A stretch of DNA of 64,000 nucleotides from Allodiplogaster sudhausi. Taxonomy: Eukaryota > Nematoda > Chromadorea > Rhabditida > Diplogasteridae. A program made the position numbers and the translations under genes. The notes under the pieces were generated by a model. The model saw only the letters and a list, made by a program, of their open reading frames with translations, had not been told where the DNA came from and made no database searches. The stretch is from contig CALZFC010000077.1 in NCBI GenBank assembly GCA_945643635.1, positions 335,001 to 399,000 on the forward strand, given 5' to 3'. Shown here one piece after another: positions 1 to 64,000 of the stretch (the first letter of the stretch is position 1; each line of letters begins with the position of its first letter).

Positions 1-195
1 GGGGTGTTTCTAGGCTTGAAGACTATAGCTATGTATACTGGAAAAGGTGGCCATACTAGAACTTTGGTGGTGGCTAATGGAAAGGTGATCATCTATTCAC
101 CCCCGGATCGGACTCTCTATTCACTCCTGTAGAAGTTGGAATACGGTAGAACTTGGAATACGGTACAAGTTGGGGTACCCCCCCCCTCTACTCAC

Positions 196-2172
196 CCCAT
201 GACGATAAGCTGCGCAACGCCCTCGTCCAAGTCGGCCTTGCCTCTCGTTGTGGCGCTCGCTTTCTTTTTGCGGCCTAAACATACTACATACTTCTGCTGT
301 TCGATCGAACTTACAATTAGAGCATCCTTTTTTTTAGTTGCCAAAATTAATACGTAATCGGGATGAATTAATATGCCAACTGAATGCTTGCTTTGTTGCC
401 ATATTTATTTATATTAATCAATTTACCTTGAAAAAAATACAATGATGAAATACCTTCTATGCCTCACCTCCACCACGTCTCCAACTATAATAAATAAATA
501 TTTGTTCTATGGCCCCACCTCCTGCTCCTCCTACTCCCCAGCACTGGTCGGCCAATTCTTCGCTGGGCGCCAACATCGTTGGAAGGACGACGGCGCCTGG
601 TGGTAGTGGCTTGCTGATCCCGATCAGGCTCTCCTTAGATTTGACACTCCAGGTCTCGCGACGACGCTTCACGTCACTGTAAATTCGGCGGGAAGTTTAA
701 ATTTTCAAGTTGATGACCTTGACGCTTATCTCTCTCTCTCTCTCTCTCTCTCTCTTTCACTTTTATATACCATTTTACGCACCATTAATTGCATATACAT
801 ACATACTATTGAAGGAGTCAATTAGTTGAGCACGAATGAATATACATATGTACATACATACACATATTTTATGTACACTCTAATTTTAAGCTTGCGTTTT
901 TACAGTATGAGATATATGCGACAGTAGGCTGGAAAGAATAGAAGTGAATATACCCTCTCTCGAGCTTTTGTTCCTTATAGTATGACAGTTATTGTAACAT
1001 TGGAGTATGGTAGTTATTATTACTTGCAGTATGACAATTACTTTTGTTACTTACAGTACGACAATTACTTTTGTTACTTACAGTATGACAATTACTTTTG
1101 TTACTTACAGTACGACAATCACTTTTGTTGCTTACAGTACGACAAATACTTTTGTTACTTACAGTACGACAATTACTTTTGTTACTTACAGTACGACAAT
1201 TACTTTTGTTACTTACAGTACGACAATTACTTTTGTTACTTACAGAATGACAGTAGTATGACCTACGGTATGACATGGGTTACAGTATGAAGAACGTGCA
1301 CAGACCTTCTCTCGAGCTGCGCGGCCAATGTTGACGAATGACGACGACGCGGCGTGACAACAGCGATCGGAGGGCGTGCGTTCGAGGTCTGGCAAGGATT
1401 GCACTTATACCGTACTTTTCACTTATCTAGCAGGGACTTCGTGGTAGGAGTTTGTGGTATCCATTAAGCATTCAAATGTTCAATTAGGGATTTAATTGTT
1501 CAAGTCAAAGCAGCAGATTGTATCAAGCGACGCATTATGTAAGAAAAGCTTGCAATACAAAAACACAATTTAGAATAAATTCAGCCTCGCTGTACGTTTT
1601 TCTATGAGGGATAGTGTAATTATAAGAAGAGGAGCTAGAACATTTTGGAGAATTAAGATTAGTTTCGCCTCGTGCTCGTTTAAAATCTCCTGAAAATTAT
1701 AGAAACCTCAGTCGCCGTCGAACAGCTGGCAGGCGACGGTGATTCTTCAATCGTTTGGGTACTGAAGGAATATGCACAAATTAAGTGTACAAATACATAC
1801 GTATGTACATACAAGTAGAATGTTTCTTCTACTTATTCATTAGTGCACTAATAGAAAGAAATGATGATATATGCATACATACATATTAATAAACGTGTTC
1901 TTATGAGACCATTGTTTTGCTCAGAAGCCTGCCTCACTTTTCATTTTTGATTCCTGGATATAAACATTTTATCTGAGAATAAAGAGAGCTGAATAAATGA
2001 AGTGATAAAGATTACTTTCTCTTCTCTCGATAGCTTGACGAGCTGGGCGACAAGTTGCACTGTTCAGCTTCAACTGCCGCCTCGACCGTGCTGCTGCTGT
2101 TCTTCTGCTTGAGCAGCAGCTTATCGAACAAGTCCACCTTTCTACTCTCCTGGCACGTCATGCCGGAGTCAT
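196..2172 (-). CDS. Unrecognised protein gene, 3' part of at least five exons, runs off the left edge
   Basis: Read on the minus strand, five exons can be joined without breaking frame: 2016-2172, 1707-1761, 1306-1388, 468-676 and 196-274. Each has a usable AG acceptor and GT donor, and every phase agrees (2, 0, 2, 1). The last donor at 195-194 leaves the window, so the C terminus is missing. An upstream exon ending at 2748 fits with the right phase but its start is unclear. The product is polar: a basic stretch (residues KVDLFDKLLLKQK), a Ser/Thr-rich part, a double arginine-rich patch (TPRRRHS, DVKRRRE), a Pro/Gly-rich part and RKKKAS. I see no domain I can name; it could be a nuclear regulatory protein, but that is a guess. 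The phase agreement is the main support. The introns hold a CT tract and a 27-bp minisatellite. Confidence 0.4.
729..758. repeat. (CT)n microsatellite
   Basis: Uninterrupted CT dinucleotide run inside an intron of the left-edge gene. It is one of many such tracts in the window. Confidence 0.95.
1012..1255. repeat. 27-bp minisatellite, about nine copies
   Basis: A 27-bp unit (core ACAGTACGACAATTACTTTT) is repeated about nine times with point differences. Because 27 is a multiple of three, several frames stay open on both strands, for example a repeated nonapeptide YLQYDNYFC. I read these as by-products of the repeat: the array lies in an intron of the minus-strand gene, between its exons at 468-676 and 1306-1388. 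Confidence 0.9.
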
Positions 2173-3444
2173 CTGAATGTTGGTCAAGTTGACGAAGGGA
2201 AAAAAAAATATCCATATGTACATACATACATCTAAACCAAAACATGCCTATTTCAATGCAATACGAAATTTCCATGCTCTCTTATTATTCACAGAAGAAA
2301 GCCTGAAAGATTTGCATCCCAAAAACGTTAATTTTTGTTTGTACTCCAAGAGGTGCCAACCACGACGAGATTTCAATCGAGAATGCCAGGTTTTTTTAAC
2401 GCTCAACATCGAGTTAAAATCGTGTGAAAACCCAGTATTCGAGTTAAGTATATGTGGAGCCAACTTTAAACCGCATGTAGCAAAAAGCGCATTGGAATAA
2501 AAGCAACGTTGAACTGAGGAATGTGACCAGAGGAAGAAAGGAGGCCGCACCGAATCGTGCACAGCTACCCGATGAGCCTGTTCACTTAATCTGCATTTAC
2601 GTCTGACTCTAAAATCAAGCTAATACTAATAATAATACATAACTTTAATGCATAACTTAAGTAAAAAAGACAATTTAGAGAAGAAAGTCATGCGTGAAGA
2701 GGGCTTATAATAGTTGCTCTCCTTTTGAATCGCTGTCACGTCGTTACTCTGTTTAAACATTCCGATCGCCAGTATGGCTTCGGATGAACTGCGAAATTCT
2801 TTTCGTTTGCACAAAGGAGGAAAGCACTTGTCCTTGAACACCATACGTACACCGTATTTATTTATCATACATAAATTTTTAAAAAGGTATTTCGATGAGA
2901 CAGCATTTCTATAAAAATTACTATATACATATGTACATACATGCTATATACAGTAATAAACACTTCATATAAAAAATCTTATGTATTATCTGCATACTTT
3001 GTAAGTATGTACATACATATGCCATTCTGTTGCCACCTTCATTGATGTAGATAATCAATTGAACAATTATGTACATATATATTTGTACGTGTGAATATTC
3101 ACCATACTCAAATGTACATGAATCCACGGGCTCCTCTCGGCAACTTGACCAACTTTCAGATGAAATTTGCTCCGTATCAACTTTGCTCGTGAGCGGTACT
3201 GTATACTTCAGTTCATGTTATTACATCAGCGGCGAGAGCTGTGCTTTCTCAATTATTAGACGCGCAAGCTAATTGTCTGGTGTAGAGGTCTTGTTATGCT
3301 GTCTTGAAGAGTGTATGCCTGCGCAACTGTCCAAATATGCTTGTAAGTATGCATTGTTATGCCTCGTGCTCTTGTGAGTTTGAAATCCCCGCCGGGCTTT
3401 TTCTGACTCCTACTAGTTCTCTCTTTCTCTCTTTTTCATACATT

Positions 3445-3486
<42 letters not shown>

Positions 3487-3833
3487 TCGTGCCCTCCTTT
3501 CTTCTTTCGGTTCTATTTCCTCTCTCCTCTTCTCTCTCTTCTCTCTCTTTCACTCGTGCCCTTTTACTTTTTCGCCCCGTTTACTTCACGGAATGTCTCA
3601 AGCACACACATTCTCGTACTTTACTCTTTCTTAGCCTCCCTTGCTCTTCTTCTGCCTCCCTCTCATCTTTCTCTCTTCCTCTTTCCGTCTCTCCCTCTCT
3701 CACTCTTCCTATCTCTCCCCCTCACTCTCTCTTTATTTGCCCTTTGATCTATGCCAAACTTGTTGCGAAGAGAAAGAGATGAAGCCACGTTCCACCCCCA
3801 CAAGTAGGTATAATGACACCTTCCCGATATATG
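2173..3833. other. Spacer with possible further 5' exons of the left-edge gene
   Basis: The stretch is mostly AT-rich. Two minus-strand segments could be upstream exons of the left-edge gene: one ending at the donor 2747-2746 (phase 1, as required), and one around 3108-3207 ending at a GTGAAT donor, also phase 1. The acceptor between them (about 2804) is weak. From 3400 to 3750 it turns into CT-rich sequence preceding the collagen gene. Confidence 0.3.
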
Positions 3834-3840
3834 TATAAAA
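3834..3840 (+). promoter_or_regulatory. TATA box of the collagen gene
   Basis: TATAAAA lies 44 bp before the collagen ATG at 3884. The spacing predicts transcription starting around 3860-3870 and a very short leader, as is usual for nematode cuticle collagen genes. Confidence 0.6.
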
Positions 3841-3883
3841 GTTGCTTGCATCAAAGCAGCAGCTCAGCACCGCCAGTCAAGAG

Positions 3884-4628
3884 ATGGAACTCGAGCAGCG
3901 CATCAAGGCGTATAGGTTTGTCTATTTTTTTTCATATTTTACCTATTTCGTTCCAAAGTGCCTTTTTTTACCTATTTCGTTCCAAAGTGCCTCTGCTACT
4001 ATATTTACACTCTTACTTGCTTTCTTTCTCTCTGTCCGTCCCACTTTGTCTTTTCGTACTCTCTCACTCCCCAACTCTCTCTCTCTATCTAACTCTCTCT
4101 CCAACTCTTTCTCTGACTCTCTACGTCTCTCCACCTTTCTCTCTTTCTCTCCAACTCTCACTCTCTGTCTTTCTCCGTCTCTCTCTCACCCCAACTGTCT
4201 CTCTCTCCAACTCTAACTTTATTTCAGTTTCTCCCCAACTCTCCTTCTCTCTCTCTCTCTCTCAGACTGGTCGCCTACTCGGCCGTGGCTTTCTCTGTGG
4301 TGGCCGTCCTGTCCGTCTGCGTGACTCTCCCTCTGGTCTACAGCTACGTCCACCATGTCAAGAGTAGGATGAGCTACGAAATCACGTTTTGCAAGGTTTT
4401 CCTTTTTAGCTTTCCTTTTTTTTGCATTTACTCATTTACAATAAGATTATCATCGAGCTCAAATATTTTATCAACAAATACATATGTGTAATTTTCATGA
4501 AAACAATTTTACTATTCTAGCAAAATAACATGTTCCTGTGTTGATATCATATAGAAGAAATGGCAAATAATCTCGTAAAAGGAGGTAGCAGCTTGACGAA
4601 GAAGAGAATAAAATTGAGCAAAAGAACA

Positions 4629-4668
<40 letters not shown>

Positions 4669-5936
4669 CAGTCTCTCTACCACTCCCTCTTTCTTTCTGT
4701 GTCTCCATATACTCACTTACTTGCTCACCTTCTCTCCCCCTTTTTCCCATGCTTCTCCTGTCTTGAAAATGGAATATCTACAAGAACATGAAGATGGGAA
4801 TATGTTTTTAGGAAGTTACACAGAGAGATTGGTAATTTTTGAGTGGGGCCTCATAATAAATGGCGCGGGTGGAATCTGAAGAAGAATATACATGATATTT
4901 ATGTATTTGTGTTGTAACGAGGCAGGCAGGTATTTCACCTTCGTAAAATCCTTGTAATAACTCATGATTTAGTGAATCATTGCCAAAACAAATGGTTATA
5001 CATACATACATGCATGAAGGCAGATGGATTCATATGTCAATTTGTAAGCAATTAACTAAAATTGCTAATGTAATGTTAATTAATTAACGTAATTCGTTCA
5101 GGGCTCGGCCAAGGACATTTGGTCGGAGGTGGATCTGCTGAAGAGCGCTCCGGGAGCAGCATCGAATCGGACGGCTCGTCAGTCGGGCTACGACAATGAC
5201 GCGCATGTCAGTGGAGGAGGCTCGTCGAGCTATACAGGGACCGGTGGAGGCGGAGGAGGCGGAGGTGGAGGCGGAGGTGGATCCTCAAGCTACTCCGGAA
5301 CCGGTGGAGGAGGAGGTGGAGGCTGCGATGCCTGTTGCCTGCCCGGCCCGCCCGGCCCTGCAGGCTCACCGGGCAAGCCAGGCAGACCCGGCAAGCCGGG
5401 CGCGCCCGGTCTCCCGGGCAACCCAGGTCGCCCGCCGCAGCAGCCATGCGAGCCGCTCACGCCGCCGCCCTGCAAGCCATGTCCGCAAGGCCCACCGGGC
5501 CTGCCCGGCCCGCCAGGACCACCGGGAGACGGCGGTGCTCCTGGCCAGCCAGGCACGCCAGGTCACGATGCGCCCCCGGGCGAGCCGGGACCCAAGGGCC
5601 CACCGGGCCCACCCGGCAACCCGGGCGCGCCTGGGCAGCCCGGCGAACCGGGTATTCCTGCGGCCAGCGAGCCACTCGTGCCCGGTGAGCCGGGGCCTCC
5701 CGGATCGCCCGGTCCTCTTGGGCCTCCGGGCTCTCCGGGCAAGCCGGGCGACGATGGGCAGCCCGGGCAGCCGGGGCCTAAGGGACCGCCGGGGCCTGAC
5801 GGACAGCCGGGTGCCGATGGCAACCCGGGCCCCCCGGGGCCTGGCGGGAATCCGGGCGGGCCCGGCGAGAAGGGCATCTGTCCCAAGTACTGCGCCATCG
5901 ATGGTGGAGTGTTCTTCGAGGACGGCACGAGGCGGT

Positions 5937-5938
<2 letters not shown>
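3884..5938 (+). CDS. Cuticle collagen, complete, three exons
   Basis: Exons 3884-3915, 4266-4395 and 5102-5938 give 332 residues. The product is a short nematode collagen that would be secreted by the hypodermis, trimmed, trimerised and cross-linked into the cuticle. The N terminus [11 protein letters not shown], a membrane-anchor/signal segment (about residues 12-38) and the YVHHVK box are family hallmarks. A furin-like site RTAR at about residue 75 lies in homology box A. A glycine-rich linker with repeated SSSY-GTG follows, then a cysteine cluster (CDACC), interrupted Gly-X-Y blocks separated by Cys-containing breaks (PCEP, PCKPC), and the C-terminal box [11 protein letters not shown] ending FEDGTRR. 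Length is normal for the family. The long polyglycine linker between cleavage site and first cysteines is unusual. Which numbered col gene it matches cannot be said from sequence alone. The downstream GA tract begins within a few bases of the stop. Confidence 0.95.
3938..3993. repeat. Short direct duplication in collagen intron 1
   Basis: A segment containing ACCTATTTCGTTCCAAAGTG occurs twice back to back just after the first donor site, the rest of the intron being CT-rich. Confidence 0.8.
4629..4662. repeat. (GA)n microsatellite in collagen intron 2
   Basis: Pure GA run within the 706-nt second intron of the collagen gene; the rest of that intron is AT-rich with no other feature I recognise. 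Confidence 0.9.
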
Positions 5939-5987
<49 letters not shown>

Positions 5988-5990
5988 GAG
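5939..5990. repeat. (GA)n microsatellite immediately after the collagen stop
   Basis: GA run starting next to the TGA stop codon, so it would lie in the 3' untranslated region of the collagen mRNA. Confidence 0.9.
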
Positions 5991-6340
5991 TGTGTGTGTT
6001 GGATTTCGGCATTGGAGAAGTGTCTCGGCGAGCATTGCGTGTTTTTTTATTGTATCCGTCAACATCACAGTCAATATATAAACAATTATCTCGCGTCTAT
6101 CTGCAAATTACAGGGAATACTGAATATGAAGCGATTTAGAAATGGAAAGGGCAGAGAAGAAGAAGAGAAGACAGAATGGATGTTGTTGAGTCATGTCGGT
6201 TGACAAGGGAGGAGTTTTGATTCATCTCGTCTGATCTCTATACATAAAAGTATTCTATTTATTCAACAATTTACACTTTATTTTATTTCTTATTCAGCAT
6301 TTGAATTCGTTAGCGAACAAATAAGTATGTATGTGAATCT

Positions 6341-7433
6341 GCCGCGGCATTAATCTTGCCGTTTGTCCAAGACATGTCAACGACAATCGGTCATGACCGT
6401 TTCAAAATAAAACGGACACATGTCCTGGACACATCCACTTCCGCCTATCTTAATACACAGGAGTCTAGGACATGTCTAAGACATGTCCTGGACGCGTCCT
6501 GGACAAAGAAGAAAAAAATCTCAATGGTCATGGACACTTTTGTGGGCTTGTCCCATACGTGGTCACGACCACAGCGAGAGACTGCATAAGCGTGGAGAGC
6601 ACAGAGTGACACGCTCGCGGTTACTACCGATGTCCCGGACAAATTATGGCATGCGACACAGTTTACGACCGATGACGCCTTCTTTTTTAGTAATGTTTGA
6701 AAACATTTGGGGGGAACATTTTAAACGTGCCAACAATTCTCGAATGAATGCAAGACAAGCTGCACTTATTTTGTGTTGTTTTGTTTTTTTAACTGATTTC
6801 GGAACGTTTCGTTATCCATTTGCCATACTTATATTGAAGAGCCTAACTGAAGAGACGGGAGAACATGCGCCTCGCGAATGCTGTGACTGGATTACTGACT
6901 GGCGCCAACTCGCACCTTCGCGGCTTAGCAGCATCCTTTGCTCGGCGCCATCGTATTCAAGCAGTGCGAATATTGCATGGACTGCCCCCCGTTCCTCTGC
7001 TTTGTTTTTCTCTCCCACTGTTTTTGTTATGGCAATGTTATGGAGCCACATCAATAAATGTTGTAACAGCTAAGATGTTGAAGTGTAGGAGAAGATTTAC
7101 AGACTTTTTTCCTGACAGTGAGGTGACCCTCTTCCAATTGATTGGTGCATAAGTGTCTGGTGCAATTCGACATAAAAAGTTGACTTTTTTTTCAAAAGTG
7201 TACTTAGAGTGAACCATTTTGGCTTCTCTTTTTTTAAATTTGATTATTTTTGTGAAATAAATGTAGAATAACAGTAAAAAGGGCTGAAATTGTCAAAAAA
7301 GTATTTTAAAGCGCGTATGTGCAGGTGTCCATGACATGTCCATGACGTGTCCTTGACATGGTTATGACCATGAACGGTCATGACCGATTGTCCTTGACAT
7401 GTCTTGGACAAACGGCAAGATTAATGCCGCGGC
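6341..7433. mobile_element. Non-autonomous DNA transposon with 61-bp terminal inverted repeats
   Basis: The left end (6341-6401, starting GCCGCGGCATTAATCTTGCC) and the right end (about 7373-7433) are reverse complements over about 61 bp with one mismatch. Inside both ends, motifs built on GACATGTCC and GGTCATGACC recur several times, resembling subterminal transposase-binding repeats. The element is about 1.1 kb. Its longest internal frame (from 6483, 196 codons) shows no transposase motif I recognise, so it is probably a deletion derivative or large MITE. Flanking bases TGAATCT (left) and TGAAGCC (right) match at five of seven positions and may be a decayed target-site duplication. Superfamily is not assignable by eye. 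Confidence 0.8.
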
Positions 7434-7556
7434 TGAAGCCTTCCTCTTTGTCCAACATGCCCTTAGTTCCGTTCGTTCGTTCCCTTGTTCCCCTTATTAA
7501 CAAACGGCTTTAGGCTTTTCAAGTGATACTCGTAGTGGAAACGGACTAATGAAAGT

Positions 7557-7595
<39 letters not shown>

Positions 7596-7885
7596 AAGTC
7601 TCTCTTTTCTCTCTATTGTCTCTTTTTCTCTGCCTCTCCGCTTGCTCTCTCTCTCTCTCCATTGAATTATAGACTTGTGCCCTTCTACGTAGAAACAGAG
7701 AAAACCAAAAGTGCATTTTCTGGATGGTTTGGGCCGGATAATTTCTGCCTTTTAAGGGACTCCCCTCTGAATTTTCATTTCTTCCTCTGATTCTTTTTCG
7801 TTCTCCTCCTCACTATTATTTTCTCTCGATCTCCCTCTTTCGGTCTGTCTCTCTCTCTCTCCTTCCCCTTCAGTCCTTCTTTCTT

Positions 7886-7930
<45 letters not shown>

Positions 7931-8331
7931 ATTCTCTCTCTCTGCATCATTCCCTCGCTCTCTAGAGTTTTTCCGTTCAGAACTCAAGCAATTTCTTTAC
8001 CAGCTCGGTTCGGAAGCCTCTTTCTTCTTTGTTTCTTCTTGTTCTCTTTATCTCTATTTTTTTACTCTCATTCCCCTCTCTCTCTCTCTCTCTTCATCTC
8101 TCTCTGTCTTTCTCTCTCTCTTTATCTCTCTCTCTCTCTCTCTATCTCTCTCTTTCTGCATCCTCTTTTCATTGTATCACCTACACGTAGTAGTTTCTCC
8201 CGCAATGTCCTAAGTGCTCTAGCTAATATTATTGTTCCTCCTTCTCCTTCGCCATTTCCAGACCGCTCGTCTTCCAACGAACCTTCCGTTTTCTTCATTA
8301 CATCCCTTCCATAGTGCCTTTCTCTTTCACT

Positions 8332-8365
<34 letters not shown>

Positions 8366-8606
8366 ACTCTCCCTCTCTCCCTAGTTCTCTCTTTCTCTCT
8401 CCCTCCTTCTCTATTTCTCTCTCCCTCTCTACCACCTTCTCTCTTTCTCTGTCTCTCTCTCTCCCACTCTTTTCTGCGAGAATAACTCTTCAATTGTTCC
8501 CTATCAGCTTCTCCACGCAAGTCCTCTTCCAAATTTCATATGGAATTAATCAGATTAGCCATCACGGCGAAAAAGACACCAAAGGATAGAGATGAGGGAG
8601 AGAGAG

Positions 8607-8637
<31 letters not shown>

Positions 8638-10643
8638 GAGCGCGCGAGAGAGATAAAGAGCGAGAGAGCGCATGAGGTCTTGAGCTTGAAGAGAAGCAGA
8701 AAGAAAGAGATGGAGGGAGGCAGAAGAGAGAGAAAGAGAGAGAGAGAGAGAGCGAAACTGAGAGTGAACGAGAGGAAGAAATAGAAAAAATGAAAGAAAG
8801 AAAAAAATGTGAAAGGAGTTACAGGAAATCAATGAAGTCTTCTGGAGATTATCATAAACCTTTCTTTTTCTAAATTGTTACTTCAATGTTCCTTTTAAAA
8901 ATATAATATTGATGCAGTTTGTTCCGTTTCCTCTTGTAGAACACGAAAATACGAAAATAGCATTCATTCCCTGCTGCTCTACCCTTTCCGTAGAATCTCA
9001 CGGTGTCTTGTTTCCATTTGGTTTTACACTTTGGTATTTCACTTTGTCTCTCTCTCTCTCTCTCTCTGTTGCCACTTTTTGACTCTCTCTCTCTCTCTCT
9101 CAATCTATCTCTCCCTCAATCTCTCCTCTTTCTTTCTTAATTTATTCCCTCATCGTCCTTCTTCCGTTTCATTTCTCTAAAGTGTGTGTTCAACGGGGCG
9201 ATTGATAAGTGCGTTTCTGCAAGATTTTCTGCAACCAAAGGGCAAATTGGGAGAGAGAGAGTAAAATGAGTGGAGAGAGCGAGAGAGAAAGAGAGAAAAG
9301 AGGGAGAGAGCTAGACAGAGAGAGAGAGAGTGCAATTTTTTAACATTGATAGTGACTAATTAGCGTGACAAATTGTTTACATCCTTTATCCGAGTCTGTA
9401 TATGTGAAGAGTGCCTGCTCGCCTTCCTCACCAATGTCTTCTAGGCAGGGTGGAAGACGGCAGCACATGGCTTTCTGTTTATCGTCGGCTAAGTTGGACG
9501 TTAATTGGGTGGGGGGGAGGGGTGATAGGACAACGAGACGGAGAGAGAGAGGGCGAGAGAGAGAGAGAGAAAGGCTACTAAGATGAGAGGCAGAACAGAG
9601 AGAACGAGAGAGAGAGTGAGAGAGAAGTAGAGAAAACAGATGCTGAGAGAGAGAGAGAGTGAGAAAGAAAGAGCGAAAGAGTTCGTGAGACTAGATTTGA
9701 GAAGGAATAATGAGGAAAGGAGAGAGTGTGAGGTAAGAAGACAGGAGATTTGTTGGGGAAATAACCAGGGTGAGAGATTGTGATGGGTGAGAATCATTGA
9801 AGGAAGAGAGCAAAGAGACGCATAGAAGCAGAAAGACGGAGTAAGAGCGAGATAGAGAGAGAGAGAGCGACAGAGAGAGAGACAGAGAGAGAGAGAGAGC
9901 GAGAAATATAAAGAGAGGAAAGTAGAAGTCATGACCTCTCTGCTCGTCGTTAAGACGGCTGCCTGCCATTCTCTCGCTTGAGGCATGCATGAGAAGAGGG
10001 GGCCTCAGGGAGAAAGATGAGGAAGAGCGATTGGAGGACGGGGGGTTTAAGATGATCGAGAACGTGGTCTCCCCCTCTCTTTCTCTCTCTCTCTCTGGCT
10101 GCCTCTCTCTTTCTCTGTCTCACTCTCCCTCTCGCTTTCTCTCACTCTCTCTCTCTCCCTTTCTCTCTCACTCTCGCTCTCTATCTCTTTCTCTCCCTCT
10201 TTCTCGCTTGCTCTCTCTCGCGCTCTCTCACTCTCACTCTCTCTCTCTCTCGCTCTCTGTCTCTCTCTCCTTTTCCCTCTCACCTTCCTTTTCCCTCCTC
10301 CTGTCTCTCACTCTCGTTCACTCTCTCCCATCCTCTGATTATTGCCACTGATCATTGTTGCACGCATTCCGTTGCTGGCGACATGTCATTTCCTTCCTCT
10401 CTTGTCTTTTTTCTTCTCGAAAGTGTTTGTTCTCTAGCACCTGTTCTCTAGTCACTTTCTCATTTCCTCTTCTGTTTTCTCTCTCTCTCTCTTTTTCTCT
10501 CTCACTCTCTCTTTCTATCTTTCTATTTTTCTCTCTTTCTCTTTTTCTCTCTTTCTCTTTTTTCTCTCTCTCTCTTTCTCTCTTTCTCTCATTCTCTCTT
10601 TCTCTCTCTCTCACTCTATCTCGTTCGTCCTCGCATATTCCAG

Positions 10644-10744
10644 AACTCGTAAATTGTATGAAAGCATCAGAAAATAATCCCGGTGTTCGAAGCGGCAACA
10701 TGGATGTGACACATGGTTGCGGAAGAGATTATGAGTGAGAGATG

Positions 10745-10785
<41 letters not shown>

Positions 10786-11123
10786 AGAGAGGGAGAGAGA
10801 GAGAGAGAGAGTTAGAGAGGGAGAGGAAGAAGGAGGTAGAAAGAAAGAGAGAGAGAGCGAGAGCGAGAAAAGGAGAAGAAAAAAAGTCTTAGGGGCACCC
10901 CCTTTGGCAAGAATCTCCTCGTGGGTGCGCCACCTTTTGGTCCCTCCGCGTATTTCCTGCATAAGATATGGAACGAAAAAATTCTAATATGTGCAAGGTT
11001 ATGTACCTGTTTCCTAAGTCTCTCTCTCTCTCTATCTCTCTCTCGCCCTCTCTTATTCTCTCTCTCACTCTCTCTCTCATTCTCTTTCTCTCTCTCCTTC
11101 TCTCTCTTTCTTTCTCTCTCTCT

Positions 11124-11169
<46 letters not shown>

Positions 11170-11367
11170 CCCTCCCTATTCTCGCTGTCTATCTCGCCTC
11201 TCCCTTTCCATTTTTCTCTACTCTCGCTCTCAGTCTCTCTCGCCTTGTTTCCTCCTCCTTCCATTCTCTCTGCACCATGCCCCAGTCTTCCGCTGGCTCG
11301 CATACAAATTTCAATGTTCATCAAGAACAGCTTGCCGGAGCCATGCCACTTTACGGGAAGAGACTAG
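10644..11367 (+). CDS. Tentative three-exon gene fragment among CT/GA tracts
   Basis: Three islands can be joined in frame: 10644-10734 (acceptor TTCCAG, donor GTGAGA), 10893-10997 (acceptor CTTAG, donor GTTATG) and 11286-11367 ending in TAG. Phases agree (2 then 2), as do the splice signals, and the tracts between them would be introns of the same kind seen in the nearby GPCR gene. No start exon was found and the product (contains LLVGAPPFGPSAYF) matches nothing I know. Open stretches this short can arise by chance and the minus strand is also partly open, so this is only a candidate. Confidence 0.2.
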
Positions 11368-11432
11368 AGGAGGATTTTTGACTCTCTCTCTCTCTGTCTC
11401 TCTCTCTCTCTTTCTCTTTCTCCCTTTCTTTC

Positions 11433-11481
<49 letters not shown>

Positions 11482-11691
11482 TTAGCATATCTTCCCTCCC
11501 CTCTCTCTCATTGCCCAGCTCTCCTACATCTCTCCTGTTCTTTTGCTCACTCACACTTATTGCAACTTTCCGTCTCCTAGTTAGTTTCCCTCTCATCCTC
11601 TGTTCTCTCTCATATCATCCCTATCTATCTATCTGCTCATCTCCTCTCTCTTTCGCTCTTTCTCTTTTCTCTCTCTTCACTCGCTCTTTCG

Positions 11692-11722
<31 letters not shown>

Positions 11723-12199
11723 ACTTCTCTCTCACACCATCTCTCTGTCACCCCATGTTGAAGCCTTCCAAGATACCCAAGCACCTTACGGATATCATTA
11801 ATCTCCTAGGCTCATACGAATGTAGCACGAAGCGCATATCATTTGACACAGGTTTCTTACCAGAGTTTCTATATATGTACACATTAACTGTTTTTTCGTC
11901 AAATTTAAATATCATCAAATCGTCAGATCCATATCAAGTGTGCATACCGTTGTTCATATATTTTAACTTACATATATTATGAAAACATTTTTTTTTGTCC
12001 GGAACCGACTCTTTTTTTATTGTTTTGAACCGATAGCATCAGCATGCTCCATGTGCTTCTGACTTTTATACGAAATAATACAATCTTATCCGCTTCGTTT
12101 TTCATCAACAGTACTTGTTTTTTGGTAATTGTGGTATCAACGTTTGCAACTTTTTTGGTCTTTTTGTTTTTTTTTCCTAAGATTTATAGTAAGGCGGCT

Positions 12200-12247
12200 G
12201 TTATTCTTCGGCTTATGGCTGGAATTCAGCCATAAGCGAAGAATAAC
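12200..12247. repeat. 21-bp-arm inverted repeat (hairpin)
   Basis: GTTATTCTTCG(G)CTTATGGCTG, a 5-base loop GAATT, then the exact reverse complement; the only flaw is one extra G in the left arm. Part of the arm (GGCTTATGGCT) recurs near 12928. Confidence 0.85.
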
Positions 12248-14611
12248 ATGGGATGTGGTGCTTCAAATATGTTGAGTCTTGTTGACCATCTCTTGATTTA
12301 TCTCTTTCTCTCTCATTCTCTCCATCTCTCTCTCTCTCCCTCTCTCTCTCTCTCACACACACACTCTCTCTTCCTTCTTCAAACATATCCGTGCCTCTCT
12401 TACCCTTATTACCCCCATGGCTTGCCCACTGTTTTCCATGCTTAAGAGCTTGCAATATTGGAGTCGGCCATTGCCTTGCCTTGGGCCGATTCTCCTCTTT
12501 CCCAATGGGCCAATCAGGCCAGGAAGCAGGAGAATCTCTCTCGCTCATCAGAGAGAGAGAGAAAGTGAGAGAGAGAGAGAGGGAGGGAGAGAGAGAAAGG
12601 AAAAGAGAGAGAGAGAAAAGAGAAAAGAGCAGAGAGAGAACAGAGAGAGAGAGAGAAGAGAGAGAGAAAAGAGCAGAGAGAGAACAGAGAGAACAGAGAG
12701 AGAGAGAGGGAGAGAGAGAGGGAGGGAGAGAGAGAGAATAAACAAGAAAAGAAAGTTTAAAAAAGCAGAGAACGATACATTTCAACTGTCAGACGAAATT
12801 GGCAATCATTTTTTCTCGTCTGTTTAACTGTTGTTAAAATTCATGTTTGTGGCTCGTTTCAATTGCACCTACCAATTCAGATAGCTTATTTGCAAGACAG
12901 TTCGATGTTAAAGACATATATAATCACTGGGCTTATGGCTAGTGATAATGCAACATTTCACGAAAAAAGGAAGTGTCGTTCGAAGGCCATGGTTATCTTG
13001 AATATTCTGTAAAAAGTCCGGGTCGATGCTGTACGAAGAGTTCTAACACGTATTTTAAAGATTAAATTTTAGCTATCTACCGAGACCTTGTTAATAAGGT
13101 ATCTTTGCTGTTGTTTTTAATGAAAAGCATATTCTTTTAAAGAAATTAAATGTCGGACAATGAGTTAAGACCTAAAATGCATGAAAAGTCTGTCACTCTT
13201 TGTTGAGTATACACATATACATACCAAGGGCATTGATCAAGAATTGCATCCACTTGACTCGCACAAGATATTCGCATCGTATTCTCCGCTTCTCTCTCTC
13301 TCTCTCTCTCTCTCCTTTCTCTCCCTCTCTTTTCCTCTCTCTCCCTCTCTCTCGCTCTCTCTTTCCATCTCCCTCGCTCCCTCTCTCTTTCTCTCTCCCT
13401 CGCTCTCTCTCTATCTCTCTCTCTCTCTCTCTCGATTGCCCTGCCTTTTTCCTCGCTTAATTTCTATTACGTTGAAGTCTAGGTCACGAATTTGACACAA
13501 ATATCTACTGAAGTACCCATGTCACTCTGCCGCCTTCGACATCACTCTAAAATAGCAAGCATTACGTATAAGTACGCAAGAGTGTGTAGAATATCTGCGG
13601 TCCACCTGCGCCAACATTTACGTAAAGCAAATGTATTCTGACATTACATAGAGTCGTGAGAATATATATGTAAATGTACAGGGAAGATTGGATCATGCAT
13701 GCATACATACATATGTAGGTTCTGCTTGCTTGGTCCTAACAATACCTACATAAGAGTCATTGATGGAACAGAATGTATGCAACATTAAAGTGAACATAAT
13801 GACTTTTTCAGTTTTTTCTTAATTTCTCAAAATTTCATTCCTTTATCTTCATTTTAAGATTTGTGATGCCTGTTGCGGTTTTTTTTCCTTGTTTTTATTT
13901 GAGCTTACATCTTCTATTCATTCGCCCTCGCGCAATCTGTTCTGTCACGGCAGTGTTTCTTTCGTTTCATCTGGAACTCTCGTTCTCTTTCTCTCTCTCT
14001 CGCTCGCGCTGGCTCTCTTTCTCTATCTCTTTCTCTCTCTCTCTCTCCGTCGCTCGCTCTCGCTCTCTTTCTCTATCTCTCTCTCTCCGAAACTCCCACC
14101 CTCGATTACTGCTTCGGCCCCTGACTATTGTGGAGTCTGCAGAGAGTGCTAGAATTCATTCCCAGCAAGGAAGCACAGATCAAATGACCGTTGATGTACA
14201 ACGCTAGCTAGTCTTCTTATTCCCATATCTTATTTGTTTCTTTCTATCTCTTCCTCACTCGCCCTCCTCTATCTCTTTCTCTCTCTTTTTCTCTCTCACA
14301 CTCTCTATCTCTCTTTGTCTCTCACTTTTTCTCTCACACTCTCTATCTCTCTTTCTCTCTCACACTCTCTATCTCTCTTTCTCTCTCACACACTCTATCT
14401 CTCTATCTCTCTCACACTCTTTATCTCTCTTTGTCTCTCACACTCTCTCTCTCTCTCTCTCTCTCTACGTCCCTCTTTCACTGTCTATGCCATAATTACT
14501 CCTATCGTGTTTCTTATTCTTTACTCGGCATGACTTGCTTTTCCGAATATTAATGAGTTCGTTATCGAATTTTAATAAACATTAAATCAGAGTGCGTCAT
14601 AATATATAATA

Positions 14612-14654
14612 CGCCTCAAAATGTATCAACTTTATGTTGATACATTTTGAAGCG
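14612..14654. repeat. 19-bp-arm inverted repeat (hairpin)
   Basis: CGCCTCAAAATGTATCAAC, loop TTTAT, then its reverse complement with one mismatch. It lies in AT-rich DNA between repeat blocks. Confidence 0.85.
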
Positions 14655-15141
14655 CACATCTGAAAGCTTCTTTTTCAACTTCGTTTTCTCTCTTCCCTCC
14701 TTAATTCTCCCACGACATTATGTGAACTTCAACGAGAATGGATAGAGATCGAGCGTAAAAGGGATATATCGAGGGATAGAGAGACGAGAGAGGGAAAGAG
14801 AGAAAAGAGAGGAGCGAGAGAAGAGAAAGAAAGAGAGAAAGAGCGAGAGAGAGAGAGAGAGAAGAGATAGAGAGAGAGCGAGAGAGCGAGAGAGAGAGAG
14901 AGATAGCGATACCAGAAATTCAATGTCACTTGCCCTGAGAGGCTTCAACTTTCCATTTTCCAATCACCCTTACTCTCATTGTAGGCTACTGTTGATTACT
15001 TCTGCCAGAATCCAGTCATGTTATTCTCTGTCGAGTAACAATGAATCTGAATTTACCGCTATCTTCCCCTCACAATACTCTCTCGTCCTCTCCCTCTTTT
15101 TCTATTTCCTTTATTTTCTCTCTCGCTCTCTCTCTCTCTCT

Positions 15142-15192
<51 letters not shown>

Positions 15193-16002
15193 CTCTTTCA
15201 TACCACTCGTTTTTCATTTCTTTCGCGCACTTTTCTCTCTTAACGAAGTCGCCGAAAAGCAAAAAGGTCGCCACAATCTTGTTTATTCTTCCATCCGGTG
15301 GACAACGCACTCGTGCTGACAAGGAAGAAAACATGCAAGGGAAAGAGAAAGAGATATATGGGGAGAGAGGGAGAGACAGAGAGAGGGGTACGATTGGGAG
15401 AGAGAAAGAGCGAGAGAGAGAGGGAGAGAGAAATAGTGAGAGAGAGAGAGAGAGTGAGAGAAAGAGGGAGAGAGAGAGAGGATATCAGTTTCTTGATTTA
15501 AAAAAAAAATATTTTCCATTTCCCTCACGGGCTAAATACTAGTCCAAATGAAATACTGGGGAGATTCCATAGAACAGTTCAAAGAAACCATGGATTACGG
15601 ATGAAGTCAAATGGAAGTGCTTCTTACATTAATTACTAGCTCCGCCTTAAGATGTAAAGACTATGTCAGGGTTCTGTTCAAGATTGTTGAGTATAACACT
15701 AGCAATGGGCTTATTGTTAGGAGTGATAAGCGAGGATAGTATGTTACTGGTTTCTCGGAACCGGTTGAAAACTAACAAGTTTACTAACAAAAAAGATTAG
15801 CAAACAATGCAATTGGAAGTTTGCAACAGTTATCCCACAATCATCTCTGCAAAGCAATTATCGTTAGTCTGTACATACTTTCCTTGACTTCTTTATTACC
15901 TCACCATTTCTATTCCCTCTAAACATCTCCTACTCCTCTAGCTTTCTCTACTTCTTTCTCCTTTTTCTTTCGTTCTTTTTTCCTCGTTTCCTTCTATGTA
16001 CC

Positions 16003-16035
<33 letters not shown>

Positions 16036-16340
16036 GTCTCTCTCTGTCTCTCTCTCTCCCTCTCTTTCTCTGGTTCCAATATCCTTCTCTTCCCTGTCTA
16101 CCACAATCATAATTTTCTCACTGACGAGTCGATGTGGTCTGAATCGTGCGTGTGCAAGTTACATTTCGATCGCTCTTCCCGATCAAAAACCACTCCCCTA
16201 TGAAAGCAGCTTGCCTGTTTATCTATTTATCAACGTTTCCCATCTCTCTATCTTTCCCTAAGTCGCCTCATAGGTGCAACTCTCTCTCTCTTTTTTTTTC
16301 TCTCTCTCTCACTCTCTCTATCTCTCTCTCTGTCTCGCTT

Positions 16341-16379
<39 letters not shown>

Positions 16380-16996
16380 TTCTCTCTCGAGCTACTCATT
16401 TTCGTCCTCTTCAAAGGTCTCGCAATTCTTTTGTACCCTCATGTGCAATCGCTCTTTCTTAGTTGCCTTTGTTTTTCGACAGTCTCAGTAGTTTACGTCT
16501 CCGGCATCTGTCTGTCTCTTTCTGTTCTCGTCTTCATCCCTCTCTCTCCCTCTCTCTCTCACTCTCTGTCTTTCTCACTCCCTCTTAGTCTTTCTTACTC
16601 TCTTTCTTACTCTGCAACGTTCCGACGACTGCAGTTGTCCCTATGAACCTTCACTACACAAATATTTGTTCATTAACATTAGGATTATAGACTTCTATAT
16701 TATTTTAAATGTATTCGGTGCTCAAACCCCTCGTTCTCTCTTTCGCAGCAATAATATTTCTCGTCCGCAATATGTATTTGCTTTTTCAGTCATGGCTATA
16801 TTTCCTTTTTTCTTTGTCAATGCCTTTCAGTTGTGTTCAACAAGTATACACATGCTCATTTGTCACCTTGAAGTTCAGCTCTGGTTGTTGATGAAATCCT
16901 AAAGGTCCCAGCGATCACACCGCCGGGGCTATCGAAACTACAGTAATCTCATCTGGTGTACGCTAGGTCAAGGGGCAAAGTCGTGTCGGGACCATC

Positions 16997-19900
16997 ATGA
17001 CGACGACGCCCCTTCTGGCGGCAATCACCGAGTTGCGCAACAGTTCGCTGTACCGCGAGCTGAGCGGCCTGTACATGGCAGACGAATATGGACTCATGGT
17101 AATTTGTCAATTTTTTTTTACAATTTAAACAAGTTATTCGCTCATTTATTTGTATGACAAACTTAGAAGCCACGTGGGTATCACATTTAAAAAAAAAGAA
17201 AAAAGAAACATGGGTCGGCCTATAGGCCCGTTTGGGCCGGAAAATTCTCAATATCCTTGACAATTATCGTTTAATATTTTTTTAAATCTATTGTAGAACA
17301 CACTTATACACATTGTAAAGAAACAGCCAAAAGGGATATGCTCTAAAGTGGTTTGTACCTCGCTGAAACTTATTGAAGCAACCTATAAATTTAGTTCAAA
17401 TTGTCTAATTATTTAACAAATGAAAAAATAAAGAACAAATTCTGGCTTGGCCGAAGAAAATTTCAGATAACGTACTAAGGCGTCGTCCTTAATTTTTGGG
17501 CGTACATTCCTCCATTTCTAGAGCACTTTTTCACAAATGTCACAGCAGAGAAAACATTCGCTGATGGTTAGAAAAAAACGAATCTATTTTCGTTATCAAA
17601 ATACGCCTAAAAAATAAGACTGGTAAACAATTAGACTTCCATCATGAGTAGTGAGCTCCGTGGTTCTCATAGCGCTGACGGAATTTTAGTTCCAACTAGG
17701 TTTCAACACAGTGCTTTCATCTTACAATTAGATAGAGATATATATGACCGGGCAGAGTTTATGTACATATAAACTCTGCCCGGTCAAATATATCTCTATC
17801 TAATTCTAAGATGAAAAGTCATTCAGAAATTAAGTAAATTTTTGATGTGAATATAAATATAATTTTCATTAAAAATAAAGTAAATTTCGATAAATAAACG
17901 TAAATAATAATTAATATAAATAAAGAAATTAAACAAATAAATAAGTAACAACCAAAATACTAATTCTAAATTTAAAAAAAAATAATTAGACAAATAATCA
18001 GAATAGAAATTCTACCGTTTGCCCTTTTCGCCGCCTCCCTCCTCCTCTCTTTCCTTCTCTCTCCCCCTCCCTCTCTCGCTCTCTCTCACCCACTCACTCT
18101 CACCCAGGTTCCCGCCACTTCGCTCTCTTCTTCGCTGCTCTCTCGGAATTGCTCGAATCCGCTTGTAGCGGACTATGCAAGAGAGCTCGCTCGTCTAGCA
18201 GTCATCAGTAGTAGCAGCCAGCAAGGAGACCCGTTAGAGAGAGAGAGAGAGAGAGCGAGAGATAGAGATAGAGAGCGAGAGAGAGATAGAGCGATCTTCT
18301 TGCCTCAGGTCGCAGCCGTTCCCGTTGACTCGTCTACTCTTCTCAGTCGTCTTTCTCCTCGTCGGCTGCATTGGTATTCTCGGCAATCTTCTTACTGTAA
18401 GTTATGGTGGTTAATTGTCGCATTATGAGGAAGAATGTCTTTCTCTCTCTCCACTCTCTCTCTCTCTACTCTCCCTCTCTCAACTCTCTCTCGACTCTCT
18501 CTCTCTCTATCTCTACTCTCTCTCACTCCACCCCTCTCTAAAACTCTCTCTCTCTCTCTCTAAAACTCTCTCTCTCTCAACTCTCTCTCCACTCCTCTCT
18601 CTCAACTCACTCTCTCTCAACTCTCTTTCTCTCTCAACTCTCTCTCTCTCTCTCTCTCCTCTCTAGGTCTGGGTGATCTACTCGACGGCCTCCCTCCACT
18701 CTGCGACCAATCTCTTCTTGGCATCTCTCGCCTCCTCCGATCTCCTTCTCCTCCTTGTTGGAGTGCCATTTGACCTCGTCCATCTCTGGAAGGCAGACGG
18801 GCTGCTCAGGCTGCCAGCGTATTGCGAGATTGCGAGTACGGAGAGAGAGGGCGAGAGAGAGAGAGACAGGGAGATGGAGAGAGAGAAGAGTTAGAGAGAG
18901 AGAAAGGGAGATGGAGAGAGAGAAGAGTTAGAGAGAGAGAGAAAGAGAAGAGGTAGAGAGAGTAACAGAGAATGGAGAGAGAGTGCGAGAAAGAGAGAGG
19001 AAGAGGATGATATAGAGAGAAAAAGGGAGAGTGAGCGAGAAAGACAGGAGAGAGAAAGAGTGTGAGAAAGAAAGAGGCATGTTGGGAAAAAGAGAAGGAC
19101 TGACAGACAGAGGAAACAATGAAGGTTTGAAAGATGTAATATTTTAGTTAACAAACCTTTTCCTACTTATTCTGTTCAAGAGTGGTTTTGCCTCGTACAC
19201 CGTTTTGAAAAGCCATTCGAATTCCGCCGAAATTTATGAAACTGCGACTGACGTTAGGAATTGCTTGTTGTTGTTGAGAGGCAGAGAGGGAGAGAGAGAG
19301 AGAGAGAGATAGATAATGATAGAAAGATAGAGAGAGAGGGACAGGGAGAGAGAAGGTGGGAGAGACAGAGAGAGAGAGACCGAGAGAAAGAGACAGTCTC
19401 TTCCAGGCACCTCGATCAGCCTCTTCACTTTCGCCTCCACCCTCACGATAGTCTCTCTGACTGCAGAGCGATTCGTCGCCATCTGCTATCCTTTCTCGCT
19501 GCGCTCTCTCTTCCATCGAAGAAAGGTAGTATTGGCGGGAAATTATAACGTTTGAAAATATTGAACTTTGATCTTTGATCTTTGGTCTTCTCCTAATTTT
19601 TTTTTCATTTTTCATACATTCGCCAGGTCACTCGCCTCATCTACATCATCTGGGCGGTCGCCTTTTGTCCGTCCATCTTTATTGGCATGCAGGTATATGT
19701 ATATTAGAAATCTATTGAAGAAGTATTTTTTCCTCATTTTTTTATTACTGCCCTTGTCTTTTATTTTTCTCCTCTACTTATTTTGTACTTAAATATTTTG
19801 GGTTTTTTTAATTTATATTTTCCGTGCTATCTTTCTTCAGTTCAAGCGTGTCACGCGAGACTTCTGTGGTGTAAATCGTCAACTTGGAGGAGGCCAATGC

Positions 19901-20131
19901 GACTTTGTCGACGCTGGACTTCACTATCCGTTTGAGGTGAGAGCGGAAGAGATTGGAGAGAGAAAGATATGGGAGAGGAGAGAAAAAGAGATAATTAATA
20001 GTTTATTTATTCTTCCCCCTTCTCTCCCTCATTCTCCTCTTCTACTCCCTCTCGCCCTCACTCCCCTATCTCACTTCTCTCTCTCTCTCATTATCTCTCT
20101 CTCATTATCTCTGTCCCACTTTCCCTCCCTC

Positions 20132-20190
<59 letters not shown>

Positions 20191-21633
20191 CTCTCTCTCC
20201 CTCTCTCTCTCCTTCTCAGATCGCCGCGGTGATCACCTTCGCCCTCCCTCTCCTCTTCATCGTCTTCTGCTACGTGCGCATCCTGCACTCGCTGAATGCA
20301 ATGGCCGCCGCGACTGCCGTCATGCAGCCAGGCGCGGCCGAGCGGCGAGTCAGCCGGGTACGGTTCTATCTACTCTAACTCAGGAGATTCCTCAGGCTAT
20401 ATACCTCAGGTCATACCTCAGGATAAAGTTGACACCTAAGAAAAAAAAAACAAATTAACGAAACCCAATCGCCAGCACAAGCTACAGGCTGCCTTATTCT
20501 TGCAATATTTTATTATATTATTTAAGTCAATTTAAGAGAAGAAAAAAAAGTATAAATAGCGCGGAAGATTTGAAAAAATGTTGACTTATAAAAAAAAATT
20601 CTGGACGAAAGAAGAGTTTGCAGCGTCTGCAAAATAATGTTATTGTTTGCTTGCTCTAACATACCTCAATAAATTTGACAAAAAAAAACATTAATTGCAG
20701 ATGAACTCTGCTGGGCGACATTAATGCACATTTCCTCGATAAGCTACTGCGCTATCAACTTTAATTAGATATTTTTGCTTACGTCTAAGTGAATTCGACG
20801 CAAAACTCCCCAATTATGTAAGTGGATGACGAGAGACGAGAGTGACTTCGATTGCTAACTGGTGGTTTTAGTGCTTGCAACTCAGATATAGCAAAATGCG
20901 AACCTTCATATTTGATGACTTCTCTTTTTTATGTGCCAGTACATGCTGTAAAAATTATATATGAAATGCACCGAATCTGCCGTGGCATGCCAGGAATGCT
21001 CTGTTTATTAATATATAATTTATTGTCACCTCAGGAAATACATTAGGATTAACCTTAGGACTATGACATAGGATCAGGATATACCTTGGTGATAAACATA
21101 AACCTTATTCTCAGGATCGCGATATACCTTTGAATACATACCTCAAGATATACCTTAGGATAAGCATAAACCTCATGGTATACCTTAGGTTAGTATGAAT
21201 TCGTCACTCCGAAGGGAAGGAAGAGATTGATTGCAGATGAACTCGAACAACTCGCAGGACGCGCCTCCGCCTTCGCCATTGTTGCAGGTTGTTGTTCGGG
21301 AGTATATGTATTACAGCCGAACATTGTGACAATGGATGTCCCAATGTTGGAGATGTGAAAGAATCTAAGCCACTTTTCTCTGTGTGCATATTGTAGATTA
21401 TTTGACTGGTCAAATATTAATTTACCTAATTACAAGTTGAGAGCTTGTGGAAATAAGTGGAAATGTTTGTGTCAGGGTTATTTAATAAATTATTATAAAT
21501 AAATTATCATTTTAAATATATGATTGAATCAATATTACATAGATGCACACTCGTGACTGCGCGCCGCCAAAGTCGGAGCAAGCACAGCGAATGGTCATTA
21601 GGATGCTGGTGACGGTTGGTTCGGATGGAGGGC

Positions 21634-21671
<38 letters not shown>

Positions 21672-22008
21672 ACGAGAGAGCGAAGGAGGAGGGGGGGGGG
21701 AGAGGGATGGAGAGAGTGAGGGAGGAAGTGAGAGAGAGGGAGATAGAGCGAGAGGAAGTGAGAGTAGGAGAGGCAGAGAGAGAGAGAGAGTGACGAGGGA
21801 ATGGGAGAGATTGAGAGAGAGAGAGAGTAATCCTATCACAGGTCTGCGCCGTCTTCTTCCTCTGCTACCTCCCTTACCACGTGGAGCGTCTCATCGTAAT
21901 CTACGCCAACTGCACGTCCACTCTCTGCTTGATGCTCTATCCGATCACTGGACTGTTGCAGGTGCCTTTCTTTCTCTGCTTCTCTCGCTCTCTTCTTTCT
22001 CACCCTCT

Positions 22009-22055
<47 letters not shown>

Positions 22056-22192
22056 TCCAGTATGTCTCTGCCACCGTCAACCCTCTCCTCTACAATCTGA
22101 TGTCGATTCGATTCCGGACGGCCTTCCGCCGCCTCATGCGCGATGTCGTCACGAGACATAAGCGAGAGTTCAATTCGATCGTCAAAATTTGA
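16997..22192 (+). CDS. Class A neuropeptide-type G-protein-coupled receptor, complete, 11 exons
   Basis: Exons 16997-17098, 18316-18396, 18667-18835, 19407-19525, 19627-19692, 19841-19936, 20220-20357, 21237-21287, 21543-21608, 21842-21961 and 22061-22192 join without frame break to 379 residues. The protein should sit in the plasma membrane and signal through a G protein. Seen: an N-glycosylation site NSS near the N terminus; TM1 with GN (GILGNLLT); TM2 NLFLASLASSDLLLLL; the EC1 cysteine (PAYCEIA); TM3 ending ERF instead of DRY; a second extracellular loop with cysteines; TM5 ALPLLFIVFCYV; TM6 FFLCYLPYH; TM7 NPLLY; and a short tail of basic residues. TM6-TM7 (LPYHVERL, LMSIRFRTAF) resembles the neuromedin-U/pyrokinin and AEX-2 receptor group, which is my best guess; the ligand is unknown. 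Introns are filled with CT and GA tracts. Intron 7 also holds short CCTTAGGATA-like repeats. The choice of exon 2 acceptor (CGCAG before CCG) rests on phase. Confidence 0.9.
17715..17816. repeat. Near-perfect ~50-bp-arm inverted repeat in GPCR intron 1
   Basis: The left arm begins TTTCATCTTACAATTAGATA and the right arm is its reverse complement with only about two mismatches, meeting at a small loop around 17762-17766. The central block ACCGGGCAGAGTTTA is fully paired. The transcript would fold into a long hairpin. It may be a fold-back element or a small-RNA precursor; no flanking duplication is evident. Confidence 0.9.
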
Positions 22193-24207
22193 ATTTTATC
22201 TTTCCCGCCAAATTTGAGATTAAAATTTTAATTACTTTCCCTAGACTTTAATATTCATTTGTTTTCTCTTTGCGCTCTTTATTTCCAGCCGTTTATACTT
22301 CTACCTTTTAAACATCAATTCTATGCTTTTAATTCGTCTTGCAACGGGTTTCAATATTTTGTATGGCTCTCTCAAAGTAATTGAAGAACAATTTTGAGCA
22401 ACGGTGCTACTGTTTTCATCTGTAAATCTCTATTTTCAATATTTCTTGTTGTATTGAATGATATCTTTTTGCTTAGAACTCTGGAACACAATTTCTTACA
22501 TACTCAATTGCCACCAAACTTCACATCAATGTCAACGCATTCTCGCTTTATACGGGTTTGTCAGCTTTATTTGAACTGTTTCATTGCTTTTTCACCTTAC
22601 CAAAGCATTATGTTCGTATGTAGCGATTGATAATCTGTAACGCCACAAGAAACATTTATTGACACATTCAGCTTCGTCCGATTTGTTATCTTTATTGCAT
22701 GGCCAAGTTCTCTTCACAAAATGATTTATTTTTTCTTGTTTTTGTTTTTACCCTAAAAGGAGGTGTCTGCCTTGATAAAGAAATGAATATAAAATCATGC
22801 CGACATAACTATCAAATAGAGGAGCAAGAGGAACATATAAAAAATTACACAGACTTGGGGAAAAACATCGCCAGAAATACAGCGCAGCTTACAGCAGGAT
22901 AGGATAACAGAGTGAACAATCAGCAATTCGACATTGAAACTAACCATAAATTTAAACTTGGATACAGACAACTCTATTTGTTAGAAAATATTGAACTATT
23001 ATTTGCATGAAGACTACTATGCTTTATCAAAGACTGATTTTACTCGTCTAATTATATCGAACAGTGCATCCACACAAACCGCCGGGACAACATTTTTTGT
23101 CGCCTAAAATAGCTAGCAATAGCGTAGATATTCATAAAGTATTTAATTGTTCAGTACGTTGTAATTATCAGACTAGCTACTAAGATTTAAAAAAAAAACT
23201 AAAATTGTCCTATATTTCCTCTCTCTGACTTGCTCCTTGCCGCTTACCCAGGATCTCGCACGCTCACACACGTTGTTTACATACATACATAGCTTACCTT
23301 ACAATTAGAGAGATTGATGCACCAATAACAAAATGGGAACATTCCAACTTTAAAATGAGTTTTATTATAGTATAGCAAATATTCGAGAGCAATTTTAACG
23401 TAAGAACAATTTTAAATGAGATTAAACGAAGCATAAAAAACTGAAGAATTCAACTGTAGAATATTTTTTTTTCTCTCGAAGAAAATGCACACTCATATAG
23501 GCTGCGAGGCTTGAGGCACAACATTACTTTATTTCTAAAGACATAAAAAGTTCACAGAGGAATAGTTACAACAGTTTGTTTGTTAAAGGAGGCCATAAGG
23601 GAAAAACTCTTACCACGAAGTCCCTGACGGCTTTGCACGGAATGATAAAAAGAACGGAGTAAAGAATCAACAGAAATGGTGCTACTGCCCCTTGCCTATC
23701 TCCCCAGAAACTTGTGGTTTGCACCATTGCCAGGTGAGCCTACGTGTTAAGAAAAACCCGGCCTATGTTGGTTGCGCGCACCATATGTATGCAATTAATG
23801 GGCATGACCCGGTTGGCCCCAGCGGCCACAATGTTGCTCTGTTAAAATTTTTTAAAAATGGCGGGAAAATATAATATTTGGGAATTCAAAGTAGAAAACA
23901 GTGTTAATTTCCTCAGGGCATGAAAGTTTTTGTGACTTCGGGACACTTGCAATCGAAGTTTCTAGCACACCCCTACCAAATAAGGCGAAAAAAACAAGAC
24001 ACTATTTATTCGCCTCGGGCCTCCTTTAAGAAGAAACACAGAAAGAAAAAAAAAGGAATTGGCAAATCAAATTCAGGTGATTCTTATCAAGTGCATAACG
24101 GATAAAGCTATAATTATGCTCGCGCACACCCAGAACGAAATCAGTCGAATCTCGATTACAGGCGCTACGGGGTCCGTCTTCCGCTCTCTCTCTCTCCTCT
24201 CTCTCTA

Positions 24208-24260
<53 letters not shown>

Positions 24261-25113
24261 CATCCCGCTTCTCCTTCTCTCTCTCCGTTACTCTCGCAAT
24301 CTCTCCTCTCCCTATCTTTCTCGCTCTCTCGCTCTTCCTGTCTCTTTCTCTCTCTCTTTCGCTCGCTCTTCCTGTCTCTTTCTCTCTCTCTTTCGCTCGC
24401 TCTCTTTCTCTCTCGCTCTGCCTGCCCCTGTCTTTCTCTAGCTCTCTCGCGCTCTCTCGCTCTTCCTGTCTCTTTCTCTCTCTCTCGCTCTCTCGCTTGT
24501 CCAGTCTCTCTCTCGCTCTTCTTGTCTTCTCTCTTTCTCTCTCTCACGCTCTCTCGCTCGTAAAGTCTCTCTCTCTCTCTCTCGCTCTCTCGCTTGTCCG
24601 GCCTCTCTCTCTCGCTCTTCCTGTCTCTCTCTCTCTCTCTCTCGCTCGCTCTTCCTGTCGCTTTCTCTCTCTCTTTCTCTCTCGCTCTTCCTGCCCCTGT
24701 CTTTCTCTAGCCCTCTCGCGCTCTCTCGCTCTTCCTGGCTCTCTTTCTCTCTCCCTCTCTCGCTCTCTCGCTTGTCCAGTCTCTCTCTCGCTCTTCCTGT
24801 CTCACTTTCTCTCTCTCGCTCTCTCGCTCTTCCTGTCTCTCTTTCTCTCTCTCTCGCTCTTCCTGTCTCTATTTCTCTCTCGCGCGCTCTCTCGCTCGTC
24901 CAGTCTCTCTCTTGCCCTTCCTGTCTCTCTTTCTCTCTCTCTCTCTCGCTTGTCCAGCCTCTCTCTCTCGCTCTTCCTGTCTCTCTTTTTCTCTCCCTCG
25001 CTCTTCCTGTCTCTCTTTCTCGCTTTCGCTCTCTCGCCCTTCCTGTCTCTTTCTCTTTCTCGCTCTTCTTGTCTCTCTCTTTCGCTCGTCCTGTCTCTCT
25101 CTCGCTCTTCCTG

Positions 25114-25146
<33 letters not shown>

Positions 25147-26499
25147 TTCGTTCTTTCTGTCTCTGTTCTAAAAAAGTGAAAGGTTCATGCGAAATCGACA
25201 TAAAATAGAACATATTAGAAAATATTTAACATTAATTTGCTGTATCCGCGGTCCTCTCACTCATCCTTCCTCGGGATTTTGCGCGCCCTATGTCAAGCTA
25301 TAACGGGTGCCTAAGGTACCCAGGTGTTCGCTCCAACGCGAATGACTATGTGTTTTGCTTCGCAATTGCGCTCCATGGTGTATTTAAATTTCTGCCTTTC
25401 ACTCAGATGCAGACTTTTCTTATATGTTTCCATGCAGCTAGAAGATTCGTTTTGTCATCTCAATTTGTCCACTTCTTTACTCCTCCATTTCTTTCTTATT
25501 TATTTCATGTTGCGTGTCATGTTAATTTGCCTTTAATGTTATTTATCCTCATATTATTCCCTCATGCCGGTCTCTTCCTTCTCAAGTCTCCAATCAGGCG
25601 AATCTCCCTGATTCCCTTTTTTATCGGTCTTATTCCCCTCTTTCTCTCTACTCTTTCGTCATCTTCTTCTTACCCTTTCTCTCCGCGTATCTCTTGGCTT
25701 CCCGCCACCTCGGACGTTTGTGACCGTCATTTTAAGGGAAGAGCCTCAGGAGTATGCGCACGCAGGGCTAACCAGTCACTGCTCCTCGTCCCTCTCTCCG
25801 TCATCTCTCTTCTCTTCCTCTTCTACACACACCCCACTCTCTTCTTTGGCGCAAGGCCACCCCGGTAAACCCTTTCCTCTCCTTCTTGTGTTCTTTGTTT
25901 TTTCTTTCCATTCCTCATTTCAGGTTTTCTATTTATTTCACTTATTTCTTTCTTTATTTCAATTCATATCCTCCTCCTCCTTTGCAGCTTCAGGTCCTAG
26001 TATAGAATCTAGACTCTAGTTCTGTTACTTTGACGTATAGAGATTAATTTCTGGACTGATATCAAGGATCATTTGGAAGCGATAAATCTTGTTCTTGTTC
26101 TTCGACGAGTTAAACTACATGTCATTGTGAAGTGGAACAACCGAGTCAGCGAGTCAAGCCCTTTATCGATCAATACAAGATGATCAAGGGCGGAAACGCG
26201 CACATGGGGGCCGACCTCACGGGGTGCCGTGCAGGATATTTTCTGGGCCGGGTTCTTTTTTTGGCACCGGGCCAACCCTGATCTTTCTCACTTTTTAAGT
26301 ATAGCTTACAGCATTAAACATCACCGCCTGCATTTGGGTAGTTAAACCAGTAGAAATACCCTCAATAAGATTACAACAACTTTCAAAAATAGTACCCTGA
26401 ATACCACCGATACCAGGCCAGTGTCTGGTGCCCGATTTCATTCTCTCCCTATCTTTACTACTTCTCTCTCTCTCTCACTCTTTCTCGCACTCTTCTAAC
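22193..26499. other. Spacer between the GPCR and CAF-1-like genes, mostly AT-rich then CT-rich
   Basis: 22.2-24.0 kb is AT-rich, holding the presumed GPCR 3' UTR; a 67-codon frame at 22699 has a hydrophobic start but no other support. Around 24078-24176 an open segment follows an AAATTCAG acceptor-like site and reads well on either strand. 24.2-25.2 kb is a structured CT array listed separately. At 25.2-26.4 kb I see a 192-codon hydrophobic frame (25290-25868) that I attribute to pyrimidine-rich composition, and a GGCCCGG-containing segment near 26230-26280 that resembles one near 42630 and may be dispersed repeat material. Any C-terminal exons of the CAF-1-like gene should lie here, but I could not place them. 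Confidence 0.5.
24180..25165. repeat. Higher-order polypyrimidine array with GCTCTTCCTGTCTC units
   Basis: CT runs are punctuated about every 30-50 bases by GCTCTTCCTGTCTC, TCGCTTGTCCAG or GCCCCTGTCTTTCTC. The same units occur at 28863-29010 and 29530-29690. A shared edge, CAATCATCCCGCTTCTCC, is present near 24257 and near 29427. This makes it a dispersed family, not simple slippage. The 370-codon frame across it is not taken as a gene. Confidence 0.8.
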
Positions 26500-27106
26500 C
26501 TGAGTTTGTCTCATCCTCTTCCTTGTCATCTGACTCGCCTCCGCCTTCAGACAGGAATGCGTGGGCAACCTGATTTGAATAGTTATTCTCACTTTCTCTC
26601 TCTCTCTCTCTTTCTCTCTCTTAATCTCTCTCTCCCCCTTTCTCACTTTCTCTTTCTCACTCTCTCTCTCTCTCCCTATCTCTCTCAACTGACCATAAAC
26701 CGTTTGTCGTCCTCATCTGGTTCCTCTTCCTCCTTCTCATCTTCCTTGCATACTTTTGCATCGGCTGGCTCGTCCTCCCACTCCGCCTCAGACTCCACCT
26801 AAATCGGGGGAAGGCTTAGCTAGAAGGGTAGAAGGGGTCATACGACCCCTTTAGTCTCTTATGGCCCCTTTGGTTCTTAAGACCTCTTTAGGATCCAAAA
26901 TATTCATGCTTGAATTTGCGCTCTATTGCCTGAACAGCTGGTTAGTAGACATCAATGCGTGTCTTTCCTATGATATCTGGATGATGAGGGCGTCATTAGG
27001 TCTGGCGGGTTGAGAGGCCCCCCCTGGGACCAATATTATTCGCAACCATTTGTCACCCTCCATATGGAAAAAAGATACTATCGACTTGGCAGAGCATGGA
27101 GGGATC

Positions 27107-27149
<43 letters not shown>

Positions 27150-27219
27150 AAGAGAGAGCGAGAGAGGGGGGGAGGGGGGAGAGGGAGACTGGGAGGGAGG
27201 GAGAGAAACAGACAGAGGT

Positions 27220-27258
<39 letters not shown>

Positions 27259-28699
27259 CACCGTGATTTAGGGCCTCCCCAAAGGCCTACCCTACATCCT
27301 TTTGCGGACAATTTTGACAGAAATACCGTTTATGGCCCTAGTTTCTGGGCTCGATAATTCCTTCGCCAATCCTGCGCTTTTCCCTCGTTCCTCAACAGTG
27401 GCTTTTATTGCCTGCCCTGTGATCCCACCCACCTCATTAATATTTAAAAAAATATCGATTTTAATGTTTTAAATAAATACCTATTATCTAAGATTTTCTT
27501 TACTTATTTGACTATTTATTGTGAAATAATAATACTAAATATATTACGTTTGAATGGTTTTTAATAACTTAAAATAAATAATTTTCCGCTATGCTCGTTC
27601 TTAACATAATATTTTGTTGCACATAAAATACCTTGAACAAAAAAAATTGTTAAAAAAAATAAAGAAAGGAGATAAGAAAAAAGGAAAAAAAAAACAAACT
27701 TTTCTTTAATTTCAAGCCGCAATTGCTCCCTGCTTCGAACCTCTTCGAGATAGCTCAGATTCTGTGGAAGCAAAACGTTTTTAAATCGATAGTTAAGTTG
27801 CTGTATCATTTACAAGGTGTGGTATTGAATTCATATTTTAAAAAATTTCAACAGTATACTTAAAAATATAATATGAATAAAAAGTAAAATAACAAGGGAA
27901 AACGGGTGAAAATGTGGAAATTTTTTTAAAATAAGAACATAATTCTAACATTGTCATTGCTACTCGAGAAGACGTCCGCATTCCGAGGACGGGCAGCACG
28001 GAAATGATCCGTAGGCAGCCTCATTCCTTCCTGGCAAAAGTATCTTCTTTTTTACAAGATAATTTTCTTCAAATTCAAGAATAGGAACAGTTGCCAATTC
28101 TCAGCCAAGAAACATAAAAACGCTCTCTTGGACAAGTTAAAATACTGTAGTTAATAAATAAAATAAATAAGATTATGAATTGCTAATGACGAAGAGAATA
28201 AAGTAAGCAAGGATAGTAGATAAAATATCCAAATAAGGAGTATGTGCAAGGTGTGGCTAAAGTATACCAGGAAAATATGCCCGCTTATACTCTACTCTCA
28301 AGGAATGCTATAGCATACCTTGAAACTCTCCACATTTATACCGTAGGTGTCTAAGGTGGGCTACAGCATACCTTGAAATTCTCCCCATCTAAACTGAGAA
28401 CTTTCAAGAAATACTAGAGTATACCTGGAAATATGCCCATTTATACCGTACACTTTCAAAGAATGGCTACAGTATACCAAGAAAATCTACAGATTTATTC
28501 CATAAGTCTCTAGGGTATGGCTACAGTACACCAAGAAAATCTCCAAATTTAAAACATATCCTTTCAATGAATGACTACAGTATACCTTGATCTCGAACGG
28601 CTTGAGCCACAAGAAGGAGATCGTGGCAGGAGCCTCGGCCATCGAGTTGAAGAAGGAGAGGAATCGACCGGACAGCTTGCGCTTCTTCTCTTCGAGAGC
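26500..28699 (-). CDS. Chromatin assembly factor 1 large-subunit-like gene (CHAF1A family), partial model
   Basis: Five minus-strand exons are supported: 28586-28699, 27950-28030, 27700-27761, 26694-26798 and 26500-26569. The first three join in frame and read LEEKKRKLSGRFLSFF, then LKPFEIK|EGMRLP, then YLEEVRSREQ. The last two join in frame and read ESEAEWEDEPAD, an acidic run, then DDKRFM|VAHAFLSEGG. This order (helical E/K/R segment, PFEIK box, spacer, SEAEWE-acidic box, DD-F-V-H-LSE) matches what I recall of CAF-1 p150, which deposits H3-H4 at replication forks with p60 and p48. The exon between 27700 and 26798 that should carry the conserved GTW-like region (phase 2 in, 0 out) and the C-terminal exons were not found. 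Upstream, an in-phase exon at 30426-30545 may belong. The family call is good; the gene model is incomplete. Confidence 0.6.
27050..27255. repeat. (GA)n tracts in a CAF-1-like gene intron
   Basis: Two GA runs flank a G-rich purine segment. They fall in the gap where the GTW-region exon of the CAF-1-like gene is expected. Confidence 0.8.
28252..28590. repeat. 53-54-bp tandem array, seven copies, each containing a splice-donor-like site
   Basis: GTATACC/GCATACC/GTACACC occurs at about 28262, 28313, 28366, 28419, 28472, 28526 and 28580, a period of 53-54 bp after the first step of 51. On the minus strand each reads NAG|GTATAC or similar, and the last is the actual donor of the CAF-1-like exon ending at 28586. 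Units are diverged elsewhere. Confidence 0.85.
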
Positions 28700-28970
28700 C
28701 TACAAAGGGAAGGCAGTTTTATAAAATGGAAGCAGAAAGTAAATTTAAAAAAGGCATGAGAAAAAGGGCTCATTCAATTTGATATATTTAGCATGAATTG
28801 TACGAATAATGCACGAAAAACACTCATCCTTATTCGTGCTGTTGCGCGCCCCATTTTAAGCTATGCTCTCTCTCTCTCTCTCTTCCTGTCTCTGTCTCTC
28901 TCTCTCTCTCGTACTTCCAGTCTCTCTCTCTTCCTGTCTCTGTCTCTCTCTGTCTTTCTCTCTCGCCCTT

Positions 28971-29007
<37 letters not shown>

Positions 29008-29034
29008 CGTGTGCTAAGCAATCTAATCCTTTAG

Positions 29035-29187
29035 CTGCACGACGACCTCCGCCCACCATCCGGATGGAGATACAGCAAGGAGGACCTACGAGGCTTCGTC
29101 AAGGATGGTCCCTACAACATCCTCAAGACCATCCTTGACAAGCCCGAACTCGACGACTCGGAGCAGAAGTTGGAGGAGGCGGCGCTG
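29035..29187 (+). CDS. Isolated plus-strand coding exon, product unrecognised
   Basis: A 153-base segment of exactly 51 codons lies between an acceptor (CCTTTAG) and a strong donor (GTGAGT). Codon use is GC-rich at third positions like the confirmed genes here, and the reading (LHDDLRPPSGWRYSKEDLRG, then KDGPYNILKTILDK, then an acidic LDDSEQKLEE) looks like a folded protein segment. The minus strand is closed. It sits between repeat arrays and inside the possible large intron of the minus-strand CAF-1-like gene, so it may be an exon of a nested gene or a displaced fragment. I found no partner exons and name no family. Confidence 0.45.
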
Positions 29188-29569
29188 GTGAGTGAGAGCG
29201 AGAGAATGCAAAAAAAAGAGAATGAGGGAGAAATAAATAGAGAACGAAATTCGGTGAGGGAGGTAAAAAGAAAGAAAGAAAGAGAACCAAATATATTGAG
29301 AATAAGTGAATTTTTAAGGCCAAGGGGATGCGCCCGACGAAGCGCAGGGATCGGAAGTGCAGACATGCCCCTCGTCTTCCGTCATGATTCCTCTCTCTCT
29401 TCTCCCTCTCTCTCTCTCTCCCTCTCAATCATCCCGCTTCTCCTTCTCTCTCCCAGTTTCTCTCTCAATCTCTCCTCTTCTATCGCTCTCTCACTCCCAG
29501 GGAGGACGATGGCCCGCTATGGCCAACACTGCACTCCCGCTCTCTCTCTCTCTCTCTCGCCCTTCCTCC

Positions 29570-29605
<36 letters not shown>

Positions 29606-29701
29606 CTTTCTGCCCCTGTCTTTCTCTATGTCTCTCGCTCGTCCAGTCTCTCTCTCGCTCTTCCTGTCTCTCTCTCTCTCTATTTCTCTCTCGAGTCGAA
29701 G

Positions 29702-30008
29702 AGCAATTGATAATTTGTCTGCTTTCTCATCTCAATCCGATTCCAAGATCAGCAATTGATAATTTGTCTGCTTTCTCATCTCAATCCGATTCCAAGATCA
29801 GCAATTGATAATTTGTCTGCTTTCTCATCTCAATCCGATTCCAAGATCAGCAATTGATAATTTGTCTGCTTTCTCATCTCAATCCGATTCCAAGATCAGC
29901 AATTGATAATTTGTCTGCTTTCTCATCTCAATCCGATTCCAAGATCAGCAATTGATAATTTGTCTGCTTTCTCATCTCAATCCGATTCCAAGATGAGCAA
30001 TTGATAAT
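29702..30008. repeat. 49-bp satellite, about 6.3 nearly identical copies
   Basis: The unit starting AGCAATTGATAATTTGTCTG and ending CCGATTCCAAGATC repeats six times with almost no differences, indicating recent expansion. The array begins at the end of a CT-rich block. Confidence 0.95.
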
Positions 30009-30425
30009 TTGACTTTAGCAGAGCAACACTTTTTTCTACGAGTGTTGCTAATCAAGTTTTCTTGTTTGTGTTCATCCTATTTCACATGCCCACAGTATTA
30101 TTGCTATAGGTTCCTATGAAACTATCCATTTTAGAATTTTTTTAAATCTGCGAATAGACATCCTGTATCACATGATTACTGAAGATTAGTGTTCCTGTAA
30201 GAAATTTGTCAATATCTATTTAAATTCAAATTCATATAAATTTAGAGAAATACTATGCCATATTCAGTTGAACTCTTAAAATGGATTTGTCCATCTAAGG
30301 TTTCCTTTTGCGTTCGATCTAATGGTGATTTCTGTTGATACTGATGTTCACGCTTACCAAGTTACTATCGTTGATGTCATTTGACCGATTTCAATAAATT
30401 ATATGAGTAGTAAATGTGTACAAAC

Positions 30426-30545
30426 CTGTAGCAAATGACTGTCCATTGGCTCCGTGTCTCTTCTACCAATGGAGCACGATGCAATAGAGCGAATCTCTCG
30501 AAGGCACGCCGAGCGAGAACACTTCAAAGTGAGTGGTACGGACAT
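30426..30545 (-). CDS. Possible exon, ambiguous between strands
   Basis: On the minus strand, 40 codons run from an ATG at 30545 to CAG followed by a GTTTGT donor, ending in phase 0, which suits the downstream CAF-1-like exon at 28699. On the plus strand, ATG at 30469 gives 20 codons (MEHDAIERISRRHAEREHFK) ending at 30528 before an excellent GTGAGT donor, also phase 0. Both readings look like protein and both cannot be right. I could not find a second exon for the plus-strand version. Confidence 0.3.
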
Positions 30546-30989
30546 CTCTCGTATGAAATAGTCAATTAGCCACATCTCACGCCCATCTCGCGCTGCGGCG
30601 GTCTATCAGCTGGCGTCATATAATAATTAACAAATAAACAAAACAGCAAGCGAGTAAAACTAAGAAACCTAGTTTTTTATATCTCGACTTCTCTGGTAAT
30701 CTGACTTACGCCTTATAACACGGAATTGAAACCTTGTCGAGGCGCGTTGAGAAGTTATCGTCACGGGTAATGCGCAAAAAATTCTCGTAAGGCTTCAAAA
30801 TCGCCGTATTAGGAGTCAATTTTAAATTACTACGCCGATGTAGAAACACTTTATCATGTCGTCTCAAATGATAGTTAATGGTCGAAATATGTAATTTTAC
30901 AAGAATTGCATATCCTAGAATACCAATAATAGCTACTTAACCTTAAAGTTATTGAGCTAGAATTCAGAAATGATCATCCAAATGGAACA

Positions 30990-31057
30990 AATAGTCGGGC
31001 AATGTACACGATGAATAACGTGAAATAGTCGGGCAATGTACACGATGAACAACGTGA
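30990..31057. repeat. 34-bp direct duplication
   Basis: AATAGTCGGGCAATGTACAC with its following ACGATGAATAACGTG occurs twice in immediate succession, with one difference. Confidence 0.85.
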
Positions 31058-31210
31058 GTCAACTTAGCAAGACATACTGTTGACTCGGATGGACCAGATG
31101 AGCAAGAACATCTATAGTGACTACACGTTTAAGCATGAAGAAAACAAATTTAAATAATACCTGGAACAGTCGCTTGCACAGATCGCGCATAGCGTTAAGC
31201 AATGACTCAC

Positions 31211-32613
31211 GAAATTGCCACTCTTGAGAAATTGTCGCATGAACTGCTCATGGTTGCTTGGATGTCCAGAAAAGTACATGTCGAGTCCTGACAACAACAA
31301 TTTCCGAGTGCAACAATTTCTTGCAGCATAAGCAATTTAATTAATAAAGGCAACGGTCATACTTTTTTGAACAAGCTTGCATAACAAACGAAAAGTATCG
31401 AACCGGCGTAGCTAAACGAGTTGTCGATCAAGAACTGTAGTCGACAAAGTACTTCGGAAGGGACTTCATTTAGCTCCGTCAACATTGAACGATGATCTGC
31501 CACTAAAAAACCAATTTACTACAAATCAACCAAAAAAGAAACATTTTAATAAAAAAAACCTAAAAACAAAGTCTAATAAACAGTTTGAAGGAAAAACAGA
31601 AATATTCCTTACAAGCAGGGTCCGGAGTGCTCATCTCGTCTACCATTTCATCAGGGGAAGATTCCGCGTTATCGTCCTCTTCTTCGTTCATTCCGAGCAT
31701 ATAGTCGTCGCAGTCATCAGTCTGTCTTCTTCTCTTACGGACAGTATCCTCCGCCAAGGCCAACGCATCCCTCACCACGCGATGACGATTCGGAGACCCA
31801 AACCTCCGCATTCCTGAAAACACAAGGCTTACTTAAAAACACAATCAAATTCGAAAGGAAAAGTGAATGAATAAGCATTCGCAGTATTCACATTTCCGAA
31901 GTGAAGCGCTTTCAAACGAAGCAAGAATTTTCTTACCGTATATATGGCACTACATACACCAAAAGCCTTGAGATTTACGAACTCCTTGATAAGGCGTTCG
32001 TAAATCTTATAAGACCCCAATTCTCAATGAGATGTTATAAGGCGTATGTCAGATTACCAGAGTTGGAAGAGGCCGTGGCCGGAATGCGAATGCGATCCAG
32101 CTTTAAAAAAAAACTCAAAATCAAAATGATTCATTTAATTAAATAATTACGTTTTCCGCACAACCATACATAGCAAAAATCCAGGTGAGAGAAGCCAACA
32201 CTCGCTGGCAATTTATACTAACAAACTTGTTAGCAAGAAGCAATTGACCAGCAACGACGACTTAATTGCATACGATATACATCAAGAAAAACATTAGCTA
32301 ACTTTCATTACAATCAACGAGCAATTTTTTCCGCAGCAAACACTCAAAAAATAAGAGCCAAACAAAATATCCAGCAGCTTGATGAATAAGCTAAACGCTT
32401 CGAAATTGCCGGAATACTTTAAAATATGGAAGTGTACCACGAATGACGGACGTGAAAAACTGCACCATTTATTTTACGACATGTCCTTTGCATTCCATCG
32501 GCACATCGTAACGATAAGATTACAAACCAAACAGTATTCTTTTCTTCCACTACCTGACAATATGAACAACAACTACTGCCCTCTAAGTTAGAGGCTCGAA
32601 CACCTTGGGGCAT
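31211..32613 (-). CDS. Unrecognised gene, five phase-consistent exons from an ATG
   Basis: Exons 32554-32613, 32058-32100, 31613-31813, 31404-31496 and 31211-31287 join in frame (phases 0, 1, 1, 1). The ATG at 32613 follows AATTGGC; an in-frame extension upstream is possible. The product has a cysteine cluster near the N terminus (SSCCSYC), a basic stretch with TVRKRRRQTDD, a strongly acidic stretch (NEEEDDNAESSPDEMVDE) and then a helical part with LDMYFSGHPSNHEQFMRQFL. The fifth exon may instead read through its GTGAGT to 31161. The C terminus is not fixed; after a 50-nt intron the frame stays open to a TGA further left. I recognise no domain. It could be the N-terminal part of the CAF-1-like gene to its left, since exon phase would permit that, but nothing in the sequence proves it. 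Confidence 0.45.
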
Positions 32614-33784
32614 GCCAATTTCCCTCGTGAACTCAATTGCATATCTGCCACTTTTCTTTGTTTCAAAACTTAAACAAGTGTATTCTCAAGTAATGTTCTG
32701 GTACGTGGCCGGATTGATCACCGCTGATTTTCGTATTAGCAACTGTTAGGGAAAAAAGTAGCCAGAGTTCATTCTTTGATTTTTGCTTCCTCATTTCGGC
32801 ACACGTTGATGCAGTCAATTTGCACTCATTGTGCTTTCTAGGCTGAATTCCATACTTTTAAGAATGCTCTCTATATAAATCTCCAGGTGACATTCACGGA
32901 ATCTGCCATAGTATGCAGACAAAGCACTATTTATTTATTTATTGCTTAAATGATCGTCATTGAAAGCTAGCGAGAAAACTCTCTCTCTCTCTCTCTCTCT
33001 CTCGCTCTCGCTCTCTCTCTCTCTCTCTGGCTCTACAATCTCCGTGTCTCCGCTCTCTCTCTCTCTCTCGCTCTCGCTCTCTCTCTCTGGCTCTACAATC
33101 TCCGTGTCTCCGCTCTCTCTCTCTCGCTCTCGCTCTCTCTCTCTGGCTCCACAATCTCCGTGTCTCCGCTCTCTCTCTCTCGCTCTCTCTCTCTGGCTCC
33201 ACAATCTCCGTGTCTCCGCTCTCTCTCTCTCCTCTCGGTTTCTATATCTTTCTCGTTATGACGAGATCTGCAAGTCGAGTACATCGAATACATGAGAAAT
33301 AGCGACTTCTTATCAGCAGTCACGCTACTCCCATTTCAAAATTGATCAATTAGGAGCTGTTTTCCCTCTCGAGAATTGCCTTCACTTGTTTCCACATTGT
33401 TTAGCCTCGGCCATTAGATCCATATATAAACTTCCGTTCTTCTAAATTGTGACAAATCCATCGCGTCACTCTCCCCGAATTGATCTACAAATTGCATTTC
33501 TCAACAACTTCTCTAACTCGAAAATAAATCTCTATTTATTCTCCGCCAAAATCCACTCGTCATCGACAATAAAAAAAGAAAACGAAACTTAATGGATCCA
33601 TTGAACAACAGCCTGCGCACCTAACACATCACTACCTTAACAGCTATCTACTAGTAATGCACAAGGAGAAATGAATCAATAGGAGGGGAGAGAGAGAAGA
33701 GGAAGAAGACAGGGTCGAGAGAGCGTGGCGAATGGAGAGTGCGCAGGCTGAGGAGAAAAGATTTGGCACTTTGCCAAATCCAAA
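32614..33784. other. Spacer containing a higher-order CT array
   Basis: At 32978-33230 blocks of CT/CTCG alternate with GGCTCTACAATCTCCGTGTC about every 40-60 bases, four times, on the plus strand. The remainder is unremarkable and would include the 3' UTR of the ATP synthase gene; a minus-strand AATAAA lies near 33534. Confidence 0.7.
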
Positions 33785-34050
33785 CTAGATCTGCGCCGGC
33801 GAAAGCGTCTTGAGCTGAGCGATGGCGTTGTTCAGGTACTGATCCTTGAAGGACTGCTGATTCGCTTGCTCCTCAACCTGCAAGAACAAGAATATAATAT
33901 TGATCCTTTCCAGTGTTCAATTCTGGAAAAAAAAGAAAGAGTGAAGAACAAAAGGGTTAGAGTGGAGAAGAAAGAGTGACTTCGACGTGTGAAAAAGAGT
34001 AGAGAAAGAGAGAGAGAGGGAGACAGAAAGGGAGAGGGGTGTAGAGAGAG

Positions 34051-34082
<32 letters not shown>

Positions 34083-37000
34083 GGTGAGAAAGAGAGAGAA
34101 AAGACTAGTAAAGAAGTGCTTACACCCTCGTTGATGAACTTGAGCATGACGTCCCTCTCGAATCGCTTCTTCGTCTCTTCCGTCTGCTGCAGATAGTCGA
34201 TGCGGCGCTTCAACTCAGTCTGCACAGTCGACACGTTCTTCCTGTAGACGAACTTCTTTTTTATGATATTAAGTAATGTATAATTAAGAAGAAAAAAGAA
34301 TCTTTTTCTAATTTTATGTATAAGTAAGAATAAAAAAGTATCATCTTTTTCTAATTTATTTTATTTTTTACATTTCTGATCAACTTTTTTTATGTGTCGC
34401 CTTTCTTATACTTCTAAATTATTCTTTCAGTAAAAAATAAGTTAGCGGAATGAAGTTTCTGAATCAGTAATGATTCAACGCCAATTTCGTCAAATTATTT
34501 ACTGATTGCCCTTGGGATACAAATTATGTGAAATTAATGCAACTACCGATTTCATAAGAGGATATTTCTGAAAATAAAAACAATACAAAACAAAATGTAA
34601 CCTGAAAGCGGCCTCGAGCTGGAGCTCCAGGTTCTCCTTGAAGATGGTCGGGAAGTTATCCTTCACGGCAGAGAGCGAGGCGGTCTCAGCTGCGGAAGTC
34701 TAAAAATACTAGCATATTTTTTTTACTTACACTAACTTTATGCTATTGGAAATTGGAAGAGTACAGACACTGATTGTACTGTTAATTAATTTTTTTTTAA
34801 AGAGTAAATGTTTATTAGTAACATGACAAAAATTAATTAGGAGACTAGCCTTCCTGAAGTCCTTGGCCTCCTTGAGATCCTCCTCGATGAGTCCCTTGAA
34901 GAAGTTCATGCGCTGCTGGTACTCGCCGTAGAGGTAGTTGTCGATTCTGACTGCAAATTGTTCGCAATATTACTAAAGGAAAAGGATTAGTCTAATTTTT
35001 GATTTTAAAAAAGCGAAGCCCCAAAACTGCATACCTTCCTAGTCATAAATACCATCGATGTAATTTTGCTAGTCTTACTAATTCAACTAATATTGTAGAC
35101 AAGATTACGAAATTCGCTAAATCAATAACGAAATTCGCCCAAAGATTGACGAAATCCAGGTTTACGGATGACGAAAATCGCTCCAGCCCCCATCGAACTT
35201 TGATCAAAGTTACCCCCCATCGAACTTACATCAAAGTTACCCCCATCGAATTTTGATCAAAGTTACGAAATCGCAAAACCCAACTACTGACATCCAACGG
35301 TGCGCGAGACGAGGAGATAGAAGAGGATCCAGCCGGCAGTCATGTGTCCCTGCTCCTCGTACACCCACAGCTCCTTGTTCACGAGGAACGCGAAGAGGCC
35401 GCCAAAGAAGAGGTACGGGCCTGCAAGAATAAAGTGGTTTTCAAATTCGCGCCAATTTTAGCATTTTAATAACGCTTTCTTTTGCTTTATGAATGCCGTT
35501 ACACAACACCTGACTTTTTCGCTATGACGAACGAGAAATAGCCTGGCAGCTCCATAATTTATTAATAAAATTTAATAATTGCAATATCTATGCAAACACA
35601 AGCGTGGAAAGGCATAATTTCCTCCACTTTTTCTTCTTGTTATCTTGTAAATCTCACCAGAAGTGCCGGTGATCTTATTGAACGGAGTGCACCACGAGTC
35701 GGGCACCATGAGGAAGCGCGTCTTCGGCGGGTACATCTTGCGCACCGGGTACGGGAAGTTGACCTGAAAACAGGGGAAGAGGAGATCACGGTAAACTCCT
35801 CGAGGTAACAGTCACCACCCACCTCGAGGTCACGGTAACTGTTGGAGGATTCGGTTACAAACTTGAAGTCACGGTACAATACCGTAGGTCATGGTATGCC
35901 TAATTGGAGGCCCCGCCAACAAACTGGAGGTTACGGTAAGCAGCAGGAGAGGTTGTGCTACAACAAACTCCCCTTTTTCATACAACTACCAACAGTGGTA
36001 TTCCCCATCAAATGACTGTGAGTCATCATTACTTACTCAACAACTGCAGTAATCAACTTCTCAATTACCGTAATCAACAAGAGTACCATAAACAATGTCC
36101 ACCGCCAAAAAGTTCGCAGTAAAACAAGCTAGGAAAGGAAGTAAAAGTGTTCGCCGCTTTATGTCCTTACTTCTGCAACAGTTGGTTGCTCGACGATAGA
36201 TTCATTTCAAGTTTAATTCTTCCACTGCCAATTCAGGGGATTTATTATTTGCATTTTCCTTCATTCGATACCCAATTAATTTCCCCCCTTTTTAAGGGGG
36301 AAATGGAAGTTTTCTGACCAAGTCACGGTCGGGGTGCTCCTTGAAGTCCTTGGGCAGCTCGGGGAGCGGCTGTGGCGCGTACCACTCCTTGCCGCAGTCG
36401 TCGAACATGGACTTGGGCGGCGCGGTCTCGCCCTTCAGAGGAATGCCTTTAAAAAAGGAAGTTGGAAGCACGTCAAATTTTTCTCAAATATATAAAAGAA
36501 TTTTTTAACAATAGCTTCAGCGAATCTCTGCAAAAAGGAAAGAATAAACTCACATGTTCCTTTTTAGAACATAATAAAAACACTAAATCGCGCCACAGTG
36601 GAATTCTTTGGAACCATTGATTGGAAGTAAACCATGTCCTTTTTTGAATCAAGGAAATAAAACAAAATACTTGTAAAGCTCCACGCGAATCTACTGTCTG
36701 AGTGATGTTGATCAACACAAGCTTGAGAAGATTTCCAATCAAACAGATGTTGCCACCAGAATGTCAGCAAAACAAAAACAAGATATGCGAACCCTGGAAG
36801 CGGAGAGCAATCTTCTGGAAGAAGCCAGGATTGTCGAGATCCTCCGCCTTGGCTGAGATTGCAGGAGCGGCTAAATTAAAAAAAAATGTCACGAATTGAG
36901 CAGTCTTTTCCTTTCTTAATTCGGAATAAATGCAAAAACTATATAGCAATCCATTGCATGCTTGAATTATATGCCGCTCATAATTAACTTATGGTTAGTT

Positions 37001-37155
37001 GCAGTAATAAAGAAGAACTAGCGTTTCTTTATTCTAAAATAAAAGAGCCTCCTCGCAAATAAAAAAGGAAATAGATTACCGTGGGTAGCGCCACGAAGAG
37101 GGATGACAAGGACGCCGGCCTTGCGGCCGCACGGAGCGAGTCGGCTCAGTGACAT
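33785..37155 (-). CDS. asb: Mitochondrial ATP synthase subunit b (ASB-1/ASB-2 type), complete, nine exons
   Basis: Exons 37080-37155, 36793-36870, 36319-36446, 35658-35763, 35292-35420, 34850-34950, 34602-34699, 34124-34241 and 33785-33877 encode 308 residues, the normal length for nematode ASB proteins. Subunit b forms the peripheral stalk of F1Fo ATP synthase, anchored in the inner membrane and holding F1 still. Seen: a basic N-terminal presequence (MSLSRLAPCGRKAG), the nematode box DDCGKEWYAPQPLPELP, HPDRDLVNFPYP, FLMVPDSW, a membrane segment around GPYLFFGGLYAF-like GPYLFFGGLFAFL and WILFYLLVSRTVG, then a long charged helix (YFKGLI-like FFKGLIEEDLKEA, KRRIDYLQQTEETKKRFER) ending QLKTLSPAQI. 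Intron 6 must use a GC donor (AAG|GCTAGT at 34849). Whether it is the asb-1 or asb-2 counterpart is not clear. Confidence 0.95.
35187..35267. repeat. 26-28-bp tandem repeat, three copies
   Basis: CCCCATCGAACTTTGATCAA followed by AGTTAC occurs three times in ATP synthase intron 5, two copies holding the palindrome TTTGATCAAA. Confidence 0.85.
35780..35945. repeat. Degenerate GAGGTCACGGTAAC repeats in ATP synthase intron 3
   Basis: Variants of GAGGTCACGGTAA recur five or six times at irregular spacing just inside the acceptor side of intron 3. Confidence 0.6.
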
Positions 37156-38333
37156 TTCCTCGTGTACCCTATAATCATTAACAAACTTATAACTTATCAG
37201 TATCCAGTTGAAACCAAGCGACATTTCACCAAATGCACTTTTAGATTCAATAGTTTCATATCCATTTCATAAGCAACAAAGCCGCGCACGCCATGGACGC
37301 CATGCCATAACAGTGATAAATGAAGCCAAATTTCCTCGAATGCCATTAAATCAGCACCACTTATCAGCAACAAATCAATACGCAAGTAATCCAAGGCTCA
37401 AAAGTCAGTTCCCTGGTGCTCGTGAACAGCAAGAAGATGCCAGGTAAAGCAAGCAGTGATAATACAGCGAGAACAAGAGATATCAATCAATTCTTCGTCG
37501 TAAGGATGATAAACAAAGCTTAAAACGCTGTGAAAAAGCAGAAGGTTCAGCTTCGACAAGTTTTGGACCGTACATCTTTCCAGGTTACCAAAAGGTACTG
37601 AATGCCAAGCATTTTGCCTTTTCGTGACAGGACATTTCAAAACTCAAACATGCTCCTCGGTTTTATGCCAGTTGTGATTGGCACTCTCTTTTCTTCCTCT
37701 TTAGTTTTTCTTCCCGGTAATCTCACCTTTTTTTTTAAGTGATTCACGGTTACGGATTCTCAAAATAGATAGCTTGCAAATATTCCAACTAATGAGGTCG
37801 AATACGGGGATCGTTCATGTCGAAGAATCACATTCAAGGACTACTTGTTATAAAATGAGTACTGGTATGCGGCGTGAATATGAAATACTTCGTGGCATGC
37901 AATTATTTTTTGTCTATCATTCGGCAACTGCGTTTGCTAAACCTCAGTCAGCAAGCAGCCCTTCTTGTGTTTCTCCTTCCTCAACTATTTGTAAGTGATC
38001 TTACGATATGCTTAACACAAATCCTTCAGTTCTTTTTATTCGAAACCGTGTAACATAGTAACAACAAGCCAGTCATTCGACTGTTAGAAAAACAACAAAA
38101 CAACGTTCACGGGTCCAGATATCATCGCCCTCTCATTGGAATTGGAATCATTCCTTGAGAACCGTAGCGTGGGTTGGTCGGATGAATCATTACATGATCC
38201 GACCATGGAGACCATTTCAACGAGAAATAACAGAGGCAAAGATCTACTCACAGAATATAGATCAAATAGCCGAGACAAGGACAATATAACACGACAATAT
38301 CAATTTAAGGTTGCTGAAGAAGAGACAGATAGG

Positions 38334-38397
<64 letters not shown>

Positions 38398-38631
38398 AAG
38401 AGCACAAATCTACCATTTATTTGTAGACAAGACATGTTACGATAGGGCAAAATCAAGTACTCTCTTCAACACAGCCTACTTAAACAGGCAAGCCTAAAGC
38501 AAGAACGTTTTGATAACAGAAGTAGAAATCAGAGTATGCCAGAAATCGATATACTCACTTGAGCATCTCCCAAAAGGATTCAAAAAGTTGACCAAGATTC
38601 ATAATGAGGGGGCGGGGCAAGGAAACCCCTC
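37156..38631. other. Spacer between the ATP synthase b and RUVBL2 genes
   Basis: About 1.5 kb between the 5' end of one minus-strand gene and the 3' end of the next. It holds a (GA)n tract at 38336-38394 and otherwise nothing I recognise. The gap is too large for a typical nematode operon. Confidence 0.6.
38336..38394. repeat. (GA)n microsatellite
   Basis: Pure GA run downstream of the RUVBL2 gene. Confidence 0.95.
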
Positions 38632-44981
<6,350 letters not shown>

Positions 44982-47023
44982 AGCTAATTGTAGGAAAACT
45001 TGAGCATAATTACAATATTACTTAAGCAGTAAAACTCCCGAAAACTGCTCAATCACGTGCATATGAAGAACATACAAAGAAACCACAGCATTACAGCATT
45101 CGTTATCAACGAAAAGTCTAATCAATTAACAAGAACATCTTAAAATAAAAAAGAATTAGAACTTATTCTGCCTTAATTTGTCTTTCGAATTCTTGGCTAC
45201 TTGCCATTGAATTCAAATTCCCAGACCCTACCGTAATCTTTTCCGTGCGAGACTCAACGAGCACGCTGGTCGCGTCTCAAATCCATTTCAAATTGCAAAA
45301 AGTGGGCGGAGCCAGCCGATCAGCCAATCACGGCAGAGCACGGGCAGCGGGCGGTCGGGAGCGGTCGGGCCGCTGCCTTTCTCCTCTTCTCTCCTCCTCC
45401 GTGCTGGCCCGGCCCCCGATGTCTCTCTGCCCGCGAGAGAGTGTGTGCGTATTTGTGTTCGGACATGCCGGAATTGTTGATGTTTGGGGTTTTATGCAGC
45501 CAGGATTTCACCCAAACCGGGATCACACCCATTTAGACCCATTTTAAGCCAGCTTTCCTGCTGTGCACGGTATTAGCCCTCCGCCCCGCACCTAGGCCCC
45601 CGTGACCCGACCGCAACGCGTGGCCACTAGGGAGAGGCCACGCGTCGCGTGCGAGCATTCGATAGCTCCCGCCGCCGTGCTGCGACGTTCTCCGTCGTTC
45701 GTGCAGCTGCCGCCGCCCAGATTCGGCGCCTCTGAAGGTTCAACCGTGCCGTTTTCAGAGAGGTTTTCATAGATTTTCACGGTATGTTCGCCAGACACAG
45801 AATTTTCCCTCCCGGACCCTTTTTCGATCCTAGCCACCTCTGGTGGGTGCGGCCCAGGGGGTGGGGCCCACATGGCCGGGGTAGGAGCGGCCGCAACGCG
45901 TGAAAAGGCGCGTTGCTTGTCTATGCGTCTCTGCACTGTCCTCTAGAGGCAGCTGACCCGGTCGATATGGCTTGGATGGGGGCCCTGATAGTAACCATGG
46001 AAGGGTGTTACCCCCCTTCTGATGATCGTCAGGGTTTTGTTTACGAGAAGCTACTGAGGACGTCGACAGCTACGGAGAAAGGAAGATAATAACTAAACAC
46101 ACGCATATATATTAAATGACACGTCATCTCTTGAAACGATTTCACAACTCGGGCGGTTTTGGTTTTGTTTGTGATATCATCACGCGGTACAAGTAACAAC
46201 CATTTGTTGTTCTCTCGTGTTCTTGAGAGTTGTATGTGTCTCTAACAAAGTAGTTTTCGAGCAAGGATGGCAGGGGGTGATAGGCGCTTAGGTCGAGGCC
46301 TCTTGCCTAATCGATTGGTGTAGGGACGCTGCTTGCTATATAGCCTCACAGACTCGCCGCTGTTTCTTCTCCCCCTATCCCGCCAATTTGGGGTGCTCAT
46401 TGGACTCTTATACTGCAAAATTTCTCATGTTGTGAGCCATTTTTCCTCTATTTTCTGTTTCAGAGGAGTGGAGAGTTATTTATTGTTGGTTGTTAACGTT
46501 TTTATTTATATTAAAAAAAAGTTGCTGATAAATTAATGTTGAGAGCCACCGTTCTTATCGTCTAAGCTTCACTGTTGCATTCGCATATATCACGATATCT
46601 CAAAACGTCTTTTGGCCTGTGAGAGTACACTTTGGAGAAGTGTTCTTCTGTGCGATGCGTGTAAAAGCTCGGGAAATATCTGGATTGGAGAGAACGCGTG
46701 GTGGGGCGGGGTTGTTGTTACTGAAAGGAGGAGGTGAAAAATGCATTAGATATTGATGTTTTCCGCAATTGTAGTTTGTGGTCCGCTCTTCGTGAACATG
46801 CGAATCTTGTCCGAATGGCGAAAGAAATAATATATATATGCTCGGAATAGAAGTGACATATAGACGAACTAGAATAATTTCTGATTCCAGAACAGGAGCG
46901 CAAAGCGTCTCCACCACGCGCAGATAAAGGCGGATTATCGCTTCGTTTCCGGCACGGAACGCGAGCTCGAGAGATCGGGAAGATCCTTCGTTTCTGACCG
47001 CCCGCGGCAGCGGTGCCCCCGGC
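44982..47023. promoter_or_regulatory. Divergent 2-kb spacer between RUVBL2 (-) and BET (+) with a GC-rich segment
   Basis: Near 45325 a CCAAT box (GCCAATCACG) precedes a G/C-rich run. 45550-45960 is GC-rich and contains NotI- and MluI-like sites (GCGGCCGC, ACGCGT) and a 114-codon minus-strand frame (45592-45936) with protein-like stretches (ENSVSGEHTVKIYENLS) but no start or splice context I trust. The remainder, 46000-47000, is ordinary. The segment probably contains promoters for both genes; the GC-rich part could instead be inserted DNA. Confidence 0.45.
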
Positions 47024-49361
47024 ATGAGCACTGTCGCTTCCGACAAGATCAAGGTGAATTAAATTTTTTTTATTTAGCCCAAAAACCAGGAATTTGTCAC
47101 TCTTTTTTTCAGTCATTATCACGAAGAGAACTATAGTAAAAATGACTGAGAAAAATAAGAGCATAAAAAGAGACATTTCGGAATGTCCACGGTATCCAAG
47201 CATACTGTAGTTCATTTTTGGTTATGGTATGCGGTGTGTATTCAACAGACACTTTTGTTGTCGGGTATTTCTGCTGCTCTTTAGTGCTTATATTTTCTTT
47301 TCACTTTCTTTCTAATCGTCTATAAAGATAATAAGCAATTTGTAATTAATAAATTAATTTCTAGACGGAGGAAGGCGTGAGTACGTCGGGAGACGGCGAC
47401 GACGGCCACAGCACGACAGGCTCGGGCGGGCTCGCTATTGACGAAGAAGACGAAGAGGAGTCCACGGCCACCATCAAGATGGAGGACGGTGGAGAGGTGG
47501 ATCGAGCGGCAGCCGGAGGAGTTGGAGTAGGAGGAGGAGGCGGCCAACCAGGCACCTCTGCAGCAGGAGCAGCTGGACCCATCAACAACTCCAAGGCAGC
47601 CGGCGGAGATGGTGGTGGAGCCACCACGGAGAATCCATGGGCATCGCCGAGACAGGTCAGAAATGTGGAGGAGATGGAGTGCTCCTTTAAGATGATGACA
47701 TGGAGGGGAGCATTAGTCTAAAGGGGAAAATGGCCCCTTCAAGATACTGAGGAAAAATGAAAATTAAAGATCTTCAGTCTCCGCAGAAATTCTGCTTGGA
47801 GTCTATTTTTAGCCCGTTTCGTAGAACTACTCCTAGGGGTCTATGTTTTGCCTCAATTTTCACGTGAAATGCTCCCTGGGTCTGTATTTAGTCATAGTTT
47901 CATAGACATCGAGGAGAATTTCTATGTTTAGCCCCCCGTGCCCTGGAACCGGCCACGTTTTATATATAGCCTTTGCGCATTTGGAAAAGGCTGAGACATG
48001 GCTTGTTTACCCCATGCTCTCTCTCTTGTTGGCTCTGGATAAGTGTGAGGAGAGGCACGTGGAGGAGGGGGGAGAAGGCTAGGGGCACATGTGTCATGGC
48101 AGGATGAGTGTGTGGGAGGGGGAGAGCATGTGATGAGGAGAGAGGCAGAGAAAGAGACGGGAGAGAGTAGCGGAAGATGAGAGAGTAAAAGAAGAGGGTG
48201 AGCAGACTCGGCCTGGTTGCTACTGCATTGTGAGTGTTTATAGCGATAATGACGAAGGCTTGGTTGGAGGGCGAAGGAGAGATAGAGAGGACAGAGTGTG
48301 GTGAGAGAGAGCGCGGGGGGAGAGAGAGAAAAGAAGTGAGAGATAGTTGCATCACACGCTCAATGCTGCCGGAGCTACCAATCGATTGGGAACAGCGAGT
48401 GAGGGACGCGGGGTAAGGGGAAGTAGAAAGGAGATGAGAGAGGATGAGTCACTGGGGACGAGAGAGAGAGAGTGAGAGAGATGGGAGATTGAGAGAGAAA
48501 GAATGAGAGATGAGAGAGAGTGAGAGAGAAGACAGAGGATGAAGTGTGGCTTGAAGAACAAAGGCCATGGTGAAATGTTCGTAGTGCTCGGCTATATATA
48601 GAGGCTCTTCAGTAGATTGATGAGTGTCTATTTGTTACGATAGTTAACATCCCGAGGGCATACAGGAATACATGTTAGGAAAGACTGGAAATACAAGAAC
48701 ATATGGGTGAAATAGAAGAAAATTAAAGATTTTAGTGAAATGGAACAAAATTCAAGAGTTTGGTGGAAGAAACAGAGTGATAAATTATTATTATTATATT
48801 TTAAGGAGCCCGTAAATGGCGTTGTCCAGCCGCGAGTTCTGCCCCCGATTGGCAAGCCCACCCGGCACACGAACCAGCTGGAGTACATCATGAATCAGGC
48901 AAGGGTTTCGAGATGTCATTTTAGAGACACTCTAAAGATGTGATGTGGTTGCTTCTTTGAAGTAGTGAGGAAAGTTGAGGAGGGTTTTGAGCCGTTTTGG
49001 TATTTAAACCTTAGGTATTTTGTTTTATTAGAAGAGAACATGAAAAAGATGTTGAATGAGTTGAAAAAAGAGAACCTGAAAGAGATGTTGAATGAGTTGA
49101 AGAAAGAGAACATGAAAAGTTGTTGAACAAGTTGAAGAAGAAGAAGAAGAGAATAAAATAGAAATAAGGAGGTTCTTTAGGTTCTGAAGCAAGCGCTGAA
49201 GCACAAACATGCGTGGCCGTTTGCGAAGCCGGTCGACGCTGCCAAGCTAGCACTCCCGGTTTGTTGTTAATTAATTAATATTATTTTATTTTATTTACGA
49301 CGTGAATACCATCAGCAAACATTGATGTTGAACAGTGAATATGGCGGCTGAAGAAATATAA

Positions 49362-49414
<53 letters not shown>

Positions 49415-52400
49415 TACCGCAATACACATATATTTAGCTTTGGTTAAAAAAAAGAATCTTATTCTTGGCAGGACTACCACAAAGTGATCGCGCGTCCCAT
49501 GGACATGAACACGATTGAGAAGCGCTTGAAGAACTGCTATTATTACTCGTCCAAGGATTGCATGGAGGTTGGTATTGGGGTGTGGTCTGTTGTGTTGTTG
49601 TCCAACACTTGTAAACACCTCTGGTCTCGGAGTCTCGTGTACACTTCTCTTGTCCTCCGTTGTGTCACTGCTTGCAAATTAGGAAAAAATGTAAATAAAA
49701 AAAATTAAAGAAAAAGTTAGATGCTTCAAAAAGTAAGAGTGATTGTTGTGTACGAAAAAACGCTTGATAGAAAGAAAAAAAAAGACATCTTTTTTGGAAT
49801 GACATTACAATCATTCTTACTGGTGTTTTAGCTCACCTCAATGGGTAATATAGATGTAAGTTCCGGGGATTTTTGATTGTCCATTTTAAAGCGGCTATCC
49901 AGGGACCTTAAAGTCTACCGTAACCCTTGAGAAAAGAGCATATAACAAAAGAGATGCAGCCATCGAAGTACGGTAGATTTTACGGTTCATCGATACCCCC
50001 TTTAATGAAGGAAACCATCTTCCAGGTCCTCTGCATGTGCATTTTCTTGAGTCTCGTATTTGCTTCTACTGGCATGCTCCTGTTTCACACATTTTCACGT
50101 GTTGAAATGGCTTTTTTTACTCAAAAATAAGAAGAAAAAACTTGTTCTTGCTTGCTTGCTTTCTCTCCGCCACCTGCACTGTAACTATTATCTCTCTCTC
50201 TCTCTCTCTCTTTTGGATATATCTTTCTCGTATATGCATATCAACACCGGAACATGGCCCAACAAGGAATGAATACAGGTCCAAATTATATATTTATTCA
50301 TCCACACTATAACTGGTGTCTCCTTTTTGGTGTCGTTGTTCTTTCCTGTGCCCGCGTCGAGTAATCTCGGCATTTTTAGAAGAAGGCAGAAAGAGCTGCA
50401 CTAGTTATGACACTAAAAATTGCTTCAAAAGAATATAATGCTCTGCCAGCCCGAAGCAATTTTTTTATTCCAGCAAAAAAAAGCCCTGTTTGAACAACGC
50501 CCACCCGCTTAGCTCTCCTTGTCTTTAATATTATTATGCTCTAATTGTATATATGAAAGAAGCTTTGTAAGAAAGCGTAAATGTGTCATTGAAGAGGCAG
50601 GTAAAATATGCCTTTAAATTTTGTATCTTTTTTTTCTTTTCTAGAATGGGCTCGAGCTCTTTCGCCTCTGAGGAAACAACGTGTACCTCTGCAGTCTATT
50701 GTATGAACATGGTCATTATATGAGCGGAGCGGAGAGACTTGATTATTTGGTTTAAAAGAATTAATTAAATGGAGAAGATGTGTAAATTATAAAATGCGCC
50801 TTCCGGTGTTGATTTGCAGTACACTTTGTTATTTTCTTCTTTCAGCAATCGAGTTCCCGTTTTTGTCTGATTATGTTCAACTTTTTACTTTCTCTCTTTA
50901 AAATGCATCAAAAAGGCCCAAGAATTTTCTAATTTTTTTTTCCGCTCAATAGCCTGCTGGGGACGCCTGTCATCGTTGTGATGTGATATAGAGGAGGAGA
51001 ACTGAGGTTCCACTGGGGGCATTAGTGTTCCTCTATTATGGTGCTACAGTAGCCTTTTGTTTTGTCTGGTTTCCTGAAATGTTCATTTTTAATCTGTTAT
51101 GTGGCCTGCTCTCTCAAACATCTCTACGGGAATCAAAATTGTGAGGCACATTTTTTTTTGTTTGTTGCATTCTAAGGGCTACCAGCGGATTGTTATCTTG
51201 TTAGGATAATTTAGTGAACTAAAAGATACTTTTTTTTGATTTGACAAATAAAATGAGTTAAAAAGAAAAGAATAGTAAAAAAAAAGAAACAAGTCTCTCC
51301 GGTCTCTCCTACTATCCTCTCCTCTATGCAGGACATAATGACCATGTTCAACAACTGCTACACGTACAACCCGCCCAGCTATGGCGTAGTGACGATGGCG
51401 AAAGAGCTCGAGCAGTACATACTCGGCCGCTGCGTTGACATGCCCTCTCAGGTAGTATACTGTAGCTCTCTGGGACTTTTCGTTGCAGGACTTCGAGGCA
51501 ATCTTCAAGAACTGCTATCAGTTCAACCAGAGCGAAGATGACGTATCGCTCATGTGCAAGAACATTGAGAATCTGTACAGAGAGAGGATCAAGGGTCTAC
51601 CGTCGCCGGTATTCGGGGAGGGAATACTGTAGTTTTCCACTTAGGATGCTAAAAGATTATGAAATCCTGGTTTTCTGGAATTTAGGATACTAAAAGATCA
51701 TGAAATAGGAAGTCTGTACTTTACATCCCTTAATTAAAATGATGATATCTAGCAGTTGAATAGCGAGTACCTGTATTTAAATTTTTCAAAATTAAATATA
51801 ATTAAGCTATTAAAAAAAACAAATATTTAATAAGTAAGAAGTAGAATACTCTTGAAACAGCTTATATTTGTTCGTTACAGGAAGTCGAGATTCCTCGTCC
51901 TGCATGTAAGCGTGGTCCTCCTGGTCGCGGCGGCTTCAAGAAGGGCGGCGTCGGCCGCGGAGGGAGCATCTCCGGCAGAGGAGGAGGAGGTGCAGGAGGT
52001 ACGCCCAGAGAATCGCCGGCACGGACCCCGGCTGCTGTGCCAGCCGCGGCCCGAACCCCGGCTCTGCCCCCCTCCTCTGGCGGTGGTGCCTCAGGCTCAG
52101 GCTCTTCCTCGTCCTCTGGCACTGTCCAGCCGGAACAGCGTGTCGTCCTTGAGCACTTTCACAAGGCGACAACGCTTGCAGCAGGTCAGGATCCATTTGG
52201 AGGAGCGCACCCGGGGGTGTGGGGGCATTTGGGGGACCCGATTGGGAGTGAAAGGGTCCTTAGGAGCCCCTTTTGGGGTGAAAGGGATGAGACAGAGCGG
52301 ACGGAGATGGATAAACGGTGAGAGAGAGACGGTTTTCCCCTGCCCCCAGCACACATTTTGTACGAGGAAAAATTACATTTAGCATAGGCGATTAGATACT

Positions 52401-55260
52401 TTAGGCTTTCCCAAAACAGCACAAAAACTATTTTTTTAATAAAAAATCAAAACGAATTATTTTAAAGAACTTGTTAGAACTTCCAAACGACAAAAACGGA
52501 AAAGTTGAGCTAACAAATTGAGAATTTTTTTGCTTAAATAAATTTCTTCAAAATTTTCCATGTGCGCAGAAGAATGGATCCTACTTGTGAAGGCTTTTGT
52601 GTTTTGAATGTGCTGAGTTTTGTGCTTGTCCGTAATCCCCCCCCCCCCACCTCCTTATCCGAGAGCAAGATGATTCACCCCCATTCATCCGAACAAGATT
52701 CCAAGATTCACCCTCCTGGCCTCTGAGCAAGAGTGCTTGTTTTGCAAGTTTTTCTGTGCTAGTTTGCCCTGTTGTCGTTTAGAAAAGCTCAAAGTTTTAC
52801 TTTTTAAACGTATGATGCAAGATAATTATTAGATTTTTTTTTCTTCTGACTTCCCGCTTTTCCGCCTGAAGTTTCTATACTAATATGCCTCGTGCAAGAT
52901 TAGTTCGCTAGAAGCAAGCTCCGTATTTGTCATTTTATCCCCTCAGGGATCTATATATTTCAGCCCTATGTGTGCAAGATAGGGAAGATAGCAGTGCGAT
53001 GTGAGACGTGTATATAGCTTGTGTTGTGCACGTGAGGAAATTCAAATGCACCAGAATTCAACTCCTTTTCCAGTGTCTCGCGAATCTTCCGTCTCTGTGC
53101 AGAGGGGCGCCGCTGATAGCTCTTCTCTTCTTGGAGACGTCGCAGATGTTGTCTCGGACGAGGTTATTATAGAATATTATGTTAATTAATAAATAAATAG
53201 AGAAAATAATAATACTGTATCGATATAACGTAAAATGGCCGTTAGGCGAGCCTAATAAAACGTAGAAAAAAAGGAAAGCAAAATTCAGCCAAACGGCGAA
53301 GTGAAATTCGTGGCTGCGCCCGCTCCGCCCGTCACGCCTACCGTAGTCCAGAAGGGGGTCAAGAGGAAGGCGGACACGACTACAGCGGAACTGGATGCGG
53401 CCAAGGTAGTGGTGGGGCGGAGTCGGCGGGAAATTTGAAATTGTGTTCGAAAAATTATGTAGAATTAAAGTGAATTAATGAACAAAATATCAGTTTTTTT
53501 TTAATTGCAGGCCCTGAGCGCCTCTTCCCGTCGCGAGTCTCGTCCCGTGAAGCGGCCGCACCACCAGCCGATCGACTACTCCCAGCTGCCGCCACGCATC
53601 AAGGGCAAGCTGTCCGAGCAGCTCAAGTACATCACCAAGGTCATCAATGACCTCTTTGGCAAGAGGTGCAAGGTTAGCATTGAGGTGCTGGGTGAAGCAA
53701 GGGTCTGGCTTTGGAAATGGGTGGGAATCTGGGTAGTCTTGGCGGTTCTAAATGGAATCAACACTGGTATTGAGGTGTTGGGTGGAAAAAGTGGTCTGGC
53801 TTTGGAAATGGGTGGGAATCTGGGTAGTCTTGGCGACTCTAAATGGAATCAACACTGGAAGTGTGGCGGTTGTAGATGTTTATTTGCTTGTTTATTGATG
53901 GGCCTGGGAACTTAGGACTGGGCAAGGAATCTGGCAATGAGGATTGGTCTAAGGAACCTGGGGATTGGACAATGAGGTTGATATGGCAAGAGCCGCTCCA
54001 AGACATGCCATCTCATTTGTCTGTGTTATAAGCAGGCCTTCGCGTGGCCTTTCCTGGAGCCAGTGGATGTGGAGGGTCTGCGACTGGACAACTACTACGA
54101 CATTGTGCAGCATCCGATGGATCTGGGAACGATTAAGAAGAAGCTCGAAGCGAAGCAGTACGCCGGAGCCGATGAGGTGGGTTGTAAGATGGTGAAAATT
54201 GGGGCCAACTACCCCCACCCCCACTTACTCGGTTCCTAAAGGTTGACTTTGAGAGCGAGAGAGAGAGAGAGAGTAAGAGAGAGAGAGAGAAAGATAGAGA
54301 TAGAGGGAAAGAGAGAAAGCGAGAAGGAAAGAGAGAGAGAGCGAAAGAGAGAGAGAAAGAGAGAAAGAAAAAAGTTTTTCATTTATTTTGCCACCCTGTT
54401 TTATTTTTAAGAAAGAGCCTTTAAAAAAAGTTTGGTAAAATAAGAATTGTTAAAAACAACTCTCTTCAGGTTCGCGCTGATGTCTTGCTCTGCTGCACAA
54501 ACTGCTTCAAATATAACCCCGTCGGAGATGTCATTCATAATGCTGGGAAGCAGCTACAGGTTATTTTTTAAGAAAAAAATTATCGGAAAAAGAAGCAGAT
54601 TATTATATAAAAAAATATTTAAAAAAAAATTAAGAGTAAAAAGACAATATAAAAGAATTATTTAAAAGAAATATAGAAAGTAAGTAAAACGGAGATTCTA
54701 AATGGTGGTTCGAAAGAGCTTGTTAAAGTGATGTCCTTGTCTCGACTTGCAGACATACTTCGAGGAGAAGTACCGCCACTTGCCAGAGGAGCCGATCGAA
54801 GAGGTGCACATGGAGGAGGCGCCGGTTCTGCCGGCTGCGACCGCTGGTGAGAATGGTGGGGGGGGGGCAATGACGGGACCCCCATTTCGAAAATTGCCCT
54901 TTTTTCATGAGGCAATAATGGGACCTCCCATCTCGAAGAGAACCCCTGTATCTGAAAACGTAAATGTTGCCAAGAAGGGAATGCTGTGAAATGGGACCGG
55001 AAATTGCATGCTATAATAATTTGCATAATTAATTTGCATAAGTGGGAGGGGCGTGCTATATTAATTTGCATAATTGCAGGTTCTTCCGGTCTTGGCACGA
55101 TGCCAATGCTGGCTGCCGCCGCCGTCGCTCCTCCTCCTCACATGGCACTGGACGATGACGAGAAGGTCGAGAACTACCTGTTCCAGGTGCAGAGTGAACA
55201 GAGGAGGATGCAGGAGAAACTAGCCGAGCTGCAGAGACACACCCAGGTAAGGCTTATGGC

Positions 55261-55295
<35 letters not shown>

Positions 55296-55460
55296 GTCTT
55301 TTTCTTCTCTTTCACTCCCTCTCTCTCTATCTCTAGCTCTTTCCCTCTCGTCTCTTTCGTTCTTCCGCCCTCTCTCTTGTTTATCTCTCTCTCTCTCTAT
55401 CTCTATCTCTTTCGTTCTCTTTCTCTCTCTCTCTCTCTCTCTCTATCTCTATCTCTTTCG

Positions 55461-55510
<50 letters not shown>

Positions 55511-55515
55511 ATCTT

Positions 55516-55553
<38 letters not shown>

Positions 55554-55723
55554 GTCTTTTTCTTCTCTTTCACTCCCTCTCTCTCTATCTCTAACTCTTT
55601 CCCTCTCGTCTCTTTCGTTCTTCCGCCCTCTCTCTTGTTTATCTCTCTCTCTCTCTATCTCTATCTCTTTCGTTCTCTTTCTCTCTCTCTCTCTCTCTCT
55701 ATCTCTATCTCTTTCGTTCTCTT

Positions 55724-55762
<39 letters not shown>

Positions 55763-55763
55763 A

Positions 55764-55800
<37 letters not shown>

Positions 55801-58800
55801 ATTTGTCGACATAAATATGTCCTTTCCTTGCAGAGTCTAATGGATCTGAAGTTCGCTCGGAAAGAGGCCAAGTACGACGGCCGTCCACAGCCTGCAATCC
55901 CGGCCGATCTGATCACGTCGGTGCAAGCAGCCCTGAAGCCCCTCTCGCCGCCCCATCACATGTCCGGCTCTTCCTCTCTCCTGCCACCCCTCTCCACGTC
56001 GACGCCGTCGACATCTGGAACCATGCTGCACCAGCAGCAGCCGATGATTGTGCCAGGCGCAGTTACTCAACCAGTGGGCAGACCGAAAGGAAGACCACCA
56101 GGCAGCAAGGCGGCCATGGCCAATAGTCACGCCATCAAGGTGAGGGTACAGAAAAAGAAACCCTACTTTTAGAGGGGTTTTGATAATCCTTTAGAAGGGG
56201 AGATACTGAGAAAAGTTTGGCGGTTTTTGAGAGGGATTGAGAGAGCGCGAGAGAGAGAGGGAGAGAGAAAAAGAGAAAGAGAAAGAATCGGAGAAAGAGA
56301 TATAGTGAGCAGAGGTCAAAGATATCTGTTCAGGCCAGCGCCTCTCCACCCACGTCGAACGGGCCGCTCTCACCGCGACTTCGCGGTGCTGCGACAGCGG
56401 AGAGAGGAAGGCAGCCGGCGGCGGCCGCGGCGGCAGCAGTGCCAGCCGGTGTCGAAGCACCCCCAGCCAAGCCAGGACGCGGACGCAAGCCGGGATCGAA
56501 GAACAAGGCAAAGGTTAGGGGAGAGAGAGAAGGAGGTAGAGAGAGAGAGAAGGGGGTAGAGAGAGAGAGAGGGAAGGAGGTAGAGAGAGAGAAGGGGTAG
56601 AGAGAGAGGAGATCGAGAGAGAGAGAGAGAGAGAGCGATGGAGGTAGAGAGAGAGAGGAGATAGAGAAGATGGAGAGAGAGAGAGAGAGGAGATCGAGAG
56701 AGAGAGAGAAGGGGGTAGAGAGAGAGGAGATCGAGAGAGAGAGAAGGAGGTAGAGAGAGAAAGAGAGGGAGGGAGGTAGAGAGAGAAGGAGATAGAGAAG
56801 ATGGAGAGAGAGAGAACAGAACATTCTATGAATGGAACAGTGGTTTAGCATGCAGCAGAACTGGGTGCAGTTGGATGGAAATCAGTGCGGGATAGGATAA
56901 AAACGGGGCCATGTTTCCCGTAAGTTCCCCATGTAAACAGCTGACTTTAATGTCTATTCCGCCGCTAAAGAAATGAAGAAAAAGAAGAATGCTGAAAAGA
57001 TTCCATGATTGCAGGTGGAGCCGACAGAACTGGCGCCGCATCATCAGATGGCTCCTCTGGCAGCAGCCGCGGCCGCTCCCGCTCCTGCTGCCCCGGTGGC
57101 GCCCGCGCCCCCACCGGCACCAGTTCGGGAAGCCTGGCGAGACGAGTACCAGTTCAACTCTGAGGATGACGCCTCGTCCGCACCCATGTCATACGATGAG
57201 AAGAGGCAGCTATCGCTCAACATAAACAGACTTCCCGGCGAGAAGCTCAGCAGGGTCGTGCAGATCATCGAGGTCAGAGAGTGTGGGGGTCTCAGAGGCG
57301 GGGGGGGGGAGAATTGGGTGCCATAAAAGGATTCCCTTTTCCATCACTTGGGGAAGTGCTCACCATCAGAAATATTAGGGCCAGGGAGTAGACAAAGACG
57401 TTCGCTCTCGAATCTATAATTTTAGGAGGAAGCTGTTTAGGGAACTTTTAAAAATTGTTCTTAAAGATAGAATCTCCCTCTTGAACAGTGTTGAAGAACT
57501 GTCCCCTTTTCAGGCTCGCGAACCATTGCACGACTTTAATCCGGAAGAGATCGAGATCGACTTTGAGATGCTCAAGCCGACAACGCTCAGAGAGTTGGAG
57601 GCGTTCGTCGAGGCTAGCCTCAGGAAGCGACCACGCAAGCCGAATAGTGAGTGGGCAGAATGATTGGGGGGGGGCAGGATTGCAAGGGAAGCTATAAGGG
57701 AATGTATTTGTCTAGATTGGAGGAAATGATAATGCTGGAGTGGAACAGAGAAGTAGAGAAATAGGAGCGACGAAGGGAGATTAGAGAGAAATAGAGAGAG
57801 AGAGTGCATGATTGAATTTTGCAAGACGCATGGGAGCTTTGCCTACTTGTACTCGAATGAACCCTTGTCATATTTCTTCAATGGTACAGTCTATTTCACG
57901 GACCGTATCTGATGTTGAGACCTGAACCAGAACCAAACCCCACTCGGAATCCCACTTTTGGCTCTCTGCCAAATATTTTGTCCACTCGCTCCCATCGCTT
58001 GCAGTCCCGAAGACAGCGGCAGAGGCGGATGCGAGGAAGCGAGAGCTCGAGAACCAGATCAAGAGGCTCGGTGGCAATCCACAGGCAGCCGGAGCCAGCG
58101 GCAGCAATGCGCATGGCAAGTGCAAGGGATTAAGAGAAAGAGAGAGAGAGTGAAGGAGGGAGAGAGAGAAAGAGAGAGGGAAGGAGGGAGAGAGAGAAAG
58201 AGAGAGTTTTTAAATTAACAAGAGCAGAGGGAGATGATAGTGAAAGAAGAGTGGGAAGAGAGGAAAAAGAAGAGTTAAGGCACGGAGGAGAGAAAGAAAA
58301 GAGGGAGAGAATAGTGAGAGGGAGAGAGAGAAAGGAAAGAGGGATTATGGGAACACGAGAGAAATTAGAGAGCGTGAATATAGGGAGTATCGTGCAAGAC
58401 TGCTTCGTTGATCATTACCTTAATAAAATTTGTTGATGCCTTGAATGCTTCAAAATTTGTAGGGGTTAAGTTGTTCAGGTAATAGTTGTAAGTAGGGTAC
58501 TGAACTAGAGAATACCATTAAGTACTAGTTAGTTTTTTCGGCGTGCGAAGCTGAATAAATTAATTATAATTTAGATTTTCTCACTTCAGAAACCACGGCC
58601 GCTGCAGCAACGCGAGCTCGTTCTTCTTCATCAGAATCTTCTTCGTCTGGTTCCTCCTCGTCCTCTGGCTCATCGAGTGATTCCGACTCAGAGTCAGGTT
58701 AGAGGAGAGGAATGCGAGGATTCCCAACAACATGAACACCCCCTTTAGCCCACCCTCCTTTCCAGGTCCTTTAATCATCTATCTCTATTCATACTACCTC

Positions 58801-61132
58801 CCTTCTCTCCAAGTCCTCAAGACCCTCTACGAAAGGGCCAACTTCTTTATTCTCGGTGTCCTGGCCCTGGGGCGCTGGAGAGGTGGTGATATGAAACAGA
58901 TTACACCGGAAGCGGTGATATGTGGTGACACGAAGAGGGGGACTGGAAGGAGGGTGGCAGGCAAGTTAGAGAAAGAACCGGAAACTCACAGAAACATGCG
59001 CTTGTCTCTCCGGATTTACAAAGGCTAACAGTTGAAACAATTGTAAATACTGTTGGTTGCAATGGTTTTATGTTTGTCAAGAAGGCATACATTTTATTCC
59101 CTCTCCTTGGGAGTGTGATTCATTGATGAGAGACAACCCATGACGGGTATCCTTTTGCGTGAGCAGACTGAGATGGAGAGGCTCAACCCGACCGACCACT
59201 CACCGTCTCGGCGGTGTGAGGAATGACACGCGAAGCAGTACAACCCATCTCCTTCTCCAACTCTCTCTATCTCTCTTGTCTCCCTGAGGCGGGCCCGGGA
59301 GGAAGGCAACCACCAGGCAAGGATGTGGTTGCTGTTGTGAACACCCCTTTCTAACCCATAGAACAGCCACACAGATTTTGCCTGTTGTTTTTAATCCCAA
59401 ATTTTAGTCCGCTTCCCATAGGTGTTGTCTGAAAATGATAAATGGAAAAAGTGGAAAAAATGTATATGCCGTGCCCTCCTTCCGGGCCCTCCGTCGGTCT
59501 CTCTCCCGTTTCCGAGGCTGAAAGGCAGTTTAAAATGACATTGGGGGAAAAGGGGGAGTTTCGTGGGATTTACGTTAAGCAAATTACTTTTAAGGAAGAT
59601 TAACTTTCATAAACTGCCTTTCAGCACTGTGTTTCTTCGTCACTCTTTCTTTGTCTCTTCTTTTTTCTTGTCTCTTTTATCTCTAAATCTTCTTATAATC
59701 AGCATTTTGTTTTATCTCCTAACAATAGAGAAACACCTCCTTCTCCTTGTGCTCGATGGCTCTTTCTACTATTTTAGTATCAGATTATTTTCTTCTTTTT
59801 TTTTTCTCTGCTCTCGCTCGATCTCTATTTGATGAGGAATGGTTATCTCAATAAGTGGATGGATGTGTACATAGGCCAAGATTTATTCTTGTTCAGTTTA
59901 ACCTCCTTAAGAATTATAATGTTTTTTTCTCCTCGTCTTCTTCTTCTTCTCCTCGTTTCAAACGTTTTTAAAGCCAAAATAACAATGGCTACTTATAAGA
60001 TGCCCGCGCATTTATGTTGTCTATATTGTATTCAGTCGCAAAAGACAGTTATTACTCTATTGCTGCCGATTTTTAAAGAATCTTTTCTTTTTACGTAGTC
60101 TTAAAGTATGGTTTTAGAAATGAAAGCTTACTAATATCCGAATGTATATTTTGTTTCCTTTTTTGCATGCTTAATAATACGTGTTTTCTGTTTATCTATA
60201 GCATCCATGATTGTTCTCTCTCTCTCTCTCTGTCTCTCTCTCTCTCTCATTTTTTGCTGAGTGTATTTACGGGTTTATCGATTTCTTACTCTTCTTTTGT
60301 CTCTCTCCATCTCTGGACTTAAGTTATTCATGCTCACTATTCCATAAGAAACCCTCAACGAATTGTTTTTTTTTTCTTTTTCTTTTGCCACTCATGACTG
60401 TCTTATTTGAGCTTGCATGCGTTTTTCTTTGCAAAGGTGCTGCACTCTGTTCGATTTAAGTACCCATGTTCTATTTTGCATTGCCCATATTTGGAGCTTG
60501 TATTTATGCCAGTATCCATAATGTTTTTGTCGAGGCATTAGCTATGGAAAGAAATATTAAGATTGTACTACTATTAAGGAAGGAAACATTTCTGTTCCTA
60601 ATTATTACACAGAAAATGTCGATTTTTATATTGATTGTATGCTATGCGAGACAGTTGTAACCGTCGTTATTAATAACAACCAAATATAAATAAGCTGGCA
60701 AGAATGCTATTTTCTTTTTAAACACTGTAATGCATAGTAAAGCCGGAGAGACAAGCAAGTGTGTGTTGGGAGGGGAGGTTGTTGAGGAGGGGGCAAATGG
60801 ATTCTACTTTGATCAAGGCGAGAGATTAGAATCAAGAAATATGTACTTTGTTTTAGATAATTGATAAATTCAGGAGCGAAAAATAGTTTTTTTTTGGTAA
60901 TCTTATCAGTTTGATATGTATTCTGTAAAAAAAAAACAGGAGTTGGAGCTTTATTCGGTGGGGGTTACTGTAGAATCTGGTGACTTGTGTTGCGGTAGAA
61001 GTTTATTAGGTTATGGTAGATGGCCTTAGTTTTGGGTTACGGTAGAGTCTGGCATAGATTTTGGATTACGGTACAGTCTGATATATCTTTTCTATTTCGG
61101 TTGAGTCTGGTTTATCTTTTGGATTACGCCAG

Positions 61133-61178
<46 letters not shown>

Positions 61179-61195
61179 CTAGTATTTCCTTCTCA

Positions 61196-61232
<37 letters not shown>

Positions 61233-62983
61233 TCTTGTAGGCGGAGCACGTGTTGACGAGTGGACGTCGTCGGCTAAGACCAAGAAAGCGGCTGCTGCCG
61301 CAGCCGCTGCGGCCGCTGCAGCTGCAGCTGCTGCCCAAGCTGCCGCCGCCACCCAGAACGGCAAGGCGCCAGCCGCGGCCACAAATGGCGCAGCAGCAGC
61401 CACTCGACCCGCCGGTGCCACGCCCACCGTACCATCGCTTCCCGCGCCAGCAGCTAAGAAGAATGAGGAGAAAAGTTAGTGTGTTACACAATGCAGCATT
61501 AAAATTAGAAAAGCTAGTGTTACACAATGCAGTAATAAGATTGTGAGTGTGTGCCTATTTAGACTAGACTTTTGAACTCTGATGATGGTGAATCCGAGAC
61601 GGTTAGTGAGGCGAGAAAAAGAAAGGGAAAAAAAGCTTTAACTTTAGTGGTAGGTAAGAGGATTAATAAGGCGCTTTAACTAAGATATGAGACCTATGAA
61701 TGATAAAAAAATATTTTATTTTCAAAATGAATCAACCTTTAAAAAAAAGGCAATTTTAACAGAGATGGACGAGAAGGCAGTAGCTGCTGCTGCTGCTCCA
61801 CCAGCGCCCGCAGCAACAGCTGCAGCAAGAGCATCACCGCCAGTGCCGCCGCCGATGCCATTGGCAGCCGTGACGGCGGCCGTGCCATCATCACGTCCAT
61901 CGATGGCTGGCGCCCCACCGACGATGGCGCCTGCCTCAGCCGCAGCAGCCCTCGCCGCTCTCGCGCCACCCACCACCGGTCAGGGCGTAGCCGCCGTGCT
62001 GCAGATGGAGCGAGCGATGAGGGAGGAAGAAGCGGCTGCAGCAAAAGGAGTACTAGGAGTCGGCAACATTGTACACCAAGGAGCAATGCCGATACATCAG
62101 AGTGCCAAGACGGTCGCGCCTGCGGGCATTGGTATGGGGTGTTTTTTTTAATTATTATTTTTGTAATGTTGGCCTTTTTTGGTCATTGTCAGTAGTTTTC
62201 ATTTCAATAAAATGAAGTATAGCTTTCTATCGGTCAAGAATAATGGTAGATATCATTTCATTCCTATGGGTCTTTAAAATATGGGAATTAGAATAAGTAT
62301 TTTCTGATTTATTGGAATGGTTGGAAAAGATATAAGGAGAGAAAGAAAAAAATGATGGCTGTTACAGGTGGCTCGATCCTTGACCAGCTCCTGCCCTCTG
62401 CGATGGCAGCAGGAGGGGACGAGAAGAAGAAGGCGGCAGGGGATGCATCCAATGAGGCATTCAATATGTTTAGAAGACAACAGAAGGAGAAGGAAGAGAA
62501 GGTGCGTTCGCGTTGATTCTCTCTCTCTCTCTCTCTCTCTCTCGTTCTCTCTCTGTCGCCCTCGCTCTCTCTCTGTCGCTCCCTCCCTCTCTCTCTCTCT
62601 CCCTCTCTTTCTCTCTGTTTCCCCTTCAGTCTCTCTCTCTCTCTCTTCCGCTCTAGCTCTCTCTCTACCTGTACCCCTCTCACCTTTTTGTCTGTTCTCA
62701 TAAAAAAAGAAAGTTAACAGAAACGTATGTCAATAAAATATAAAGACAAATAGAATTGAATGAAAATAAAACTGATTTTTTTTTCAGCGCAAGGCGCTTA
62801 AGACGGAAGAGGATCAACGAAGGCGCATGCGAGATTATGGTGGAGGAGGAGGCACGCCTCAGCTGGCAGGAGAGGATGAGGCGGCTAGGATACAGAGACT
62901 CAGAGAGGAGGTTAGAGAGAGAGAGGAGGGAGAGATAAGTGAGGGAAAATGAGAGAGAGAGAGAGAGACAATGGATTGTGAAA

Positions 62984-63019
<36 letters not shown>

Positions 63020-63194
63020 TGGAGTGAAATATATATAGGGAGAGGAAGAGAGAGAGAGAGAGATAACTGTTAGGCAACATATTTTCACAATTCCTTTCCC
63101 CTTCTAGGAGAAGAGGAAGCGCGACTCACAACTGGCCCACGTCGACATTTCCAGTCAGATGGAGCAGATGGCGAATTTCGAGGCCAACTTTTAG
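47024..63194 (+). CDS. bet-1: BET-family double-bromodomain protein, BRD4 type, complete, 26 exons
   Basis: Exons 47024-47053, 47365-47655, 48806-48898, 49181-49258, 49472-49567, 51332-51451, 51489-51608, 51881-52184, 53074-53162, 53289-53405, 53511-53672, 54036-54176, 54470-54559, 54753-54846, 55080-55246, 55834-56139, 56334-56513, 57015-57272, 57514-57646, 58005-58115, 58590-58697, 61241-61474, 61763-62131, 62368-62501, 62788-62910, 63108-63194. The protein binds acetylated histones and promotes transcription. Seen: BD1 ([22 protein letters not shown]), a Gly/Arg-rich linker, motif [13 protein letters not shown]2 ([15 protein letters not shown]), AT-hook-like [11 protein letters not shown] and GRGRKPGSK, the ET domain ([20 protein letters not shown]), the serine-rich SEED, long Ala/Pro tracts, and a C-terminal basic helix ending [15 protein letters not shown], like the P-TEFb-binding end of BRD4. 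Length is 1344 aa with both exons 6 and 7, 1304 with one. Introns 3 and 20 use GC donors. Confidence 0.93.
49040..49130. repeat. Short tandem repeat before BET exon 4
   Basis: GATGTTGAATGAGTTGAA with an AGAGAACATGAAA spacer recurs about three times, some 50 bases upstream of the exon 4 acceptor. Confidence 0.75.
49364..49413. repeat. (AAT)n microsatellite
   Basis: Trinucleotide run in BET intron 4, a different repeat class from the CT/GA tracts around it. Confidence 0.95.
49568..51331. other. BET intron 5, 1.76 kb
   Basis: AT-rich with one CT run at 50192-50212. It precedes the duplicated exon pair, where regulatory elements choosing between the two exons would be expected; no specific motif is identifiable by eye. 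Confidence 0.7.
53679..53858. repeat. 90-bp direct duplication at the start of BET intron 11
   Basis: Two adjacent 90-bp copies beginning ATTGAGGTG start six bases after the donor of exon 11 and differ at few positions. Confidence 0.9.
55255..55803. repeat. CT compound array with an internal ~300-bp duplication in BET intron 15
   Basis: Apart from CT runs, the block CTCGTCTTTTTCTTCTCTTT...CTTTCGTTCTTCCGCCCTCTC...CTTTCGTTCTC occurs twice (from about 55294 and about 55552) in the same order, so the tract grew by block duplication. Confidence 0.8.
56520..56815. repeat. (GA)n/GGTAGA compound array in BET intron 17
   Basis: GA runs interspersed with AGGAGGTAGAGAGAG and GGAGATCGAGAGAG units, purine on the transcribed strand. 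Confidence 0.9.
58698..61240. other. BET intron 21, 2.5 kb, the largest in the gene
   Basis: The first codons past exon 21 give GGT TAG, so retention would end the protein after the SEED domain. The intron holds a segment of more complex sequence (58750-59550), AT-rich DNA, a CT run near 60217-60250 and a CT array just before the acceptor (61135-61230). No gene in it is supported. Confidence 0.6.
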
Positions 63195-64000
63195 GGAGTT
63201 GGGCTGGCAATTTACCAGGAATCGCCTTCTGGCAACTTGCCAACTTCATTCACATATCTTCTCTCCAGCTCATCATCTCTCCACGCTTTCTCGCAGTTTG
63301 GTCCGAGCAGCATCCCCTCCCTGTCCATCCCTCCTTAGTTGTTGTAGCCACTTTTATTGTTTTCTTGTTCTTCCCGCCCGCACCCGAAAGGAGTTTCTCT
63401 CTCGCTCCGAGGCGGGGAAGAACATGTGTAATTTATTCTTCTCTAGCGAACATATAAGCGAAGCAGCTTCCCCCCCCCCCACCCAAAATATATCCTTTTT
63501 ATCCGTTAATATCACTTAGCCACCCAGTTACTACCGTTTAATTCGAGTCCGGTTCCTCTCTCTGTGAAAATGTGTTATTAGTGAAACAGCAGTGAAAAGA
63601 GGAGACTTGAGCTTCTTGCCCGCGTTACCCCCACTTTTTGGGGCCTATTAATACCCTCTCCCCTTTTTTTGAGTCGAATTATCTTCTGATTTGACCTCTT
63701 TTTTAAAGCTCTCTCTTTCTAGACAATCTAGGTCTATCTTCCTAACTCCCTTCTTATGGCAAATATAATATATGTGTGTGGCTCCTCGGGCATTTCTGTC
63801 TTACGGTAGGAATGTTCTTCTTCCGTAGTCATGTTTCATGCTGACCCCCTATACACCAGGTGGTTTTTTTTGCATTACATCGTTTCTAATTAGAGTAGAG
63901 TAATAGGCCCGTGAAAAAAGGAAGAAAAACAAAGTGTAACGCAAAACTTTCTGCTCACGTCCAAAATTCACAAAATCTCATAAAAATGTTAAAAAGACGG
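63195..64000. other. BET 3' UTR and flanking DNA to the window edge
   Basis: No further coding exon is visible. A run of 10 C occurs near 63471. The sequence becomes AT-rich after 63700; no single polyadenylation site stands out. Confidence 0.5.

What the first reader, a model, noticed from the sequence alone, without database searches (positions are those of the whole stretch)
51332..51608. Two homologous 120-nt exons in BET bromodomain 1, separated by 37 nt: probable mutually exclusive exons
Exon 6 (51332-51451) and exon 7 (51489-51608) are each exactly 120 nt, start and end in phase 0, and align end to end: [15 protein letters not shown] against [15 protein letters not shown], then [12 protein letters not shown] against [12 protein letters not shown]. 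Each supplies the acetyl-lysine-contacting Asn and the last helices of bromodomain 1. A normal BET protein has this segment once. The 37-nt gap is at or below the lower limit for nematode introns, so splicing 6 to 7 may be sterically blocked, giving two BD1 versions with different pocket loops. This would be an exon-duplication switch of histone-mark reading. Lengths, phases and similarity are seen; the exclusive splicing is inference.
Basis: partly seen in the sequence, partly recalled or inferred. Interest (0 to 1): 0.85.

Follow-up and report, generated by a model that had tools for sequence, protein, structure and literature searches.

The report
Swappable exon pair in nematode BET
A nematode gene for a BET protein, which reads acetyl marks on histones, carries two alternative versions of the exon that builds part of its first reading pocket; both versions recur across many nematode groups, so these worms probably change the pocket by splicing in one exon or the other.

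Summary
Exons 6 (51332-51451) and 7 (51489-51608) are each 120 nt, phase 0, encode homologous 40-residue segments and lie 37 nt apart inside bromodomain 1 (BD1) of a complete BET gene (26-exon model, 47024-63194). Either exon alone completes a BRD4-like BD1 (114.2 and 113.9 bits). The other 24 introns of the model are 105 nt or longer. A second copy of the gene in the same genome keeps both exons and a 38-nt gap. Both segment types recur across chromadorean nematodes and each forms one clade (30 and 34 rows; support 100/99 and 100/100), so the duplication looks like one ancient event; the annotated Trichinella and Trichuris proteins seen have one segment. Two C. briggsae records of one locus differ by this swap plus one N-terminal insert. 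C. elegans bet-1 A/B/C carry only the exon-7 type. All 34 exon-7-type rows keep Asp-Asp at BRD4 positions 144/145; most exon-6-type rows have Tyr or Phe, then usually Gly. Mutually exclusive splicing is the best explanation, but it rests on annotation: no reads were available, and 17 of 65 chromadorean records join both exons.

The parts
47024..63194 (+). BET gene (BD1, BD2, extra-terminal domain), hand-made model of 26 exons from ATG to stop
   Evidence: model; Pfam on BD1, BD2 and ET pieces; C-terminus NFEANF as in many of the nematode relatives printed
49472..49567 (+). Exon 5: common exon that precedes the alternative pair; ends in phase 0 inside BD1
49568..51331 (+). Intron 5 (1764 nt), upstream of the pair
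49588..49598 (+). UG-rich 11-mer TGTTGTGTTGT, starting at nucleotide 21 of intron 5; candidate binding site of a CELF-type splicing factor (consensus recalled; noticed after reading the sequence)
   Evidence: only match in 64 kb on either strand, none in 100 shuffles; the second gene copy has its last T changed to C
51332..51451 (+). Exon 6: 120 nt, phase 0, exon-6-type BD1 segment (Tyr-Gly at BRD4 positions 144/145)
   Evidence: identical protein in the second copy
51452..51488 (+). 37-nt gap between the pair (GT..AG); 38 nt in the second copy
51489..51608 (+). Exon 7: 120 nt, phase 0, exon-7-type BD1 segment (Asp-Asp at 144/145); lowest-scoring donor of 25 in this gene
   Evidence: one conservative change in the second copy
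51609..51880 (+). Intron 7 (272 nt), downstream of the pair
51881..52184 (+). Exon 8: common exon after the pair, begins EVEIPRP; can follow exon 6 or exon 7 in frame

Best explanation
Exons 6 and 7 are an ancient tandem-duplicated pair of mutually exclusive exons in a BET gene of a nematode, probably a diplogastrid. Splicing 5-6-8 or 5-7-8 gives BET isoforms that differ only in the last part of BD1: the end of helix B, the BC loop with the acetyl-lysine-binding Asn, and helix C. Shown: the two exons, their homology and fit, their conservation between two gene copies and across chromadorean nematodes, and one such swap between annotated records of one C. briggsae locus. Inferred: that each transcript here takes one exon; that the 37-38 nt gap, far shorter than the other introns, discourages joining 6 to 7; that a regulator makes the choice; and that the isoforms differ in which acetylated tails they prefer, because exon 7 keeps Asp144-Asp145 (BRD4 numbering) and exon 6 has Tyr-Gly there.
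For: Equal length and phase, homology. Either exon gives an equally good BD1. C. briggsae L3Y34_011252: two records differing by the swap and one N-terminal insert; models of that genome paper used Iso-Seq and short reads (passages). Segment tree: 30 exon-6-type and 34 exon-7-type rows, each one clade. 45 of 65 chromadorean records hold exactly one type (corrected by eye). Second gene copy: 4 differences in the 240 exon sites against 133 in 1969 aligned intron sites, p 0.0009; gap 38 nt. Gap of 37 nt against 105-2543 nt for the other 24 introns. In a predicted structure of a record with both segments, the exon-6 segment folds (block pLDDT 85-89, 64 at its end) and the exon-7 segment does not (47-48); alone, the exon-7 type folds at 90-96.
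Against: No transcript of this species was seen. 17 of 65 chromadorean records contain both segments in tandem, including an N-terminally truncated Brugia isoform P0071. Both exons are multiples of three, so joining or skipping both keeps the frame, and the structure model suggests that a double form could still fold through exon 6. Exon 7 on its own is not significantly more conserved than the introns between the two copies (p 0.08). The working minimum for introns in this species is unknown.
Confidence: 0.85

Rival explanations
1. Both exons are constitutive: chromadorean BET proteins carry a duplicated 40-residue segment in BD1, as a number of gene models say.
For: 17 of 65 chromadorean records join both segments in order; the frame is kept; the double form scores higher than either single form in Pfam by the best stretch (76.5 bits).
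Against: 45 of 65 records hold exactly one (corrected by eye); two records of one C. briggsae locus swap them; the gap is 37-38 nt where the other introns are at least 105 nt; in the predicted double form the exon-7 segment is not folded; C. elegans bet-1 A/B/C cDNAs have one segment.
Confidence: 0.08
2. The choice is not strictly exclusive: exons 6 and 7 are alternative exons with a regulated minority of double-inclusion (or double-skipping) transcripts that have their own role.
For: Both keep the frame; double-form gene models in several families, including the Brugia record named Bm10119 isoform c; the double form might still fold through exon 6.
Against: No transcript evidence either way; the short gap argues against efficient 6-to-7 joining (inference).
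Confidence: 0.05
3. One of the two exons is a dead relic that is not spliced in this species.
For: C. elegans bet-1 seems to have lost the exon-6 type, so loss happens; exon 7 has the lowest-scoring donor in the gene.
Against: Both exons are open, have good acceptor scores, and changed little between the two gene copies (1 and 3 of 120 nt); the exon-7 product is up to 85% identical to other species' and the exon-6 product up to 75%.
Confidence: 0.02

Closest known systems
coq-2 exons 6a/6e of nematodes and other rhodoquinone-making animals (PMC7434440, passages read)
   Same: Two homologous neighbouring exons, mutually exclusive, conserved across helminths, changing the core of the protein.
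   Different: Exclusivity of coq-2 is backed by RNA-seq in that paper; here it is inferred. Gap sizes were not compared.
mrp-1 mutually exclusive exons (mentioned in PMC7434440)
   Same: Equal-length alternative exons in nematodes.
   Different: A transporter; according to that passage the event arose independently in each lineage, whereas here the tree fits one origin.
C. elegans bet-1 (A, B, C) and Caenorhabditis bet-2
   Same: Same protein family. bet-1 A/B/C carry the exon-7-type segment (by eye). bet-2 records of C. japonica and C. remanei hold both types, and C. briggsae bet-2 records hold one or the other.
   Different: The three published bet-1 isoforms share BD1 and differ further downstream (by eye). 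The C. elegans BET-2 record that I saw has the exon-7 type.
BD1 and BD2 of human BRD4
   Same: Exon 7 keeps the BD1 pattern (segment score 95 to BD1, 70 to BD2); exon 6 is about as near to BD2 as to BD1 (102 and 94).
   Different: In human BRD4 the two pockets are two separate domains of one chain; here two versions of BD1 would be chosen by splicing.

Membership tests
Tandem-duplicated mutually exclusive exon pair | Adjacent exons of like length and the same phase | tested here: met
   120 nt and 120 nt, phase 0-0, 37 nt apart
Tandem-duplicated mutually exclusive exon pair | Homologous products at the same place in the fold | tested here: met
   score 61 against a maximum of 37 in 5000 shuffles; both align to the same BRD4 stretch
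Tandem-duplicated mutually exclusive exon pair | Both copies kept over evolution | tested here: met
   30 exon-6-type and 34 exon-7-type rows in two clades; both kept in the second gene copy
Tandem-duplicated mutually exclusive exon pair | Exactly one of the two in each transcript | tested here: inconclusive
   annotation only: a swap between two records of one C. briggsae locus, 45 of 65 chromadorean records with one type, 17 with both (corrected); no reads of this species
BET protein family | Two bromodomains and an extra-terminal domain | tested here: met
   Pfam Bromodomain on BD1 and BD2 pieces, BET (PF17035) on the ET piece
Acetyl-lysine-reading bromodomain | Conserved Asn of the BC loop (BRD4 Asn140) | tested here: met
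   present in exon 6, exon 7 and all 64 exon-6- and exon-7-type rows
Acetyl-lysine-reading bromodomain | Binding of acetylated histone peptides | not testable with these tools
   needs a binding assay

The most novel reading that the evidence does not exclude
The exon pair is an ancient, splicing-controlled specificity switch of a BET reader. Exon 7 gives a BD1 with the acidic Asp144-Asp145 rim (34 of 34 rows) and Phe at 139 (34 of 34); exon 6 gives a BD1 whose loop leans towards human BD2, with an aromatic residue at 144 (23 of 30 rows; BRD4 BD2 has His there) and usually Gly at 145 (17 of 30). Nematodes would thus change which acetylated tails BD1 reads, and perhaps which BET drugs it binds, by splicing. 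Caenorhabditis would have moved this choice partly to gene duplication: the bet-1 records seen keep only the exon-7 type, while bet-2 records hold either or both.
Probability: 0.42. Interest if true: 0.86.

Novelty: new member of a known kind. Interest (0 to 1): 0.72.

Why it matters
BET bromodomains are a major drug target class, and bromodomain inhibitors have been proposed against filarial worms (PMC6890932: title, start of abstract and passages seen). If chromadorean nematodes carry two BD1 pockets chosen by splicing, assays built on one cDNA miss one of them, and C. elegans bet-1 is a poor model for it. It would also be a natural experiment: the same protein from the same gene with two pockets, differing at positions that separate BD1 from BD2 in humans (recalled), and kept since early chromadorean evolution. 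Public RNA-seq of many nematodes makes the question directly testable.

Tried and rejected
Exon 6 as a copy of the BD2 exon: the exon-6 segment scores slightly nearer to human BRD4 BD2 (102) than to BD1 (94), but BD2 in this gene has different exon borders and the tree puts the exon-6 clade beside the single BD1 segments of Trichuris and Trichinella. I take the likeness as convergence in the loop. BD2 was not a row of that tree.

My first guess that Caenorhabditis split the pair cleanly (bet-1 exon 7, bet-2 exon 6; first checkpoint note) was wrong: bet-2 records hold either type or both, and the C. elegans BET-2 record has the exon-7 type.

RNA structure across the pair: no more stable than shuffles (z 0.02). 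Regulatory motifs: one UG-rich site after exon 5 and one TGCATG at 50032; chosen after reading the sequence, kept as leads only.

Paper searches on novelty. No paper listed has a title or abstract start about an exon pair in a nematode BET gene. Some listings were capped (20 of 27; 15 of 93; 12 of 293; 1 of 2), the library is open-access only, and I opened five of the papers listed there (PMC3862036, PMC3863420, PMC9835578, PMC6890932, PMC7434440) for passages or sections. on intron length gave nothing that I used. The UNC-75 consensus paper and a WormBook chapter are not held.

Rows dropped or set by hand: the segment tree left out Globodera P0086 (truncated exon 6 plus exon 7), Tigriopus P0061, Caenorhabditis sp. 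36 BET-2 P0080, Bursaphelenchus xylophilus P0039 and BRD4 BD2, used only the exon-7 segment of Mesorhabditis belari P0014, and was made from a chosen subset of the records, not all. Types were first assigned by similarity to the window's own exons. With 40 columns the order inside the clades is poorly resolved, and the exon-7 clade has a long stem (1.81). In one search the script missed P0084 (exon-6 type), put P0086 under exon-7 only and P0014 under 7+7, and P0021 was set by hand to exon-7; my corrected counts are 21 / 24 / 17 / 2 / 1 (exon-6 only, exon-7 only, both, truncated exon 6 with exon 7, neither) of 65. One of the 17 (P0080) has a shortened exon-7 segment, three start inside exon 6, and P0074 was classed as exon-6 only without upstream BD1. 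Records are 90% clusters, several from one species, so counts are not independent.

Full report
What is there. The window holds a complete BET gene on the + strand. My hand-made model has 26 exons from 47024 to 63194, with two bromodomains and the extra-terminal domain. Exon 5 ends in phase 0 inside BD1. Exon 6 (51332-51451) and exon 7 (51489-51608) are each 120 nt, enter and leave in phase 0, and both can be followed by exon 8, which starts EVEIPRP. Their products share 13 of 40 residues and score 61, against a maximum of 37 in 5000 shuffles. The 37-nt gap starts GT and ends AG; reading through it gives stops in exon 7. The other 24 introns of the model are 105 to 2543 nt.

Either exon completes the domain. 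With exon 6 or exon 7 alone BD1 scores 69.2 or 67.7 bits in Pfam and 114.2 or 113.9 bits against BD1 of human BRD4. The segment covers BRD4 residues 128-167 if the loop Asn is 140 (number recalled): the end of helix B, the BC loop and helix C.

A second copy in the same genome. The assembly has 351.8 Mb in 382 contigs, and the window is C77:335001-399000; contig C6 gave bromodomain matches with the same spacing. I fetched that stretch. It holds a second copy of exons 5-8, an allele or a duplicated chromosome: its exon-6 product is identical and its exon-7 product differs by one Ser-Thr change. At DNA level exon 6 differs at 1 of 120 nt and exon 7 at 3 of 120, three of these four changes being synonymous, while introns 5 and 7 differ at 103 of 1698 and 30 of 271 aligned sites. 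Against both introns together the two exons give p 0.0009, exon 6 alone 0.006, exon 7 alone 0.08. The gap changed most in sequence, yet is 38 nt long.

Where the pair occurs. A protein search with the double form found 73 proteins; two more searches added Caenorhabditis bet-2 (20 proteins) and further relatives (best 120 of 1553 listed). I classified 69 nematode-side records. Four were set aside as outgroup (one Trichuris, two Trichinella, one unnamed record P0046), with one segment each. Of the other 65, chromadorean by name, 21 hold only the exon-6 type, 24 only the exon-7 type, 17 both in the order 6-7, 2 a truncated exon 6 joined to exon 7, and 1 neither (corrected by eye, see Tried and rejected). 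Among them are ascarids, filariae, oxyurids, strongylids, Steinernema, Meloidogyne, Bursaphelenchus, Pristionchus fissidentatus and Plectus, the last two with the exon-7 type only in the records seen. In a tree of 74 segments (66 different) the 30 exon-6-type rows are one clade (100/99) and the 34 exon-7-type rows another (100/100); the Trichuris, Trichinella and P0046 segments sit on the exon-6 side. This fits one duplication near the base of Chromadorea (taxonomy) and fast change of the exon-7 copy. It does not prove absence from Dorylaimia, because only annotated proteins were seen. A tree of the rest of the protein puts the window beside P. fissidentatus (SH-aLRT 99), so the host is probably a diplogastrid.

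Evidence for a swap. In C. briggsae two records named L3Y34_011252, P0070 and P0078, are identical except for a 107-residue N-terminal insert and a replacement of 38 residues of the exon-6 type by 39 of the exon-7 type. A paper on the genomes of C. briggsae strains QX1410 and VX34 says that its gene models combined PacBio Iso-Seq transcripts and short reads (PMC9011032, passages); that this locus prefix belongs to strain VX34 is my recollection, and I did not see the reads. Wuchereria and Brugia records show the same swap among scattered substitutions, and two M. incognita records do so too, though those may be separate gene copies. C. elegans bet-1 A, B and C cDNAs (PMC9835578, sections 4.4 and 4.5) all carry the exon-7 type. 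In Caenorhabditis, bet-1 and bet-2 are sister clades (SH-aLRT 96, long branches); the bet-1 records seen have the exon-7 type, bet-2 of C. japonica and C. remanei shows both segments, and the C. elegans BET-2 record the exon-7 type.

What double inclusion would do. AlphaFold on a Strongylus record that joins both segments (P0011) folded the exon-6 segment into BD1 (ten-residue means 85-89, and 64 at its end) and left the exon-7 segment at 47-48. A Haemonchus protein with only the exon-7 type (P0030) has that segment at 90-96. This favours one at a time, but also suggests that a double form might still fold through exon 6.

What the two versions change. All 64 exon-6- and exon-7-type rows keep Asn140 and Cys136. 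The exon-7 type has Phe139, Asp144 and Asp145 in 34 of 34 rows. The exon-6 type has Tyr or Phe at 144 in 23 of 30 and Gly at 145 in 17 of 30; 5 rows have Ser at 144, and 10 rows keep Asp or Glu at 145. From memory, D144/D145 line the BRD4 BD1 rim, and position 144 is His437 in BD2, a basis of BD1/BD2-selective drugs. A change of ligand preference is therefore plausible but not tested.

How the choice may be made. The gap is far shorter than the other introns of the gene and is short in both copies, so joining 6 to 7 is probably poor; the real lower limit in this species is unknown to me. Exon 7 has the lowest-scoring donor of 25 in a leave-one-out matrix, exon 6 the eighth lowest; both acceptors score well. 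The 11-mer TGTTGTGTTGT starts at nucleotide 21 of intron 5, occurs once in the window and in none of 100 shuffles; in the second copy its last base is changed. It resembles the CELF/UNC-75 site as I recall it; I chose it after reading the sequence, so it is a lead. No unusual RNA fold was found.

Place among known things. Homologous, mutually exclusive exons are known in nematodes: coq-2 and mrp-1 (PMC7434440, passages). The kind is known; a switch of this sort in the pocket of a BET reader was not in the listings of my eight topical searches, some of them capped.

Noticed in passing
window 40718-40957 and 42591-42869, minus strand: Exon-like open frames of a TIP49/RUVBL-type AAA+ gene upstream of the BET gene, on the opposite strand (Pfam TIP49, 1.9e-25 and 1e-9; the first residues of the second query were mistyped).
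   Followed up: partly
window 48899-49180 and 58116-58589: Two introns of the BET model start with GC instead of GT (GCAAGG, GCAAGT).
   Followed up: no
window 53702-53775 and 53793-53866: Direct repeat of 74 nt, 93% identical, 91 nt apart, inside intron 11 of the BET gene.
   Followed up: partly
window about 55260-55800, 54250-54340, 56520-56820, 61135-61235, 62517-62670: Long CT- or GA-rich simple-repeat stretches in several introns of the BET gene (sequence seen); they dominated the blastn output.
   Followed up: no
G000 contigs C77/C6, C56/C129, C33/C43: Several bromodomain genes appear in pairs on two contigs with the same spacing, and the assembly is 352 Mb: two haplotypes assembled apart, or a duplicated genome. 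Intron 5 of the two BET copies differs at 6.1% of aligned sites.
   Followed up: partly
P0014 (Mesorhabditis belari) and P0086 (Globodera): Both models cut the exon-6 segment at nearly the same place (after NPPHYGV or NPPHFG) and join it to the exon-7 segment; the window has a GT at that place too (GGC GTA GTG). Either gene predictors avoid a very short intron there, or a cryptic donor is used.
   Followed up: no
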